Source: Castellaniella sp. MT123
GTDB lineage: Bacteria > Pseudomonadota > Gammaproteobacteria > Burkholderiales > Burkholderiaceae_B
Assembly: GCF_039614765.1 (NCBI RefSeq)
Contig: NZ_CP154879.1
Location: 1,302,001 to 1,366,000 of the forward strand
Reading direction: 5' to 3'
Length of the DNA stretch: 64,000 nucleotides
The translations under genes were made by a program, and so were the position numbers. Below, in pieces: positions 1-64,000 of this stretch (positions are counted from its first letter, which is position 1; each line of letters begins with the position of its first letter). The notes under the pieces were generated by a model, which was not told where the DNA came from, did not search any database, and was given only the letters and a program-made list of their open reading frames with translations.

Positions 1-348
1 GAAGCCCTTGCGGTTGGCGAAGTCGGCATCCTTTTCCTGCAAAAAGGCGCTGTCGCGCAATATCAGGGCGGCAACGTCCCGGGTAGCCGCCGTGGCATGG
101 ATCCGGCCACGAAAGCCATCACGCGCCAGGCGCGGCAGGTATCCGCAATGGTCCAGGTGCGCGTGCGTCAGCACCACCGCGTCGACCGACTGCGGCTCGA
201 CGGGCAGACGCTGCCAATTCAGTTCGCGCAGGTTTGCCAGGCCCTGAAACAGGCCGCAGTCGACCATGATGCGAGTATCGCCATGAGTCAGCAGGTGCTT
301 CGAGCCCGTGACAGTGCCTGCGGCACCCAAAAAGGTCAAAGATGGCAT
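1..348 (-). CDS. MBL-fold (beta-CASP type) RNA-processing hydrolase, N-terminal part
   Basis: Read leftwards from the ATG at 348, this frame stays open to the window edge (116 codons), so only the N-terminal part is present. It begins MPSLTFLGAAGTVTGSKHLL and has the metallo-beta-lactamase metal motif HAHLDH at residues 62-67, preceded by IMVDCGLFQG at about 27-36. This start region is typical of the MBL-fold RNA exonuclease/CPSF-like (beta-CASP) family, whose members cleave RNA with two zinc ions; the beta-CASP half lies outside the window. The gene begins 3 bp after the stop of the S4-domain gene, so the two are probably cotranscribed. The substrate is unknown, and the family call rests on the N-terminus alone. 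Confidence 0.85.
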   Translation of the reverse strand, partial: MPSLTFLGAAGTVTGSKHLLTHGDTRIMVDCGLFQGLANLRELNWQRLPVEPQSVDAVVLTHAHLDHCGYLPRLARDGFRGRIHATAATRDVAALILRDSAFLQEKDADFANRKGF

Positions 349-351
349 GGC

Positions 352-735
352 CTACCGCCCCCGAATCTGATCGATCAGCCGCCGGTCGCGCTTGGTCGGC
401 CGGCCGGCAGCCAGATCCAGCGCCGGTTCCGGCGCCAGGCGGCGCTGCTCGGCAGCCCGCGCACGCGCCGCCGTGCTGTCGGCCGTTTCCTGATACAACA
501 GGGCTGCCTGGGGCGCGGGGCCACGCGCGCCGCTAAGCGCCCGTACCTCGACCTCGATGTCGAAACCGGGTTTGCGCACCCGGATCCGGTCACCCACACC
601 GACTTCGCGCGCCGGTTTGGCGACGAGCTGCTCGTTGATCTGAACACGCCCCGCCGCGACTTCATGCGCAGCCAGACTGCGGGTCTTGTAAAAACGCGCG
701 GCCCATAGCCATTTGTCGAGTCGAAGCTTGTCCAT
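352..735 (-). CDS. hslR: S4-domain RNA-binding protein, Hsp15 (HslR) family
   Basis: This 127-residue protein starts MDKLRLDKWLWAARFYKTRS, the typical S4 RNA-binding fold of HslR/Hsp15, with AAHEVAAGRVQIN (about 23-35) completing the alpha-L motif. The C-terminus is rich in Arg and Ala, as in Hsp15 (E. coli protein 133 aa). In E. coli, Hsp15 binds 50S subunits that carry a stalled peptidyl-tRNA, in the ribosome-associated quality-control pathway. A GAGGAAA ribosome-binding site lies about 8 nt upstream of the ATG. The gene follows a small membrane ORF by 12 bp and precedes the MBL-hydrolase gene by 3 bp, so the three probably form one transcript. Confidence 0.93.
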   Translation of the reverse strand: MDKLRLDKWLWAARFYKTRSLAAHEVAAGRVQINEQLVAKPAREVGVGDRIRVRKPGFDIEVEVRALSGARGPAPQAALLYQETADSTAARARAAEQRRLAPEPALDLAAGRPTKRDRRLIDQIRGR

Positions 736-747
736 CCAGTCATTTCC

Positions 748-954
748 TCAGTGATGCTGCCAGAACGTCCCGTGCACATAGGTCGGCGTTTCCGCGTAGG
801 GGGCCGGCGGTTGCCACAGCACGGCCACATACCAGGTCGACCACGCCACAATGATAAGCGACAACACCCAAAGCCACACCGGAATGGGTGATGGGGATTC
901 GGCGCGGCGCGTGCCCGAACTCTTGGCAGCGATGCACAGGGCCAGCCCGATCAT
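748..954 (-). CDS. Small single-span membrane protein, hypothetical
   Basis: This is a 68-codon frame with one clear transmembrane segment at about residues 24-46 (IPVWLWVLSLIIVAWSTWYV) and a short tail ending FWQHH. I do not recognise a family. The ATG at 954 has no convincing ribosome-binding site. The same frame is open further upstream, without a usable start codon, and encodes DTFYAWASPA directly before the Met, which looks like genuine protein sequence. A well-initiated 30-codon ORF upstream (983..1075) ends exactly where this frame takes over, so this may be the C-terminal part of one longer protein split by a frameshift. It lies 12 bp upstream of hslR. Confidence 0.5.
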   Translation of the reverse strand: MIGLALCIAAKSSGTRRAESPSPIPVWLWVLSLIIVAWSTWYVAVLWQPPAPYAETPTYVHGTFWQHH

Positions 955-982
955 CGCCGGGCTGGCCCAGGCGTAAAAAGTG

Positions 983-1075
983 TCATTCGTGTGGATCGGT
1001 CGAAGACGCCCAAGTCAGTTCCGCATCGGCCTGTTCCTGTCCCGCGGGTCGTGAAACGATTGCGACATTGTCCAT
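983..1075 (-). CDS. Short ORF with strong ribosome-binding site, possibly the N-terminus of the following membrane protein
   Basis: A 30-codon ORF (MDNVAIVSRPAGQEQ...DPHE) starts at 1075 behind an excellent Shine-Dalgarno (GAAGGAGGTG, about 5 nt before ATG). Its TGA overlaps the -1/+2 shifted frame that runs on into the 748..954 membrane ORF. Losing one base near the DPHE codons would give an uninterrupted protein of about 108 residues reading DPHTNDTFYAWASPAM. It is therefore a frameshifted gene, a sequencing error, or a leader peptide translationally coupled to the membrane protein. Function unknown. Confidence 0.4.
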   Translation of the reverse strand: MDNVAIVSRPAGQEQADAELTWASSTDPHE

Positions 1076-1165
1076 GTCCCACCTCCTTCACTTCCCCCTG
1101 CGGTCAGCGTACGCTGGAATGGTGTCGTACTCCTGAATCCCAGCACTGCGAACGTAGTCAAGATC

Positions 1166-1723
1166 ATGCCCAGCCTGCCCACTCTCTACACCATTGGCCA
1201 TTCCACCCACAATCTGGCCACCTTCGCCGGACTACTGACCGGGGCGGGCATCGAGCTGCTGGCGGACATCCGCACCGTGCCACGCTCGCGAACCAATCCG
1301 CAGTTCAACCGGGACACGCTGCCAGAGGCATTGGCGGCATTCGGGATCGCCTACGAACACATGGCCGCCCTGGGCGGGCTGCGCGGCAAGTCCAAGACCG
1401 TGGCGCCGGGCGTCAACGGTTTCTGGGAGAACGACAGCTTCCACCATTACGCCGACTATGCGCTATCGGACGATTTCCGCCAGGGGCTGGAAGCGCTGAT
1501 CGCCCAGGCGCGGGCCCGACGCTGCGCTGTCATGTGCTCCGAGGCTGTCTGGTGGCGCTGTCACCGGCGCATCGTCGCCGATCATCTGATCGCGCGCGGC
1601 ATCCCCGTGTTCCACATCATGGGGCCCGGGCACATCGACGCGGCCAGCCTGACGCATGGGGCAGTCATCCGGCCCGACGGCACCGTGGTCTACCCGCCCG
1701 CTGGTTCGCAGGCGCCGGGCTGA
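1166..1723 (+). CDS. DUF488 family protein
   Basis: This 185-residue protein begins MPSLPTLYTIGHSTHNLATF. The YTIGHS opening, the LADIRTVPRSR segment (about 32-42) and the CSEAVWWRCHRR motif (about 124-135) are hallmarks of the DUF488 family. The conserved Cys/Trp/His residues suggest a binding or catalytic pocket, but no reaction is established for the family. It is a stand-alone gene on the plus strand, divergent from the hslR group, with no obvious operon partner. The first ATG gives the family-typical N-terminus. Confidence 0.9.
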   Translation: MPSLPTLYTIGHSTHNLATFAGLLTGAGIELLADIRTVPRSRTNPQFNRDTLPEALAAFGIAYEHMAALGGLRGKSKTVAPGVNGFWENDSFHHYADYALSDDFRQGLEALIAQARARRCAVMCSEAVWWRCHRRIVADHLIARGIPVFHIMGPGHIDAASLTHGAVIRPDGTVVYPPAGSQAPG

Positions 1724-1981
1724 CCTGCCCAGCGCGACACCACGGATCGATGCCATCGACAAAACCACCCCTCTCGCTGTCCCCGAAACGCCAGCCACTG
1801 CGCCAGCTTCCATGGGCCTGGCACCGCTCGCTTTCAGGCCCTGCGTTCAGTCAGCCGTCAACGTCGTAAATGTTGGTATCCATGGAGAACCATTCCACGC
1901 CGCCATGATCTGAGCATCAGGTGGATCACAAACCACTCGTTGGGATGCAAGTGTGCCCCGACATTCTCTGGAGTTCTTGTC

Positions 1982-2203
1982 ATGACGACACGTTCCCGCA
2001 TTGCCTATCTGGCGGCCTGCTCTGTGGCCGCTTTCGGCCTCGCCACGGCCTCGCCTGCCTTCGCCGCCAGCACGGCAGGCACCCCCGCCCAGACCACGGC
2101 CCAGGCGAGCGCGAAACCCGCCCCGGCCCACAAGGCCAAGGTGCACAAGGCGAAGAAAGCGCGCCATCCGGCCGCCAAGAAACACACAGCAGTGAAGAAA
2201 TAA
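1982..2203 (+). CDS. Small exported Lys/Ala/His-rich protein (acid-shock-like)
   Basis: The 73-residue product starting at the ATG at 1982 has a signal peptide (MTTRSRIAYLAACSVAAFGL...ASPAFA, cleavage near residue 25) followed by a low-complexity tail of Ala, Lys, His and Pro (AHKAKVHKAKKARHPAAKKH). This architecture resembles the acid-shock protein Asr and related periplasmic Lys-rich peptides, although such tails arise easily and homology is not secure. An in-frame ATG at 1940 would extend the protein in front of a good signal peptide and is less likely. A strong intrinsic terminator follows about 20 bp downstream, so this is a monocistronic gene. The 1724..1981 gap upstream shows no other feature I can support. 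Confidence 0.7.
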   Translation: MTTRSRIAYLAACSVAAFGLATASPAFAASTAGTPAQTTAQASAKPAPAHKAKVHKAKKARHPAAKKHTAVKK

Positions 2204-2224
2204 GTCCTTGCCGTGGTCATGCCA

Positions 2225-2256
2225 AACGCCGCAGCTTCACGCTGCGGCGTTTTTTT
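2225..2256 (+). terminator. Intrinsic terminator of the small Lys-rich protein gene
   Basis: The stem CGCCGCAG (2227-2234) pairs with CTGCGGCG (2242-2249) around a 7-nt loop, extended by flanking AA/TT pairs, and is followed by a run of seven T. It ends the short gene at 1982..2203. Confidence 0.9.
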
Positions 2257-2310
2257 CATGGTTTTTCGATACACTGAACCTTCTTCGACACGATCCCCCG
2301 CCGCCCCCGC

Positions 2311-3540
2311 ATGCACCTGCGCCGCAATGCCCTGCACAATGAGCTGCACGCCCGTCCGTCGATGTATTTCGACGCACCCGCGCAGGTCTTTCACTTGGCT
2401 TTTCTGGATGAAGACGATGCGGCGCAATCCATCATCCGGACTTTGTGCGACCGGCATGTCGCACTGGCCGACCCCACGCTGCCCCAGGGCGAATTCCCGA
2501 TCGGCGATGCTCGCCTGAAGTGGGAACGGCACACGGAATTCCTGACCCTGACGCTGGTGACCCCCGGCACCCAAGCAAGCCCCTGGTCCGCCCTGCCAGC
2601 TGTGCTGGCCGAGGTCGCCGAGGCGCATAGCAGCCTGCTGATCAATGCCGATCAAATCTGTGTGGAATCCGAGGACTCTTGGCGTGGCGACCTGGCGCAG
2701 TACGGCTTTCACGACCCGCTGGGTTCCAATCTGGACGACGGCAAGGCTACCGTCTGGAGCGACCTGCGACTGAACGGCAACGGTCTGAACCGCATGCTGG
2801 TGCTTAACCGCCAGTTCGACGGACGGCGCCTGGGCCGGATGGTCCGCCGGCTGCTGGAGGTCGAGACCTACAGACTGATGGCATCGCTGACGCTGCCGGT
2901 GGCCCGGTCCCTGAGTGGCGAACTGCGCCAGTATGAAACCGAACTGGTCGCCCTGTCCGATGACAACGCGCATACCGGTGCGGAAGACATCCGGGCGCTG
3001 CTCAAACGCATCACCCGCCTGTCGGCCCGCGTCACGCAGACCCAGGCCCGCACCCGGCTGCGCTTCAGCGCCACCGAGGCCTACGCCCAGCTGGTCTTCG
3101 AACGGATCGCCGAGCTGCACGAAAGCCGCACCGGCGACTGCCAGAAACTGGGCACCTTCATCGAACAGCGTTTCCGACCGACGGTGCGCTACTGCGAATC
3201 CACCGACCAGCGCCTGACTCGCCTGGGTAGTGCAGTGGCGGATCTGGGAAACCTGCTTCAGGCTCGCGTGCAGGTGGACATGGAAGAACAGAACAGCCAG
3301 ATCCTGCAAAGCCTGAGCACCCGCGCCGATACCCAGATCAAGATCCAGAAAGCGGTCGAAGGCCTGTCCATCATCGCCATCAGCTACTATCTGCTCAGCC
3401 TCTTCAAGCTCCTCTATCAGGGGCTCCTGACGGTGGGGTTCGATCTGTCACCGCGCGCCGCCCTGCTCGCCGGCATGCCGCTGGCCGTGATCATCATCGG
3501 CGCCATCGCCTACCAGATCCGCAACGCCCGACGGCACTGA
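2311..3540 (+). CDS. DUF3422 family membrane-anchored protein
   Basis: This 409-residue protein starts MHLRRNALHNELHARPSMYF; the RxxLHNELHARP opening is the signature of DUF3422. A long soluble, partly helical N-terminal domain is followed by two hydrophobic segments at the C-terminus (about 352-373 and 380-402), which anchor it in the inner membrane. The family is common in alpha- and betaproteobacteria and has no known function. The gene lies 19 bp upstream of the AI-2E-type permease gene, on the same strand, so cotranscription is likely. Confidence 0.9.
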   Translation: MHLRRNALHNELHARPSMYFDAPAQVFHLAFLDEDDAAQSIIRTLCDRHVALADPTLPQGEFPIGDARLKWERHTEFLTLTLVTPGTQASPWSALPAVLAEVAEAHSSLLINADQICVESEDSWRGDLAQYGFHDPLGSNLDDGKATVWSDLRLNGNGLNRMLVLNRQFDGRRLGRMVRRLLEVETYRLMASLTLPVARSLSGELRQYETELVALSDDNAHTGAEDIRALLKRITRLSARVTQTQARTRLRFSATEAYAQLVFERIAELHESRTGDCQKLGTFIEQRFRPTVRYCESTDQRLTRLGSAVADLGNLLQARVQVDMEEQNSQILQSLSTRADTQIKIQKAVEGLSIIAISYYLLSLFKLLYQGLLTVGFDLSPRAALLAGMPLAVIIIGAIAYQIRNARRH

Positions 3541-3559
3541 CGCTCCATACGATACCCGC

Positions 3560-4681
3560 ATGAATACGACGACCCTACACTTTCGCAGCTTCCTGCTCCT
3601 GCTGACCGCCGTCTCGTTCGCGTTCCTGAGCATCCTGCTGCCGTTCTACGCCGCGATTTTCTGGGGCAGCGTGCTGGCCCTGATCTTCAGCCCCCTGCAT
3701 CGGCGTCTGCTGCGTCTTCTGGGGGGACAGCGGCCCGGACTGGCCGCATTCCTGACCTTACTGTGCATCACCCTGATCGTGATCCTGCCCCTGCTGTTCA
3801 TCGCGGGGGCCCTCGCCAACGAAGTCGCAGGCCTGTACACCCGCATCAACACCGGCCAGCTGAATCTCGGCCAATATTACGAGCAGATCGTCGCCGCCCT
3901 GCCGCCATGGGTGCATGGCTGGCTGAATTCGTTCGGAGTGGGCGATCTGCTGAGCATCCGCGAAAAGCTGTCGACCGGCGCCCTGCAGGGCAGCCAGTTC
4001 CTGGCCAAACAAGCCGTCAGCATCGGCCAGAACACCTTCCAGTTCGTCGTCGGCCTGGGCGTGATGCTGTATCTGCTGTTCTTCCTGCTGCGCGACAGCA
4101 CCGAGATGATCCCCACGCTCAAGCGCCTGATCCCGCTCCAGGACGAGCACCGGCACAAGCTTTTCCAAAAGCTCGCAACCGTGGTCCGGGCGACGGTGAA
4201 GGGCAACATCATGATCGCGGCCACCCAGGGTCTGCTGGGCGGGCTGATGTTCGCCTTCCTGGGAATCCAGGGCGCGCTGTTCTGGGGCGTGCTGATGGCT
4301 TTTCTGTCCCTGCTGCCGGCCATCGGCGCCTCGCTGATCTGGGCGCCGGTCGCGGTGTATTTTCTGGTCACTGGCGCGTGGTGGCAGGGCATTACCCTGA
4401 CCCTGTTCGGGGTTCTGGTGATCGGCTTGATCGACAATCTGCTGCGGCCGATCCTGGTGGGCAAGGACACCAAACTGCCCGACTACGTCGTGCTGATCTC
4501 GACGCTTGGCGGCCTGTCGGTCTTCGGCCTGAATGGCTTCGTGATCGGCCCGCTGTTCGCCGCCCTGTTCATGTCCTGCTGGGATCTGTTCCCCGACGCG
4601 GTCGCCATGATCCAGAATGCCCGCCGCCAGGATGATGCATTGGACAGCGCCACCGAGAAGCCGGACAACGGCAACCCGTAA
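3560..4681 (+). CDS. AI-2E family transporter (YdiK/PerM-like permease)
   Basis: This 373-residue polytopic membrane protein has a hydrophobic pair at the N-terminus (about 10-50), another segment near 65-85, a soluble stretch of about 130 residues, and a C-terminal block of five or so helices. It contains the family-typical LPAIGASLIWAPVAVYF and DNLLRPILVG motifs (about 252-268 and 293-302). Members of this superfamily include TqsA (AI-2 export) and Na+/H+ antiporters, so the substrate here is open. It follows the DUF3422 gene closely. The end of the gene leads into the tRNA-Thr promoter region. Confidence 0.92.
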   Translation: MNTTTLHFRSFLLLLTAVSFAFLSILLPFYAAIFWGSVLALIFSPLHRRLLRLLGGQRPGLAAFLTLLCITLIVILPLLFIAGALANEVAGLYTRINTGQLNLGQYYEQIVAALPPWVHGWLNSFGVGDLLSIREKLSTGALQGSQFLAKQAVSIGQNTFQFVVGLGVMLYLLFFLLRDSTEMIPTLKRLIPLQDEHRHKLFQKLATVVRATVKGNIMIAATQGLLGGLMFAFLGIQGALFWGVLMAFLSLLPAIGASLIWAPVAVYFLVTGAWWQGITLTLFGVLVIGLIDNLLRPILVGKDTKLPDYVVLISTLGGLSVFGLNGFVIGPLFAALFMSCWDLFPDAVAMIQNARRQDDALDSATEKPDNGNP

Positions 4682-4734
4682 GACGAGGCGTGGTTCATCG
4701 CCCCTGTTCCTGTGTAGGTTCCAGAAAATTCATG

Positions 4735-4797
4735 TACAATGCCTGGCTTTGGTGGAGGTCGCCCTTCACCTGAAGTGGCAGGTTATCAGAACCTGCC
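4735..4797 (+). promoter_or_regulatory. tRNA-Thr leader: -10-like TACAAT and a perfect 8-bp inverted repeat
   Basis: TACAAT at 4735-4740 is a good -10 candidate; the -35 is weak. Downstream, GGCAGGTT (4777-4784) and AACCTGCC (4790-4797) form a perfect stem with a 5-nt loop that ends 3 nt before the mature tRNA. It could be a processing hairpin in the precursor or an operator. There is no T tract, so it is not an intrinsic terminator. Confidence 0.4.
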
Positions 4798-4800
4798 ATG

Positions 4801-4876
4801 GCCGGCTTAGCTCAGTTGGTAGAGCAGCTCATTCGTAATGAGAAGGTCGGGGGTTCGACTCCTCTAGCCGGCACCA
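4801..4876 (+). tRNA. tRNA-Thr (anticodon CGT)
   Basis: The 76-nt cloverleaf includes an encoded CCA. The acceptor stem GCCGGCT/AGCCGGC is perfect, the D-stem is GCTC/GAGC, the anticodon loop TTCGTAA places CGT at 34-36, and the T-loop is TTCGACT. It reads ACG threonine codons, which are common in this GC-rich genome. The outermost anticodon-stem pair is G/A mismatched and the T-stem has G-U pairs. The less GC-rich copper operon begins just downstream. Confidence 0.97.
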
Positions 4877-5065
4877 TATCCCCTTAAAAATAAAGAAATA
4901 TTTCGATTGGCACAATCGTTGCCACATCGTTTTTTTATTTATCTGTACCTTATTTCACGTCAATGCGACCGCTCTTGAAACATGGTTTAATTCGGCGACC
5001 TTAGCGAAAAGCCCATGGACAGAATTGGGCTGAAGCAAAAACTGGGGCTTCATCGGCGTGAATTC
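4877..5065. other. AT-rich intergenic region between tRNA-Thr and the copper operon
   Basis: These 189 bp are markedly richer in A+T than the surroundings, with runs such as TTTTTTTATTTATC. A small palindrome CGATTG-GCA-CAATCG lies at 4904-4918. Promoter elements for the downstream operon must lie here, but I find no pair of hexamers good enough to call. Confidence 0.5.
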
Positions 5066-5473
5066 ATGGTGATTTCGGTCTGCGGAAAACGCGTTTCGGC
5101 GTGGCTTGGCATCATCGCCATGCTGCTGCTCGTCTGTGCGCCAACGGTCAGTCACTTCATGCATGCGACGCGCAGCATGACCTTGCCACTTTGCACGGTG
5201 GCACAGTTTGGGCATTCGTCTGCCGCTATCACCGTCTCAGTGAGCAATGCTCACGACACCGATCACGGCGCGGACTCTCATCTCCTTGATGACTGCGGCT
5301 ATTGTCATTTACTACAGCACGACGCCGTCTTGCCGTCCGTGTCTGCGGGGTCGCCACCCGTCTTGTGGCTTTTCATCCTGGCCTTGGTGCTGTTGCCGGC
5401 GCGGTGTTTCACGCCGATCGGCGCCTTTCCTGCGGGCCGACCTAGAGCACCTCCCGTTTTTTCTCATTCGTAA
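5066..5473 (+). CDS. cruR: DUF2946 copper-responsive upstream ORF (CruR-like)
   Basis: This small (135-residue) protein has a hydrophobic segment near the N-terminus (AWLGIIAMLLLVCAPTV), a His/Asp-rich middle, the CxxC motif CGYC at residues 77-80, a second hydrophobic segment and a Pro/Arg-rich tail with RAPP at 127-130 (codons 5444-5455), five residues before the stop. DUF2946 proteins of this layout head copper-regulated operons. In Bordetella pertussis the homologue (named CruR) was shown to act as a regulatory upstream ORF: copper sensed by the nascent CxxC relieves arrest at RAPP and leads to Rho-dependent termination before the downstream TonB receptor gene. Here the next gene is likewise a TonB-dependent receptor, after 86 bp. 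The function is inferred from both motifs plus context. An upstream in-frame ATG at 5015 is an alternative start. Confidence 0.85.
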   Translation: MVISVCGKRVSAWLGIIAMLLLVCAPTVSHFMHATRSMTLPLCTVAQFGHSSAAITVSVSNAHDTDHGADSHLLDDCGYCHLLQHDAVLPSVSAGSPPVLWLFILALVLLPARCFTPIGAFPAGRPRAPPVFSHS

Positions 5474-5559
5474 GCCTATCCGGTTGACATGCTGACGCCT
5501 ACATCGCGGCGACAGCACACGTTCGTACAACACGAATCTGAACGACTTGAGAATTTGAA

Positions 5560-7746
5560 ATGACGAGACTTGCACTTGCCACGCTCGTGGCGCTGATCTT
5601 TCCTGCCCAAATGGCATTCGCTGACAGTGCGGCGAATGCTCCCGCCGAGCTTGCACCGATTGTGGTCAGTGCCAGTCGGGATGCTGCCACCCTGGAGGAG
5701 ATTCCACAGAGCACAACGATCATTACGCGGCAGCAGATCGACGAGAGCCCCGCCCAATCCCTTGACCAATTGCTGCGCAATGTGGCGGGATTCAATCTGA
5801 GCAGCGTCCCAGCAACATCCAAGGATCCCACTGGGCAATCATTGGGCATGCGCGGTCTCGGGAATGTCTCCGTACTCGTGCTGCTCGATGGCATACCGAT
5901 CATGGATCCGTTTTATGGCACCGTGCAGTGGTACAAGGTGCCGCTGGCCAATATCGATCACGTGGAGGTGGTGCGCGGAGGTTCCGTCGTATGGGGCAAT
6001 ATGGCTGTTGGTGGGGTGGTCAATATCATCAGCCGTCAGCTGACAGACAACCAGACTGCCTTCTCAACCCATTACGGCAGCTTTGGGACCAAGGATGTGG
6101 CGTTTAGCCAGAACATCAAGGTCAACGATGGCCTGGGACTGAATCTGTCGGTCAATCGGACCGATGTTCGTGGCTACCCCTTGACGCCTGCCGCATATCG
6201 CTGGCGTTTTCCAGGCCGGGATTCAGTGTGGACACGCGAAACCAATGTCCAGTTGAGCGCCAGGTTCAACCCTGCATCCGATCTGCAGGGATATGTGCGT
6301 CTGGGCTATCACATCAACGATGAGAAAACTGGCTACGAGTATGGCCGCGCCAAGCAGACCACCCCGGATTTTGCGGCCAGCCTCACCAAGACGCTGGACA
6401 AAAAGAGTTCAGTGACCGCATCCGCCTGGGGACAGCGGGTGGCGTTTGACAAGTACAACGGCGCGAGTTGCTATTGGAAACCGACTGGCAAGTGCTTGTC
6501 CATGCCGCCCTCGATGCAGGAACTCCCGACGGCGCAGGCGAATGACCGCGTGGATCAGTACTACTCTCAGTACGGCGATCAGAGCTACAACGAAACCGGT
6601 TTTTCGACGATTTATTCAAGGGAGATCGGCAACATCTGGCAGGACATCCAGCTGGGCGTCGATTACCGCCGTCTCGGTGCTTCCGATAGCGAATGGATCT
6701 ACAACGCACCCACCGTGTTCGGTACACCGACCGGCACATTGGCCTCGACAGTCGAAGGCAATGGAACACAGACGTACAGCGGGGTCTTCGTGCAGACGCG
6801 GATTGCACCGGTGGACTCGCTCTTGATCACGTTGGCCGCCCGGGGGGACCGCTTCTCCAGCGATATTTCCTCCACCCAAGGTGACAACCCGGAATTAACG
6901 GGTGGCACCACAAAGACGCGGCTAGACCCAAGCGTTTCGATGCGCTATTTCGCCAGCGATGACCTGTCGTTGCGCGCATCGATCAATCGGACATTTCGTG
7001 GCCCGGGTCTGAACAATACCTTGCGATCCTATGGCAGCCCCAGTTCGACGCCGTCCATTGCAAATCCATCGCTTGTTCCTCAGGACATGCTGGCACGCGA
7101 AATCGGCCTGGACTATAAACACGGCGATCTGCAGCTGAGCGCCACCTATTTTTACTATTCGATCCACAACGCGATCCTGTCGACCTCCGGCTCTATTGCG
7201 GATGCGCCATCGGAATATCAGCGGGCCTTATGTGCTCATTTCCTGGCGGGTTCTTCGAACACCAATTGCAGTTTCTACAGCAATGCCGGCGATCAAAGAT
7301 CCCAGGGGATGGAATTGATCGGATCCTATCAAGTGTCGCCACAGCTCCGCATCAACGGGTCCTTGACCTACACCGATGCGGTGCTCACCAGCACAACCAC
7401 GAACACCCCCGTCGATGTGCAAATTGCGGGCATCCCAAAGTGGACAGGCAATTTCGGTGTCAGCTGGAGTCTGACCGAAAAGCTCCAGGTGGCTGCTCAA
7501 GGGCGTTACATCGGCCGGATGAACTACTACAGCTCGAGCACTTTGGGCACGTACTCTCAAGGCTCGAATACCGTCTTCGATGTCAATCTGCGTTATCACC
7601 TCACGCCTGCCGTCGATTTGACGCTGGCGGTCAATAACGTGTTCGACCGTACCTACACCGACAGCACATGGACCTATAACCAGCCGTATACACAGACGTT
7701 GGCCCCGCCTCGCATGGCCTATGTCGGCATTCAAGCGTCGTTCTGA
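5560..7746 (+). CDS. TonB-dependent outer-membrane receptor, probably for a copper complex (BfrG-like)
   Basis: This 728-residue protein has a signal peptide ending near AFA (residue 21), a TonB-box-like segment APIVVSASR (about 32-40), a plug domain (IPQSTTIITRQQIDESPAQS onward; LLDGIPIMDPFYG; VEVVRGGSVVWGNMAVGGVV), and a 22-stranded-type barrel that ends in a terminal Phe (GIQASF), as needed for BAM-dependent assembly. Two Cys pairs sit in putative extracellular loops (SCYWKPTGKC and CAHFLAGSSNTNC). The receptor imports ligands across the outer membrane using TonB energy. The CruR-like uORF in front implies that it is made when copper is scarce. The ligand (a copper complex, possibly a chalkophore) is inferred from context only. 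Confidence 0.92.
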   Translation: MTRLALATLVALIFPAQMAFADSAANAPAELAPIVVSASRDAATLEEIPQSTTIITRQQIDESPAQSLDQLLRNVAGFNLSSVPATSKDPTGQSLGMRGLGNVSVLVLLDGIPIMDPFYGTVQWYKVPLANIDHVEVVRGGSVVWGNMAVGGVVNIISRQLTDNQTAFSTHYGSFGTKDVAFSQNIKVNDGLGLNLSVNRTDVRGYPLTPAAYRWRFPGRDSVWTRETNVQLSARFNPASDLQGYVRLGYHINDEKTGYEYGRAKQTTPDFAASLTKTLDKKSSVTASAWGQRVAFDKYNGASCYWKPTGKCLSMPPSMQELPTAQANDRVDQYYSQYGDQSYNETGFSTIYSREIGNIWQDIQLGVDYRRLGASDSEWIYNAPTVFGTPTGTLASTVEGNGTQTYSGVFVQTRIAPVDSLLITLAARGDRFSSDISSTQGDNPELTGGTTKTRLDPSVSMRYFASDDLSLRASINRTFRGPGLNNTLRSYGSPSSTPSIANPSLVPQDMLAREIGLDYKHGDLQLSATYFYYSIHNAILSTSGSIADAPSEYQRALCAHFLAGSSNTNCSFYSNAGDQRSQGMELIGSYQVSPQLRINGSLTYTDAVLTSTTTNTPVDVQIAGIPKWTGNFGVSWSLTEKLQVAAQGRYIGRMNYYSSSTLGTYSQGSNTVFDVNLRYHLTPAVDLTLAVNNVFDRTYTDSTWTYNQPYTQTLAPPRMAYVGIQASF

Positions 7747-7772
7747 GTTCAGACATCCAGATAGAGGACATC

Positions 7773-9011
7773 ATGTTGATCGCAAAAATCCGCCGCCGCA
7801 TCAGCGTTGCTATTGGGTTTTCGGTGGTATCGGCGCTACTGCTTCCAGTTCCTCAAAGTATGGCCCAGTCCATGTCCGGAATGCATATGCAGCCGCGCAA
7901 GGCAGCGCAACCCTGCAAATCGTCGCAGCCATTAGGGTGTGCCGATAGAGCATCGGGAGCATTCTCGCCGGACGGCACACTATTGTTGGCCTGGACCCAA
8001 GACAAGAAGGTCTATTTCGCCCGCTCCAAGGATAAAGGCCAAAGCTGGACGCTGCCCTTGATGATCGGTGACGCCAGAGAAGGGTTCGACGGTGGCGGTG
8101 ATGCCCGACCGCAACTGGCCGCTAACGCCAAAGGCAGCGTGCTGATTGCCTATGACACGTTCAAGGATCAGAACTGGAATGCGGAAATCTGGCTCGCCAG
8201 CTCTGTCGATGGGGGCACGCATTTTGACACGCCAAGGGTCTTCGAGCCCGAAAGCGTGAGTCAACGGCTTCCGGTGTTGAGCATGACACCGGCAGGCAGA
8301 ATACTGATGCTTTGGCAGGACAAGCGCCTGAGCGGGCCTCAAAAGCGACCGGGGGCCTCGCTTGCGTACGCCTGGTCAATGGACGGTGGCCGGACATTCT
8401 CACCGTCTGCGATTGCGGCAGAGGTCAGCTGCGAGTGCTGCCGCATCGGCGTGACAAATTCAAGCAGTGGGGAACCTGTCGCTGCATTCCGGACGATTTT
8501 TCCGGAACAGGTGCGCGATCACGCGCTGCTGCAATTTTCGCCTTCCGGGTCGCCTCGCGCTCCGCTTCGGGTTGCCACCGACAATTGGAAAACAAACGCC
8601 TGCCCACATCACGGACCGTCCGTTTCAGTTTCCAACGACGGGACGACACACATGGTCTGGTACACCCAAGGCCAAGCTCGCCAAGGGCTGTTTTATGCCA
8701 GACTGGGCCATGGCGAGCAGGCGTTCAGTGAGCCGCAGCGCTTGGGTGGCGTCGACGATGCCTCGTCGCATCCGTACGTACTTGTGCAAGGGCAGCAGGT
8801 ATGGCGGGTGTGGAAGGCATTTGACGGGCAAGCTTCACACGTGATGCTCCAGCAATCAGGCAACGATGGTCGTGATTGGAGTGCACCGAAGGTAATCAGC
8901 AGCTCGACGGGCGGTTCGGATCATCCACTGCTGCTTGGCTATCAAGATCATGCATACCTGTCATGGCTCAGCAGCCAACATGGCTATCAACTGATCGATT
9001 TGAAGGAATGA
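7773..9011 (+). CDS. Exported sialidase-fold (Asp-box) protein with Cys/Met metal-binding-like motifs
   Basis: This 412-residue exported protein (signal peptide to about residue 32, PQSMAQ) has four Asp-box-type repeats (SKDKGQSW, SVDGGTHF, SMDGGRTF, SGNDGRDW), indicating a beta-propeller of the sialidase superfamily. The mature N-terminus is Met-rich (SMSGMHM) and the chain has Cys at 48 and 56, a CECC cluster at 220-223 and CPHH at 277-280, features expected of a copper-binding protein rather than a glycosidase. It sits between the TonB receptor and a periplasmic thioredoxin in the CruR-headed operon, and its stop overlaps the neighbouring start region. I infer a periplasmic copper-acquisition role; sialidase activity is not supported. 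Confidence 0.85.
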   Translation: MLIAKIRRRISVAIGFSVVSALLLPVPQSMAQSMSGMHMQPRKAAQPCKSSQPLGCADRASGAFSPDGTLLLAWTQDKKVYFARSKDKGQSWTLPLMIGDAREGFDGGGDARPQLAANAKGSVLIAYDTFKDQNWNAEIWLASSVDGGTHFDTPRVFEPESVSQRLPVLSMTPAGRILMLWQDKRLSGPQKRPGASLAYAWSMDGGRTFSPSAIAAEVSCECCRIGVTNSSSGEPVAAFRTIFPEQVRDHALLQFSPSGSPRAPLRVATDNWKTNACPHHGPSVSVSNDGTTHMVWYTQGQARQGLFYARLGHGEQAFSEPQRLGGVDDASSHPYVLVQGQQVWRVWKAFDGQASHVMLQQSGNDGRDWSAPKVISSSTGGSDHPLLLGYQDHAYLSWLSSQHGYQLIDLKE

Positions 9012-9013
9012 TC

Positions 9014-9490
9014 ATGAAACTCAATCGAATGCTGCTGGTTGTCGCCGGCCTGGCCGTGTGCCGACTTGCCGGCGCAGCCGGCTTGCAGTGGTACGAGGCG
9101 GGAGACTGGGCCACCTTGCGTGGCCAGCACGCTTCCGCACCCTGGGTTGTCCATTTCTGGGGCATGAGCTGCAGCCCATGCCGGCAGGAGCTTCCGGCGT
9201 GGAGCCGGTTCATCCGTGATCATCCGGATGCCAGAGTCACCTTCATTGAAGTTGAACAAGCCGATCCGTCCGCGGTGCAGGCCGTACTTGAAAAAGCAGG
9301 CCTTGCCGAGAGTGATCAACGGCTCAGCTCGGATGGTTTCGATGTTGCCGAGCGTTACGCAATCGACCGGCGTTGGCACGGAGAAACGCCCATGACTCTC
9401 TTGATCTCCCCGGACGGCCAAGCACAAAAAGTCACCGGCACCATGGACTTTGATCGACTGACTGCATGGACGGGTCTGGACAGGCCATAG
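9014..9490 (+). CDS. Periplasmic thioredoxin-like (TlpA-type) oxidoreductase
   Basis: This 158-residue protein has an N-terminal signal/anchor (residues 1-22) and a thioredoxin fold with the redox motif WGMSCSPC (Cys53/Cys56). A cis-Pro loop (ETPMTLLISPDG) lies later in the chain. The start at 9014 is preferred because AAGGA lies 6 nt upstream; an ATG at 9008 overlapping the previous stop is possible. As the last gene of the CruR-headed operon, it probably keeps the Cys-rich sialidase-fold partner, or copper ligands, reduced in the periplasm. This role is inference from context, by analogy with TlpA/ScoI-type copper delivery. Confidence 0.9.
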   Translation: MKLNRMLLVVAGLAVCRLAGAAGLQWYEAGDWATLRGQHASAPWVVHFWGMSCSPCRQELPAWSRFIRDHPDARVTFIEVEQADPSAVQAVLEKAGLAESDQRLSSDGFDVAERYAIDRRWHGETPMTLLISPDGQAQKVTGTMDFDRLTAWTGLDRP

Positions 9491-9566
9491 GATTGGAGTT
9501 GGGAAAACTTTAAAGAAGCCGGCCGGCGGCAAGAACTCCCAGGACGACCGCTGACATTTCCGAGTA

Positions 9567-9590
9567 CGGGGCATAATATGCCCCGCTTTT
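9567..9590 (+). terminator. Probable terminator of the copper operon
   Basis: CGGGGCAT (9567-9574) and ATGCCCCG (9578-9585) form an 8-bp perfect stem with a 3-nt loop, followed by CTTTTC. The T tract is short, so efficiency is uncertain. Confidence 0.55.
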
Positions 9591-9673
9591 CAACAGACCT
9601 TCGCCATGTTCATCCGGCGTTCATCCCGGCAAGCCTACTATGATCCGGTCCGCTGCCAAGGAAACTCCCGACC

Positions 9674-10216
9674 ATGCAATCCCCTCAAAATCATTACAAC
9701 CGCCTGTCGATCTCCCTGCATTGGCTGACGCTGGCGCTGCTGATCGCCGTCTATGCGCTGATCGAACTGCGCGACCTCGCCCCCAAGGGCAGCGCACTGC
9801 GCGACGGTATCCAGATGTGGCACGAGACGCTGGGGTTGACCGTGTTCTGCCTGTTCTTTTTCAGGCTGGCGGTGCGCAGGACGTTCGGTATCCCGCCCAT
9901 CACGCCCCAGCCGCCGGCCTGGCAGCATACGGCTGCCCGCGCCATGCACTGGGCACTGTACCTGTTCCTGATCCTGACCCCCGTGCTGGGCTGGATCACG
10001 CTCAGTGCCCAGGGCAAAGTCGTGCCGTTTTTCGGCTACGAATGGCCCGCCCTGATGGGCCCCGACAAGGCCTGGGGTCACGACCTGAAGGAAATCCACG
10101 AAACCATCGGCAATCTGGGCTACTACCTGATCGGCCTGCACGCACTGGCGGCGTTGTATCACCATTACATCGTGGGCGACAACACCCTGCAAAGGATGCT
10201 TCCCAAGGTGCGCTGA
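9674..10216 (+). CDS. Cytochrome b561 family protein
   Basis: This 180-residue protein has four transmembrane helices and the bis-His layout of bacterial cytochrome b561: His15-region SISLHWLTLALL, MWHETLGLTVFCLFFFR (about 48-64), RAMHWALYLFLILTPVLGW (about 88-106), and EIHETIGNLGYYLIGLHALAALYHH (about 135-160). Such proteins carry electrons from quinol or other donors in the inner membrane; E. coli CybB acts as a superoxide:quinone oxidoreductase. It is a stand-alone gene. The donor and acceptor cannot be told from the sequence. Confidence 0.93.
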   Translation: MQSPQNHYNRLSISLHWLTLALLIAVYALIELRDLAPKGSALRDGIQMWHETLGLTVFCLFFFRLAVRRTFGIPPITPQPPAWQHTAARAMHWALYLFLILTPVLGWITLSAQGKVVPFFGYEWPALMGPDKAWGHDLKEIHETIGNLGYYLIGLHALAALYHHYIVGDNTLQRMLPKVR

Positions 10217-10263
10217 CCCCAGGATCACGCCTCATTCCGCCGGCCCGCTACCGGTGGAACATA

Positions 10264-10292
10264 TTACAAAAGGTCGATCGATACATTATATT
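10264..10292 (+). promoter_or_regulatory. Predicted sigma-70 promoter of the persulfide-dioxygenase-like gene
   Basis: TTACAA (10264-10269) and TATATT (10287-10292) are separated by exactly 17 bp, with a CGATCGAT palindrome in the spacer. This is an unusually AT-rich patch in the 136-bp gap before the MBL-fold gene, and gives a 5' leader of about 55 nt. Confidence 0.5.
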
Positions 10293-10352
10293 TGGCGTAC
10301 TGAGGCTGGAAATCCGAACCGGGTGCCCGGGCCCTAGACGGAGAGAGCCGCC

Positions 10353-11225
10353 ATGTCCATTCGGATCCAGCCGTTCCACGACACCGCCACCGGTACAGTC
10401 AGCTACGCGCTGTCCGATCCGGCCAGCGGGATGGCCGCGGTCATCGACCCCGTGCTGGACTACGACGCCAGCTCCGGGCGCACCCGAACCACGGCCGCCG
10501 ACCGCATCCTGACGTACATTCACGACCGGCAACTGACCGTGCAATGGATCCTGGAAACCCATGCCCACGCCGACCATCTGTCAGCAGCAGCCCACATCCG
10601 CCAGCATGCGGGGGGCAGAATCGCGATCGGCGAGCACATCCGCCAAGTGCAGGACGTATTCAAAAAACTCTACAACCTGGGGGCGGAATTCCTGGCCGAC
10701 GGCAGCCAGTTCGACCACCTGTTCACCGATGGTGAAACGTTTCTGATCGGATCCCTGACAGCTACGGCGATGCTCGTGCCAGGCCATACGCCCGCCGACA
10801 TGGCCTATCGGGTGGAGGACGCCGTATTCACCGGCGATACCCTGTTCATGCCCGACCTGGGCACGGCCCGCACCGATTTCCCGGGGGGCGATGCCCGGAT
10901 CCTGTATCGGTCGATCCAGCGGATCCTGGCGCTGCCGGATGCGACCCGTCTGTTCGTCTGCCACGACTACCCACCGGACTCGCGCCCCGTCGCCTGGGAA
11001 AGCAGCGTAGCCGAGCAAAAATTCCGCAACATCCATGTGCGCGACGGCGTCACGGAACACGAATTCGTTGCGCTGCGCCAGACGCGGGACGCCACCCTGG
11101 CTGCGCCCACGCTGATCCTGCCCGCGCTGCAGGTCAACATCCGCGCCGGGCAACTGCCGCGCCCAGAGGCCAACGGCGTCTCTTATCTGAAGATCCCGCT
11201 CAATGTCCTGGGCTCGAATGCCTGA
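10353..11225 (+). CDS. MBL-fold metallo-hydrolase, persulfide dioxygenase/Blh-like
   Basis: This 290-residue metallo-beta-lactamase-fold protein has ETHAHADHLSAA (metal motif HxHxDH, about 69-80), GHTPADMAY (about 147-155), VFTGDTLFMPDLGTAR (about 161-176) and a later CHDYPPD His (about 208-214). The THAHADHLS and GDTLFMPDLGTARTDFPGG motifs match the ETHE1/Blh-type sulfur dioxygenases, which oxidise glutathione persulfide to sulfite with mononuclear iron. Typical partner genes (rhodanese, BigR-type repressor) are not adjacent. A good promoter lies upstream. Glyoxalase II is less likely given these motifs. Confidence 0.88.
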   Translation: MSIRIQPFHDTATGTVSYALSDPASGMAAVIDPVLDYDASSGRTRTTAADRILTYIHDRQLTVQWILETHAHADHLSAAAHIRQHAGGRIAIGEHIRQVQDVFKKLYNLGAEFLADGSQFDHLFTDGETFLIGSLTATAMLVPGHTPADMAYRVEDAVFTGDTLFMPDLGTARTDFPGGDARILYRSIQRILALPDATRLFVCHDYPPDSRPVAWESSVAEQKFRNIHVRDGVTEHEFVALRQTRDATLAAPTLILPALQVNIRAGQLPRPEANGVSYLKIPLNVLGSNA

Positions 11226-11261
11226 TCATGGCCATACGCACCAGGCCCATCAAAGCCCGAA

Positions 11262-12164
11262 TCACGCGCGTAACGGCCCGGCCTGATTGGCGGGGATCAC
11301 CTGGATGATCCGGGCCGCGCTGTCGGTGGCCGCCGCCAGCGCGGCCTGCGGCGCGGCGCCATCGGCCCAGGCATGCACGAAGGCCGAAGCAAAGGCATCG
11401 CCCGCGCCGATGGTGGACACTGCCGGCACCATTCGAGCCGGGTGAAAATGCCCGTCGGCGCCGTCGTAAAACAAGGCTCCGCCAGATCCCAGCGTCACCA
11501 GGACGGCCTGCCCGGGCCGGTGGATCAGCCGCTGGGCCAGGCTTCGTGCCACTTCGGGCGACGGCGCGTCGGTGTTCAGGGATTCGTCGCCGCACAGTTT
11601 CGCCGCCTCGCGCGCGTTGACACACAGCAGGTCGGCCTGATCCCACAGGCCATGCAGGGCTGCGGGATCGGACAGCTGCCGCGCTCCCGGCGTGACGACC
11701 AGGCGGAATGGCCAAGGCGCCGACAGGTCCGCCAGCGCGGCCTGCAGCCAGGATTGGGACTCCAGCGACAGCCCGGTCACGTAGACGACATCCGCTTGCC
11801 GCAGATCGGGGAAGCCGTGCTCTCCGACCCAGGCGCTCGCGCCCCGCTGCGCATAGGCCCGCGCGGCACCCGAATCGTCCACCATGACGACCGCCTTGCC
11901 GGTCGGCAGGACATGGTCCGGCATGGCGGCCCGGATCCCGTGTCGCTGCAGTAGATCGCGCAGCAGGCCGCCCTCCAGATCCCGCCCCACACAGGCGTAC
12001 ACGCTCGTGCGCGCACCGCGCGCCGCGACATTCAGCGCCGCATTCACGGCGCCACCGCCGGCATACAGGCCAATGTGCTCGACATCCTGCTTGGCTCCGC
12101 TCATGGGTCGGACACGGGAGACGACAATATCGACGATAGCGGCGCCGATGGTGGTGAATTGCAT
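11262..12164 (-). CDS. PfkB/ribokinase family carbohydrate kinase
   Basis: This 300-residue protein has the PfkB N-terminal signature GGGAVNAALNVAARGA (about 36-51) and the C-terminal catalytic signature STIGAGDAFASAFVHAW (about 244-260), in which the Asp of GAGDAF is the catalytic base. The family phosphorylates sugars or nucleosides with ATP. No sugar transporter or regulator lies nearby, so the substrate cannot be assigned; pseudouridine kinase, ribokinase and adenosine kinase are all possible. It sits convergently, 36 bp from the persulfide-dioxygenase-like gene, and downstream of yghU on the same strand. Confidence 0.92.
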   Translation of the reverse strand: MQFTTIGAAIVDIVVSRVRPMSGAKQDVEHIGLYAGGGAVNAALNVAARGARTSVYACVGRDLEGGLLRDLLQRHGIRAAMPDHVLPTGKAVVMVDDSGAARAYAQRGASAWVGEHGFPDLRQADVVYVTGLSLESQSWLQAALADLSAPWPFRLVVTPGARQLSDPAALHGLWDQADLLCVNAREAAKLCGDESLNTDAPSPEVARSLAQRLIHRPGQAVLVTLGSGGALFYDGADGHFHPARMVPAVSTIGAGDAFASAFVHAWADGAAPQAALAAATDSAARIIQVIPANQAGPLRA

Positions 12165-12249
12165 GGCGAGAGGGACTCCGGATGGCGGGACGCGACAAGA
12201 CTAACCGGGCCCCCGTTCAATTGCAACAACAGGGATTGATACGACTGTC

Positions 12250-13107
12250 CTACACCAATCCGTTGAAGTCCGATGCGGCATGGCGTTCGCGCAAAGTCCC
12301 CTCGGCTGTGCGATTGACCAGCCTGCCCCGCCGTACAGCGGGGCGTTCCGCGATCTGATCCGCCCAGCGCACAACATGTCGGTAGTCCTGCGCCGACAGG
12401 AACTCGGCCGCCCCGTATGTCTGCCCCAGCACCAGCCCGCCATACCAGGGCCAGATGGCGATATCGGCAATGGTATAGGCGTCGCCCGCGATAAATTCAT
12501 GCTGTGCCAGACGCTGGTCCAGCACATCGAGCTGACGCTTGGTTTCCATGGCAAACCGGTTGATCGCGTATTCGATCTTGGTCGGTGCATAGACATAGAA
12601 ATGCCCGAACCCGCCACCGACATACGGCGCGCTGCCCACCTGCCAGAACAGCCACGACAGGCATTCCACCCGCGCGGCTGGCTCGGTTGGCAGGAAGGCG
12701 CGGAATTTTTCCGCCAGATACAGCAGGATCGCGCCGGATTCGAAGACGTTGACAGGCGCAGGGCCGCTGCGATCGACCAGCACCGGAATCTTGGAATTCG
12801 GATTGAGCGCCACGAAGCCGCTGCCAAACTGGTCGCCCTCGCCGATGCGGATCAGCCAGGCGTCGTATTCGGCGCCGGTATGGCCGGCCGCGAGCAGTTC
12901 CTCGAGCATCACGGTGACCTTGATACCGTTGGGCGTGCCCTGGGAATACAGCTGCAGGGGATGATCGCCCACGGGCAGCACCTGCTCGTGCGTCGCCCCC
13001 GACACCGGACGATTGACGTTGGCAAACCGCCCACCGCTGGGCTTTTCCCAGGCCCAGACCTTGGGTGGAACGTATTCTGACGACTGACTGCTCATTGCTT
13101 GACTCAT
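12250..13107 (-). CDS. yghU: Glutathione-dependent disulfide-bond oxidoreductase, YghU family
   Basis: This GST-fold protein of 285 residues closely follows E. coli YghU: PPKVWAWEKPSGGRFANVNR, PVGDHPLQLYSQGTPNGIKV, NPNSKIPVLVD, FESGAILLYLAEKF, and ends with GRLVNRT. YghU/YfcG-type enzymes bind two glutathiones and reduce disulfides, using a Thr/Asn near the N-terminus of the thioredoxin domain rather than Cys. The start at 13107 (MSQAMSSQSSEYVPP) is chosen because the family begins a few residues before PPKVW; the frame is open further upstream and the local ribosome-binding site is weak. Confidence 0.94.
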   Translation of the reverse strand: MSQAMSSQSSEYVPPKVWAWEKPSGGRFANVNRPVSGATHEQVLPVGDHPLQLYSQGTPNGIKVTVMLEELLAAGHTGAEYDAWLIRIGEGDQFGSGFVALNPNSKIPVLVDRSGPAPVNVFESGAILLYLAEKFRAFLPTEPAARVECLSWLFWQVGSAPYVGGGFGHFYVYAPTKIEYAINRFAMETKRQLDVLDQRLAQHEFIAGDAYTIADIAIWPWYGGLVLGQTYGAAEFLSAQDYRHVVRWADQIAERPAVRRGRLVNRTAEGTLRERHAASDFNGLV

Positions 13108-13204
13108 GCTGATGACCCCGGGAATCCGGCGTGACACGAAAATTCTACGCCACCGGGCCATTGCGGAGCCCGGCGAGCAGGCCGGGATCCCGTGCGGCCA
13201 ACGT

Positions 13205-13402
13205 CTACTGACGGGACTTCAGCGGGCAGGTGTTGATGCCCAGCACGGCATACAACGGGCAGAAGCGGAACAGCGCCGTGGCAATCGCAACCAGCCCCAG
13301 CCATCCCCACCATCCGATGGTGCCATTGGCAGCCAATACGATGAGCACCAGCCCAAGAATCAGGCGCAGGACGCGATCGATCGTTCCGACATTGAGTTTC
13401 AT
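13205..13402 (-). CDS. DUF2892 family small membrane protein
   Basis: This 65-residue protein begins MKLNVGTIDRVLRLILGLVL, has two hydrophobic helices (about 10-30 and 33-50) and ends with the family motif FRFCPLYAVLGINTCPL (about 45-61). DUF2892 domains occur alone or fused to rhodanese (YgaP), where they anchor sulfur-transfer enzymes in the membrane. No rhodanese gene is adjacent. The two Cys residues could take part in sulfur chemistry, but that is speculation. Confidence 0.9.
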   Translation of the reverse strand: MKLNVGTIDRVLRLILGLVLIVLAANGTIGWWGWLGLVAIATALFRFCPLYAVLGINTCPLKSRQ

Positions 13403-13515
13403 ATACCCCCCGTGAATGGATTCAGTGAATGCACAGCAAGACTATTTCAACACAGGGGGCACAACACCGGTTTGCGCCATGTCAGACCTGGCGGGCAAAT
13501 GCGCTCGACGCTCAA

Positions 13516-13734
13516 TCAATAATGCGGCGGACGCTCGTCCTGTGGATTGCGGGCGCCCGAGCCGCCGTCCGGCGACTGCTGCTGGCGCAGGCCGGCCAGT
13601 TCCCGCGCCAGGACCTCGATCTGCTGTTGCTGGCGAAACACCGTCTGGTTCAGGCGATCCAGCAGATCATCGGCATAGACGGACTTCAGCTCCAGTTCGA
13701 CGATGCGCTTTTCCAGCGCGGCAACTTCATTCAT
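13516..13734 (-). CDS. slyX: SlyX family protein
   Basis: This 72-residue coiled-coil protein reads MNEVAALEKRIVELELKSVY with LDRLNQTVFRQQQQIEVLAREL (about 25-46) and a Pro-rich end DERPPHY; the closing PPHY is diagnostic of SlyX. Its function is unknown. The start at 13734 gives the family length, and the frame stays open further upstream only by chance. It is 25 bp downstream of the M20 hydrolase gene on the same strand, so it may be read from the purine-degradation transcript. Confidence 0.9.
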   Translation of the reverse strand: MNEVAALEKRIVELELKSVYADDLLDRLNQTVFRQQQQIEVLARELAGLRQQQSPDGGSGARNPQDERPPHY

Positions 13735-13759
13735 GGTCACGGCTCCAGGCAATCCGTCA

Positions 13760-15022
13760 TTACAGCACAGGGCCTGCGAGGAAATCCGCCAGCATGCCGG
13801 CCACGACCTGGGTCGCGCCTCGCAGATCGCCGAGTTCGATGTGCTCGTCGGCCTGCTTCGCCCGGGATTCCAGGACGGTGCGCGGACCAGCGCCGTACAT
13901 GACGGTTGGAATCCCCTGCTCGGCATACAGGCGGGCATCGGCATACAGCGGCGTGCCGACCGCCAGAATGGCCTCGTCGAACACGGCCAAGGCATGCCGC
14001 TGCAGGCTGGCCACGAGCTTTTCGTGACCGGACAGCGGCCGCAGAGCGCGGGCCAGGAGCAGGCGACGAATCGTCACCGTGATGCCTGGCAGGCCCACGA
14101 CCGCCGACTGGATGAAGCCCCGAACCTGCGCCTCGACCTGCTCCGGATTTTCTTCCGGAATCAGCCGGCGGTCCATCTTCAGGACCACCCGACCTGGCAC
14201 GACGTTCGTGTTGGTGCCGCCTTCGATCCGGCCCACGATCATGGTGGGATTCGTGATGCCGTCGATCGCGGAATGAATCTCGTCCAGCGCCGCCGCCTGA
14301 CGATAGACCTCGTCCAGGATACGGCTGGCCGCCCGCAGGGCATCGTGCCCTGTCTTGGGCGCCGAGCCATGCGTGGCCTTGCCCTCGACGGTGACCTCGA
14401 ACTGCAGGCAGCCGTTATGCGCCGTCACCACGGCGTGGCTGAAACTGGCGCACAGGACGTAATCCGGCCGCGTCAGGCCATGTTCCAGCAGCCAGCCCGG
14501 CCCCTTCAGGCCGCCGAACTCCTCGTCGTAGGTGAAATGCAGTTCCACGGCGCCCTTCAACGCGGCGCCGCTGGCCTCCAGCGCCCGCACGGCATGCAGA
14601 TAGGTCGTGAAATCGCTTTTGGACACGGCCGACGCGCGGCCGTACAGGCGGCCATCGATGACTTCGCCACCATAGGGATCATGAGTCCAGCCCTCGCCAG
14701 GCGGCACCACGTCGCCATGCGCGTTCAGGGCGATCACCGGCCCGCCTGGCGCGTACCGGCGGCGCACGATCAGGTTGGTGATGCTTTGCATCCCGTAGGC
14801 CCGGATTTCATCATCGGGCACCGCGTGGCGTTCCACCTGCCAGCCCCAGCCCTCCAGGATCCCCGCGACGACTTCGGCATGTGGCGCGTTGTTTCCCGGT
14901 GGCGTATCCGTGGGCACGGCCACCAGTTGGCGCAACAACGCCACCTGATCGTCGAAATGATCGTCCACCCAGGCATTCAGGCGGGCGGACAGGAAGGAAT
15001 CGGTGGATACGGTCGTATTCAT
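13760..15022 (-). CDS. M20-family metallo-hydrolase (ArgE/DapE/allantoate-amidohydrolase superfamily)
   Basis: This 420-residue enzyme has the M20 two-zinc pattern: ALNAHGDVVPPGEGW (about 93-107), FTYDEEFGGLKG (catalytic Glu and zinc ligand, about 158-169), a dimerisation domain with the GKATHGSAPKTG His (about 211-222), and a C-terminal region (ADARLYAEQGIPTVMYGAG). A GGAGA ribosome-binding site supports the start at 15022. It lies directly downstream of allantoicase and allantoinase and probably hydrolyses a ureido compound of that pathway, such as ureidoglycolate or ureidoglycine. An unrelated N-acyl amino acid deacylase role is also possible. Confidence 0.88.
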   Translation of the reverse strand: MNTTVSTDSFLSARLNAWVDDHFDDQVALLRQLVAVPTDTPPGNNAPHAEVVAGILEGWGWQVERHAVPDDEIRAYGMQSITNLIVRRRYAPGGPVIALNAHGDVVPPGEGWTHDPYGGEVIDGRLYGRASAVSKSDFTTYLHAVRALEASGAALKGAVELHFTYDEEFGGLKGPGWLLEHGLTRPDYVLCASFSHAVVTAHNGCLQFEVTVEGKATHGSAPKTGHDALRAASRILDEVYRQAAALDEIHSAIDGITNPTMIVGRIEGGTNTNVVPGRVVLKMDRRLIPEENPEQVEAQVRGFIQSAVVGLPGITVTIRRLLLARALRPLSGHEKLVASLQRHALAVFDEAILAVGTPLYADARLYAEQGIPTVMYGAGPRTVLESRAKQADEHIELGDLRGATQVVAGMLADFLAGPVL

Positions 15023-15066
15023 CGGTGGTCTCCTGGATGCCGGGCGCCCGCGGACGCCCATGCCGA

Positions 15067-16107
15067 TCAGCGGGCCAGACGCCCCCAGATGCGCACGCGG
15101 CTGATACCGCCGTCGGGGAACATGTTGACCCGAACGTGCGAGACCGGGCCGACCGGTGGCAGGACGGCACCTTCGTAGAAGTGCTGCTTGTCCATCTCGG
15201 TCTTCTGCTCGCCCAGGACCACAGGCCAGAACATGGCCTGCGTCACCAGCGACTGATCCGTGGATTCATGGACCAGCGCCCCCTGCACCGATACACGATC
15301 CGGGTAATTACCCTTGAAGTGAGCGGTGTCGATCTCGATCTTTTCAACCACGACCGGATGACCCAGTTCGATGATGACCCAATCATTGCCGGGTTCGCGG
15401 CGGCGGCGCGTTTCCCAGCCGTCACCCATGTCGACCCCGCGGCCCGGCGTGAGCAGCGGCATGGGCGAACCGAAGTGGGAATCGTTGTAGGCCACGATGC
15501 GACCGCCGTTGGCCAGCGCCGAGACTTCATACAGCGCGTCCGGATCCTTCTTGTCCCAGTCGCAGGCCGGCTGGCCATACACGCGCAAGCGCGCCACGCC
15601 GCCGTCGGGGAAGATATTCAGACGCAGGTGCGTCCAGACGCGATCATCCGCGATTTCGACGAAATGATGGGAATTTCCCTGCAGGGATTTTGCCGGAACG
15701 ATCTCGACCCATTCGGTCCCATCGTCGGGCTCGCCGTCGCAACGGGCGACCTGCACAGAGGCTGCCGGGGGAAAATTGCCGGTGAAGTGGCTGGTGTTGA
15801 TGTCCAGGCCCTTGATCGTGCCGGGCAGACCCAGCTTGACGATGGCGGTGTCGTTGCCGCCATTGCGGCGGCGCCGGGTTTCCCAGCCATCCATCCATTT
15901 CCCGTGATCGTCGAATTTACCGACGATGAAGACGGGTTCCGAATCCTGCAGCATGCGCTGCGCGCCGGCGAAAAATTCATCCGTGCAGGACAGGACCCGG
16001 GCCCCCAGCTTATCGCTGGCCAGGTTCGTGTGGCGGGTGGCAAACGGAGGCAGATCGACGGCAGGGGCGTCGATCACGGTGCCGACGGGCAAATTGGGGG
16101 AAACCAT
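15067..16107 (-). CDS. alc: Allantoicase
   Basis: This 346-residue enzyme is built of two repeats of the allantoicase jelly-roll fold: ETRRRR at about 81 and 266, [12 protein letters not shown] and [31 protein letters not shown] and [18 protein letters not shown]. Allantoicase hydrolyses allantoate to ureidoglycolate and urea. The start at 16107 ([11 protein letters not shown]) has a GGAGCG ribosome-binding site. It sits between puuE and the M20 hydrolase in the minus-strand half of the uric acid cluster, downstream of the GntR regulator. Confidence 0.96.
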
Positions 16108-16145
16108 GGTGTTACGCTCCAAAAATTCAGAAAAAACGCGGCGGA

Positions 16146-17075
16146 TCAAGCCGCCTTGAAGGGATGTTCCTTCACCCAGTGGCGCGCAATATCGGCCCGG
16201 GTGGCAACCCAGACGCGGTCGTGCTTCTGGATGTGATCCAGGAAGCGCTGCAGACCGGCAAAGCGGCCCGGGCGGCCGATCAGGCGACAGTGCAGGCCCA
16301 CGGACATCATCTTGGGCGCGGTTTCACCTTCCGCGTACAGCACGTCAAAGGCGTCGCGCAGATAATGGAAGAAATGGTCGCCGGTGTTGAAGCCCTGCGG
16401 TGAGCCAAAGCGCATGTCGTTGGTGTCCAGCGTGTAGGGCACGATCAGCTGCGGATGTTTTTTCCCGCCGCCCAGGTCCACCTCGGTCCAGAACGGCAGA
16501 TCGTCGCCGTAGTAATCGGCGTCATACAGGAATTTGCCTTCCTCGGCGACGATGCGCAGCGTGTTGGGGCTGTCGCGCCCGGTATACCAGCCGTCGGGGT
16601 GGCGGCCCAGCAGCCGCGTCACAATCTCGACACAGCGCTGAAAATGTTCGCGTTCCACCGATTCGGATGCGTTCTGATAATGGATCCAGCGGTAGCCGTG
16701 GCAGGCGACCTCATGGCCCAGTTCGACGAAGGCGCGCGCGACCTCGGGGTTGCGCTCCAGCGCCATGCCCACGCCGAACACGGTCAGCGGCAGGCCCCGG
16801 CGCTCGAACTCGCGCAGGATGCGCCAGACCCCGGCCCGCGAGCCGTATTCGTAGATGGATTCCATCGACAGGTGACGGTCGGGATAGGCGGCCGCGCCGA
16901 TGATTTCCGACAGGAACTGTTCAGACCCGGAGTCGCCGTGCAGCACGCAGTTTTCGCCGCCTTCCTCGTAGTTGACGACGAACTGGACGGCCACGCGGGC
17001 CTGGCCGGGCCAGTTTGCCTGCGGCGGGGTGCGACCATAGCCGGCAAGGTCACGGGGGTAATGCGGATCGGTCAT
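16146..17075 (-). CDS. puuE: Allantoinase PuuE (polysaccharide deacetylase family)
   Basis: This 309-residue NodB-fold protein has [34 protein letters not shown] (about 35-48), [13 protein letters not shown] (about 120-132) and [14 protein letters not shown] (about 156-169), as in the cofactor-independent allantoinase PuuE, which opens (S)-allantoin to allantoate. In some bacteria PuuE is fused to OHCU decarboxylase; here it has normal single-domain length. It starts 24 bp after the gntR stop and is followed by alc after 38 bp, so gntR-puuE-alc-M20 is one operon. Confidence 0.96.
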
Positions 17076-17099
17076 GAAGGGTCTCCTGAAGAATGAACG

Positions 17100-17858
17100 T
17101 CAGCGCCGCACGCTGAAGGCTGACCAAGGATCGGGCACGCCGTCGCCGGGCGCCTCCATCCGTTGTTCGCAGTCCTGTAAATGATGGTTCATGGCTGACT
17201 TCGCCTCTCGGGCGTCGCGTCGCCGGATGTGGGCCAGAATGTCCTGATGCTCGACATATGAGCAGGCGCTGCCTTCGGGGCTGCCGCCCAGGGCGATGAT
17301 GAGCGTGGTGCGGGCGCACAGACCCGACAGCATGTCGGTCAGCACCTGGTTATCCAGCAGCCGCGCCAGTTCGACGTGAAAGGCGTTGGACAGACGAATC
17401 CAGCTGATGCGGTCGCCCTGTTCGTACGCGCGCCGTTCCCGGTCCACCATGTCATCCAGCGGCGCCAGGCGTGATTCCAGGTCGTCAAGCACCACCAGCT
17501 GGTCGATCGTGATGTTTTCCAGGGCGCGGCGCATGGCGAACACGTCGCGCACTTCCTTCGGGGTAGCCTGCCAGACACGCGCACCACGGTTCGGCTCGAT
17601 CAGCACGATCTTGTCGTAGGCCAGCCGCGCCAGGGCGGCCCGCACGGTGCTGCGCGAGCAGTCAAAGATCGAACACAGGGTGGCCTCGGTCAGCTTGGCC
17701 CCAGGCAGCAGACGGCGGTCCATGGCGGCATCGAAGATCTCGTTATAGACACGGTCCACATCAGACGGGCTGTCGGCGCGTTTCGGATTACGCAGAGACG
17801 ACGCCCGGGGAGCGCGCAGATCCGGCGAGACGCCTCTTGAGGGTTTCAACTTGAGCAT
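17100..17858 (-). CDS. GntR family (FCD/FadR subfamily) regulator of the uric acid cluster
   Basis: This protein of about 252 residues has an N-terminal winged helix (VYNEIFDAAMDRRLLPGAKL, then SRSTVRAALARLAYDKIVLI as the recognition region) and a C-terminal FCD ligand-binding domain with the expected Asp/His positions (FHVELARLLDNQVL, EHQDILAHIRRRDAREAKSA). Its position at the head of puuE-alc, opposite hiuH-puuD, makes it the likely local regulator responding to a purine catabolite. The 267-bp divergent region has two matching palindromes, one over its own predicted promoter, so autoregulation is expected. The start at 17858 lacks a strong ribosome-binding site and the frame is open upstream. 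Confidence 0.9.
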   Translation of the reverse strand: MLKLKPSRGVSPDLRAPRASSLRNPKRADSPSDVDRVYNEIFDAAMDRRLLPGAKLTEATLCSIFDCSRSTVRAALARLAYDKIVLIEPNRGARVWQATPKEVRDVFAMRRALENITIDQLVVLDDLESRLAPLDDMVDRERRAYEQGDRISWIRLSNAFHVELARLLDNQVLTDMLSGLCARTTLIIALGGSPEGSACSYVEHQDILAHIRRRDAREAKSAMNHHLQDCEQRMEAPGDGVPDPWSAFSVRR

Positions 17859-17890
17859 CGGTACGAACGATTCAGAATCGGCTGCAATGA

Positions 17891-17952
17891 TCAACAAAAA
17901 TTGTTGACAATTATTGGGGATCACGCCAGAATCGTCAACACAAATTGTTGAC
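17891..17952. promoter_or_regulatory. Twin palindromic operators and divergent promoters (gntR/puuE versus hiuH/puuD)
   Basis: Two near-identical palindromes lie 44 bp apart centre to centre (about four helical turns): TCAACA-AAAAT-TGTTGA (17891-17907) and GTCAACA-CAAAT-TGTTGAC (17934-17952). Minus-strand promoter: -35 TTGACG (complement of 17933-17938), 17-bp spacer, -10 AATAAT (complement of 17910-17915). Plus-strand promoter: -35 TTGACA (17904-17909), 17-bp spacer, -10 CAGAAT (17927-17932). Both promoters overlap the palindromes, which are probably the binding sites of the adjacent GntR regulator. Confidence 0.7.
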
Positions 17953-18125
17953 GATCTGTCGGGCCCTTGGGGTTGTACGCTTTCGCATACCACCCAAACC
18001 CGACGCAAACCATCCTGCCCCGAGGCCATCCGCTCCCATGCGGTCGCCTCGCGAACCGGTGCCACGCACCGGGACGGCCAGACCGGGGGCCATACTGGCG
18101 GGATACTGACCGGGGATTCAATCTC

Positions 18126-18479
18126 ATGGGAAAACTTTCCACCCATGTCCTGGACACCGTTCACGGTGTGCCGGCTCAGGGCGTCGCCCTGGAACTCTAT
18201 CGCCTGGACGGCGAAACCCGCACCCTGCTCACACAGACGGTCACCAACCAAGACGGCCGCTGTGACGCGCCCCTGCTCAGCGGCGACGCGCTGACCAAGG
18301 GCACCTACGAGCTGGTCTTCCATGCCGGAGACTACTTCGCCCGCAAGGGCATCAGCCTGCCCGAACCACGCTTCGTCGACATCGTCGTCCTGCGCTTCGG
18401 CATCGCCCACCCGGAACAGAACTATCACGTTCCCCTCGTGGTCACGCCGTGGACCTGGTCCACGTACCGCGGCAGCTGA
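18126..18479 (+). CDS. hiuH: 5-Hydroxyisourate hydrolase (transthyretin-like)
   Basis: This 117-residue protein has the HIUase/TRP signature: LSTHVLDTVHGVPAQGV (His7 region), a central SGDALTKGTYELVFHAGDYF, HYHVPLV-type segment NYHVPLVVTPWTWS, and the diagnostic C-terminal tetrapeptide YRGS. It hydrolyses 5-hydroxyisourate, the product of urate oxidation, to OHCU. It is cotranscribed with puuD, whose start lies 51 bp downstream. The next enzyme, OHCU decarboxylase, is not in the window. Confidence 0.96.
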   Translation: MGKLSTHVLDTVHGVPAQGVALELYRLDGETRTLLTQTVTNQDGRCDAPLLSGDALTKGTYELVFHAGDYFARKGISLPEPRFVDIVVLRFGIAHPEQNYHVPLVVTPWTWSTYRGS

Positions 18480-18530
18480 TCAAGAAGATACGTCCCACCC
18501 CCATCGAATACAAGAAGAGGAGACCTCGCC

Positions 18531-19748
18531 ATGGAAGGCTTTTTCCTGGAATACGGCAATCTGCTGCTGCGCTGGCTGCACGTGATCGCCGCCATCGCCT
18601 GGATCGGCGAATCGATCTATTTCGTCATGCTGGACCTGAGCCTGCACGCCCCTAAGGGCGAACTCAGCAAGAAGCTGGGCGTCCACGGTGAAATGTGGGC
18701 CGTGCACGGCGGCGGCTTCTACCACAACCAAAAATACCTGACCAATCCGGCCGAGCTGCCCGACGACCTGCACTGGTCATTCTGGAAGGCCTACACCACC
18801 TGGCTGTCAGGTTTTGGCCTGTTCATGCTGCTGTACCTGCTGAAGGCCGACATCTACCTGGTCAACCCCGCCAGCCCCTGGGAATGGGCACGCCAGATGG
18901 GCGGCGTGGAAGCCGGCACGCTGGCCGTGCTGTTCCTGGTGGTGGGCTACAACGTGTATTCGCGCCTGTGCCGCATCATCAGCCCCACCGTCAATCACGA
19001 CGGCTGGCTGAGCGCCGCCGTCGGCGTGATGATGATCATCACCGCCTGGCTGACCAGCCAGATCTTCCCGGGCCGCGCGGCATTCCTGATCACGGGCGCC
19101 CTGATGGCCACCTGCATGTCGGCCAACGTGTTCTTCTGGATCATCCCGGGCCAGCGGCGCATGGTCAACGCCCTGAAAGCCGGCAAAAAACCCAACCCTC
19201 TGGATGGCGCCTGGGGCAAGCAGCGGTCGGTGCACAACACCTATTTCACGCTGCCGGTGATTTTCCTGATGCTCAGCAACCACTATTCGTTCACGTATTC
19301 GAACCCGCATGCGTGGCTGATCATGGTGCTGTTCATCTTCGCCGGCGCGGTGATCCGCCAGTACTTCGTGCTGCGCCACACGGGCAAGAACGACCTGCGC
19401 TACCCCGCTGCCGGCATCGTCATGCTGGCCCTGATCGGCTGGATCGCGGCCCCGGCGCCGGGCGCGTCCCAGGCCGCCGGCCAAGCGAGCGGTGCGTCAT
19501 CGGCCGTGACGGTCGGCCAGGTCCACGGCATCGTGGCCTCGCGCTGCGTCGAGTGCCATTCCGCCAAGCCGACGCAGGCGGGCTTTGCCGCCGCCCCGGC
19601 CGGCATCATGCTGGACACCAAGGCGGAAATCATCCAGCATGCCGCGAAGATCAAGGAAGTGGTCGGCAACAAGTACATGCCGCTGGCCAACCTGACGCAG
19701 ATGACCGACGCCGAACGCACCGTGATCGCGGCCTGGAACGGGAAGTAA
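18531..19748 (+). CDS. puuD: Membrane urate oxidase PuuD with C-terminal cytochrome c domain
   Basis: This 405-residue protein has about eight transmembrane helices in the first 310 residues (RWLHVIAAIAWIGESIYFVM near the start) and a C-terminal cytochrome c domain with the heme motif CVECH (about 338-342) and a later Met ligand candidate (KYMPLANLTQMT). PuuD is the flavin- and cofactor-independent type of urate hydroxylase that feeds electrons to a cytochrome c chain instead of making hydrogen peroxide. A GAGGAGA ribosome-binding site precedes the ATG. It completes the plus-strand half of the uric acid cluster and ends 10 bp from the convergent pilV. Confidence 0.95.
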   Translation: MEGFFLEYGNLLLRWLHVIAAIAWIGESIYFVMLDLSLHAPKGELSKKLGVHGEMWAVHGGGFYHNQKYLTNPAELPDDLHWSFWKAYTTWLSGFGLFMLLYLLKADIYLVNPASPWEWARQMGGVEAGTLAVLFLVVGYNVYSRLCRIISPTVNHDGWLSAAVGVMMIITAWLTSQIFPGRAAFLITGALMATCMSANVFFWIIPGQRRMVNALKAGKKPNPLDGAWGKQRSVHNTYFTLPVIFLMLSNHYSFTYSNPHAWLIMVLFIFAGAVIRQYFVLRHTGKNDLRYPAAGIVMLALIGWIAAPAPGASQAAGQASGASSAVTVGQVHGIVASRCVECHSAKPTQAGFAAAPAGIMLDTKAEIIQHAAKIKEVVGNKYMPLANLTQMTDAERTVIAAWNGK

Positions 19749-19758
19749 AAGCGCGGTT

Positions 19759-20859
19759 TCAGCGATTGGGCAGGCACAGGTATCCCCGGCTCAAGCCTTC
19801 GAGCGCGGTCAGGGAACCGCTTTCAGCCACCTGCACATCGCTGTACCCCGCCGCGCAGGAGCAGCTGCCGGTCAGGGGATTCGCCGTCGTGACCCCTGTC
19901 GCACTGGCACAGCCCTTGCGACTGTTGTACATGTATCCACCGCCCGCCGGCCGGGCCAGTTGCTGCCACGTACCGCCCAGGCAGATCAACAGCCCCGGGT
20001 AGCGCTCATCACGACCCAGCGCCCTATCGGTCGAGCAGGCGGCGTTTCCCCTCCATCCCTTGTCCAGTACCAGTCCGTCGCGTGCCTGCAGCCAGGTTCC
20101 GCTGCGCACCGCCCCTGCCACGGAAGCATCCCCCTGAAAGTCCGGGTCGCGGGGATCGCGCACCCGCAGATGGTCCGGGTCATCCGTCGAGCCGCCGGGC
20201 GGCAATGCCGGATCGGTCCCGATGGGTAGCCAGACCGCCAACGCAACTGTGCCGGCCCCCCATCCCCAGGCTGAATCGGGGGCAACGGCAAGCCCCGCTC
20301 CGCGCAGCAGACCGGGTTGACGCGGCCAGACAACCAGGCCGCGCCCACCGGAGGCTTGCAGCCACTCAGCCACCAGTTCCTCGTCCACCCCGCCCTGACG
20401 ATGCAGCAGGCCCGTGCGGCTGGCGATCAGGGCCTGCAGCCGACAGGGCGTCTGGGGGCATGAGCCATCCCGCACGATGCGCAGATCGAGTGTCTGACCT
20501 AGAGGGCCGTTTTCCTCCCAGCCCGGTGGCAACAGACCCGTCGCCCGCAGCTCCGCCCACGTGGGTGCCGACCAGTCGGCAACACCTTGCGCCGCCAGCG
20601 CCGTCGGCGTGTCCGCCCGCATCAGCGCGTCAGCCTGCTGTCGAAGGAATGCCTCGGCTGTCTGACGAGCGGGCTCCATCCACGCCGCCAGGGCCCGCGC
20701 CTGCAACGCACGCGCCCGCCGCGCCCATTCCTGGCCCGCCCAGACCGCCAGCGCCAGGCTGAGGATCGCCACGATCATGAATTCGACCAGGAGAGATCCC
20801 TGCTGGTCCACGAGCCTGCGGCGCCATGGGTACCGGTCAGACCGAAGATCAGCGCACAT
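19759..20859 (-). CDS. pilV: Type IVb pilus tip adhesin-like minor pilin, PilV
   Basis: This protein of about 366 residues starts with a short leader and a type IV prepilin motif, VDQQG|SLLVEFMIVAILSL, where the Glu at mature position 5 is kept. A long beta-rich body and a Cys-containing C-terminal domain follow (KGCASATG, SCSCAAGY, YLCLPNR), resembling the C-terminal segments of R64 PilV adhesins. The start at 20859 overlaps the pilS stop by 11 bp. In R64 the PilV C-terminus is switched by a shufflon recombinase; here the gene ends convergently against puuD, with no rci gene or inverted sfx repeats visible, so a single fixed tip is expected. Confidence 0.82.
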   Translation of the reverse strand: MCADLRSDRYPWRRRLVDQQGSLLVEFMIVAILSLALAVWAGQEWARRARALQARALAAWMEPARQTAEAFLRQQADALMRADTPTALAAQGVADWSAPTWAELRATGLLPPGWEENGPLGQTLDLRIVRDGSCPQTPCRLQALIASRTGLLHRQGGVDEELVAEWLQASGGRGLVVWPRQPGLLRGAGLAVAPDSAWGWGAGTVALAVWLPIGTDPALPPGGSTDDPDHLRVRDPRDPDFQGDASVAGAVRSGTWLQARDGLVLDKGWRGNAACSTDRALGRDERYPGLLICLGGTWQQLARPAGGGYMYNSRKGCASATGVTTANPLTGSCSCAAGYSDVQVAESGSLTALEGLSRGYLCLPNR

Positions 20860-21556
20860 GAAACACGAACTGATTGGTATCGCCCCTGGCGCAGACGCCC
20901 TCGGCCGACAGCGCACTATAGGGGGTGGTCTCGTCCTTGACCGTGCGGGCCGCCCCCCCATCCGCGCTGACCGTGATCCGGTCGGCCACCCGCTGCAGGA
21001 CGGATGCGATCGACGGGCAAGCGGCATGGTTCACACGCAACAGACGCAGCAGAAAGCCCGCGCCGGCATCGGTCGGTTCGACTTCCACTGTGCCTCCACC
21101 TCCCAGGCCATGCAGGACGGAACCGTCGCCGGCACGGGTGAGTACGGTCGAATCGGCCACCATGGACGCCAGATTGGCGGTCCCGATGGCGACATAGGGC
21201 GGATCGCCGGCGGTACCCGCATTAACACGCGTATGCATGACAAATCGCACCAGTTCCTGACCGACCTTGGGCACCTTGTTCTCCATGACGTACCCGCCAA
21301 TCGCCGGAATACTGATGACCGCGATCAGCAACACGATGGCCGTGACGATGGAGACCTCGATGAGGGAAAAACCCTGCTGCCTGCGTCGCGGATCACGCCC
21401 CCACGCGCTTTCCGGACTGTCCTGTCCCGCACCGGCCTCGTCTCGGGCGATCCGCCGCACGACACTCGTCCGCGCCCGGCATTCGGCCTGCCGGCGAATC
21501 TGCCGGCGCTGCCGGCGTTCCCGGTCGACGGACGGCCATGTTTCCCATTCCCGCAT
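20849..21556 (-). CDS. pilS: Type IVb major pilin (PilS) with a 62-residue leader
   Basis: This prepilin has the cleavage/methylation motif RRRQQG|FSLIEVSIVTAIVLL (Glu at mature position 5) and a mature part of about 173 residues with a Cys pair in the C-terminal half (NHAACPS, EGVCARG), like PilS of the R64 thin pilus. The leader is remarkably long (62 residues, very Arg-rich). The start is nevertheless well supported by a strong AAAGGAGG ribosome-binding site 5 nt before the ATG at 21556. R64 PilS has a leader of roughly 23 residues. It would need processing by a type IV prepilin peptidase, which is not encoded here. Confidence 0.88.
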   Translation of the reverse strand: MREWETWPSVDRERRQRRQIRRQAECRARTSVVRRIARDEAGAGQDSPESAWGRDPRRRQQGFSLIEVSIVTAIVLLIAVISIPAIGGYVMENKVPKVGQELVRFVMHTRVNAGTAGDPPYVAIGTANLASMVADSTVLTRAGDGSVLHGLGGGGTVEVEPTDAGAGFLLRLLRVNHAACPSIASVLQRVADRITVSADGGAARTVKDETTPYSALSAEGVCARGDTNQFVFHVR

Positions 21557-21598
21557 GTTGCCTCCTTTGCCGGTCCCCCGGCCACGACATGCCGTCCA

Positions 21599-22714
21599 TC
21601 ATTGGCCGGCATGAAACATCATCCAGCCTCGACGCAATTCATCGATGGCCGCGTAATGCCACAAGCCGATCCCCAACACGACGACCACTCCCGCCAGCAG
21701 CACGAACCAGCGCAAGGCTTGCGCTTGAACCCGGATACGCGCAAGCCAGACAGTTGCCATGCGATCATGGGCGGCCTGCAATCCCGCCTGCAGGCCGCGC
21801 GCCTGCGCCATGTCCTCCAGGTACCAGTACAGGTCGCGATCCAGCAATCCCGTGTCGAAAGCCGCCGCACCGGCCAGACCCTGATCGACCCGCCAGACCA
21901 TATGCTGGAGATGGGAAGCCATCCAGGGGCTGGCACCGTCATGGAACAGGACCAGCACGGGCCGCAACTGGGACGAACTGCCGGAACCGGGCTGCAGCAG
22001 GATCGACACCAGCGCCAGCAGCCGAAGCGCCTGAACCTGGCGATACAGACGCCAGGGGCCGATACGGTCCAGCCGCTGACGCCACATGCCATGCGATCGC
22101 GGCAGCGTGTGCAAACCGACCGCCAACCCGCCCAGTACCGCAAGCGGCCCGACGAAACCCCAGGTGCGCAAGCCATCGGCGCAGGCGAACAAGGCGCGCG
22201 TCCAGCTTCCCTGGAAAGCCACCGGCAACCCCTGGAAGGCCTGCTGCAGAGCAGGCACGGTCCAGGCTGGCAGTGCAAGGATCAGCAAGCTGACCACCAT
22301 CAAGGCGGCAGCCGCCGCACCCAGCGTGGCCCACAGCAGCTGCTGTGCCTGAATCATCAAGGCCAGATGCCGGGCCAGCGCCTGAAAGCAGGCCAGCAGA
22401 CGCGCATTGCCAAAAGCCTGGGCCGCCCGGATCAGCGCGAGTTCGTCCGGCGGGAAGCAGCCGGTCCAGGTCACGTACAGGTCCCCCCCGCTGGTTTCGC
22501 ACGCGGCTGACCAGTGGCGCGACAGCCTTCCCCGCACCGCATCCGGCCCGTAACGCAACGCATCCCGGTCGAACAACTCGCGCAAGGTCAGGCGTCCCTG
22601 GGTCGCTGTCAGGATTGCCTGCAGGTAGTCGAAGTAATCGGCGCGCCCGTTGGCAAAACGCCAGGCATCGGAACGCAGCCGCCAGCCGGACAGGATGGAG
22701 CCTACAGCCATCAT
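21599..22714 (-). CDS. pilR: Type IVb pilus inner-membrane platform protein, PilR (GspF-like)
   Basis: This 371-residue protein has two weakly conserved cytoplasmic domains, each followed by transmembrane segments (about 130-155, 175-200 and 340-362), as in the GspF/PilC platform of type IV pilus and type II secretion machines. Identity rests mainly on its place between the PilQ ATPase and the PilS pilin, the R64 gene order. Its ATG overlaps the end of pilQ by 4 bp, so translation is coupled. Confidence 0.8.
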   Translation of the reverse strand: MMAVGSILSGWRLRSDAWRFANGRADYFDYLQAILTATQGRLTLRELFDRDALRYGPDAVRGRLSRHWSAACETSGGDLYVTWTGCFPPDELALIRAAQAFGNARLLACFQALARHLALMIQAQQLLWATLGAAAAALMVVSLLILALPAWTVPALQQAFQGLPVAFQGSWTRALFACADGLRTWGFVGPLAVLGGLAVGLHTLPRSHGMWRQRLDRIGPWRLYRQVQALRLLALVSILLQPGSGSSSQLRPVLVLFHDGASPWMASHLQHMVWRVDQGLAGAAAFDTGLLDRDLYWYLEDMAQARGLQAGLQAAHDRMATVWLARIRVQAQALRWFVLLAGVVVVLGIGLWHYAAIDELRRGWMMFHAGQ

Positions 22715-24411
22715 GGAGCACCTCCATCGCGCCGCGATGAGATGGGGTCGCCCTGCCGCTGGCTGCGGCGCAGCATGAGCGTCTCGAACGCTATGAAGCG
22801 CACCTCGACATCGCGAGGATCGAGCAGGCCGGCGGCGGCCTTGTCCATGGCATGCGCCATGGCACTGTCGCGCGGATCCGGCAGATACCCCTGGCCACGC
22901 TCGGTCAGGTCGACCGACAGGCCGGGTTCGATGAGTTCGGCAGCCACTGTGCGGCCCCGGTAGCCCGCCAATTCAGGGAGCTGCGCCACCCGGCAGTTTG
23001 CGCATCCCGCAGGATCGCGCATGCGCAGCCGGCAGGCATCGATGCCCCAGGTCTGTTCGATCCAGCCCAGCCAGCGCCGCCAATCGGCCGGCACACCCCC
23101 CTGCTGGCGCACGAGCTCTCCGGGGTCCGCCGGACCCGCACAGTCTGGACACAACCGCGGCAACAGAACCTGGGACACCAGCAGTTTGAGCACCCCCGGC
23201 GTTTGCAGGAAATCCCGTGGCACCCCAATAAATTCCGAAGCCAGCCGGTCGACGATGGCGCGGGCGGACGGCGCATGCACCGTGGTATAGACATTGACCC
23301 CGGAACCCGCGAGATCCATGAATGCCAGACCGCTTTCGGCATCGCGGATTTCCCCCAACAGGACGTCACTCATGGCGGAACGCTTCAATGTCCGCAGCTT
23401 GGCGGCGTAGCGGCCATGCGCCTGCTGATCCAGATCCCTGCCGATGGTGTTCTGCACCGCCTGCGCGATCCGGTATTCGACCGGTTCCTCTAGTGTGATG
23501 ACCTTGCGATGGTCCGGCAGTCCGCGAATCAGAGTGGCCAGGGTCGTGGATTTCCCCGACCCCACCGTACCGGCCAGCACGATGGCTCCGCCCTCGGAGC
23601 GCATGACACGATCAAAACGCGCCATCTGGTCCGGACGATACCCGAGGGAATCCAGGGTGGCATGCACCGGATCCGCGTCCCGCGACAGGAACCGCAGACA
23701 CACGCTGGGCCCCCGATCCGCCGCCAGGGAAGCCCAGCGCAAGGTGTAGGCCCTGCCATCGACCCGGCGCAATAGACTGCCCTGCTGCTCCAGCAAAGGA
23801 TCAAAGACCGCTCCGTTTCCCCCCTGGATATCCATCCAGGCGACCGACAGCACGTCGAGCAGCAGATCCGTCGGCATGGGGCGGAAACGCTCGGGCGCGA
23901 CGTAACGCCCGGCCACGGTATAGCGGACCTCAGATTCCGGCGCATCCCGATATACGTTCAGGTGCAGATCCGTGGCCCCCTGGCGCACACCCCATTCCAC
24001 AAGATCCTGAAAAACACCCGCAAGCGCGGTCGGCGTCCGGTCGGCCGCGCGCATCGACGGCATGGCTGCGCCGGGATTCCTGGACAGCGCCAGCAACAAG
24101 GCGGCCGGCAGCACATAGCGGGCGGGATCGGACAGACGATAGCCAGCCGACTGGATGCGGCGGACAAGCGCGTCAGCCTGATCGCCCCCCACATATTCCG
24201 CTCGCGCCAGCAGGGTCACGCTGCCATCGGCACGCTCCACCGGACAAAGACGGTCCGCAAGCGCTCGCACCCCGAACTGCTGGTCCAGCAGGCGGCGCAC
24301 AGGCGGCTGCAACGCCGACAGCTGCTCCGGCTGATCAATGGTCGCCGCGCGAGACAGATCGAAGGGTACCGGCGGCTCGGCAAGCCGCAAGGCCGGAGAC
24401 CAGATCTTCAT
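22711..24411 (-). CDS. pilQ: Type IVb pilus assembly ATPase, PilQ (GspE/VirB11 superfamily)
   Basis: This 566-residue secretion ATPase has a Walker A motif GTVGSGKSTTLATLI (about 289-303), an Asp box ITLEEPVEYRI, a Walker B-type LLGEIRDAESG, and the His box TTVHAPSARAI. Cys pairs CPDC and CANC in the C-terminal part resemble the zinc-binding CxxC pairs of GspE/PilB proteins. It powers pilus extension (and possibly retraction) at the inner membrane. The start at 24411 is set by the 4-bp ATGA overlap with the pilP stop. Confidence 0.92.
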   Translation of the reverse strand: MKIWSPALRLAEPPVPFDLSRAATIDQPEQLSALQPPVRRLLDQQFGVRALADRLCPVERADGSVTLLARAEYVGGDQADALVRRIQSAGYRLSDPARYVLPAALLLALSRNPGAAMPSMRAADRTPTALAGVFQDLVEWGVRQGATDLHLNVYRDAPESEVRYTVAGRYVAPERFRPMPTDLLLDVLSVAWMDIQGGNGAVFDPLLEQQGSLLRRVDGRAYTLRWASLAADRGPSVCLRFLSRDADPVHATLDSLGYRPDQMARFDRVMRSEGGAIVLAGTVGSGKSTTLATLIRGLPDHRKVITLEEPVEYRIAQAVQNTIGRDLDQQAHGRYAAKLRTLKRSAMSDVLLGEIRDAESGLAFMDLAGSGVNVYTTVHAPSARAIVDRLASEFIGVPRDFLQTPGVLKLLVSQVLLPRLCPDCAGPADPGELVRQQGGVPADWRRWLGWIEQTWGIDACRLRMRDPAGCANCRVAQLPELAGYRGRTVAAELIEPGLSVDLTERGQGYLPDPRDSAMAHAMDKAAAGLLDPRDVEVRFIAFETLMLRRSQRQGDPISSRRDGGAP

Positions 24412-24899
24412 GGCCGCACCTCGCCCAACAACAGGCGCAGGCACAAGGAATGACGATCCTCTCCGCGCTCCAGCTGGACGCAGGCCCCGTTCATGCCGCG
24501 CAACTGATACACCCCCGCATCCCCGGCATGTCCGGCGGGATAGGCCTGCCCCCGCACGTACAGATACCCGCGCGGCCCCACCTGAACCTCGGCCATCAGG
24601 GTCTGGCCAACCCCGTACAGGGCAACCAGCCGGGGAGCCAGGACAGGCCGCACAGGAACATCCGCCAGGCGGGAGCCCGACCGTCCGGGGGATCCTGATG
24701 GAGCATTTTGCGCATCCCGCAGATCCTGCTGCATCAGGTCACGGACGGACTGGACCTCCCATTGGTCCTGTTCCCCGGAAGGCTCCGTGGCAAGCTGCGC
24801 GGGCAGCATGGCCGGATACAACCCCAGGACACATCCCGCCAGCCACAGAGGCACGCGGCGCGATGACTGGTTCAGGGCATCCCTAGCGACGGTTTTCAT
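24408..24899 (-). CDS. pilP: Type IVb pilus biogenesis protein PilP
   Basis: This 163-residue protein has an N-terminal signal peptide (about 1-34, ...LGLYPAMLPAQ), a linker and a small C-terminal domain with two Cys (ACVQLERGEDRHSLCL), matching R64 PilP in size and position. PilP probably links the inner-membrane components to the secretin. The assignment leans on order: pilO upstream overlaps it by 17 bp and pilQ downstream by 4 bp. Confidence 0.75.
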   Translation of the reverse strand: MKTVARDALNQSSRRVPLWLAGCVLGLYPAMLPAQLATEPSGEQDQWEVQSVRDLMQQDLRDAQNAPSGSPGRSGSRLADVPVRPVLAPRLVALYGVGQTLMAEVQVGPRGYLYVRGQAYPAGHAGDAGVYQLRGMNGACVQLERGEDRHSLCLRLLLGEVRP

Positions 24900-26139
24900 A
24901 GACGGACCCTTCCAGATGCAAGATCAGACGGCTGGCCCGCAGGGCCGGCCGGGTCCCTGGCGCATGCGACAGGGATGCCTTTTGCCAGGACACGGATTGC
25001 GCCAGCGGGGCCAGAAGCGCCGCCGAACGCAGCGGCCCTTCCACACGCAAGGGCCGCAGGGCCAGTGCTGGCAGGTCGTCCGGCTGAGGCTGGGGCCGAC
25101 CCTGCGCATCCCGGGGTGCCGGAATCGCCAGAGGACGCGGCGAATCGACGCGCAAGGTGGTGAAGGCAGGCAACACGGCCTGCAGTGCGCTTGCCCAGTC
25201 GCGTGCCAGCAGACGCGTGGTTGGCAGGCCAAGAGGATCCGGTGCCCGGCCGTCCAGGGTGAGCGGCCAGCTCGCGTGGGCGACATCGAGTGACGGGAAC
25301 TCCACACGCCAGCCGGCGGGCGCGGCGCGCAACAGGCCACGATTGTCCGCCTGCGAACCCAGGCGGCGATATTCGCTGCGGCACTGCCAATGCGGGCCAT
25401 CCATATTCCGCTGGCAACTCAGGTTTCCCAGAACCCAGCCTGCCAGCCGGGCCGGCTGACGATACAAGGCCTGCAGCAAGGTCCGGGTGCCCTGCTCTCC
25501 ATGAATGGGATGCCGCGCAAGGGTCAGAGCCAGCGCCTGCTCCCAGGCCCGCCGGCCATCCTGCGCCGGCTGAGCCTGGGCCTGACCCACATATCGGTTC
25601 CAGCCGAAGCCCAGCATCACGACAACCGTCACCAGCAGCCCCACCAAGGCGGGGCCATGACGGCGTACGCGCGTCAGGGGCGTGGAAACCACCGATTGAC
25701 GAGCCAGGCGCTGGAGAATCTCCCCACCCCCAGGGTCGGCCTGAAGAACCTCCATCTTCGGGTAGGCCAGGAGCAAGGCTTCGATGGCCTTTGCCGCCAT
25801 GTCGGGATCCGGATAGCCACGGTCAGCGCGGGCAAGCACCACGCCTTCGTGACAGGCCAGGACATGCCAGGTCCGCGGGTCCGGCGTCAGCACGCAGGCG
25901 ACTGTTCCCCTCGGGTGAAGGCGCGTCAGGAGATCAGCCGCGGACCAACAGGACTGTCGCAAGGACACACCGCGCGCCAGCCCCAACGCGGCCGGGGGAT
26001 TGCCGGAGAGCGCCAGATGGGAAGCCTGCTCGCGGCGCGCTTGAGTCCGTACCCGGTCGGGCACCCCCAGCAAAGGCACCCAATCCAGACCGAATACCAA
26101 GGGCACCTGATCAACCCAGACGAGGCGAGCCTTCCGCAT
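24883..26139 (-). CDS. pilO: Type IVb pilus protein PilO (PilO2 type)
   Basis: This 418-residue protein has an N-terminal cytoplasmic actin-like domain, one transmembrane helix (about 170-188, HGPALVGLLVTVVVMLGFG) and a periplasmic domain with a Cys pair (NLSCQRNMDGPHWQC). This layout, bitopic with an ATPase-like cytoplasmic part, is typical of the PilO2/TcpD-like pilus proteins in R64-type loci. It begins 2 bp after the pilN stop and overlaps pilP. Confidence 0.78.
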   Translation of the reverse strand: MRKARLVWVDQVPLVFGLDWVPLLGVPDRVRTQARREQASHLALSGNPPAALGLARGVSLRQSCWSAADLLTRLHPRGTVACVLTPDPRTWHVLACHEGVVLARADRGYPDPDMAAKAIEALLLAYPKMEVLQADPGGGEILQRLARQSVVSTPLTRVRRHGPALVGLLVTVVVMLGFGWNRYVGQAQAQPAQDGRRAWEQALALTLARHPIHGEQGTRTLLQALYRQPARLAGWVLGNLSCQRNMDGPHWQCRSEYRRLGSQADNRGLLRAAPAGWRVEFPSLDVAHASWPLTLDGRAPDPLGLPTTRLLARDWASALQAVLPAFTTLRVDSPRPLAIPAPRDAQGRPQPQPDDLPALALRPLRVEGPLRSAALLAPLAQSVSWQKASLSHAPGTRPALRASRLILHLEGSVYENRR

Positions 26140-26141
26140 GA

Positions 26142-27734
26142 TCAGAGCCCCTCTTCGACCTGTGCTGTGATGATCAACACTGTGGCCAGACGCTGCGAAT
26201 TGAGCTGATCTCCTCCGCCCAGGATGGCTGGCAGGCCCGGGTTCAAACGCCGTTCGGCCGATTCGGACTGCCGCCGGTCGAAGCCGGATACCACCAGCGG
26301 CTGCCCCGGCTGCAGCGCCAGCTGCTGCACCGTTCCGTTGCCTTCGATGGTCAGCTGTTGCAGCTGCAACGGATTGGCTTTATCGCCAAAGGTCACGGTC
26401 TTCAGCGGCTGGGCCACGGTATTGTCGTAGGCCAGCGAGAGCAGGATCTGGCCGTCTTCCTGGGCATCGGGCACCAGGGTCAGCAGGGAACCCACCGTTT
26501 CTTCCTTCTGGTTGACGGAGACGGCAGGAACCGCCAGCCCGTTGGCACCGGACAATGGCGTGGTTTCCACCCGGTCGATGTATGAGAACGTCGTCCGCAC
26601 CGCATGCGTGACAGGCCGGCGATTGAGGGTCAGCATCGGCACGCTGCTGCGCCGCACGAGCTTGACGGATTCCCCCATGGCCCGGATCACGGCTTCGCTA
26701 CCCGTCATCGGCCCCTGTACCACGCCCACGCCCAGACGGCCAACAGGTTCCGTCGCCAGGGCCGGCATTGCCAGGCCCGCAGCCAGCCTGGCCCCGGAGA
26801 ACACCACGTTCCAGTCCAGGCTGACCTGGGCCTGTTCGCTGAGCGCAACGGTCAATTCTTCGAAAATCAGCCGCACGCGCCGGGTCAGCGCCCGGTTTTC
26901 CTGATCCAGATAGCGCGCGATGCGATCCAGCACATCGGGGGTATCGGTGACGACGATCGACGCTCCGGCGCCCGGTTCGGCGACCAGCAGGCCGGCACGC
27001 GACAGAAAGGGTTCGATCCGGGCCCGCACGGTCTTCATCACATCCTGCTCGCCGCTCTTGAGCTGCGTGCTGGATGTGCTGACGAAGCCGCCCTCGGCCT
27101 GCTTGGCCCCCAGGCCCAATGAGGCCTGCGCCCGCGCGTCCAGCGTCAACGCCCGCACATTGAAAACCCGGGTGTCGGTCCGGAAGAATTCAATGCGCCC
27201 CTGCTCGTAACGCCAGCGCACCCCCAGGTTGGCCGACAGCCGGTCCAGGATGTCCGGCAGCGGCGCGGGCGCGGACGCCAGATCGAACGGCCGCGCCGGA
27301 TCCGCGACCGGCGTCCCCTGACCCGCCGTGCTGGCCAGCCGCGGCAGGAAATGCCAGGCAGGCAGCACGGCATCGGGGCGCACGTGCACCGGGATCCCGG
27401 TGACCGAGGCAATCCGCCGGGCGATCAGACGCAGGTCGTCGGTGCCATCGGCGAACAGCAGGGTCGTGCGGACCTGGGCGCGCAAGGCCGGCGGCAGCGA
27501 CAGCTCGCGGGCAAGCGGCTGAGGACGACCGGCGACCCAGGGTTTATCGATTTCCTGAGTGGCATGTCGCTGCCCGGGATTGGTCAGGGATCGTGCGAAC
27601 TGCCCATGGCCCTGTTCAACCGACTGGTCCGCCTGCAGATAATCGCGCGCTGCCTGCCGCAGACGTTCCGGCAAGGCACAACCGGACAACGCCAGACAGG
27701 TAGCCAGCAGCCCGCACGACAGGCGCCGGTTCAT
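26142..27734 (-). CDS. pilN: Type IVb pilus outer-membrane secretin lipoprotein, PilN
   Basis: This 530-residue protein has a lipoprotein signal (LALSGC at about 13-18) and a secretin C-terminal domain containing VPMLTLNRRPVTHAVRTTFS, a V-Q-Q-KEETVGSLLTLVP-like pattern, and QPLVVSGFDRRQSESAERR near the end. Secretin rings form the outer-membrane pore through which the pilus passes. The start at 27734 overlaps the pilL stop by 4 bp (ATGA). It is the most recognisable member of the locus together with the ATPase. Confidence 0.9.
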   Translation of the reverse strand: MNRRLSCGLLATCLALSGCALPERLRQAARDYLQADQSVEQGHGQFARSLTNPGQRHATQEIDKPWVAGRPQPLARELSLPPALRAQVRTTLLFADGTDDLRLIARRIASVTGIPVHVRPDAVLPAWHFLPRLASTAGQGTPVADPARPFDLASAPAPLPDILDRLSANLGVRWRYEQGRIEFFRTDTRVFNVRALTLDARAQASLGLGAKQAEGGFVSTSSTQLKSGEQDVMKTVRARIEPFLSRAGLLVAEPGAGASIVVTDTPDVLDRIARYLDQENRALTRRVRLIFEELTVALSEQAQVSLDWNVVFSGARLAAGLAMPALATEPVGRLGVGVVQGPMTGSEAVIRAMGESVKLVRRSSVPMLTLNRRPVTHAVRTTFSYIDRVETTPLSGANGLAVPAVSVNQKEETVGSLLTLVPDAQEDGQILLSLAYDNTVAQPLKTVTFGDKANPLQLQQLTIEGNGTVQQLALQPGQPLVVSGFDRRQSESAERRLNPGLPAILGGGDQLNSQRLATVLIITAQVEEGL

Positions 27735-28660
27735 GATTCCGCCCCAGGCTGCTGCGTGCGGTCGCAGCGTTGGGCCAGAGGGATCACCCGCAGTACCTGG
27801 TTGGCGTAAAAGCAGGGTTGCACGGGGCGATCGCCCAGTTCGGTCGCCGCCAACAGGCCACGGACCGCGGCACGAAATGGTTCCTTGAAGACCGCGGAAC
27901 CCGCCAGCGGGATATCGACGTCCACGGCCCAATGTTCCGCCTCGAAGGTCCAGCCTGCCAGGCGCGCCCAGCGCGCGAGTGCCCGGCGCAGGTTGCCATC
28001 AGCGGGAGTCACTTCGAAGGCATCGAGTGGCCGGGTCACAGCGGGATCGACAGCCTCGCGATTGGCGGACGCCCGGGGCTTCTTCCGATCCGCCCTGAGC
28101 GTGGCAGTCGCCTGTCCGGTCTTGGCCGGTGCCTGAGGATCGGCGAATTCCGGCATGGCCGGAGACCGGGACACGGGCATGCCGGCCGGGGCTGGCAGGG
28201 CCAATGGCTGGGGCCCAGTCGCCACGAGCGGCGGCGCCGCAACGGTCAGCGGCTCGGCTGCGGAAGATGCCGCCGACGCCACCCCGGCCTGCGGCCGCCA
28301 GGCCTCGGCCTGCAGCAGGCCGCCCCGAATCACCAGCCGATCGGGAACCCCACGCACAACAAGGTAGTCGCCCTCGCGCCGGGCCTGCAACAGCCGATCG
28401 CCCGTCGATGTGCGGGCAAACAGAGCCGGTGCCGTCTGGGTTGGCGGGTACTGCAGCCAGGTCTGACGGCCATCGTCGAACACCTGCAACGGTGCGACGC
28501 TGGTGTCCCCTGACAGGCGCCAATCGAAGTGGTATTCACCAACCGGCACCCCCTGGCCGGTCAAATCGCGCCACCAGGCGCCGCCATCCATCGTCGCGCA
28601 CCCGGTCAGCCCGAGCATCAGCCCAACCGACAGCCCCATCGCCAATACCCGTCCGATCAT
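27731..28660 (-). CDS. pilL: PilL-like lipoprotein: VirB9/TrbG-like N-terminal domain plus TcpQ-like C-terminal domain
   Basis: This 309-residue lipoprotein (LMLGLTGCATM, lipobox Cys at about 21) heads the pilus operon. The region at about 40-115 (YHFDWRLSG, VFDDGRQTWLQYP, GDYLVVRGVPDRLVIRGG) looks like the CagX/VirB9/TrbG beta domain of type IV secretion cores. A Pro/Ala-rich linker follows, and then a C-terminal domain (LRRALARWARLAGWTFEAEH...) like TcpQ/PilL, which stabilises the secretin. The combination fits PilL proteins of R64-type loci. Both domain calls are by eye. Confidence 0.75.
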   Translation of the reverse strand: MIGRVLAMGLSVGLMLGLTGCATMDGGAWWRDLTGQGVPVGEYHFDWRLSGDTSVAPLQVFDDGRQTWLQYPPTQTAPALFARTSTGDRLLQARREGDYLVVRGVPDRLVIRGGLLQAEAWRPQAGVASAASSAAEPLTVAAPPLVATGPQPLALPAPAGMPVSRSPAMPEFADPQAPAKTGQATATLRADRKKPRASANREAVDPAVTRPLDAFEVTPADGNLRRALARWARLAGWTFEAEHWAVDVDIPLAGSAVFKEPFRAAVRGLLAATELGDRPVQPCFYANQVLRVIPLAQRCDRTQQPGAES

Positions 28661-28780
28661 GCCGCCCTCCGCGAATGAACCCGGACCCGGCGGAAAGAAA
28701 AAGGCACCGGATTCGGGGAATCAGGTGCCTATGGTGGCCTGGCGGCGGGACCGCCGCCAGACTGGGAAGTACGAACGGAT

Positions 28781-28807
28781 AAAAAGGCCCCCGGACCGGA
28801 TCCGGGG
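28781..28807 (-). terminator. Intrinsic terminator of the DadA/solute-binding-protein operon
   Basis: On the minus strand, CCCCGGA-TCCGG-TCCGGGG is followed by GCCTTTTT. It lies 9 bp after the stop of the solute-binding protein gene. A separate GC-only hairpin at 28741-28758 sits in the same 155-bp gap. Confidence 0.85.
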
Positions 28808-28815
28808 ATTGTGCG

Positions 28816-30132
28816 CTAGCGCTGGCGCGCCAGGCGGTTGCCTTCCACCGCGGCCAGGCTCAGCGCCGTCACGGCCGGTTGCTGACCGTCCAACGCGGAA
28901 TTCAGGATCTGCTGGAAGCGCGTGCGGATCGCCGGGTAGTTCTGGATACGGAAGCCTTGCGCCGTCACAGCTGAACGGCCCGAATAGACCGCGACCAGGC
29001 TGCGCCACTGACCCAGGTTGGCGTAATACCCGGCCGGCGTACCGTCGAACGCCGCCTGCGTCACGGGCAGATAACCGGTTTCCTGGTACCAGCGCGTGGC
29101 CTGCTGGGGTTGCGCCATCCAGCCCAGGAAGGCGACGGTGGCGTCGGTGACCGGCTTGGGCGATTTCATGACCCACAGCCCGGCCCCGCTGACGAAGGGG
29201 TTGCCCGGCAGCTTGGTGACTTCCGGATAATACGGCAGACCCACGACGGAGTAATGAAGCTTGCCCTGGCCGCTGAACTGGCCGATGTGCCCGGAATTGG
29301 ACATCAGCACAGCGCACTGCCCCTGCGCGAACTTGCCGACGGACTGCTGGCCGACTTCGGGACGCACCATGATTTGCGAACGCACCCAGCTGATCATCAG
29401 CGACAGGTGGCGCACGTAGGTGGTGTCGAAGGAAAAGCTGGGCAGGCCCTTGGCCTTGAGGCCATTGTCGGCGCTGGCGTACAGCTGGTTGTTGACCGCC
29501 GCCAGGTTTTCCAGATTGATGGACACCGGCAGGTCGGAAGCCAGCGGACACTGGCGCGAGCCATGGTTGGCCAGATCGACCAGTTGGCCCTGCAGCTCCA
29601 TCCAGGTGCGCTGGGGCGCGGCCGGCGTCAGGCTGGCTTTTTTGAACGCATCCTGGTTGTAGTACATGACCGGGATTTCCAGCATGGCCGGGAAGGCCAT
29701 CAGGCGGCCCTTGGGATCATGGATGAAGGCGTTGTCCGACGACACGAACCAGCGCACGTCCTTCAGCGGCCCGGTCTTCTGCAGCGTGTACAGGGGTTGG
29801 ACGTAGGCGCGTTCGGAGATTTCTTCCAGTGTATGGCTGTCGCCGATCTGGGCCAGGGCCGGCAGGGTCTTGGTGCGCGCAGCGGCATCCAGTGCCTGGT
29901 TCAGCGCGTCCGGCGTGTCGAACGCGCGGACCTTGACCTGGACGGCGGACTGACTGCGGTTGTAGGCCTTGACCAGAGCCTGGAAGGCATCGGCATTATG
30001 GCCGTTCAGGGTCACCCAGACGGGGACATCCGTGGCCGCCCAGACGGGCGACGCCACGACGGCCGCCGCCAGCACCCAGGCGGCGTACGATCCCGGACGC
30101 CGCGCGTCGGAGCCAAATGCGAATTTCATCAT
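28816..30132 (-). CDS. Periplasmic solute-binding protein, sugar/glycerol-3-phosphate (UgpB/MalE) type
   Basis: This 438-residue protein has a signal peptide (about 1-33, ...VVASPVWA) and a family 1 extracellular solute-binding fold: VKVRAFDTPDALNQALDAAA, LPALAQIGDSHTLEEI, MAFPAMLEIPVMYYNQDAFKKA, GAGLWVMKSP. The closest style is UgpB (sn-glycerol-3-phosphate). No ABC permease or ATPase gene is adjacent. Instead it follows the dadA-like gene by 3 bp and is the last gene of the flavoreductase-dadA operon, which is unusual. The ligand is unknown. Confidence 0.9.
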   Translation of the reverse strand: MMKFAFGSDARRPGSYAAWVLAAAVVASPVWAATDVPVWVTLNGHNADAFQALVKAYNRSQSAVQVKVRAFDTPDALNQALDAAARTKTLPALAQIGDSHTLEEISERAYVQPLYTLQKTGPLKDVRWFVSSDNAFIHDPKGRLMAFPAMLEIPVMYYNQDAFKKASLTPAAPQRTWMELQGQLVDLANHGSRQCPLASDLPVSINLENLAAVNNQLYASADNGLKAKGLPSFSFDTTYVRHLSLMISWVRSQIMVRPEVGQQSVGKFAQGQCAVLMSNSGHIGQFSGQGKLHYSVVGLPYYPEVTKLPGNPFVSGAGLWVMKSPKPVTDATVAFLGWMAQPQQATRWYQETGYLPVTQAAFDGTPAGYYANLGQWRSLVAVYSGRSAVTAQGFRIQNYPAIRTRFQQILNSALDGQQPAVTALSLAAVEGNRLARQR

Positions 30133-30135
30133 GAG

Positions 30136-31389
30136 TCAATCCAAAAAAGGAAAACGAATGTCCGGCGAGCGCCCCGACACCAGGTCGGCCAGGACGCGGC
30201 CGGAGCCGGCGCCCATGGTCCAGCCCAGGCTGCCGTGCCCCGTGTTCAGATACAGGTTGCGGATGCGCGAACGGCCGATCAGCGGCACGTTCGACGGCGT
30301 CGTCGGCCGCAGACCAGACCAGAACTGAACGTTATCAAAATCGAGGGCCGTTGGGAACAGGGACCGGGCGTGTTCCACGAGCTGATTGCAACGGACCGTA
30401 TCCAGGGTGCGCGAATAACCGCCGATTTCCGCCGTGCCTGCCATGCGCAGATGATCGCCCAGCCGCGAAGTGACGATCTTGGCTTCCTGGTCGACCAGGC
30501 TGACCATGGGCGCGGCCGCCGGATCCCGCAGGCTGAATGTGGCGGAATAGCCCTTGGCCGGCCAGACCGGGCAGGACACGCCCAGCGGGGCCAGCAACAT
30601 CGGGCTGAAACTGCCCAGCGCCACCACGTAGGCATCCGCGTGCAGCGCCCGGAAGAAACCGTCGGGCTCGACCAGTTCGGCCACGGAGATCCTGCCGTTG
30701 ACCGGCACCAGCCGGTTGACCCGCGTGTTGAAACGGAAAGTGACACCCGCCGCCCGCGCCCGTTCGGCCAGGACGCGCGTGAACAGGTGGACGTCGCCGG
30801 ATTCATCGTCGGCGGTGAAGTCGCCGCCCAGGATCGGACCACGGGCCGCCGCCAAGGCCGGCTCGATGCTCAGGACTTCGGCCGTATCGACCACGCGGCG
30901 GTCCACCCCCAGGTCGCGCATCATCGCGGCGCTGGCGCGCGCATGCTCGAATTCGCGCGGATCGCGGTAAAAGGCCAGGATGCCGCGTTCCAGATGGTTG
31001 TATTCGATGCTCAGTTCGGTGCGCAGTTCGCGCAGTGTGGCGCGGCTGTACTGGGCCAGCGCCACCATGGCCCGCAGATTGGCCGCGAAGCGCGGTGCCC
31101 GGCATTCGTACAGGAAGCGCGCGCACCACAGCCACTGTCGGGGACTCAGGCGCGGACTGACGCGCAGGGGCGCATCGGCGCGTCCGATCCAGCGCAGGAC
31201 CTTGTGCAGGGTATGGGTGCTGGCCCAGGGCTCGGCGTAGCAGACGGAGATCTGGCCGCCATTGGCCCGGCTGGTTTCCAGCGCGGCGCCGGGGCGGCGG
31301 TCGATGACTTCGACCTCGTGGCCGGCCCTGGCCAGCCACCAGGCACTGGACACCCCGATGATGCCCGCCCCGAAGACGGCAACCTTCAT
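30136..31389 (-). CDS. dadA: D-amino acid dehydrogenase-like FAD oxidoreductase (DadA family)
   Basis: This 417-residue flavoprotein begins MKVAVFGAGIIGVSSAWWLA (GxGxxG dinucleotide motif) and contains SRANGGQISVCYAEPWAS, PVWPAKGYSATF, GLRPTTPSNVPLIGRS and LNTGHGSLGWTMGAGSG, the hallmarks of DadA. DadA oxidises D-amino acids to keto acids and ammonia, passing electrons to quinone. No alanine racemase gene is adjacent. The start overlaps the stop of the iron-sulfur reductase gene by 4 bp, suggesting a shared function. The actual D-amino acid substrate is not shown by the sequence. Confidence 0.9.
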   Translation of the reverse strand: MKVAVFGAGIIGVSSAWWLARAGHEVEVIDRRPGAALETSRANGGQISVCYAEPWASTHTLHKVLRWIGRADAPLRVSPRLSPRQWLWCARFLYECRAPRFAANLRAMVALAQYSRATLRELRTELSIEYNHLERGILAFYRDPREFEHARASAAMMRDLGVDRRVVDTAEVLSIEPALAAARGPILGGDFTADDESGDVHLFTRVLAERARAAGVTFRFNTRVNRLVPVNGRISVAELVEPDGFFRALHADAYVVALGSFSPMLLAPLGVSCPVWPAKGYSATFSLRDPAAAPMVSLVDQEAKIVTSRLGDHLRMAGTAEIGGYSRTLDTVRCNQLVEHARSLFPTALDFDNVQFWSGLRPTTPSNVPLIGRSRIRNLYLNTGHGSLGWTMGAGSGRVLADLVSGRSPDIRFPFLD

Positions 31390-32429
31390 GCCTGGACCTC
31401 GGCCCGATCGGCTTCCGACGTGAACGCGTCGGCATGGAAGGCCTGCGGCGACAGGCCGCGCTGGTGCACGAAATCGTGCCGGGCGGCCTCGACCATGGGA
31501 GGCGCCCCGCAGGCGTAGACCTGATGCCCCGACAGATCCGGAAAATCGGTCATGACGGCCTGGTGTACCCAGCCGGTGCGCCCGGCCCAGCCGTCTTCTG
31601 GCAGCGCATCGGAGACGACCGGTACGAACCGGAAACCGGGCAGGCGCGCCCGCCAGCCGCTGGCCAGTTCCGCCTGGTACAGATCGGCAGGGCGTCTTCC
31701 GCCCCAGTACAGGACGGCCGCACGCCTGTCGCCGCGGCCCAGCATGCCTTCGATGATGGCCTTGATCGGGGCGAAGCCCGTGCCGCTGGCCAGGAAGATG
31801 ATCGGACGGTCGTCAGCCCGCAGAAAGAACGAACCCAACGGGCCTTCGATGCGCAGGATGTCGCGCGCCTTCAGGGGCTCGTCCCCCCGGCCGAACACAC
31901 GGTCGGTAAACGCGCCGCCCGGCATATGGCGCACGTGCAGTTGCACCCGGTGATCGACGGCCTGGGCGCAGGCCATGGAATAGCTGCGCCGCCGACCGTC
32001 CTTGAACAGGAATTCCAGATACTGGCCCGGCTGAAACCGAAAGGCCTCGGCCGACGGCAGTTGCAAGGTGACCTCCATCACGTCGGCGGCCAGCGGCGTC
32101 AGGGCCTGGACGCGCACCGGCATCTTGCGCACGACGATGTCGCCGCTCATGCGGACCTCTTCGGCCTCGATCACCACGTCCGACGTGGGTCTGGCCTGGC
32201 ACAGCAGCGTATAACCGCGCGCCAGGTCATCGGCTTCGAGGATGCGCGCCGGCGCCGGGCCCGCGTCATAGCTGCCCGACACCACCCGCCCCCGGCAGGT
32301 GGAGCAGGTGCCGTTGCGGCAGCTGTACGGCAGGATCATGCCGGACGCCAGGGCGGCGTCCAGAATGGTCTGGCCGGGTTCGACCGTGAATTCACGGCCT
32401 GCGGGCTGAACCGAAACCTTGAAGCTCAT
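31386..32429 (-). CDS. NAD(P)H-dependent ferredoxin-type flavoreductase (CDP-6-deoxyglucoseen reductase-like)
   Basis: This 347-residue protein has an N-terminal plant-type [2Fe-2S] ferredoxin domain with CRNGTCSTCRGRV (about 37-49) and the fourth Cys at LLCQAR. An FAD-binding ferredoxin reductase domain (RRSYSMACAQ, RxYS motif) and an NAD-binding domain (FLASGTGFAPIKAIIEG; YACGAPPMVEAA) follow. This is the architecture of CDP-6-deoxy-L-threo-D-glycero-4-hexulose-3-dehydrase reductase (AscD) and of oxygenase reductases. No sugar-deoxygenation genes lie nearby, so it probably supplies or removes electrons for another enzyme. It is translationally coupled to dadA. Confidence 0.88.
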   Translation of the reverse strand: MSFKVSVQPAGREFTVEPGQTILDAALASGMILPYSCRNGTCSTCRGRVVSGSYDAGPAPARILEADDLARGYTLLCQARPTSDVVIEAEEVRMSGDIVVRKMPVRVQALTPLAADVMEVTLQLPSAEAFRFQPGQYLEFLFKDGRRRSYSMACAQAVDHRVQLHVRHMPGGAFTDRVFGRGDEPLKARDILRIEGPLGSFFLRADDRPIIFLASGTGFAPIKAIIEGMLGRGDRRAAVLYWGGRRPADLYQAELASGWRARLPGFRFVPVVSDALPEDGWAGRTGWVHQAVMTDFPDLSGHQVYACGAPPMVEAARHDFVHQRGLSPQAFHADAFTSEADRAEVQA

Positions 32430-32506
32430 GACGGGATCCAGAAACGTGGGCAATACGGCATTTTATCCCGCAGCCGCAGCCCTGCCCCCGGAAGCCATCA
32501 CGGCGA

Positions 32507-34825
32507 TCAGGCGCCGTCCGCCAGTCCCGACCACAGGCTGGGCTGCTTGATCTTCACGTCCAGCAACTTGCCCTTGCGGGCGCGGCGCCCGGTGTACGCG
32601 GCCAGGTCCTCGGGCGTCAGGGTCAGCGCCGTGTCGCGCGCGCGGTAGACACCGCGCAGCACGACACCCGCCGGCCCGACGCCCGCCCACTGCGCCAGCC
32701 GATCGTCGTCATCCAGTCCCATCAGGATGGTGCCGCGTCCACCGCCCGACAGGGTCTTCAGTTCGCCCAGGGCCACCACCAGGAACTTGCCTTTCTTGCT
32801 CAGCAACGCCACGGCCTGGTCATCCGGCTTGAGCAGCAGCGGCTTGAGCAAAACGTCCCCCTTGTCGACCGTGACGAACTGCTTGCCCGCATGCTGGCGG
32901 GTGGACAAGTCGGCGACCCCGGCCAGAAAGCCGTAACCCGAAGCCACCCCCAGGAGGACACTCTGCCCGGCCTGCCCTACCCACATATGGGCAATGCGGC
33001 TGCCGGGTTCCAGCGTCAGCATGGACGTGATCGGCTGCCCGTCGCCGCGCGCCGAGGGCAGACCGGACACCGCCACGCTGTAGGCGCGCCCGGTATTGGA
33101 CAGGGCCGTGAGTTCCTGAGTGCTGCGGCATTCGACCGCGTCATACAGCGCATCGCCCGCCTTGAAGCCGAACTGCGTGGCGTCGTGACCATGACCCTGG
33201 CGCACGCGCAGCCACCCCTTCTGGGACATCACGACGGTCACGGGCTCGTCGACCACCTGGGTTTCCAGCACCGCGCGCTCGGCGGTCTCGATCAATGTGC
33301 GGCGATCGTCGCCGTATTGCTTGGCGTCGGCCTCGATCTCGCGGATCATCAGGCGGCGGAACGTGTCGGGATTGTCGAGGAGGTCCTGCAGCGCGCGTTG
33401 TTCCTCGCGCTTGCCGGCCAGTTCCTGCTCGATGCGGATGCCTTCCAGCCGGGCCAGTTGCCGCAGACGCATCTCCAGGATGTCGTCGGCCTGGCGTTCG
33501 CTCAGGCGGAAGTGTTCCATCAGAGCGGCGCGCGGCTCCTCGGCCTCGCGGATCACGCGGATCACCTCGTCCACGTTGAGATAGACGATGCTGCGCCCTT
33601 CCAGGATGTGGATGCGGTCCAGGACCTTGTCGAGCCGGTGGCGCGTGCGCCGGGTGACGGTCTGGGCGCGGAATGCCAGCCAGGACTCCAGGATCTGGCG
33701 CAGGCTGCGCTGACCGGGTCGGCCGTCGGTGTCGATGCACACCAGGTTCAACGGCACGTTGCCTTCCAGGCCCGTGCGCACCAGCAGCAGGTTGACGAAC
33801 TCGTCGCGGTCGATGGTGCGTGACTTGGGCTCGAACACCAGGCGCACCGGTGCCTGCTTGCCCGATTCATCACGCACGGCATCCAGCAGCCCCAGCACCA
33901 GCGCACGGTTCTGCTGCTGCTCGGCGCTCAGCGCCTTCTTGCCGGCGCGCGGCTTGGGGTTGGTGAGTTCCTCGATGGTTTCCAGGATCTTCTGCGCCGA
34001 AGTGCCCGGCGGCAGCTCGGTGACCACCAGCTGCCACTGGCCGCGCGCCAGATCCCCGAAGTGCCAGCGGGCCCGCGCCTTCAGGGTGCCGCGTCCGCTG
34101 GCGTAGATCTGCGCGATCTCGTTGGACGAGGAGATGATCTGGCCGCCGCCGGGAAAATCCGGCCCCGGGATTAGCGTATATAGGTCGGCATCACTCAGGC
34201 CAGGTTTGCGTAGCAGGGCCACGCAGGCCTGGGCGATCTCGCGCAGATTGTGCGACGGGATCTCGGTGGCCATCCCGACCGCGATGCCCGACGCCCCGTT
34301 GAGCAGCATGACGGGCAGGCGCGCCGGCAGACAGACCGGCTCCTGCTGGCTGCCGTCGTAGTTGGGCACGAAATCGACCGTGCCCTCGTCCAGTTCGTCG
34401 AGCAGCAGCCGGGAAAACGGCGTCAGCCGGGCCTCGGTATAGCGCATGGCCGCCGCGTTGTCGCCATCGCGCGAGCCGAAATTGCCCTGCCCGTCGATCA
34501 GGGGATAGCGCAGCACGAAGTCCTGCGCCATGCGCACCATGGCGTCATAGGCCGCCTGATCGCCGTGCGGGTGATACTTGCCCAGCACGTCGCCAACGAC
34601 GCGCGCCGATTTGACCGGGCGCGACTGCGGCCCCAGGCCCATGGCGTCCATCGCATATAGAATGCGCCGCTGCACGGGCTTCTGCCCGTCGGAGATTTCC
34701 GGCAGGGCGCGCCCGCGCACCACCGACACCGCATAATCCAGGTAGGCCTGCTCGGCATAACGCGCCAGCACCAGGCTTTCGTCGTCGGCCGTGCTCGCCA
34801 GATCCGGCGTATTGCTGTCCATCAT
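32507..34825 (-). CDS. parC: DNA topoisomerase IV subunit A
   Basis: This 772-residue type IIA topoisomerase A subunit has the catalytic Tyr129 in [11 protein letters not shown], the region [15 protein letters not shown] (about 82-96), and a C-terminal DNA-wrapping domain shorter than that of GyrA. ParC with ParE decatenates daughter chromosomes. The residue equal to E. coli ParC Ser80 is Gln90 here, and Glu84 is Asp94; I take these as lineage-typical residues rather than acquired drug-resistance changes. It follows parE by 6 bp, so parE-parC is an operon. Confidence 0.97.
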
Positions 34826-34831
34826 TCTTCC

Positions 34832-36793
34832 TTATATGTCCACGTCGGCCAGATTGCCTTTTTCTTCCAGCCAGACGCGCCGCTGGTTTGCCTCGCCACG
34901 CGCCATCAGCATCTCGAACATCCGCTCCGAATCCCGCAGGCCCTCGTCGCCATGCCGCACCTGCGCCAGCCGGCGAGTGTCGGGGTTCAAGGTGGTGTCC
35001 CAGAGCTGTTCGGCGTTCATTTCACCCAGCCCCTTGAAGCGGCTGATCCGCCAGGCGTTCTCGCGCAGGCCCTCGCCGCGCAGTTTTTCCTGCACGGCAT
35101 CGAGTTCCAGCTGATCCAGGCAGTAGACCTTGCGCGCGGGGCGCTTCCCGGCCGCCGGCACATCCACGCGGAACAACGGCGGACGGGCGATGTACACGTG
35201 ACCGGCCTCGATCAGGCGCGGGAAATGCCGCAAAAAGAGGGTCAGCAGCAGCACCTGGATATGAGAGCCGTCCACGTCGGCATCCGACAAGATGCAGATG
35301 CGGCCATAGCGCAAGCCCGACAGGTCCACCTCCTGGCCCACGCCGTGCGGGTCCACCCCGATGGCGACGGAAATATCGTGGATCTCGTTGTTGGCAAACA
35401 GCCGGTCGCGCTCGACCTCCCAGGCGTTCAGGATCTTGCCGCGCAGCGGCAGGATGGCCTGGAATTCCTTGTCGCGCCCCATCTTGGCCGACCCTCCAGC
35501 GGAATCGCCCTCGACCAGGAAGACCTCGGTGCGGGACGCATCCGAAGATTCACAGTCCGTCAGTTTGCCCGGCAGCACGGCCACGCCGGAGCCCTTGCGC
35601 TTCTCGACCTTGCGGGCCGCCCGGGTGCGTGCCTGAGCCTGACCGATGGCCAGTTCCGCCAGCCGTTTGCCGTATTCCACATTGGCGTGCAGCCAGAGTT
35701 CCAGCGCGTTGCGCAGGAACCCGCCCACCAGCCGCACGGCGTCGCGGCTGTTCAGGCGCTCCTTGATCTGGCCCTGAAACTGCGGATCCAGCACCTTGGC
35801 CGACAGGATGAAACTGGCCCGCGCGAAAACGTCCTCGGGCAGTAGCCGGATCCCCTTGGGCAGCAGATTGTGCAGCTCCGCGAAGGATTTGACGGCGTTG
35901 AACAGCCCTTCCCGCAGGCCGGATTCGTGCGTGCCGCCCGCCGGCGTGGCGATCAGGTTCACGTAGGATTCCCGCACCACGGATCCTTCGTCGGTCCAGG
36001 CGACGACCCACTGGGCGCCCTCGCCCGCTGCGTACTGCTCGTCATCGTCGCCCGCATACTGCTGGCCTTCGAACATCGGCACCAATGTCGGGGTATCGCC
36101 CAGGGCCTCGGCCAGATAGCCCTTCAGGCCGGATTCATAGTGCCATTCGCGCTGCTGGCCGGATTTTTCCAGCGCCAGGGTCACCCGCGTACCGGGCAGC
36201 AGCACCGCCTTGCTGCGCAGGGCATGTTCCAGATCGCCCAGCGGCACCTGGGCTTGGTCGAAATACCGGACGTCCGGCCAGACCCGCACGCGGGTGCCCG
36301 AACGCCGCTTGCCGACCGACCCCACCTGGGACAGTGGTTCGACCACCGTCCCGTCGGCAAAGACGATGCGCCATTCGCCACCGTCGCGCCAGACGGTGAC
36401 TTCCAGCCGGGTGGACAGCGCGTTGGTGACCGACACCCCCACGCCGTGCAGACCACCGGAAAACGCATAGGCGCCGCCATCGGCCTTGTTGAACTTGCCT
36501 CCCGCATGCAATCGTGTAAAGACCAGCTCCACCACGGGCGCATGTTCTTCGGGGTGCTCGCCTACCGGGATGCCCCGGCCGTCATCTTCGACCGACAGGC
36601 TGCCGTCGGCGTGCACGGCCACGGCGATGCGGCTGCCAAAGCCGGCCAGCGCCTCGTCGGCGGCGTTGTCGATGACCTCCTGGATGATGTGCAAGGGGTT
36701 ATCGGTGCGCGTGTACATGCCCGGTCGCTGGCGCACGGGCTCCAGCCCTTTCAGGACGCGGATCGATGACTCGTCATAGCGTGCAGTGTTCAC
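34832..36793 (-). CDS. parE: DNA topoisomerase IV subunit B
   Basis: This subunit of about 653 residues has the GHKL ATPase elements (VIDNAADEALAGFG; DDGRGIPVGEHPEE; GGLHGVGVSVTNALS), the transducer domain, and the Toprim motifs VEGDSAGGSAKMGRDKE and SDADVDGSHIQ. I choose the GTG at 36793 (VNTARYDESSIRVLKG) because ParE proteins begin close to this NTARY segment. An in-frame ATG at 36829 adds 12 residues without a ribosome-binding site. Divergent from trxA across about 110-150 bp. Confidence 0.96.
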   Translation of the reverse strand: MNTARYDESSIRVLKGLEPVRQRPGMYTRTDNPLHIIQEVIDNAADEALAGFGSRIAVAVHADGSLSVEDDGRGIPVGEHPEEHAPVVELVFTRLHAGGKFNKADGGAYAFSGGLHGVGVSVTNALSTRLEVTVWRDGGEWRIVFADGTVVEPLSQVGSVGKRRSGTRVRVWPDVRYFDQAQVPLGDLEHALRSKAVLLPGTRVTLALEKSGQQREWHYESGLKGYLAEALGDTPTLVPMFEGQQYAGDDDEQYAAGEGAQWVVAWTDEGSVVRESYVNLIATPAGGTHESGLREGLFNAVKSFAELHNLLPKGIRLLPEDVFARASFILSAKVLDPQFQGQIKERLNSRDAVRLVGGFLRNALELWLHANVEYGKRLAELAIGQAQARTRAARKVEKRKGSGVAVLPGKLTDCESSDASRTEVFLVEGDSAGGSAKMGRDKEFQAILPLRGKILNAWEVERDRLFANNEIHDISVAIGVDPHGVGQEVDLSGLRYGRICILSDADVDGSHIQVLLLTLFLRHFPRLIEAGHVYIARPPLFRVDVPAAGKRPARKVYCLDQLELDAVQEKLRGEGLRENAWRISRFKGLGEMNAEQLWDTTLNPDTRRLAQVRHGDEGLRDSERMFEMLMARGEANQRRVWLEEKGNLADVDI

Positions 36794-36942
36794 TGGGTGT
36801 CCGTCGTTGACATTCGAAAAGGCCACCATTTTACGAAGATAATGGTATGCTTAGGGCCATCGGGTCCAAAGCGCCACTGCTGCGCGACAATCATCATTGG
36901 GCCCTGTTCCCTTTCCCGTCTTTGCGCACATAACCGCACATC

Positions 36943-37269
36943 ATGAGTGACTCCATCAAGCACGTAAGCGATGCGTCCTTCCAATCCGACGTGCTCCAAT
37001 CCGATCTGCCCGTTCTCGTCGATTACTGGGCCGAATGGTGCGGGCCCTGCAAAATGGTCGCCCCGCTACTCGACGAAGCCGCCGCCAAATACCAGGGCCG
37101 CGTCACCATCGCCAAACTGAATGTCGACGACAATCCCAACAGCGCCGCCAAATACGGCATCCGCGGGATCCCCACCCTGATGCTGTTCAAGGACGGCAAG
37201 ATCGCCTCGACCAAGGTCGGCGCATTGTCCCGCGCCCAGCTTCAGGCCTTCCTCGACGAATCCCTCTGA
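36943..37269 (+). CDS. trxA: Thioredoxin 1
   Basis: This 108-residue thioredoxin has the active site WCGPCK (Cys33/Cys36), buried Asp27 in LVDYWAEWC and the cis-Pro loop [12 protein letters not shown]. It reduces disulfides of ribonucleotide reductase, PAPS reductase and others in the cytoplasm. It lies 91 bp upstream of rho, the trxA-rho order conserved across many proteobacteria. Confidence 0.97.
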
Positions 37270-37302
37270 CCTTTTTCAATCATCTACCCGGATGATGATC
37301 GC

Positions 37303-37360
37303 GCGGGCCCGACTCCGGGCCCGCTCATGATCCGACGGTTCTCTCTTCTCTTTCTTTCCC
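37303..37360 (+). promoter_or_regulatory. rho leader: GC-rich hairpin and pyrimidine-rich tract
   Basis: A perfect 9-bp stem GCGGGCCCG-ACTC-CGGGCCCGC (37303-37324) lacks a T tract. It is followed by a C/U-rich, G-poor stretch (about 37336-37358, TTCTCTCTTCTCTTTCTTTC) running up to the rho start. Rho is known to repress its own transcription through unstructured C-rich leader RNA, so this tract is a plausible rut-like element. Confidence 0.4.
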
Positions 37361-38617
37361 ATGCACCTGAACGAACTCAAAGCGCTGCACGTTTCGCAGC
37401 TGCTCGACATGGCCGCCGGTCTCGAGATCGACAATGCCAGTCGGCTGCGCAAACAGGAACTGATGTTTGCCATCATGAAGCGGCGCGCCAAACAGGGCGA
37501 ACAGGTCTTCGGCGACGGCGTCCTGGAAGTCCTGCCGGACGGATTCGGTTTTCTGCGCTCGCCGGAAACGTCCTACCTGGCCAGCACCGACGACATCTAT
37601 ATTTCCCCCTCGCAGATCCGCCGCTTCAATCTGCACACCGGCGATTCGATCGAGGGCGAAGTCCGCACCCCGAAAGATGGCGAGCGCTATTTTGCCCTGG
37701 TGAAGGTCGACACGGTCAACGGCATGCAGCCGGAAGCGATCAAGCACCGGATCATGTTCGAGAACCTCACGCCGCTGCACCCCGACGTGCCGATGGTGTT
37801 GGAACGCGACATCAAGAGCAAGGAAAACATCACCGGGCGCATCATGGATATCTTCGCGCCCATCGGCAAAGGCCAGCGCGCCCTGATCGTGGCCAGCCCG
37901 AAATCGGGCAAGACCGTGATGATGCAGCATATTGCCCACGCCATCACCGCAAACTACCCCGATGCGGTGATGATCGTCATGCTGGTTGACGAGCGCCCCG
38001 AGGAAGTCACCGAGATGCAGCGCACCGTGCGCGGCGAGGTCGTCGCCTCCACGTTCGACGAACCCGCGACACGACATGTGCAAGTCGCGGAAATGGTTAT
38101 CGAGAAGGCCAAGCGCCTGGTTGAGTTAAAAAAGGATGTTGTCATTCTGCTGGATTCGATCACCCGCTTGGCACGCGCCTATAACACCGTGGTGCCAGCG
38201 TCGGGCAAGGTCCTGACCGGCGGCGTGGACGCCAACGCGCTGCAGCGCCCGAAGCGTTTTTTCGGCGCGGCACGCAACCTCGAGGAAGGCGGTTCGCTGA
38301 CGATCATCGGCACGGCCCTGATCGAAACCGGCAGCCGGATGGACGAGGTGATTTACGAAGAATTCAAGGGCACCGGCAATTCCGAAGTGCACCTCGAACG
38401 GCGATTGGCCGAAAAGCGCATCTACCCGGCCATCAACCTGAACAAATCCGGCACGCGTCGCGAAGAGCTCCTGATCAAACCCGAACTTCTACAGAAGGTC
38501 TGGGTGCTACGCAAGTTCATCCATGACATGGATGAGGTCGAAGCCATGGAATTCATCCTGGATAAAATCCGGGCTACCAAAAACAATGCCGAATTTTTTG
38601 ACATGATGAAGAAATAA
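37361..38617 (+). CDS. rho: Transcription termination factor Rho
   Basis: This 418-residue protein begins [20 protein letters not shown] (Rho N-terminal helical domain). It has the cold-shock-like RNA-binding domain ([18 protein letters not shown]), the P-loop [11 protein letters not shown] (about 179-189), the Walker B region [17 protein letters not shown] and the Q/R loops. The length matches E. coli Rho (419 aa). The hexameric RNA helicase terminates untranslated transcripts, including, by analogy with B. pertussis, the copper operon at 5.1 kb in this window. Confidence 0.98.
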
Positions 38618-38630
38618 GCGAGCATCTTTC

Positions 38631-39971
38631 ATGAGTCTTCCTTCCGTCGAACAGTTTCTCAGCCAGCTGCAGGCACGCGACCCGCACCAGCCCGAATTCA
38701 TGCAGGCTGTCAAAGAAGTCATGCACAGTCTCTGGCCCTTCATCCAGAAGAATCCGCGCTACGCCAGCCAGGCTCTGCTCGAACGCATCGTCGAACCGGA
38801 ACGCGCCTTCCAGTTCCGCATCTGCTGGATGGACGACACGGGACACACCCGCGTCAATCGTGGTTTTCGCATCCAGCACAGTTCGGCCATCGGCCCCTAC
38901 AAAGGCGGCATGCGCTTCCACCCTTCGGTGAACCTGTCGATCCTGAAGTTCCTGGCCTTCGAACAAACCTTCAAGAACGCGCTGACCACCCTGCCCATGG
39001 GCGGCGGCAAGGGCGGGTCCGACTTCGACCCCAAGGGCAAATCCGATGCCGAAGTCATGCGCTTCTGCCAGGCGCTGATCATTGAACTCTATCGTCACCT
39101 GGGCCCGGACACCGACGTGCCCGCCGGCGACATCGGCGTGGGTGCCCGCGAAGTCGGTTTCATGGCCGGCATGATGAAAAAATTGTCCAACCAGGGCGCC
39201 TGCGTCTTCACCGGCAAGGGCCTGTCCTTCGGCGGCAGCCTGATCCGGCCGGAAGCCACCGGCTACGGCGCGGTGTACTTCGCCGAGGAAATGCTCAAGC
39301 ACGCGGGCCAGTCCCTCGACGGCTACACGGTCTCCGTCTCGGGCTCGGGCAACGTCGCCCAATACACCATCGAGAAATGCATGCAGCTCGGCGCCCGCGT
39401 GATCACGGTCTCCGACTCGCACGGCTGCGTCGTCGATCCGGCCGGCTTCACCCCGGAAAAGCTCGCCGCCCTGATCGAACTGAAGAACGAAAAGCGCGGC
39501 CGCGTGGAAGAATACGCCCGGCAGTTCGGCCTGACCTACGAGGCCGGCAAGCGCCCCTGGCACGTGCCGGTAGACGTGGCCCTGCCCTGCGCCACGCAAA
39601 ACGAACTGGAAATCGAAGACGCCCGCACTCTGATCGCCAATGGCGTGCGCTGCGTGGCCGAAGGCGCCAACATGCCGTCCACCATCGAAGCCGCCGAGGC
39701 CTTCATCGCGGCGGGCGTGCTGTATGCCCCGGGCAAGGCCAGCAATGCGGGCGGCGTGGCCGTCTCCGGCCTGGAAATGAGCCAGAACGCCCAACGGTTG
39801 CACTGGACGCGCGACGAGGTCGATGCCAAGCTGCACGCCATCATGCGCGACATCCACCAGAACTGCGTGCATCACGGCAGCGAAGCCGGAAAGGTCAATT
39901 ACCTGAACGGCGCCAACATCGCCGGCTTCGTCAAGGTCGCCGACGCCATGCTGGCCCAAGGGGTGTACTGA
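38631..39971 (+). CDS. gdhA: Glutamate dehydrogenase (NADP-type, GdhA)
   Basis: This 446-residue enzyme begins MSLPSVEQFLSQLQARDPHQ and contains the substrate and catalytic region GPYKGGMRFHPSVN (about 85-98), LPMGGGKGGSDFDPKGKSD (catalytic Lys, about 120-138), and the coenzyme fold VSVSGSGNVAQYTIEK. The length and GGGKGGSDFDPKG motif fit hexameric NADP-dependent GdhA. It makes glutamate from 2-oxoglutarate and ammonia. It starts 13 bp after rho and is closed by a strong terminator. Confidence 0.97.
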   Translation: MSLPSVEQFLSQLQARDPHQPEFMQAVKEVMHSLWPFIQKNPRYASQALLERIVEPERAFQFRICWMDDTGHTRVNRGFRIQHSSAIGPYKGGMRFHPSVNLSILKFLAFEQTFKNALTTLPMGGGKGGSDFDPKGKSDAEVMRFCQALIIELYRHLGPDTDVPAGDIGVGAREVGFMAGMMKKLSNQGACVFTGKGLSFGGSLIRPEATGYGAVYFAEEMLKHAGQSLDGYTVSVSGSGNVAQYTIEKCMQLGARVITVSDSHGCVVDPAGFTPEKLAALIELKNEKRGRVEEYARQFGLTYEAGKRPWHVPVDVALPCATQNELEIEDARTLIANGVRCVAEGANMPSTIEAAEAFIAAGVLYAPGKASNAGGVAVSGLEMSQNAQRLHWTRDEVDAKLHAIMRDIHQNCVHHGSEAGKVNYLNGANIAGFVKVADAMLAQGVY

Positions 39972-40004
39972 CATGCCTCACCCACAGATGTCGAAGCATC
40001 CGTG

Positions 40005-40030
40005 AAAAAAGCTCCTTCGGGAGCTTTTTT
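40005..40030. terminator. Bidirectional intrinsic terminator between gdhA and yhdP
   Basis: AAAAAA-GCTCC-TTCG-GGAGC-TTTTTT (40005-40030) is a short, perfect hairpin with a UUCG-type loop, an A run before it and a T run after it. It can serve both the plus-strand gdhA and the convergent yhdP. Confidence 0.9.
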
Positions 40031-40070
40031 CATACCTGCCCGCGTCAGGAAACGGGATTCACGAGACCGG

Positions 40071-43000
40071 CTAATTCGATACGGCGGCCTTTGCCGACGG
40101 CGCCGGTTGTTCGGCCGAAGCCACCGGCACGTCCGTGATTCTGGGATCGTCCCAGGTGCCGGTGATCCGGTAGCGCACCGTCATGGCCTTGGCCAGCGGT
40201 GTCTTCAGCAGCCATTGGGTGACGAAGGCACCCAGCCCGATCAACGGGTTGACGGCGATCCCCGCCGCAATCGCCGCGCCGCTGACGTCCAGATTGGGCA
40301 CCATGACCGCCTGCAGGTTCAAGGTCTTGTCCAGGATGTTGGTGCGGCCTTCGAGCAGAATCGTGCCCACCGGCCCGATCACCTTGTAATCGTGCGCCTG
40401 GATCACGCCCTGGTTCAAGCTGAGCATGCCGCGCAGCTGATCGAATGGGAAACCATCCTTCGGTAGACCGGTCAGCCCCTGTCCCAGGTGATTCAGCCGC
40501 GTGATCGACTGCAAGGACAGAAACTCCAGCAACTTGGCCGTCTGCGAGCCCAGCTTCAGGAAACGCCCCTTGTCCAGCGAAATTTCCAGTTTTCCCCGCA
40601 AATCGGCCTTGTCGTGACGCCAGGGTAGATCATGCCATTCGAAGTCCCCCTTGAGCGTCCCCTGCCCGCCCGCGAGCACACCGGGCAGGCCAGCGTGCGA
40701 CAGCCAGGTCCCGAGATCCTGCGCCGTCGCCGTCGCCTTGAGTGTCAGGCCTCGGCCCGGCCCACGCAAGCGCCAGGTACCGGTACCCCGCAGGCGGGCA
40801 TCCTCGTCGCCGATCCGCAAATGGCTCAATAGCCAGACATGGTTCGCACTGTCGCGGGAGCCTTCCAGGGCCAGCGCGCCAACCGGGTGTCCGTACAGAC
40901 GCAATTCGTCCGCCTGCAGGACGATGCCCGGGATCTCCAGGTCGTCGTCGAACGCGGCATCCTGGTCCACTTCGGCTTCGGGCAGCAGGGATTGGGTATC
41001 CCGGGAATCATCGCCCAGGCTCAGGCGCGCGAAGCGGCCCGACATGCGGCCCGTCACCCGGCCGTCCTGTTCCTGCCATTTCAGCGTACCGGTCGTCTGC
41101 TCGGAGCGCAGATTCATGGACCACTGTTCTTCCTGGGTGCGTGTCACCCGCATCACGGCATGGTCCAGACGGGTGCCCAGCAGGCGCAACTGGTCCGCCT
41201 GGACGCTGAGCAGCGACAGATCCGGCCATAGCGGCCGGCTGGCCGATCGCCCGGCCGGCGCGCGCCCGCGCCGCGGAATGGAAAACTCGTCGACGATCCG
41301 GTTCCAGATATCCAGATCGAACAGGGGATAGGCCAGCGTCACGCGCAGCCCGGCCCCATCCGCGTCGGGCGCCTGCCCCATCCCGATGGCGGCTCGCTGA
41401 AAATAGGATCCGGCGCGGACCTGACGCTGATGGCGCAACCCCAGGACCACGAAATCGCCATAGCGGATATCGAGCGTATCGGACTGCGGATCGGCATCCG
41501 ACCAACGCACCTGCAACTTGCGCGGCTGTGGGGCGGGCTTGGACAACGGCGCGGGGAAATCCAGCGCAAGCCCCTGGGTATCCGAATCCAGGGTGAGGTT
41601 GTAGGCCTTTCCCTGCTGCGCCAGCTGGGCCTGGTAGTCCAGCGTACCCGTGATCCGCCGCATGCCCGGCACGCCGACGAAGGCGGCCAGTGCCTGAGCT
41701 GTCATCCGCCCGTGAAAGGACAGGCCCGTCGCGTGCTTGCCGCCCAACGCGCCCTGCGCCTGAAGCGCTCCCCCCAGCAACTGTGCGTGCAGCGCCTGGA
41801 CGATCCGCACCCCTTGTTCGCTGAAATGCAGGCTGCCCCGGATATCCTGGAATGCCGGGGCCTGGGGCAGAAACTGCAAGCGCCCCTGCTGCAGATCGAC
41901 GCGGCCCTGCACTTGCGCATCCTCGGCATGCAGCAAGGGGATTGTCAGGGACAGCGGCACTTGCCAATCACCGGCGGCGCTGGCCTCATCGAAGACACCG
42001 TCCAGCATGCGGCCGATGGGCGTGTGCCGGATCAGGGCCATATAGGTACCGCCATCGGCCTCGGTCTGGCCCGACACCTGCAGTGTGGCTTCATGCTCCA
42101 GATCGGGGATGCGGGCCTGCAGCCCGCCCAGCCGGATCACCTGTCCGGCCAGAGGTTCCATCCGCGCCGTACTGGCCGTCAGACGCAGGTCCATCCGGTG
42201 CAGGTCGGCCGTTCCGGTGACGCCCTGCAGCAGAGGCCACGACCGGCCTTTCGGAGCATCCGGCACGAACTCGATGCGGGCATCCTGAAAATCCCCCCAG
42301 ACGCGGAAATCGCCAGCCTGTGGCTGTTCGCCGAACGGGAAGCGGTCCAGGTCACCCTGCAAAAGCCAGTGCCCATTGGACAGCGTGCCCGCTTGCAGAC
42401 CCTTGGCCAGCCAGTGGCGGGCATCCGCATCGACTTCGCGCGGCAGATAGCGGTAAATCGCATTCAATTGCGCCTGGGCGATCGTGCCCTGAAAATCGGC
42501 CTGTCCTGCGTCTCCCCCGCCGGCATCCCAGCGCCCCGCACCCCGCATGCTGATGTCCGCATTGCGCCAATCCAGCTGGTCGAGCGTCAGGGACCAATGT
42601 CCGGCATGGCTCACCTTGCCGCGCACAGCCACGGCACCGAATGCCAGGGGCTCGTCGAACCACTGCGGCTGGCGCAGTTGCGTATCCTGCAGACGGACGT
42701 CGAAGGCCAGGCCCTCTGTCATGGACGTCCCCAGCGACAACCCTTGCCATTGGCTCAGGCGGCCTTGCGCCCAGATTTCGGCGCGGGGCACCTGGAGGCT
42801 TTCCTGGTCGTCCGGCGCCCAGCGCAGGGCCTCGAACCCCAGCAGCATGGTCAGCCGCGGCGAGTCCTTGGCCGCCTGCATCCAGGCCTGTGCATCCAGC
42901 CGTCCCTGTTGCAAGGCATCCGGCAGGTCGATCCAGGCACGCCAGGCACGTGCACTGGCCCCGGAAACCCGCAACCATCCTTGCCAGTCCTGCGGCTGCA

Positions 43001-43697
43001 GCCCCTGCACCAGCCGGGCCGCGTCACCCACCCGCACGCGCAGGTCCAGCCGGGCATCCTCGGCGGCAGGCGCGCGCGCCGAGAGCGACAGGCCCAGACC
43101 ATCCGGTCCCTGGCGACGCAGCACGGCATCGACGTCCTTGAGCACGAGCTCGGGCGCCCCGCGCCGCTGATCCCGCCAGCGCAGCGTGGTGTCGTGAAAA
43201 GCGATCAGCGGCTGAGCCAGCACCCATTGCAGCCAGCCCGGCATGGCTTCCTGGCGGGTGGAATCGCCCGGGTCCAGGTTCTGTCCCAGGAAGTCGATGC
43301 TGCCGTCGGGCCGCCGGTCCAGGGTCAGATCCATCTGCCGGACCCACAGGCGCAGTGCGCCCTGGCGCCCCGGCAGCAGCGCGGCCCAGTTCAATCGTGC
43401 GCGCACGACGGGCACGGCCAGCAGCGCATGACCGTCGGGAGCGGACACGCGTACGTCGCTGACGTCGAACTGTGGATCCCAACCCCGCCAGGAAACCTGG
43501 ATCGGCCCCAGGGCAACCGGAACGCCCAAGGCCTGCGACAGTCGATCGGCGATCCACGGACGCCAGTCGTCCAGATGCGGCAGGACGACGTAGCGCGCCG
43601 CCAGCAGCGCGCCGCCCAGCCCGAAATACAGGCAGACGATCAGAACGAGGGCGCGACGCCCCCAGTTGCGGGAAAGCCTTGAAATGAATTGGCGCAT
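40071..43697 (-). CDS. yhdP: YhdP family AsmA-like envelope protein (TIGR02099)
   Basis: This 1208-residue protein has one N-terminal transmembrane helix (about 15-37, [20 protein letters not shown]) and a very long periplasmic part of repeating beta segments ending in an AsmA-like C-terminal domain ([40 protein letters not shown]). YhdP, TamB and YdbH are bridge-like proteins that move phospholipids to the outer membrane. The length is typical of the family. It is divergent from glnE with only 80 bp between the starts. Confidence 0.92.
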
Positions 43698-43749
43698 GCC
43701 AGGTTTTGCAGTATGTTAAAGCCCCCTGCAAGCCCGGCTGCGCCGGGCT
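43689..43749 (+). promoter_or_regulatory. Predicted glnE promoter and leader hairpin
   Basis: TTGGCG (43689-43694), a 17-bp spacer and TATGTT (43712-43717) form a moderate sigma-70 promoter. The leader then has AGCCCGGC-TGC-GCCGGGCT (43731-43749), an 8-bp perfect hairpin 28 nt before the glnE ATG and without a T tract. Confidence 0.4.
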
Positions 43750-43777
43750 CAGTCCCATCGAACCGCTGGCAGATCCG

Positions 43778-46543
43778 ATGTCTCGAGCCATTATATTAGA
43801 GCCCGCCTTGCAATGGTCCGGCGCCCTGCGGCGCTACCTGCTGGCCCATCCCGACGCGCGGGACGGCCTGCTGGAAGACGCCGCCGAGCCGCTGACACGC
43901 AAGACACTGAATGCATGGTACGCGCAGACGATCGCCGGTCTGGCTGGCCAGCCACCCGACCGCCCCGCCCTGCAGCGCGCCCTGCGCCGCCTGCGGCAAC
44001 GGGTGTTCCACACCCTGATGGTGCGCGACATCGCCGGCCAGGCGCCGCTGCATGAGGTGGTGGCGGCCATGTCGGCCCTGGCCGATCTGGCCGTGGGGCA
44101 GGCCTACGCCTGTGCCATGCGCACACTGACAGAGGTCCATGGCATTCCGCGCCATCCCGAGACCGGGGCTCCTCAGGACATGCTGATTCTGGGCATGGGC
44201 AAGCTGGGCGGCAAGGAACTGAACGTATCCTCGGACATCGACCTCATCATGCTGTACGACGAGGAAGGCGAAACCGACGGGCGCCGGCCCATCAGCCATC
44301 ACGAGTTCTACGGCAAGGTCTGCCGTCTGATGATGCCCATCCTGTCCGAACTGGACGCCGACGGCTACGTCTTTCGCACCGACCTGCGCCTGCGCCCCGA
44401 CGGCGACAGCGGACCGCTGGCCTGGAGCCTGGCCGCGCTGGAAACCTACCTGGTCGCCCAGGGGCGCGAGTGGGAGCGGTACGCCTGGCTGAAGGCGCGC
44501 CTGATCCACTGTCCGCTGTTCGACGAAGCGGTGTTCATCAGCCAGGCGCAAGCACTGGAATCGCTACGCCGGCCATTTGTCTATCGCAAATATTTCGATT
44601 TCGACGCCCTGGCGGCCCTGCGCGGCCTGCGCGAACGCATCCGCATGGACTGGCAGCGCCGCGCCCAGGCTCGTCACGGGGTGGATACCCGGCACAACAT
44701 TAAACTAGGCGACGGCGGGATCCGGGAGATCGAATTCGTCATCCAGCTGAACCAGCTGATCCGTGGCGGACGGCAGCCTTCCCTGCAGCAGCGCAACCTG
44801 CTGGCGGCCCTGCACAAGCAGCACCGCGCCGGGATCCTGGACGACACTCAGGCCGGCGGGCTGGAAGCCGCGTACGGCTTTCTGCGCCGGGTCGAACACC
44901 TGCTGCAATACCGCGAGGATGAACAGACCCATCTGCTGCCCCGCGACCCGACCGGCATGGCCGCCCTGGCCCAGGCCATGGGATACCCGGACATGGCCAG
45001 TTTCCAGGCGACGCTGGAACGGCACCGCGCCTACGTGTCCCAATGCTTCCAGGATGCGTTCCGGATCGCCGGCATGGGCGGGGACTCGGCCGACGACGAA
45101 GAATCCCCCGCTGCCGACACACCACCCGCCACGCTGTCCGACGAGCAGGCGAACGATATGCGCACGCACATCGACAGCCTGCTGGACAGCCACCGCATCC
45201 AGGGGCTGTCGCGCACCAGCCAGGAACGTCTGCGGGCCCTGCTGCCCGGCCTGATGCGGGCGGCAACCCTGACCGACGATCCCCCCGCCACCCTGCTGCG
45301 GCTACTGAACCTGGTCGAACACATCGCCCAGCGCAGCGCCTATCTGGCCCTGCTGGCCGAATATCCGGAAACCCTGGCGCGGGTCGCCCGGATCGTGAGC
45401 GCCAGCCCCTGGGCCTCGCAGTACCTGACCCGCTACCCGCTGCTGCTCGACAGCCTGATCGAATGGCGCAGCCTGATGCAGGCCCCGGATTTTCCCGCGC
45501 TGGCCGAACAGCTGCGCAGCGACCTGGACGCCTGCGTCCTGCCCGACGGCCAGCCCGACGTCGAGCAGCAGATGAACCTGATGCGCGACGTCCAGCATCA
45601 GGTCACGTTCCAGCTGCTGGCGCAGGACCTGGAACACGTGATCAGCGTCGAGAGCCTGGCTGATCACCTGTCGGCGCTGGCCGATCTGATGCTGGCCGAA
45701 GCAATCCGCCGGGTCTGGCCGCAGGTGCTGCCGCCGGATCGCCGCGCCAACCCGGGACACCCGCGCTTCGCGATCATTGCCTACGGCAAGCTGGGCGGCA
45801 AGGAAATCGGCTACGCCTCGGACCTGGATCTGGTGTTCCTGTATGACGATCCCGATCAGGATGCCAGTGAACGCTATGCGAAGCTGGGCCGGCGGGTCGC
45901 TTCCTGGCTGTCCACCCTGACGTCGTCCGGCCGGCTGTACGAGATCGACCTGCGTCTGCGGCCCGATGGCGATGCCGGCCTGCTGGCACTGCCCATCGAT
46001 GCCTTTGAACACTATCAGCTGAACCAGGCCTGGCCCTGGGAACACCAGGCACTGACCCGCGCCCGCTACGTCGCCGGGGATGCCGCCATCGGGGCCCGCT
46101 TCGAGGACATCCGCCGGCATATCCTGCTGCTGCCACGCGACCCGGAGGCCCTGCGCCGCGAGGTCCGGTCCATGCGCGACAAGATATCCCAGGGTCACCC
46201 GAACCGCAGCGGCGACTTCGATCTGAAGCATGACCGCGGCGGGATGGTGGACATCGAGTTCATCACCCAGTTCCTGGTGCTCAGTCAGTCTCGGGCCCAC
46301 CCGGAACTGCTGGGCAACCTGGGCAACATCGCCTTGCTGGGGCTGGCCGCCCGGGCGGGCCTGATCCCCGGCCCCCTGGCCACCGAAGTTGCCAATGCCT
46401 ATCGCACGCTCCGCGCACGTCAGCACGTCTTGCGGCTGCAGGGGGCGGAAAAGGCGCGCGTCCCGCAGACGGAACTCGTGCATGAACGCGAGGTGGTGGG
46501 GCGGTTGTGGGGGTTGGTGCTGGAAGGGGGAGATCAGGGCTGA
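43778..46543 (+). CDS. glnE: Bifunctional glutamine synthetase adenylyltransferase/deadenylylase
   Basis: This 921-residue GlnE has two nucleotidyltransferase domains: [20 protein letters not shown] (about 139-158) and [20 protein letters not shown] (about 669-688), each followed by a helical GlnE domain. The N-terminal domain removes AMP from glutamine synthetase and the C-terminal domain adds it, under PII control. The start at 43778 ([12 protein letters not shown]) is preferred; an in-frame ATG at 43706 would read through the leader hairpin. gdhA and glnE, about 6 kb apart, are both nitrogen-assimilation genes. Confidence 0.96.
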
Positions 46544-46566
46544 GGCTTTGGTTTCCGGAGAACCTC

Positions 46567-46669
46567 ATCGTCGTGGCCAGCCCTCCGGGGCGCCGGTCGC
46601 ATCTTGGCGGCTTCGCCGAATATGGGGTGGTGAGCTCCAACAGCGCCCCGGAGGGCTGGCCACGACGAT
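46567..46669. repeat. 26-bp perfect inverted repeat downstream of glnE
   Basis: The left arm at 46567-46592 and the right arm at 46644-46669 are exact reverse complements (core GTGGCCAGCCCTCCGGGG). The 51-nt spacer contains a smaller hairpin GGCG-GCTT-CGCC. The whole could fold into a long cruciform or RNA hairpin between glnE and the clpB terminator. No T tract follows, so it is not a standard terminator; it may be a dispersed palindromic (REP/MITE-like) element. Confidence 0.75.
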
Positions 46670-46702
46670 TGACGCAAGAACAGACACCAGATAGCCCCGA
46701 CG

Positions 46703-46738
46703 AAAAAACCGAGGCGCCGCGCCCAGGGGAGCGGCGCC
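46703..46738 (-). terminator. Intrinsic terminator of clpB
   Basis: On the minus strand, GGCGCCGC (46738-46731) pairs with GCGGCGCC (46720-46713), followed by TCGGTTTTTT. It lies about 40 bp beyond the clpB stop. Confidence 0.85.
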
Positions 46739-46777
46739 GTCAGGATCGCTGTCAAGTACGATAGCGACGAGGACCGA

Positions 46778-49369
<2,592 letters not shown>

Positions 49370-49415
49370 GGGTGGAACCCTTCATGGGGAGGGGGCTCTG
49401 CGCCCCGATATGCCG

Positions 49416-49444
49416 TATATGCGGTTGGTTGGCGGGTTTTCAAG
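49416..49444 (-). promoter_or_regulatory. Sigma-32 (RpoH) heat-shock promoter of clpB
   Basis: On the minus strand the -35 CTTGAAA (49444-49438) and -10 CCGCATATA (49424-49416) are separated by 13 bp, close to the sigma-32 consensus CTTGAAA-N(11-16)-CCCCATNT. It lies 46 bp upstream of the clpB ATG. Confidence 0.8.
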
Positions 49445-49594
49445 ACACTGCCCCAGGACGCCGTGATTGAGAAAAATCAAATACGGACCAGATAAAACCT
49501 GGATCTGGCGGCATGGGACCTCAACCAGGGTTTACCCGGTGCTACAGTTGGACGAACCTCAACGAGGTCGTGTCCCCACTGCCGAAGAACCGCC

Positions 49595-50749
49595 ATGACA
49601 TCACACCAGGACTGGGACCCCCGCGCCCCCGAAGTCCTTGCCGATCCCATCGCCGCCTACGACCACATGCGCAGGCGCTGCCCGGTGGCACACAGCGACT
49701 ATCTGCACCACTCGGTCTTCCGCCACGCCGATGTCATGCGTATTTTGATGGATCCGCAGACCTTCAGCAGCCAGGCGTCGCGTTACGTCTCGGTGCCCAA
49801 CAGTATGGATCCGCCGGAGCACACCGCCTACCGCGCCCTGATCGAACCCTACTTCGGCCCCGATCGCATGGTCGAATTCGAGCCCACCTGCCGCCGCATC
49901 TGCGCCGAGCTGGTCTCGGCCCTGCCGCGCAACAGCAGCACGGAAATCATGTTCGGCCTAGCGCATCCCTTTGCGCTGCGCATGCAGTGCGCCTTTCTCG
50001 GCTGGCCCGACAGCATGCACGAACCGCTGTTGCAGTGGATCCACAAAAAGAACGTGGCCACGCTATCCGGCGATTCGCACGCGATCGCCGCCGTCGCCAT
50101 GGAATTCGACGAAACCATCCGCGACCTCCTCAAGGCCCGCCGACGGGCCGGCGACCAGGCGCCGGACGATGTGACGACCCGGCTGATGCACGAGACCGTC
50201 AATGGCAATCCGCTGGCGGAGGAAGAGATTGTCAGCATCCTGCGCAACTGGACGGTCGGCGAGCTGGGCACCATGGCCTCCAGTGTCGGCATCATCGCCA
50301 ACTATCTCGCCAATCACCCAGACCTGCAGGACCGCCTGCGGCGCGACCCCGACCTGGTCAGGCCGGCCAACGACGAAATTCTGCGCATCCACGCGCCGCT
50401 GATCGCCAACCGCCGCACGCCGACTTGCCCTGTCCGGGTGGGCGGCACTCAGGTCCAGCCTGGGGAGCGCCTGACCCTGATCTGGGCCTCCGCCAACCGC
50501 GACGAGACCGTCTTCGGCGACCCGGACGAATTCCGGCTGGATCGCGATCCGTCGTTGAACCTGCTCTACGGGGCCGGCATCCATGCGTGTCCGGGTGCTC
50601 CGCTGGCCCGGCTGGAACTGGAAGCCATGATCCAGGCCCTGCTGGCGGACACCCGGCGGCTGGAACCCAGCGACGAACACCCCCCCATGCCGGCCATCTA
50701 CCCGGCCAGCGGCTACCGACAGGCCATCCTGATGCTGCGGCACGACTGA
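49595..50749 (+). CDS. Cytochrome P450 with atypical I-helix
   Basis: This 384-residue soluble P450 has the heme ligand Cys332 in LLYGAGIHACPGAPLARLE (the usual Phe of FxxGxHxCxG is replaced) and an ExxR motif in NDEILRIHAPL. The N-terminal part has the BXC-type pattern MDPPEHTAYRALIEPYF. In the I-helix the usual AGxxT(T) oxygen-activation segment reads VGELGTMASSVG, so the acid-alcohol pair is displaced. No ferredoxin or reductase gene is adjacent. The substrate is unknown. It is monocistronic, or possibly the first gene before the amidotransferase. Confidence 0.93.
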   Translation: MTSHQDWDPRAPEVLADPIAAYDHMRRRCPVAHSDYLHHSVFRHADVMRILMDPQTFSSQASRYVSVPNSMDPPEHTAYRALIEPYFGPDRMVEFEPTCRRICAELVSALPRNSSTEIMFGLAHPFALRMQCAFLGWPDSMHEPLLQWIHKKNVATLSGDSHAIAAVAMEFDETIRDLLKARRRAGDQAPDDVTTRLMHETVNGNPLAEEEIVSILRNWTVGELGTMASSVGIIANYLANHPDLQDRLRRDPDLVRPANDEILRIHAPLIANRRTPTCPVRVGGTQVQPGERLTLIWASANRDETVFGDPDEFRLDRDPSLNLLYGAGIHACPGAPLARLELEAMIQALLADTRRLEPSDEHPPMPAIYPASGYRQAILMLRHD

Positions 50750-50807
50750 AACAGCGGGTTCGTGGCGGGGATCGGACATCCGCATGAGCACATAAGAAAT
50801 TCTCATA

Positions 50808-50844
50808 CCCCTCGCGGCAATACGCCGTGAGGGGAGACTACAAT
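50808..50844 (+). promoter_or_regulatory. Hairpin plus -10 element upstream of the amidotransferase gene
   Basis: CCCCTCGCGGC (50808-50818) and GCCGTGAGGGG (50824-50834) form an 11-bp stem with one G-U pair. A -10-like TACAAT at 50839-50844 follows immediately. The hairpin has no T tract and overlaps where the -35 should be, so it may be the P450 transcript end or an operator. Confidence 0.4.
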
Positions 50845-50900
50845 TCAAGCATGAATCATTCGGGACGGAGATCGCCCCGGCCTTCCGCTTGAGGCCTGCC

Positions 50901-51731
50901 ATGTGTCAGTTATTGGGCATGAATTGCGCCACGCCCACCGACATCACGTTTTCGTTCACGGGGTTCGCCGCGCGCGGCGGCGAAACGGACCACCATGCCG
51001 ACGGCTTCGGCATCGCTTTCTATGAAAATCGCGGTTCCCGGTGTTTCCTGGACAATGCCCCCTGCTGCCAGTCGCCCGTGGCCGAACTCATCAAACATTA
51101 CCCGATCAAGTCGCGCAACGTCATCGCCCACATCCGCAAGGCCACCCAGGGCGCACTGGAACTGGAGAACTGCCACCCGTTCGTGCGCGAGCTCTGGGGA
51201 CGCCACTGGCTGTTCGCCCACAACGGCGACCTGAAGTCCTTCGACCCCACGCTACGCGGCGATTACCTGCCCATCGGCCAGACCGACAGCGAACGCGCCT
51301 TCTGCGTCATGATGGAGGGGTTAAAGGCGCGTTTCGGCTCGCGGGAACCCGACGACCAGGCGCTGTTCACGGCCGTGGCCGAGATGACCTCCGACCTGAC
51401 CCGCCACGGCGTATTCAATTTTCTGCTGTCCAACGGGCACTGCCTGCTCGCCCATTGTTCCACCAGTCTGTTCTACATCGTGCGCGCCTGGCCGTTCCAG
51501 ATCGCCCACCTGGTGGATACGGACGTGTCCGTGGATTTCTCCCGCGTGAACGCGCGCGGCGACTGCGTCTCGGTCATCACCACCCGGCCCTTGACCGACA
51601 ACGAGACCTGGACGCCATTGCAAACAGGCGAACTGATGATGTTCGTCGACGGCCGCCCCCAGTCCAGCCAGCGGATCGAGATCCCGCAGGACGTCCAGCG
51701 CAGCAACCAGGAAAATCTGGCCTGTATCTGA
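50901..51731 (+). CDS. Class II glutamine amidotransferase (YafJ/Ntn-hydrolase type)
   Basis: This 276-residue protein begins MCQLLGMNC; after Met removal Cys2 is the Ntn nucleophile. Other family features are FAARGGETDHHADGFGIAFY (about 21-40), HIRKATQG (about 78-85), NCHPFVRELWGRHWLFAHNGDL (about 90-111) and PIGQTDSERAFC. The class releases ammonia from glutamine, and in YafJ-type proteins the acceptor is unknown. The start at 50901 is fixed by the need for Cys at position 2. Confidence 0.93.
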   Translation: MCQLLGMNCATPTDITFSFTGFAARGGETDHHADGFGIAFYENRGSRCFLDNAPCCQSPVAELIKHYPIKSRNVIAHIRKATQGALELENCHPFVRELWGRHWLFAHNGDLKSFDPTLRGDYLPIGQTDSERAFCVMMEGLKARFGSREPDDQALFTAVAEMTSDLTRHGVFNFLLSNGHCLLAHCSTSLFYIVRAWPFQIAHLVDTDVSVDFSRVNARGDCVSVITTRPLTDNETWTPLQTGELMMFVDGRPQSSQRIEIPQDVQRSNQENLACI

Positions 51732-51788
51732 ACCCCCGTGACGGCGGGACCGCCGGCCGGTCCGGACCGGCTGACCTATGATGATGCA

Positions 51789-51989
51789 ATGACCGATACC
51801 ACCACGAACGACGACTCGCGCCCGGACGAACCTGTCGAGCCCGATCTGAACGAATGCTGCGGCAACGGCTGCACACCCTGTGTGTTCGACACCTACGCCG
51901 AAGCGAAACGCGCCTGGCAACAGGCTGTGAAGGAATGGGAACAACGGCATCCGGACGCCATCCATTCCGGACAACCTCATTTGCCATAG
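51789..51989 (+). CDS. Oxidoreductase-like (PF09791-type) small Cys-rich protein
   Basis: This 66-residue protein has the motif NECCGNGCTPCVFDTYAE (about 21-38), the four-Cys signature of the oxidoreductase-like N-terminal domain family, followed by an amphipathic helix rich in Trp and Lys. The Cys cluster suggests metal or Fe-S binding; no function is known. The ATG at 51789 is chosen because the family starts shortly before the Cys motif. It follows the amidotransferase gene by 57 bp. Confidence 0.82.
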   Translation: MTDTTTNDDSRPDEPVEPDLNECCGNGCTPCVFDTYAEAKRAWQQAVKEWEQRHPDAIHSGQPHLP

Positions 51990-52021
51990 GGTTCCCACCC
52001 GGTTTTCGGAAGGCTCGTTTC

Positions 52022-52027
52022 TATAAT
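52022..52027 (+). promoter_or_regulatory. Consensus -10 element of the DUF2249 gene
   Basis: A perfect TATAAT lies 38 bp before the GTG start at 52065. The -35 is poor (CGGTTT-like at about 51999-52005). Confidence 0.45.
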
Positions 52028-52064
52028 CGGAGTCTCCGACTCATCTTTTCAGGACATCTCTACC

Positions 52065-52325
52065 GTGGCTTCCGACGCTATCCCCATGTTTGCCGAAAAC
52101 ACGTATCCGTTCGACGCCCGCGGCGTGGCCAAACGCTTCCGCCATGCGGCGATTTTTGGCGCCCTGTCGGCCCTGCAACCGGGCGAGACCATGCGCTTCT
52201 GCAACGATCACGACCCGCTGCCGCTGCTGCAGCAACTGAAAGGCCATTTCGGCGAAAACATCGAATTCGAATACCTGGCCCGCAACCCCGGCGAGATCGT
52301 CATCGATTTTCATATCGTGCCCTGA
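52065..52325 (+). CDS. DUF2249 family protein
   Basis: This 86-residue protein reads FDARGVAKRFRHAAIFGALSAL, then LQPGETMRFCNDHDPLPLLQQL (about 37-58) and ends EFEYLARNPGEIVIDFHIVP. It is a small TusA-like fold typical of DUF2249, which is often found beside hemerythrin or denitrification genes. The start is GTG at 52065, behind a perfect -10 box. A strong terminator follows, so it is a single-gene unit. Function unknown. Confidence 0.88.
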   Translation: MASDAIPMFAENTYPFDARGVAKRFRHAAIFGALSALQPGETMRFCNDHDPLPLLQQLKGHFGENIEFEYLARNPGEIVIDFHIVP

Positions 52326-52352
52326 TCGCCGATCGTGGACAGCGATCTCATC

Positions 52353-52380
52353 AAAAGCCACTCTGCGGAGTGGCTTTTTT
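52353..52380. terminator. Bidirectional terminator between the DUF2249 gene and arsC
   Basis: AAAA-GCCACTC-TGCG-GAGTGGC-TTTTTT (52353-52380) is a perfect 7-bp hairpin with T runs on both strands, serving the two convergent genes. Confidence 0.9.
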
Positions 52381-52413
52381 CATGTCCCATCCCATGACTG
52401 CGGGGACGAGGCA

Positions 52414-52836
52414 TCAGAGACGGCGACCCTCGGGGCCGACGACGGGTTCGCCGTCTTCTTTGCTGAATGCGCCGCGCTGCGCCTGGGGCAGAATCTCCAG
52501 CACGATTTCCGATGGGCGGCACAGACGCGTGCCCAGCGGCGTGGCCACGATGGGCCGGTTGATCAGGATCGGGTGCTCAAGCATGAAGCCGATCAACTGA
52601 TCGTCGGTCCATTTCGGATCCGCCAGACCGAGCTCGGCATAGGGCGTGCCCTTCTCGCGCAATAGCGCGCGCACCGGCATGCCCATCGCCGCGACCAGCG
52701 CCGTCAGCGTGGCGCGGTCGGGCGGCGTCTTCAGATACTCGATGACCACCGGCTCTTCGCCGCTGTTGCGGATCATGGCGAGTACGTTGCGCGACGTGCC
52801 GCAAGCCGGATTGTGATAGATCGTGATGTCGCTCAT
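52414..52836 (-). CDS. arsC: Arsenate reductase (glutaredoxin-dependent)
   Basis: This 140-residue ArsC begins MSDITIYHNPACGTSRNVLA with the catalytic Cys12 in CGTSRN. It has the Arg residues of the arsenate site in EHPILINRPIVATPLGTRLCRP (about 86-107). It reduces arsenate to arsenite using glutathione/glutaredoxin. It stands alone, without arsB/acr3 or arsR beside it, so arsenic resistance proper would need other loci. Divergent from the first GntR gene. Confidence 0.95.
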   Translation of the reverse strand: MSDITIYHNPACGTSRNVLAMIRNSGEEPVVIEYLKTPPDRATLTALVAAMGMPVRALLREKGTPYAELGLADPKWTDDQLIGFMLEHPILINRPIVATPLGTRLCRPSEIVLEILPQAQRGAFSKEDGEPVVGPEGRRL

Positions 52837-53026
52837 GGTCGGGGTCCAGTCATCGTGATGAAGGCCAGATTATTGCACTGTCAGGCAACATCAAAAACCG
52901 CGGTATACGACGACGCGCGGCGAGTCCGGATTGGATCCAGCTTACAATGACCGCCCAACATCCATTCAACACATCCGGATGCATGCTCTGGCGGCAACCG
53001 CCACTACCAACCACCGGATACCCGAC

Positions 53027-53728
53027 ATGACTCAGGCGAAATTCGCGAAGAACGCCAAGGCGCAGCTGTTCGAAGATCTCAAGCGCCAGATCCTGACGAT
53101 GGAACTGGGCCCAGACGAGGATCTGGACGAGGTTGCCCTGTGCGAACGCTACGGCCTCTCGCGCACTCCCGTACGCGAGATCTTCCGCCGCCTGAGCGGC
53201 GAGGGCTACGTGGATATCCGCGAGAATCGCAGTCCCCGCGTCTCGCCGATGAATCACTCGACGCTGCGGCACTTCTTTCTGGTGGCACCGATGATCTACG
53301 CAGCGGTGGGCCGACTGGCGGTGCGACATTTCACTGCCCACCAATTGGCCGACCTGAAGGAAACCCAGGCGCAGCTTCGCCAGGCGAGCCTGGCTGGAGA
53401 CGTCCAGGCCATGGTCCTGAAGAACAACCGCTTTCATGAAATCATGGGCGAGATGTCCGGCAACGTGTACCTGCAGACCAGCTTGAACCGCCTGCTGATC
53501 GATCACGCGCGTATCGGCCGCACCTTTTACCAGCCGCACGATCAAGACACGGCCAGGCGCAGCGAGACATCCATCGACCACCACGACCAATTCATCGATG
53601 CGCTGATCGCTCGCGACGAAGAGGCCATCGTGCGGCTGTCCTACGAGCACATGGAACTCTCGCGCGAACATATGGAACTGTTCATCATGCCGCCGGGGCT
53701 GAAACCGGAACCGCCGCAGTCGCTCTGA
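53027..53728 (+). CDS. GntR/FCD family regulator, paralogue 1
   Basis: This 233-residue regulator has a winged helix (LFEDLKRQILTMELGPDEDL; YGLSRTPVREIFRRLSGEGY) and an FCD domain (HEIMGEMSGNVYLQTSLNRLL; DHHDQFIDALIARDEEAIVRL). It is strikingly similar, with long identical blocks such as RVSPMNHSTLRHFF, to the regulator encoded 0.2 kb downstream, so the pair arose by tandem duplication. The start at 53027 gives an N-terminus comparable to the paralogue. It probably controls the catabolic operon that follows. Confidence 0.9.
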   Translation: MTQAKFAKNAKAQLFEDLKRQILTMELGPDEDLDEVALCERYGLSRTPVREIFRRLSGEGYVDIRENRSPRVSPMNHSTLRHFFLVAPMIYAAVGRLAVRHFTAHQLADLKETQAQLRQASLAGDVQAMVLKNNRFHEIMGEMSGNVYLQTSLNRLLIDHARIGRTFYQPHDQDTARRSETSIDHHDQFIDALIARDEEAIVRLSYEHMELSREHMELFIMPPGLKPEPPQSL

Positions 53729-53753
53729 CCCTTCCGGCCTGACCCTTCCGGCC
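53726..53753 (+). repeat. Perfect 14-bp tandem duplication overlapping the stop codon of paralogue 1
   Basis: TGACCCTTCCGGCC occurs twice head to tail (53726-53739 and 53740-53753); the first copy contains the stop codon. A weak hairpin CTCCCG-N7-CGGGAG (53798-53816) follows in the same intergenic region. Confidence 0.85.
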
Positions 53754-53848
53754 GGCCCCCGCCGGACCAGGCCGCTCTCCTTCGCTCTCGCACCGCCCTC
53801 CCGCCCTTGCCGGGAGCTCGCAGCCGTGCTGTTACGCCCAATAAAAAA

Positions 53849-53900
53849 TGTATTCCCAAAAAATCCATTTCTAACTATAATTGAATACAAATCGAATACA
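53849..53900. promoter_or_regulatory. GAATACA repeats: probable operator before the second GntR gene
   Basis: GAATACA occurs at 53883-53889 and 53894-53900 (11-bp period, one helical turn) and inverted as TGTATTC at 53849-53855, all in a very AT-rich stretch 25-76 bp before the gntR2 ATG. This is consistent with binding of one or both adjacent GntR regulators over the operon promoter (candidate -10 near TATAAT at 53876-53881). Confidence 0.5.
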
Positions 53901-53924
53901 ACATAAATACACACGAGACAAACC

Positions 53925-54674
53925 ATGAGCAACACCAAGCTCAGGGCTTTGGAGTCCTCGGCAGCGCCAGGAAAAGGTCACAATAAATCCAGGCTCTACG
54001 AAGATCTCAAGCACCAGATCCTCACCTTGCAGCTGGCTCCCGACGAAGACCTGGACGAGCTCAGCCTGTGCGAGCACTACGGTCTGTCCCGCACCCCGGT
54101 GCGCGAGGTCTTCCGCCGCCTGGGCGGCGAGGGCTACGTGGACATCCGCGAGAATCGCGGCGCGCGCGTCTCGCCGATGAATCACTCGACATTGAGGCAC
54201 TTCTTCCTGGCTGCGCCAATGATCTATGCCGCGATCGGCCGCCTGGCGGCACATCATTTCACGCCAGCCCAGCTCGCCCGACTCAGGAATACCCAGGCAC
54301 AGTTCCGGCAGGCCTGTGCGGCGGGTGACGTGACCGCCACAGTCCTGTGCAACAACCAGTTCCACGAAATCATCGGCGAAATGTCGGGGAATATTTACCT
54401 GCAGGCGAGCCTGAACCGCTTACTGGTCGACCATGCCCGCATCGGCCACACGTTTTACCAGTCACACGGCGCCAGCGAATCCAAGCGCCAGGAACTAGCC
54501 CTCTCGCAGCACGATCAATTCATCGACGCCATTGCATCCCGCGACGAAGAAGCGATTGTCCAGATCACCTTCGCGCATTGGGAACTGTCGCGCCAGAACA
54601 TGGAAATGTTCATCACACCTGCCGGGCTCATCCCGGATACGCCGCACAAAGATGCGGAAACCCTGTCGATATAG
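53925..54674 (+). CDS. GntR/FCD family regulator, paralogue 2
   Basis: This 249-residue paralogue of the preceding regulator has the winged helix LYEDLKHQILTLQLAPDEDL and YGLSRTPVREVFRRLGGEGY, then FCD elements HEIIGEMSGNIYLQASLNRLL and QHDQFIDAIASRDEEAIVQI. It heads the catabolic operon: the lyase gene begins 10 bp after its stop. The N-terminus is about 15 residues longer than in paralogue 1. The AT-rich GAATACA cluster upstream suggests autoregulation. Confidence 0.92.
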   Translation: MSNTKLRALESSAAPGKGHNKSRLYEDLKHQILTLQLAPDEDLDELSLCEHYGLSRTPVREVFRRLGGEGYVDIRENRGARVSPMNHSTLRHFFLAAPMIYAAIGRLAAHHFTPAQLARLRNTQAQFRQACAAGDVTATVLCNNQFHEIIGEMSGNIYLQASLNRLLVDHARIGHTFYQSHGASESKRQELALSQHDQFIDAIASRDEEAIVQITFAHWELSRQNMEMFITPAGLIPDTPHKDAETLSI

Positions 54675-54684
54675 GAGTCATCGC

Positions 54685-55581
54685 ATGTTCGAAGGCATCT
54701 ACACCCCGCTCATCACCCCCCACAACGCCGACGGTGGCATCAACAAGGCGGCGTTCGCCGAACTGATCGAATCGCTGATCGACGCCGGCGTGCACGGCCT
54801 CGTCGTCGCCGGGTCGACCGGCGAATACTACGCACAGACCACGCAGGAACGGATCGATCTGGCCGCCTACGCCAAGCAAGTCATCGGCACCCGTGTGCCG
54901 CTGGTGGTCGGCACGGGCGCCACGCGCACCGAGGAATCCATCGAATACGCCCTGGCCGCCCGGACCCTGGGCGCCGACGCGATCCTGGTGGGCTCCCCCC
55001 CCTACGCCCTGCCCCTGGAATCGGAAAACGCCGACCACGCACTGGCCATCGACCGGGCTGCGGATCTGCCCATCATGCTCTACAACTATCCGGGCCGCAT
55101 GGGCGTGCACATGGGCCGCGACTACCTGACCCGTGTCAGCCAGTCGAAGAACGTCAAAGCGATCAAGGAAAGCTCGGGCGATGTCAACCGCATCCACCTG
55201 CTGACCCAGGAATTCCCGCAGATCGAGATGTCCTGCGGCTGGGACGACCTGGCGCTGGAATTCTTCGCCTGGGGCGCACAAAGCTGGGTCTGCGCGGGGT
55301 CCAACTTTCTGGCGCGCGAACACGTGGCCCTGTACCAGGCCTGCGTACTGGAAAACGACTTCAACAAGGGCCGCAAGATCATGGGCGCCATGATGCCCTT
55401 CATGAACTTCCTGGATGCGGGAAAATTTGTGCAGTCGATCAAATACGGCTGTGAATTGAACGGTCTGGCGGCCGGTCCGGCGCGGGCGCCGCTCCAGGCG
55501 CTGGACGAAGCAGAAAAAGCCCGCTTCCAAGCCATCGTCGCCGAACTCAGACACAACGTCGCCGATATCATCGGAGCATGA
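54685..55581 (+). CDS. Dihydrodipicolinate synthase/N-acetylneuraminate lyase family enzyme
   Basis: This 298-residue TIM-barrel lyase keeps the DHDPS catalytic set: GSTGEYY loop (about 44-50), Tyr133 and Arg138 in YNYPGRMG, and the Schiff-base Lys161 in VKAIKESSGD. Numbering coincides with E. coli DapA. The presence of Arg138 suggests a substrate with a carboxylate. Being inside a regulator-oxidase-ABC importer-aldehyde dehydrogenase operon, it is more likely catabolic, for example a keto-acid dehydratase/deaminase or aldolase, than biosynthetic. A GGAG ribosome-binding site supports the start. Confidence 0.92.
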   Translation: MFEGIYTPLITPHNADGGINKAAFAELIESLIDAGVHGLVVAGSTGEYYAQTTQERIDLAAYAKQVIGTRVPLVVGTGATRTEESIEYALAARTLGADAILVGSPPYALPLESENADHALAIDRAADLPIMLYNYPGRMGVHMGRDYLTRVSQSKNVKAIKESSGDVNRIHLLTQEFPQIEMSCGWDDLALEFFAWGAQSWVCAGSNFLAREHVALYQACVLENDFNKGRKIMGAMMPFMNFLDAGKFVQSIKYGCELNGLAAGPARAPLQALDEAEKARFQAIVAELRHNVADIIGA

Positions 55582-55653
55582 CATGAGGAGCTCACGCCCG
55601 GTCCTGTCCGGACCATCGAGCACGATCCCATCCATCCCACTGAATAAAACGCA

Positions 55654-56982
55654 ATGAGTCAAACCACGATTCGCCAGCCCACCGAAACCGGCCTGTCGGG
55701 CTGGGCGGCCCTTGCCCCCCGGCGGTTTCCCGCCCGCGCCCTCGAAGGGGCTCAGTCAGCCGACTGGCTGATCATCGGCGCCGGCTTCGGGGGCCTGTCG
55801 GCTGCGCGACGACTGCGCCAATTGCGCCCCGAGGACAAGATCATCGTACTCGACGCCCAGGAGATCGCCATCGGCGCCTCCGGGCGCAACTCCGGCTTCA
55901 TGATCGACGTGCCCCACAACCTGACGTCCGGCAATTATTCCGTCGGCGGCGCGGACTCCAGTCTCCTGGAAATCCGCCAGAACCGCATGGCCATCGCCTT
56001 CGCCGCCGAGGTCGCACGGGAATACCGTATGCCGGCCACAACCTTCGACCCCTCGGGCAAGATCAACGCGGCCGCCACGGAACGAGGCCTGAAGCTGAAC
56101 CTCGGCTTCGCCGATTCGTTGCAGCAGATCGGGGAACCCAGCGAGACCCTGGACGCCGTCCAGATGCGCGAAATCACCGGCACCGACTACTACCTGGGGG
56201 GCGTCCATACCCCGGGCGCGGTGATGATCCAGCCAGCCGATTACATCCGGCGACTCGCCGAAGGCCTGGCAGGCGAGACCGACCTGTTCGAGCACTCGCC
56301 TGTGCTGTCGCTCGCCCGCAAGGGCCCAGTCTGGGAAGCGGTCTCGACCCGGGGCACCGTCCAGGCTCCCCGCGTCATCCTGGCCGTCAACGGCCACATC
56401 GAAAGCTTCGGCCACTTCCGGCACCGCCTGATCCATGTCTACACCTACGCATCCATGACGGCCGCCTTTCCGGCCGGCGCAGCCGGTGTCGACCGCTGGG
56501 CCCTGCTGCCCGCCGATCCCATGGGGGCCACACTGCGCAAGATCACCCACGACGGGCAGTCGCGCATCGTGGTCCGGACGCACTTCACCTACAACCCGGA
56601 CATCCGGGTTTCCGAACAGCAAGTCGCGAAAATCGCTGCCCAGGAACGGCGATCCTTCGACGCACGATTCCCCGCACTGAAAAACATCCCCATGGAATTC
56701 AGCTGGGCGGGCGCGCTGTGCCTGAGCACGAACCATGCGCCCGCCTTTGGGGAAATCGAGCCGGGGCTTTATTCCGCCTGTTGCGAGAACGGACTGGGCA
56801 CGGTCAAAAGCACCCTGGCCGGCATGATGGCCGCGGAACTGGCCACCGGCACGGACAGCGAACCTCTGCGGCAGTTCCAACAGCAACCGCCGCCGTCCCG
56901 TCTGCCGCCTCAGCCGATCGCCTGGCTGGGTATCCAATCCGTCATTCGATGGCACCAATTGCGTGCCGGCCGGGAGGGCTGA
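55654..56982 (+). CDS. FAD-dependent amine oxidase/dehydrogenase, OrdL/PuuB-DadA superfamily
   Basis: This 442-residue flavoprotein has the Rossmann motif WLIIGAGFGGLSAARRLRQL (about 34-53), GASGRNSGFM (about 71-80), a covalent-FAD-family-like core and the C-terminal AFGEIEPGLYSACCENGLGT. It resembles OrdL/PuuB-type oxidases that act on secondary or N-acylated amines. With the PuuC-like aldehyde dehydrogenase at the end of the operon it could turn an amine into an aldehyde and then an acid. The actual substrate is unknown. Confidence 0.9.
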   Translation: MSQTTIRQPTETGLSGWAALAPRRFPARALEGAQSADWLIIGAGFGGLSAARRLRQLRPEDKIIVLDAQEIAIGASGRNSGFMIDVPHNLTSGNYSVGGADSSLLEIRQNRMAIAFAAEVAREYRMPATTFDPSGKINAAATERGLKLNLGFADSLQQIGEPSETLDAVQMREITGTDYYLGGVHTPGAVMIQPADYIRRLAEGLAGETDLFEHSPVLSLARKGPVWEAVSTRGTVQAPRVILAVNGHIESFGHFRHRLIHVYTYASMTAAFPAGAAGVDRWALLPADPMGATLRKITHDGQSRIVVRTHFTYNPDIRVSEQQVAKIAAQERRSFDARFPALKNIPMEFSWAGALCLSTNHAPAFGEIEPGLYSACCENGLGTVKSTLAGMMAAELATGTDSEPLRQFQQQPPPSRLPPQPIAWLGIQSVIRWHQLRAGREG

Positions 56983-57067
56983 CCTCCCACCGACGCAAGC
57001 GCCCGGAACGGCCCCCGATCCGGGCACCGAAGTAAACCGAGAACACAACGACATCAGGAGACAACAC

Positions 57068-57919
57068 ATGAAACTGCTCAAGAAACTGCTCTGCGCCGCC
57101 GTCATGACCGGCGCCATGGCCTCTTCCGCCTACGCGGCCAAAGGCACCATCAACATGGGAACAATGTCCTGGGAAGACCTGACTCCCATCACCTACGTCA
57201 CCAAGAACATCCTGGAAAAGGCCGGCTACGACGTCAAGGTGACCGAATTCTCCGAGATCGGCATTGCTTACGCCGCGCTCGTCAAAGGCGACGTGCAGTT
57301 CATGGCTTCGCAAATCGATTATGCGGCCCAGGACTACTGGAGCCGCAACAAGAGCCGGTTGGAAAAACTGTCCCCCGTGTCCTTCGGGCTGTACCAGGCG
57401 GTTGCCGTCCCCAAATACGTGACGATCGACTCCATGAAGCAACTCAATGAAAACGCCAGCAAGTTCGGCGACAAGATCGTCGGCATCGAACCCGGCTCCG
57501 GGCTCATGCGCGACGCCGCCTCGGCCGTCAAGGCCTATGACCTGAAGCTCAAGCTGGTCGACGGCAGCACGGCCGGCATGACCGCCGCCTTGAAGTCCGC
57601 CGTGGACCGCAAGGAGTGGATCGCCGTGACGCTGTGGGAACCGACCTGGATGATGGTCAAGTACGATATGAAGTTCCTGAAGGATCCCAAGAACGTCTTC
57701 CCCGGCCCCCAGGCCTACTACTGGATCGGCAAGAAGGGCTTCGCCGAGGCCAACCCCGAAGTGCGTGAAATCCTGGCAGGCATCTACCTGCCCCTGAGCG
57801 CCATTGCCGACATCAACGTCGGCATGAATGACGGTCAGACCGTGCAACAAGCCAGCAAGGCCTGGATCGCCAAGAACGCCGATCTCGTCAAGCGCTGGGA
57901 AAACATCAAGAAGTATTGA
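57068..57919 (+). CDS. Quaternary-amine-type ABC transporter substrate-binding protein (ProX/OpuAC family)
   Basis: This 283-residue protein has a signal peptide (about 1-24, ...MASSAYAA) and an OpuAC-type fold: MSWEDLTPITYVTKNILEKA, FSEIGIAYAALVKGDVQFMA, GIEPGSGLMRDAASAVKAYD, VTLWEPTWMMVKYDMKFLKD. The Trp-rich segments suit cation-pi binding of a trimethylammonium-like group. AGGAGA precedes the ATG by 6 nt. It is followed by the matching ATPase and two permeases, so the importer is complete. Confidence 0.93.
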   Translation: MKLLKKLLCAAVMTGAMASSAYAAKGTINMGTMSWEDLTPITYVTKNILEKAGYDVKVTEFSEIGIAYAALVKGDVQFMASQIDYAAQDYWSRNKSRLEKLSPVSFGLYQAVAVPKYVTIDSMKQLNENASKFGDKIVGIEPGSGLMRDAASAVKAYDLKLKLVDGSTAGMTAALKSAVDRKEWIAVTLWEPTWMMVKYDMKFLKDPKNVFPGPQAYYWIGKKGFAEANPEVREILAGIYLPLSAIADINVGMNDGQTVQQASKAWIAKNADLVKRWENIKKY

Positions 57920-58009
57920 TCATCCCCGGACTCCGGCATCGCACCGCAAGGCCGGAGTCCTGGCAGAGAAGCCACCTGCGCACACGCTGCGCAACCGGAG
58001 GAGCTCAGC

Positions 58010-59095
58010 ATGACCACAACCACCATACCGTCCGAAGAGATCCTGGTCGACTGCCAGCAGGTCTGGAAAATATTCGGCGAACAGGCGCCTGCGGCGATGA
58101 AAGCCATCACCAGTCAGGGCCTGTCCAAACGCGATGTGCTGCAAAAATTCGGCTGTACGGTCGGCGTGTCGGGCGTTAGCCTGCAAGTCAAGCGGGGCGA
58201 AATTTTCTGCATCATGGGCCTGTCCGGCAGCGGAAAATCGACGTTGATCCGCCTGCTGAACCAGCTCATCCGACCCACCCAGGGCCGAGTGCTGGTCAAA
58301 GGCAAGGATCTGGCCACCCTGGACGCCGCCGGCTTGCGCAACATGCGCGCGCACCATATCGGCATGGTGTTCCAGAGCGTCGCCCTGCTGCCCCAGCGCA
58401 CCGTGCTTGAAAATACCGCCTTCGGCCTGGAAGTCCAGCGAGTGCCCAAAGAAAAACGCAACAAGATCGCAGCGGAAGCGCTGGACAAGGTCGGCCTGGC
58501 CGACTGGCAACACCACTACCCCAATGAACTGTCAGGCGGCATGCAACAGCGCGTCGGACTGGCGCGCGCCATCGCCTCCGATCCCGAGATCATCCTGATG
58601 GATGAACCGTTCAGCGCGCTCGACCCCTTGATCCGACGGCAATTGCAGGATGAATTCCGCACGTTGACCAAACAACTGGGCAAATCGGCTGCGTTCATCA
58701 CGCACGACCTGGAAGAAGCGATCCGCATCGGCGACCGTATCGCCATCATGAAGGACGGCGTCCTCATACAAGTCGGGACCGCCGAGGAAATAGTCCGCAA
58801 CCCCGCCGACGACTATGTGGCGGAATTCGTGGCCGGCATCTCCCGCCTGCATCTCGTCAAAGCCCGTTCCATCATGCGGCCGGTCGCCGAATTCCGCGCC
58901 GCGTATCCGGACGTCGCCATCGAGGCCCTGCCACGCGCCGCGGCCGAGACCGACATCGCCGAACTGATCACGCTGTCCACCCTCAAGGAACTGGACTCGG
59001 TGGCCATCATGGGCGACGGCAGCCCCATTGGCATCGTCTCGCCCCGCGATCTGCTCAACGGCATCCAGGGCAACGAACGGCCCGCCGCGCATTGA
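58010..59095 (+). CDS. Quaternary-amine ABC transporter ATP-binding protein (ProV family)
   Basis: This 361-residue ATPase has the long ProV N-terminus, Walker A GLSGSGKST (70-78), signature LSGGMQQRVGLARA, Walker B IILMDEPFSALDP and a switch His (FITHDLEEAIRIGD). A C-terminal CBS-like tail (LITLSTLKELDSVAIMGDGS) is shorter than the double CBS of osmoregulated ProV/OpuA, fitting a catabolic rather than osmotic importer. It works with the two downstream permeases. Confidence 0.95.
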   Translation: MTTTTIPSEEILVDCQQVWKIFGEQAPAAMKAITSQGLSKRDVLQKFGCTVGVSGVSLQVKRGEIFCIMGLSGSGKSTLIRLLNQLIRPTQGRVLVKGKDLATLDAAGLRNMRAHHIGMVFQSVALLPQRTVLENTAFGLEVQRVPKEKRNKIAAEALDKVGLADWQHHYPNELSGGMQQRVGLARAIASDPEIILMDEPFSALDPLIRRQLQDEFRTLTKQLGKSAAFITHDLEEAIRIGDRIAIMKDGVLIQVGTAEEIVRNPADDYVAEFVAGISRLHLVKARSIMRPVAEFRAAYPDVAIEALPRAAAETDIAELITLSTLKELDSVAIMGDGSPIGIVSPRDLLNGIQGNERPAAH

Positions 59096-59116
59096 CCTGC
59101 TCCAGGAGCGCATCTC

Positions 59117-59968
59117 ATGAACCATACCGATCTGATCTCCGCGTTCGACGGCTGGATGGAAGACGCCCTGGCCCGTCTGACAGACAGCTCCAGCCAGATC
59201 TTCACCGCCATCCAAGCGGGGCTGGAAGGCCTCAACGCCGCCATCCTGTGGGTCCTGAACCTGGCGCCGTTCTATATCGTGGCGGGGGTGGTTGGCCTGC
59301 TGGGCTGGCGCCTCGTCAGCCGGCGCTTCGGGGTCCTGTCCGCCGCTGCCCTGGTGATCTGCCAGATGATGAATCTATGGCCCGAGACCACCGCCACGCT
59401 GGCATTGGTGATCGCCGCCACTTTGCTGGCGCTGCTGCTGGCGATCCCGTCAGGCATCCTGAGCGTCTATATCCGCGGGATGAGCCACTTGGCTGAACCC
59501 ATGCTGGATCTGCTGCAAACGCTGCCCCCGTACATCTATCTGCTACCCGGGATTGCGCTGCTCGGCTACGGGCCGGCGACCGCGCTGGTCGCCACCCTGG
59601 TTGTGGCGTTTCCCCCGGCCTTCCGCCTGGCGGCGCTCGGCATGAGGATGGCGCCGGTCGAATATCTCGAACTGGGCATGGCTACCGGCATGACACGCTG
59701 GCAGATGTTCACCAAGATCCGGCTGCCGTTCGCCCTGCCCAGCATCATGGCCGGCATCAACCAGAGCCTGATGATGGCCTTCGGCATGGTCGTCATCGCC
59801 GGCATCGTCGGTTCCGGCGGCCTGGGTCAGACCATTTACGACGCGATCCGCAAGCTTGACATTGCCAAGTCCATCGACGCGGCACTGGCTATCGTGATCC
59901 TGACCATGATTCTGGACCGGCTCAGCCAAAGCGCCGGCGCCTCCAGCCCCAAAGGGAGAAAAGCATGA
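59117..59968 (+). CDS. Quaternary-amine ABC transporter permease 1 (ProW family)
   Basis: This 283-residue permease has six or so membrane helices and the BPD_transp_1 EAA-type loop (AALGMRMAPVEYLELGMATG; FTKIRLPFALPSIMAGINQS, about 170-218). The C-terminal SGGLGQTIYDAIRKLDI fits ProW/OpuAB. Its end overlaps the start of the second permease by 4 bp, showing translational coupling. Confidence 0.93.
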   Translation: MNHTDLISAFDGWMEDALARLTDSSSQIFTAIQAGLEGLNAAILWVLNLAPFYIVAGVVGLLGWRLVSRRFGVLSAAALVICQMMNLWPETTATLALVIAATLLALLLAIPSGILSVYIRGMSHLAEPMLDLLQTLPPYIYLLPGIALLGYGPATALVATLVVAFPPAFRLAALGMRMAPVEYLELGMATGMTRWQMFTKIRLPFALPSIMAGINQSLMMAFGMVVIAGIVGSGGLGQTIYDAIRKLDIAKSIDAALAIVILTMILDRLSQSAGASSPKGRKA

Positions 59969-60819
59969 GCGCGATCCTTCCGACCCTCTCGCCCGGCGCC
60001 TGGTTGACCCCGGCGGTGGATTGGCTGAATGTCCATTGGCATCCCTTGTTCGCCCTCATCAGCGATGTCATCCAGCTCGTGCTGGACGGCCTGACCGCGC
60101 TCCTGATGATCCTGCCGCCGTGGGCGCTAATCCTCGTCAGCACCGCGCTGGTCCTGAAGCTGCTGGGTCTGCGCCCCGCCGTCATCACAGCCCTGACGCA
60201 GGGATTCTGCTGGGGCGTGGGCCTGTGGCCCGAAGCCATCCAGACGATCACCCTCGTCACGGTGGCCGTCGTCCTGTCCGTGGCCATCGCCTTTCCGCTG
60301 GGCGTGCTGGCCGCCCGCCGGCCGGCTCTGGAAGCCGTTCTGCGTCCGATACTGGACATCATGCAAACCGTGCCGCCCTGGGTGTATCTGATCCCGGCCG
60401 TGATCCTGTTCAGCCTGGGCAGCGTCCCGGCCATCATCGCCACCATCGTCTACGGCATCCCGCCGATGCTGCGCCTGACGACGCTGGCCTTCAAGCAGAT
60501 CCCGCACGATCTGCAGGAACTGGGCCAGGCGCTGGGCGCGCCGCCGCGCACCGTGCTGCTGAAGATCGAAATCCCGGCTGCCATGCCCACGCTGCTGGTC
60601 GGCCTGAACCAGTGCATTCTGATGTCGCTGGCGATGGTGGTCCTGGCCGGTCTGGTCGGATCGGGCGGCCTGGGTGCGGAAGTCACCCGCGGTCTGACGC
60701 GCATGGAAATGGGCCTGGGGCTGCGTGCCGGCCTGGCCATCGTCGCGGTGGCGCTGCTGATGGATCGGCTGTCCAAAGCGGCCCTGGGCGGCAGGGGGAA
60801 ACCCCGTCCATCACGATAA
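59965..60819 (+). CDS. Quaternary-amine ABC transporter permease 2 (ProW family)
   Basis: This 284-residue permease is paralogous to the preceding one (ADLQ-type EAA loop HDLQELGQALGAPPRTVLLK; SGGLGAEVTRGLTRMEMG). Two permeases imply a heterodimeric channel, unlike the single ProW of E. coli. It is coupled to permease 1 by the overlapping ATGA and precedes the aldehyde dehydrogenase gene by 63 bp. Confidence 0.93.
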   Translation: MSAILPTLSPGAWLTPAVDWLNVHWHPLFALISDVIQLVLDGLTALLMILPPWALILVSTALVLKLLGLRPAVITALTQGFCWGVGLWPEAIQTITLVTVAVVLSVAIAFPLGVLAARRPALEAVLRPILDIMQTVPPWVYLIPAVILFSLGSVPAIIATIVYGIPPMLRLTTLAFKQIPHDLQELGQALGAPPRTVLLKIEIPAAMPTLLVGLNQCILMSLAMVVLAGLVGSGGLGAEVTRGLTRMEMGLGLRAGLAIVAVALLMDRLSKAALGGRGKPRPSR

Positions 60820-60882
60820 CGCGCTCCGATCACACCTAGCCCATTGCCGACGCCCCATCGTTCATCAACCCAGAGAGTCCCC

Positions 60883-62364
60883 ATGTCCGACTTCCTCACC
60901 ACGGCCCAATACCACCACATCGCAGCAGAACTGAAACTGCCGCAACACGCCTTCATCGATGGCGTATTCCGCCCGTCAATCTCGGGCCGGACCTTCACCA
61001 CCGCCAATCCCGCCACTAACGAAGTGCTGACGGAGATTGCCGCCTGCAACGCCGAAGACGTGGATCTGGCCGTCGGCGCCGCGCGCGCCGCATTCGAAGA
61101 CGGCCGCTGGTCGCGCATCCACCCCCGCGAGCGCAAGGAAACCCTGCTGCGCCTGGCCCATCTGATGGAAACGCACGCCCGCGAACTGGCCGTACTGGAA
61201 AGCATCGACAGCGGTAAGACCATCTTCGACTGCGAAACCGTGGATGTGCCGGAAACCATCCACGTGCTCAAATGGCACGCCGAATTGATCGACAAAATCT
61301 ACGATCAGGTCGCCCCCGCCTCGGACAGCCACATCGCCCTGGTGGTGCGCGAGCCCGTCGGCGTCGTCGGCCTGGTGCTGCCCTGGAACTTTCCGCTGCT
61401 GATGCTGGCCTGGAAAATCGGCCCCGCCCTGGCCTCCGGCTGCTCGGTCGTCATAAAGCCCGCCGGAGAAACGACGCTGACAGCGCTGCGCGTAGCCGAA
61501 CTGTCGGTCCAGGCCGGGCTGCCGGCCGGCGTACTGAACATCGTCACCGGTTCCGGCACCGAAGTCGGTGAGCCCCTGGGCAAACATCCCGACGTGGACA
61601 TGGTCAGCTTCACCGGCTCGACGGCGACCGGGCGGCGCTTCTTGAATTATTCCTCCGCCAGCAACCTCAAAGAAGTGGTACTGGAACTGGGCGGCAAGAA
61701 CCCCTGCGTCGTTCTGGACGACGCGGAAGACCTGGACACCGTGGCGGCGCACGTCGTCAACGGCGCGTTCTGGAACATGGGGGAAAACTGCTCGGCTGCG
61801 TCCCGGCTGATCGTCCAGCGCGGCATCAAGGATCGCCTGCTCGAACGAGTCAAGGCCGAGGCTGCGCAATGGATCGTGGGGGATCCGCTGGATCCCGCCG
61901 TGCGCGTCGGCGCCTTGGTATCGAAAGCACACTTCCAGAAGGTCAGCGCTTACCTGGAAGCGACCCGGGCGGAAAAAGTCCTGATGGGCGGCAAGATCGT
62001 GTCCGAAGGCTTCGTCGAACCCACCATCGTCGACACCCGGCGCGACTCGAAACTGGCCATCGAAGAAATCTTCGGTCCCATCCTGAGCGTGATCACCGTC
62101 GACAGCTTCGAGGAAGCCATCGCGGTCGCCAATGACACCGACTATGGATTGGCCGCCTCGATTTTCTCGGCCAACGGCAAACGGGTGATCCGAGGCGCCC
62201 GGATGCTGCGCGCCGGCACCGTCACCGTCAACAGCTTCGGCGAGGGCGACATCTCGACGCCATTCGGCGGCTATAAGCAGTCGGGTTTCGGCGGCCGCGA
62301 CAACTCCATCCACGCGCACGACCAATACACCCAGCTCAAGACGATCTGGATCGATCTGTCCTGA
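60883..62364 (+). CDS. NAD(P)-dependent aldehyde dehydrogenase, PuuC-like
   Basis: This 493-residue aldehyde dehydrogenase has the catalytic Glu268 in LELGGKNP and Cys303 in GENCSAASR, the Rossmann loop FTGSTATGRRF, and the C-terminal region FGGYKQSGFGGRDNSIHAHD, close to PuuC (gamma-glutamyl-gamma-aminobutyraldehyde dehydrogenase). It would oxidise the aldehyde formed after amine oxidation by the OrdL/PuuB-like enzyme. The start at 60883 (MSDFLTTAQYHH) is preferred. It is the last gene of the operon. Confidence 0.94.
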   Translation: MSDFLTTAQYHHIAAELKLPQHAFIDGVFRPSISGRTFTTANPATNEVLTEIAACNAEDVDLAVGAARAAFEDGRWSRIHPRERKETLLRLAHLMETHARELAVLESIDSGKTIFDCETVDVPETIHVLKWHAELIDKIYDQVAPASDSHIALVVREPVGVVGLVLPWNFPLLMLAWKIGPALASGCSVVIKPAGETTLTALRVAELSVQAGLPAGVLNIVTGSGTEVGEPLGKHPDVDMVSFTGSTATGRRFLNYSSASNLKEVVLELGGKNPCVVLDDAEDLDTVAAHVVNGAFWNMGENCSAASRLIVQRGIKDRLLERVKAEAAQWIVGDPLDPAVRVGALVSKAHFQKVSAYLEATRAEKVLMGGKIVSEGFVEPTIVDTRRDSKLAIEEIFGPILSVITVDSFEEAIAVANDTDYGLAASIFSANGKRVIRGARMLRAGTVTVNSFGEGDISTPFGGYKQSGFGGRDNSIHAHDQYTQLKTIWIDLS

Positions 62365-62410
62365 CGCTGCGATACGTACCGCAGCCCGTCATCCTTGGCC
62401 CTCTGGGAAT

Positions 62411-62447
62411 CGCACCGCCATCCAGGCACTGACCGGGTGGCGGTGCG
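62411..62447 (+). terminator. Possible terminator hairpin after the catabolic operon
   Basis: CGCACCGCCA (62411-62420) and TGGCGGTGCG (62438-62447) form a perfect 10-bp GC-rich stem. Only a weak T-rich stretch follows (GTCTGTTCTTG), so it may be a Rho-assisted or weak terminator. Confidence 0.45.
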
Positions 62448-62506
62448 CCGCGTCTGTTCTTGACCCCCATCAAGGCTATCAGAAAAAGGCTCTGGATCGC
62501 TTGATG

Positions 62507-62553
62507 ACACTATATATTGTGTTTAATATTCACGAATACACAATATATAGAGG
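62507..62553 (+). promoter_or_regulatory. Tandem NrdR boxes upstream of nrdD
   Basis: Box 1, ACACTATATATTGTGT (62507-62522), fits the NrdR consensus acaCwAtATaTwGtgt completely. Box 2, ACACAATATATAGAGG (62538-62553), fits the core and runs into the ribosome-binding site. The centres are 31 bp apart, about three helical turns, the usual NrdR spacing. NrdR, an ATP/dATP-sensing repressor, should control nrdD. Confidence 0.88.
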
Positions 62554-62561
62554 AATTCCGG

Positions 62562-64000
62562 ATGACTTCCATCCAGCCCCAGAGCCCGGCCGAGCGCCCC
62601 ATTCCCCACGTGGACGTCATCCGTTCCATCGACGAATACCTGCGCCAGCAGGACTGGCGCGTGAACGCCAACGCCAACCAGGGGTACTCGCTGGGCGGGC
62701 TGATCCTGAACACCTCGGGCAAGATGATCGCCAATTACTGGCTCAGTCACGTCTACCCGGAAACCGTCGGCCAGGCTCACCGCCAGGGCGACCTGCACAT
62801 CCACGACCTGGACATGCTGTCGGGCTACTGCGCCGGCTGGTCGCTGCGCACGCTGCTCAACGAAGGCCTGAACGGCGTGCCCGGCAAAGTCGAATCCGCC
62901 GCGCCGCGCCACATGTCCAGCGCGGTCGGCCAGATCGTCAATTTCCTGGGCACGCTGCAGAACGAATGGGCCGGCGCCCAGGCCTTCAGTTCCTTCGACA
63001 CCTACATGGCGCCCTTTATCCGCAAGGACGCCATGACGTACGACCAGGTGCGCCAGTGCATCCAGGAACTGATCTACAACCTGAACGTCCCCTCCCGCTG
63101 GGGAACGCAGACGCCGTTCACCAACCTGACCTTCGACTGGGTCTGCCCGGAAGACCTGCGCGAGCAGGTGCCCGTGATCGGTGGCGAAGAAATGCCCTTC
63201 GCCTACGGCGATCTGCAGGCCGAGATGGACATGATCAATCAGGCCTACATCGAGGTCATGATGGCGGGCGATGCGCACGGACGGGCTTTCACCTTCCCCA
63301 TCCCGACCTACAACATCACGCCGGACTTCGACTGGCACAGCCCCAACGCCGAACGGCTGTTCGAGATGACGGCGAAATACGGCCTGCCCTACTTCCAGAA
63401 CTTCATCAATTCGGAACTGAAGCCCAACATGATCCGGTCCATGTGCTGCCGCCTGCAGCTGGATCTGCGCGAACTGCTCAAGCGCGGCAACGGCCTGTTC
63501 GGCTCGGCCGAGCAGACCGGATCCCTGGGTGTGGTCACCATCAACTGCGCCCGCCTGGGCTACCTGCACCCGAACGACGAACCCGGTCTGCTCGCCAGGC
63601 TGGACGAACTGCTGGCCCTGGGGCGCGACAGTCTGGAAATCAAACGCCGGGTCATCCAGCAGCACATGGACGACGGCCTGTTCCCCTATACCCGCCGCTA
63701 CCTGGGGACCCTGCGCAACCATTTTTCCACGCTGGGGGTCAACGGCGTCAATGAAATGATCCGCAACTTCACCGGCGACGAACATGATCTGACCACCCCC
63801 TGGGGCCATGCCTTCGCCGTGCGCCTGCTGGACCATGTCCGCGCCCGCATGATCGAATTCCAGGAAGCCACCGGCCACCTATACAACCTGGAAGCCACCC
63901 CGGCCGAAGGCACGACCTATCGCTTCGCCAAGGAAGACCGTGCCCGCTGGCCGGATATCCTGCAGGCGGGCACGCCCGACATGCCCTACTACACCAATTC
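62562..64000 (+). CDS. nrdD: Anaerobic (class III) ribonucleoside-triphosphate reductase, N-terminal part
   Basis: The frame is open from ATG 62562 to the window edge (479 codons). It begins MTSIQPQSPAERPIPHVDVI and continues NANANQGYSLGGLILNTSG, HIHDLDMLSGYCAGWSLRTL (about 78-97) and PRHMSSAVGQIVNFLGTLQ, all typical of NrdD. Cys296 in the MCCRL motif (294-298) is the likely thiyl-radical Cys by comparison with MGCR of other NrdD proteins. An N-terminal ATP-cone appears to be missing, because the chain enters the catalytic barrel almost at once. The glycyl-radical C-terminus and the activase gene nrdG lie outside. AGAGGA serves as ribosome-binding site and the gene is under NrdR boxes. Confidence 0.95.
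   Translation, partial: MTSIQPQSPAERPIPHVDVIRSIDEYLRQQDWRVNANANQGYSLGGLILNTSGKMIANYWLSHVYPETVGQAHRQGDLHIHDLDMLSGYCAGWSLRTLLNEGLNGVPGKVESAAPRHMSSAVGQIVNFLGTLQNEWAGAQAFSSFDTYMAPFIRKDAMTYDQVRQCIQELIYNLNVPSRWGTQTPFTNLTFDWVCPEDLREQVPVIGGEEMPFAYGDLQAEMDMINQAYIEVMMAGDAHGRAFTFPIPTYNITPDFDWHSPNAERLFEMTAKYGLPYFQNFINSELKPNMIRSMCCRLQLDLRELLKRGNGLFGSAEQTGSLGVVTINCARLGYLHPNDEPGLLARLDELLALGRDSLEIKRRVIQQHMDDGLFPYTRRYLGTLRNHFSTLGVNGVNEMIRNFTGDEHDLTTPWGHAFAVRLLDHVRARMIEFQEATGHLYNLEATPAEGTTYRFAKEDRARWPDILQAGTPDMPYYTN

Follow-up and report, generated by a model that had tools for sequence, protein, structure and literature searches.

In the genome of Castellaniella sp. MT123, a single 3.37-Mb contig, a short upstream ORF (uORF) stands before a TonB-dependent receptor gene. 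All features described here lie on the + strand of the window, i.e., the whole 64,000-nt stretch of DNA that was analyzed. A tRNA-Thr (CGT) gene found by ARAGORN (4801..4876) marks a boundary just upstream of the unit and lies outside it. The uORF (5066..5473) encodes 135 residues with a hydrophobic N-terminal stretch visible by eye, and is followed by an 86-nt gap (5474..5559), in which folding predicts two hairpins near 5490–5517 and 5518–5540, and by the receptor gene, the predicted target (5560..7746; 728 aa; Pfam PF00593, E = 2e-45, and PF07715, E = 1.3e-24). The receptor reaches the cut-off of none of the 25 NCBIfam families shown, and its copper role is therefore only putative. Downstream are genes for a BNR/sialidase-like protein of 412 aa (7773..9011; Pfam BNR_2 at 29.8 bits, just under the cut-off of 31.4) and a thioredoxin/AhpC-TSA-like protein whose start is uncertain (9014..9490; Pfam PF00578, E = 1.2e-7), each likely to belong to the receptor operon. 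A BNR gene is found near a receptor gene in relatives too, and a thioredoxin-like gene follows the BNR gene also at loci L096, L056 and L068. Met residues are plentiful at the start of the BNR-like protein (MSGMHMQP), which also contains a CECC stretch; these could bind copper.

The same operon is present in P. dilworthii (L096) at 72, 69 and 64% identity. In one further family (398 genomes), the top BNR match is 67% in a single genome and does not exceed 47% in the others listed, and a BNR match at E ≤ 1e-10 is absent from eight of the ten same-genus genomes searched. With a tRNA gene immediately before it, L096 (64–72%) as the one close relative found, and a BNR gene unmatched in most of the same-genus genomes searched, the operon (region 4801–9490) was perhaps acquired. 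Plasmid-borne relatives of the operon were considered and rejected: the receptor has no plasmid match at E ≤ 1e-100, and BNR matches only, at less than 60% identity, occur on 59 plasmids.

The uORF product matches DUF2946 (PF11162) over residues 12–130 with E = 7.6e-14 (52.9 bits; cut-off 23.7). Residues 77–80 are CGYC (codons 5294..5305), a putative Cu(I) site on the nascent chain by comparison with the CXXC of B. pertussis CruR (PMC9426467), and residues 127–130 are RAPP (codons 5444..5455), an arrest motif five residues before the stop codon and followed by VFSHS. The two motifs are separated by 46 residues (45 in B. pertussis CruR). In 100,000 shuffles of the uORF protein, RAPP falls within the last 20 residues in 0.05%; a CxxC occurs somewhere in 20%, making the CxxC uninformative when taken alone. 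Residues 59–88 contain five His and six Asp. An alternative in-frame ATG at 5015 would extend the product to 152 aa, and sequence comparison places a Met near the 5066 position in several relatives. The Pfam match and motif positions bear out the initial annotation, which had read the ORF as a DUF2946 protein with CGYC and RAPP, lying 86 bp before a TonB-receptor gene (86 nt to the ATG at 5560). Its assignment of the uORF to the CruR type is well supported by the family, both motifs and their spacing, the place before a TonB receptor and the retention of RxPP in relatives.

What such a uORF would do is suggested by published work. In B. pertussis, CruR senses copper through CXXC, RAPP is needed, and bfrG is controlled by Rho-dependent termination; copper repression was lost with bicyclomycin, and in vitro mapping located a Rho terminator (PMC9426467). 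Translated in an E. coli PURE system, CruR arrests at RAPP, and the P and A sites then hold the two Pro codons; of the variants tested in that study's peptides, RGPP is no weaker than RAPP, and RDPP and RSPP arrest partly (PMC12992588). The mechanism of RAPP arrest has been described (PMC10951233). Two papers from 2026 attribute regulation of the CruR operon to CruR and Rho, or call it post-transcriptional (PMC12914433; PMC13038864), and a 2023 review treats CutF and leaves CruR unnamed (PMC10502375). By analogy with B. pertussis CruR, the uORF of the window would sense copper and arrest translation, the predicted stall having the Pro129 codon (5450–5452) in the P-site and the Pro130 codon in the A-site (PMC12992588).

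In alignment A1 (13 rows at 25–60% identity to the window), Arg127, Pro129, Pro130 and Cys80 are invariant, and residue 128 is A, G, D or C. A larger set of 82 units comprises 80 named contigs, the window and the second copy in the same genome; these end in RAPP (58), RDPP (15), RGPP (8) or RCPP (1), with a spacing of 46 in 82/82. The patterns used to find the 80 contigs, the closest 80 of 176 to the query, included CGYC but not RxPP, so the CxxC is not independent evidence in them. Among 69 picked PF11162 loci, at least four of which are also among the 80 contigs, 61 combine RxPP with CxxC (RAPP 54, RGPP 6, RDPP 1; spacing 42–49) and the other eight end in RAPP with different Cys motifs; RxPP-ending matches are favored in this set because the Pfam match covers that region. 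Several RAPP-ending uORFs without CxxC at the usual place (L299, L301, L302; L284, L288, L298, L300) carry CCSAGC/CCTAGC or CPFG, possibly other metal sites. In a phylum-wide draw, 76 of 299 genomes have a match, and RxPP is the ending at 23 of 29 loci; the other six are AAPP, RASP (two), QGPP, one motif-less locus and one cut by a contig end. Among odd arrangements, L158 and L160 show two RAPP uORFs that point the same way and are separated by about 2.6 kb, the L012 uORF has two RAPP motifs 28 residues apart, and genome G1220 has nine DUF2946 matches.

The uORF does not accompany every BNR gene. Eighteen BNR loci in the family include 12 with a receptor and an RxPP uORF bearing CxxC, three with no receptor recognized and three at contig ends; the idea that receptor–BNR pairs are always headed by CruR is false, and outside the family the association is looser. 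Order-wide, 60 of 399 genomes yielded BNR loci; 15 of the 20 loci fetched have no recognizable uORF of this kind (L204, L210 and L218 by an Arg-requiring pass only); L203 ends in RAPP and has no CxxC. In one small-genome genus (L199–L202), DUF2946-like uORFs before receptor–BNR pairs end in AAPP, unlike RAPP, whose Arg is reported to be essential for arrest (PMC12992588).

Folds, synonymous recodes and window ranking suggest a second function for the end of the uORF. The tail codons and stop codon (5455..5471) form a predicted anti-ribosome-binding-site strand, which would mask the receptor ribosome-binding region and start codon (5542..5562): the core 5461–5466 (TTCTCA) pairs with 5548–5553, and the flanks 5468–5471 and 5455–5460 pair with 5542–5545 and 5557–5562, respectively. 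The fold of 5400–5600 has z = −3.56, with 1 of 200 shuffles as good; that of 5471–5600, the gap and start without the tail, is unremarkable (z = −1.13). The probability of the core helix is 0.63–0.96 over 30 combinations of segment limits and temperature. When pairs under a ribosome on RAPP are forbidden, the unpaired fraction of the receptor binding site rises from 0.34 to 0.75, and none of 150 synonymous recodes of the RAPP-to-stop codons matches this gain or the number of tail–site pairs. The tail is the best of 188 windows for complementarity to the receptor site, whose own SD is weak, and the cognate site ranks first among 31 receptor sites paired with this tail. The codons after RAPP are predicted to pair with the receptor ribosome-binding site where a stalled ribosome would sit. 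As far as prediction and covariation go, this is the SecM-type arrangement of a helix that overlaps the stalled ribosome's footprint and masks the next SD.

The pairing extends to other loci, mainly to those with short gaps. The sample consists of 152 units, of which 91 have gaps of 35–125 nt; two loci are counted twice among these 91 (89 distinct), and a single cluster at 60% identity accounts for 58. Complementarity places the uORF tail among the top 5% in 56/91 short-gap units; by cluster, it ranks there in 11/28 at 60% identity, the other 17 falling outside the top 5%, and in 6/17 at 45%. Of all 14-nt windows across uORF and gap, the one that pairs best is at the end of the uORF in 42/91 units, against about 2.9 expected. 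For comparison, 133 ordinary pairs of genes on the same strand were drawn from the 80 named loci and the window, with genes taken from mechanical frames under a slightly different start rule; of these, 6/133 are in the top 5% and 5/133 have the best window. Receptor starts in the units were chosen by rule; choosing the start with the best SD was dropped because it picked internal starts. The phylum-wide draw, made after the idea had formed, places the tail in the top 5% in 13 of 22 units and below it in nine, with near relatives apparent (L345/L347/L354 and L342/L343). With gaps of 126–300 nt only 6/35 units reach the top 5%, and the gate is therefore mainly a short-gap feature.

Strength varies among loci, and the paired sequences differ. 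Synonymous recodes do as well as the native tail in 0/138 cases at L164, 2/150 at L129, 8–9/150 at L054 and 11–12/150 at L065; L096, the nearest operon relative, is weak, with 38–45 of 150 recodes as good. Helices of unrelated sequence recur, e.g., CATTTCCAC with GTGGAAATG (L346), TCCTGCTG with CAGCAGGA (L338), GGTCTGA with TCAGACC (L297), and GTTTTCTCC with GGAGAAAAC in Castellaniella sp. S9 (L054). A near-end window ranks in the best 5% in 24 of 34 hand-picked units; for 18 of the 24, with tails of 2–7 residues, that window is centered +4 to +17 nt from the stalled P-site; within the 34, L341, L127, L279, L269, L282 and L096 misfit this placement, and three 12-residue tails have no common placement pattern. 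In another genus, whose DUF2946 types carry CPFC, CPFA, CPFG or CPYA, nine of 23 loci give a divided picture: the tail is the best window at L312 and L315 (a 7-nt helix of unrelated sequence), third at L316 and fifth at L313, at one start, and L310, L311, L314, L317 and L318, all before receptor-like genes, show no pairing when the first ATG is taken as the receptor start.

Covariation is seen in alignment A3 (MAFFT; 67 rows), in which the tail–site helix and a gap hairpin together have 79.9% of cells paired, compared with 74.4% in shuffles (0/500 as high), and 15 of 17 pairs changed on both sides; sliding by 1–3 columns reduces pairing to 32–56%. These figures overstate independence because the helix columns were picked by eye and the rows are mostly Paraburkholderia, and the shuffles ignore relatedness. 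The tail–site helix alone has 78.4% of cells paired and changes on both sides in 7 of 9 pairs. Its outer pair is GC in 38 rows, UA in 5, CG in 4, AU in 3, GU in 3 and unpaired in 14; the two innermost positions fail to pair in 38 and 49 of the 67 rows, and relative to the consensus the window helix is shifted by one column. Tails also match their own receptor sites: cognate pairs beat non-cognate ones across 50 clusters (p = 0.0036 by energy, 0.0015 by run length) and across 31 clusters (p = 0.007 and 0.013).

The second DUF2946 copy in the same genome (L019:2589–3008) has CLLC and RCPP and precedes a TIGR01778 copper receptor. It shows no tail–site helix, with a percentile of 0.77 and a cognate rank of 29 of 31. 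A strong predicted hairpin with a T-run follows this uORF before the receptor (L019:3028–3069), and folding suggests that the second copy uses an intrinsic-terminator output.

For Rho-dependent termination in the gap, which the initial annotation had proposed, no specific support was found: the excess of C over G is modest and the terminator scan is empty there. The gap and the uORF tail speak instead for exposure of the receptor ribosome-binding site under control of the arrest, an output absent from that annotation. An intrinsic terminator was rejected on the same scan, which lists none between 5474 and 5559, and a riboswitch was set aside in view of published in vitro termination that is copper-independent (PMC9426467). 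The strongest competitor to an RNA gate is nonetheless the mechanism reported for B. pertussis, in which the stalled ribosome would shield a rut site and its copper-triggered release would lead to Rho termination in the gap, the helix being incidental. The Rho and bicyclomycin data published for CruR (PMC9426467) speak for it, as do an excess of C over G in 78-nt windows between about 5120 and 5630, interrupted by one small reversal near 5375, and C>G at the uORF end in 151/152 units. However, the excess reaches only the 90th percentile of both-strand windows for 5409–5559 and the 79th for 5294–5559, would also be expected from Pro codons and a pyrimidine-rich anti-SD, and leaves the cognate-specific complementarity and compensatory changes unexplained. 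We hold Rho as the sole output to be unlikely here; Rho may act as a second step, on untranslated RNA downstream of the gate. A codon-recoded B. pertussis cruR that kept expression and responded to copper less than 2-fold (PMC9426467) is compatible with the gate and equally explained by loss of the rut site.

It is very improbable that the window follows the logic of CutF, a DUF2946-like uORF that opens an SD-masking stem-loop with copper present (PMC9973294; earlier paper PMC8456105), so that copper would strengthen arrest and turn the downstream gene on. The gate described above could work in either direction, and CutF is itself a precedent for SD masking; yet the window has the CxxC and RAPP of CruR, not the CxxxC (PMC9973294) and other proline-rich tail of CutF, and its target is a predicted importer, for which a copper-OFF response would be sensible. 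Least likely of all is a diverged or non-functional DUF2946 copy with the receptor regulated otherwise, a notion that the receptor's sub-threshold NCBIfam scores and putative copper role would allow, but that sits poorly with an Arg-x-Pro-Pro invariant in 13 rows at 25–60% identity to the window and with synonymous sites that pair better than recodes.

The gate reading combines elements of known systems. Like CruR (bp2923, before bfrG/crtA), the uORF is a DUF2946 protein with CXXC and RAPP spaced by 45–46 residues near the C-terminus, directly before a TonB receptor. In contrast to CruR, the gap is 86 nt rather than 162, BNR and thioredoxin-like genes come after the receptor rather than a PepSY_TM gene, and a tail–RBS helix is predicted where the published B. 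pertussis output is Rho termination. As in SecM-secA and uDF_RQH-secDF2 (PMC10987492), where arrest close to the end of the uORF opens an SD-masking stem-loop, arrest here would expose the SD of the next gene; those peptides monitor or serve the Sec machinery, whereas the ligand here would be copper, bound by CxxC on the chain, and with a TonB receptor as the target there is little cause to expect monitoring of Sec secretion. CutF-CutO of Rhodobacter capsulatus (PMC9973294) shares the DUF2946-like nascent chain, presumed copper sensing and an SD-masking stem-loop, but its stem-loop is intergenic, and copper turns ON its target, a multicopper oxidase. ApdA/ApdP (PMC10951233) share the RAPP arrest motif, but their targets concern protein localization, not copper.

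The principle is known from SecM and CutF; what appears to be new is its use in CruR-type uORFs, with the anti-SD placed within the arrest tail. The words "Shine" and "sequester" are absent from the main text of PMC9426467, and the main text of PMC12992588 contains none of five SD, stem-loop or mRNA-structure terms. In the main texts of the open literature consulted on DUF2946 (including PMC4176598), CruR and anti-SD, copper or stalling, CutF is the only DUF2946-like case found.

We conclude that the window quite probably contains a copper-responsive uORF of the CruR type whose output gate resembles that of SecM; the uORF, motifs, pairing, placement and covariation are supported by computation, and copper, arrest, direction and Rho are brought in from published systems. 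In low copper, the ribosome would stall at RAPP, by analogy with B. pertussis CruR; its footprint would cover 5455–5466, complementary to the receptor ribosome-binding site, leaving that site open and the receptor operon translated. In high copper, Cu bound to CGYC of the nascent chain would release the stall; with the ribosome gone, the tail would pair with 5542–5562, receptor translation would drop, and Rho could then end the untranslated transcript as a possible second step. The layout suits a CruR sensor joined to a SecM-like gate, and this reading predicts a receptor that is ON in low copper.

For the family as a whole, we lean towards the view that CruR/DUF2946 uORFs of copper importers across Pseudomonadota carry a co-evolving anti-RBS strand after RAPP, and that unmasking is the primary output rather than, or before, Rho; the loci sampled suggest that the gate may be frequent wherever only a short gap precedes the next gene. 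Such a gate would provide a concrete link from nascent-chain copper sensing to the next gene, closer in form to SecM than to the mechanism published for CruR. If this reading holds, the gate should be recognizable from sequence as an anti-SD strand under the stalled ribosome, and the silent recoding results in B. pertussis would need re-examination. A single stretch of RNA would then serve as peptide tail, stop codon and RNA switch at once.
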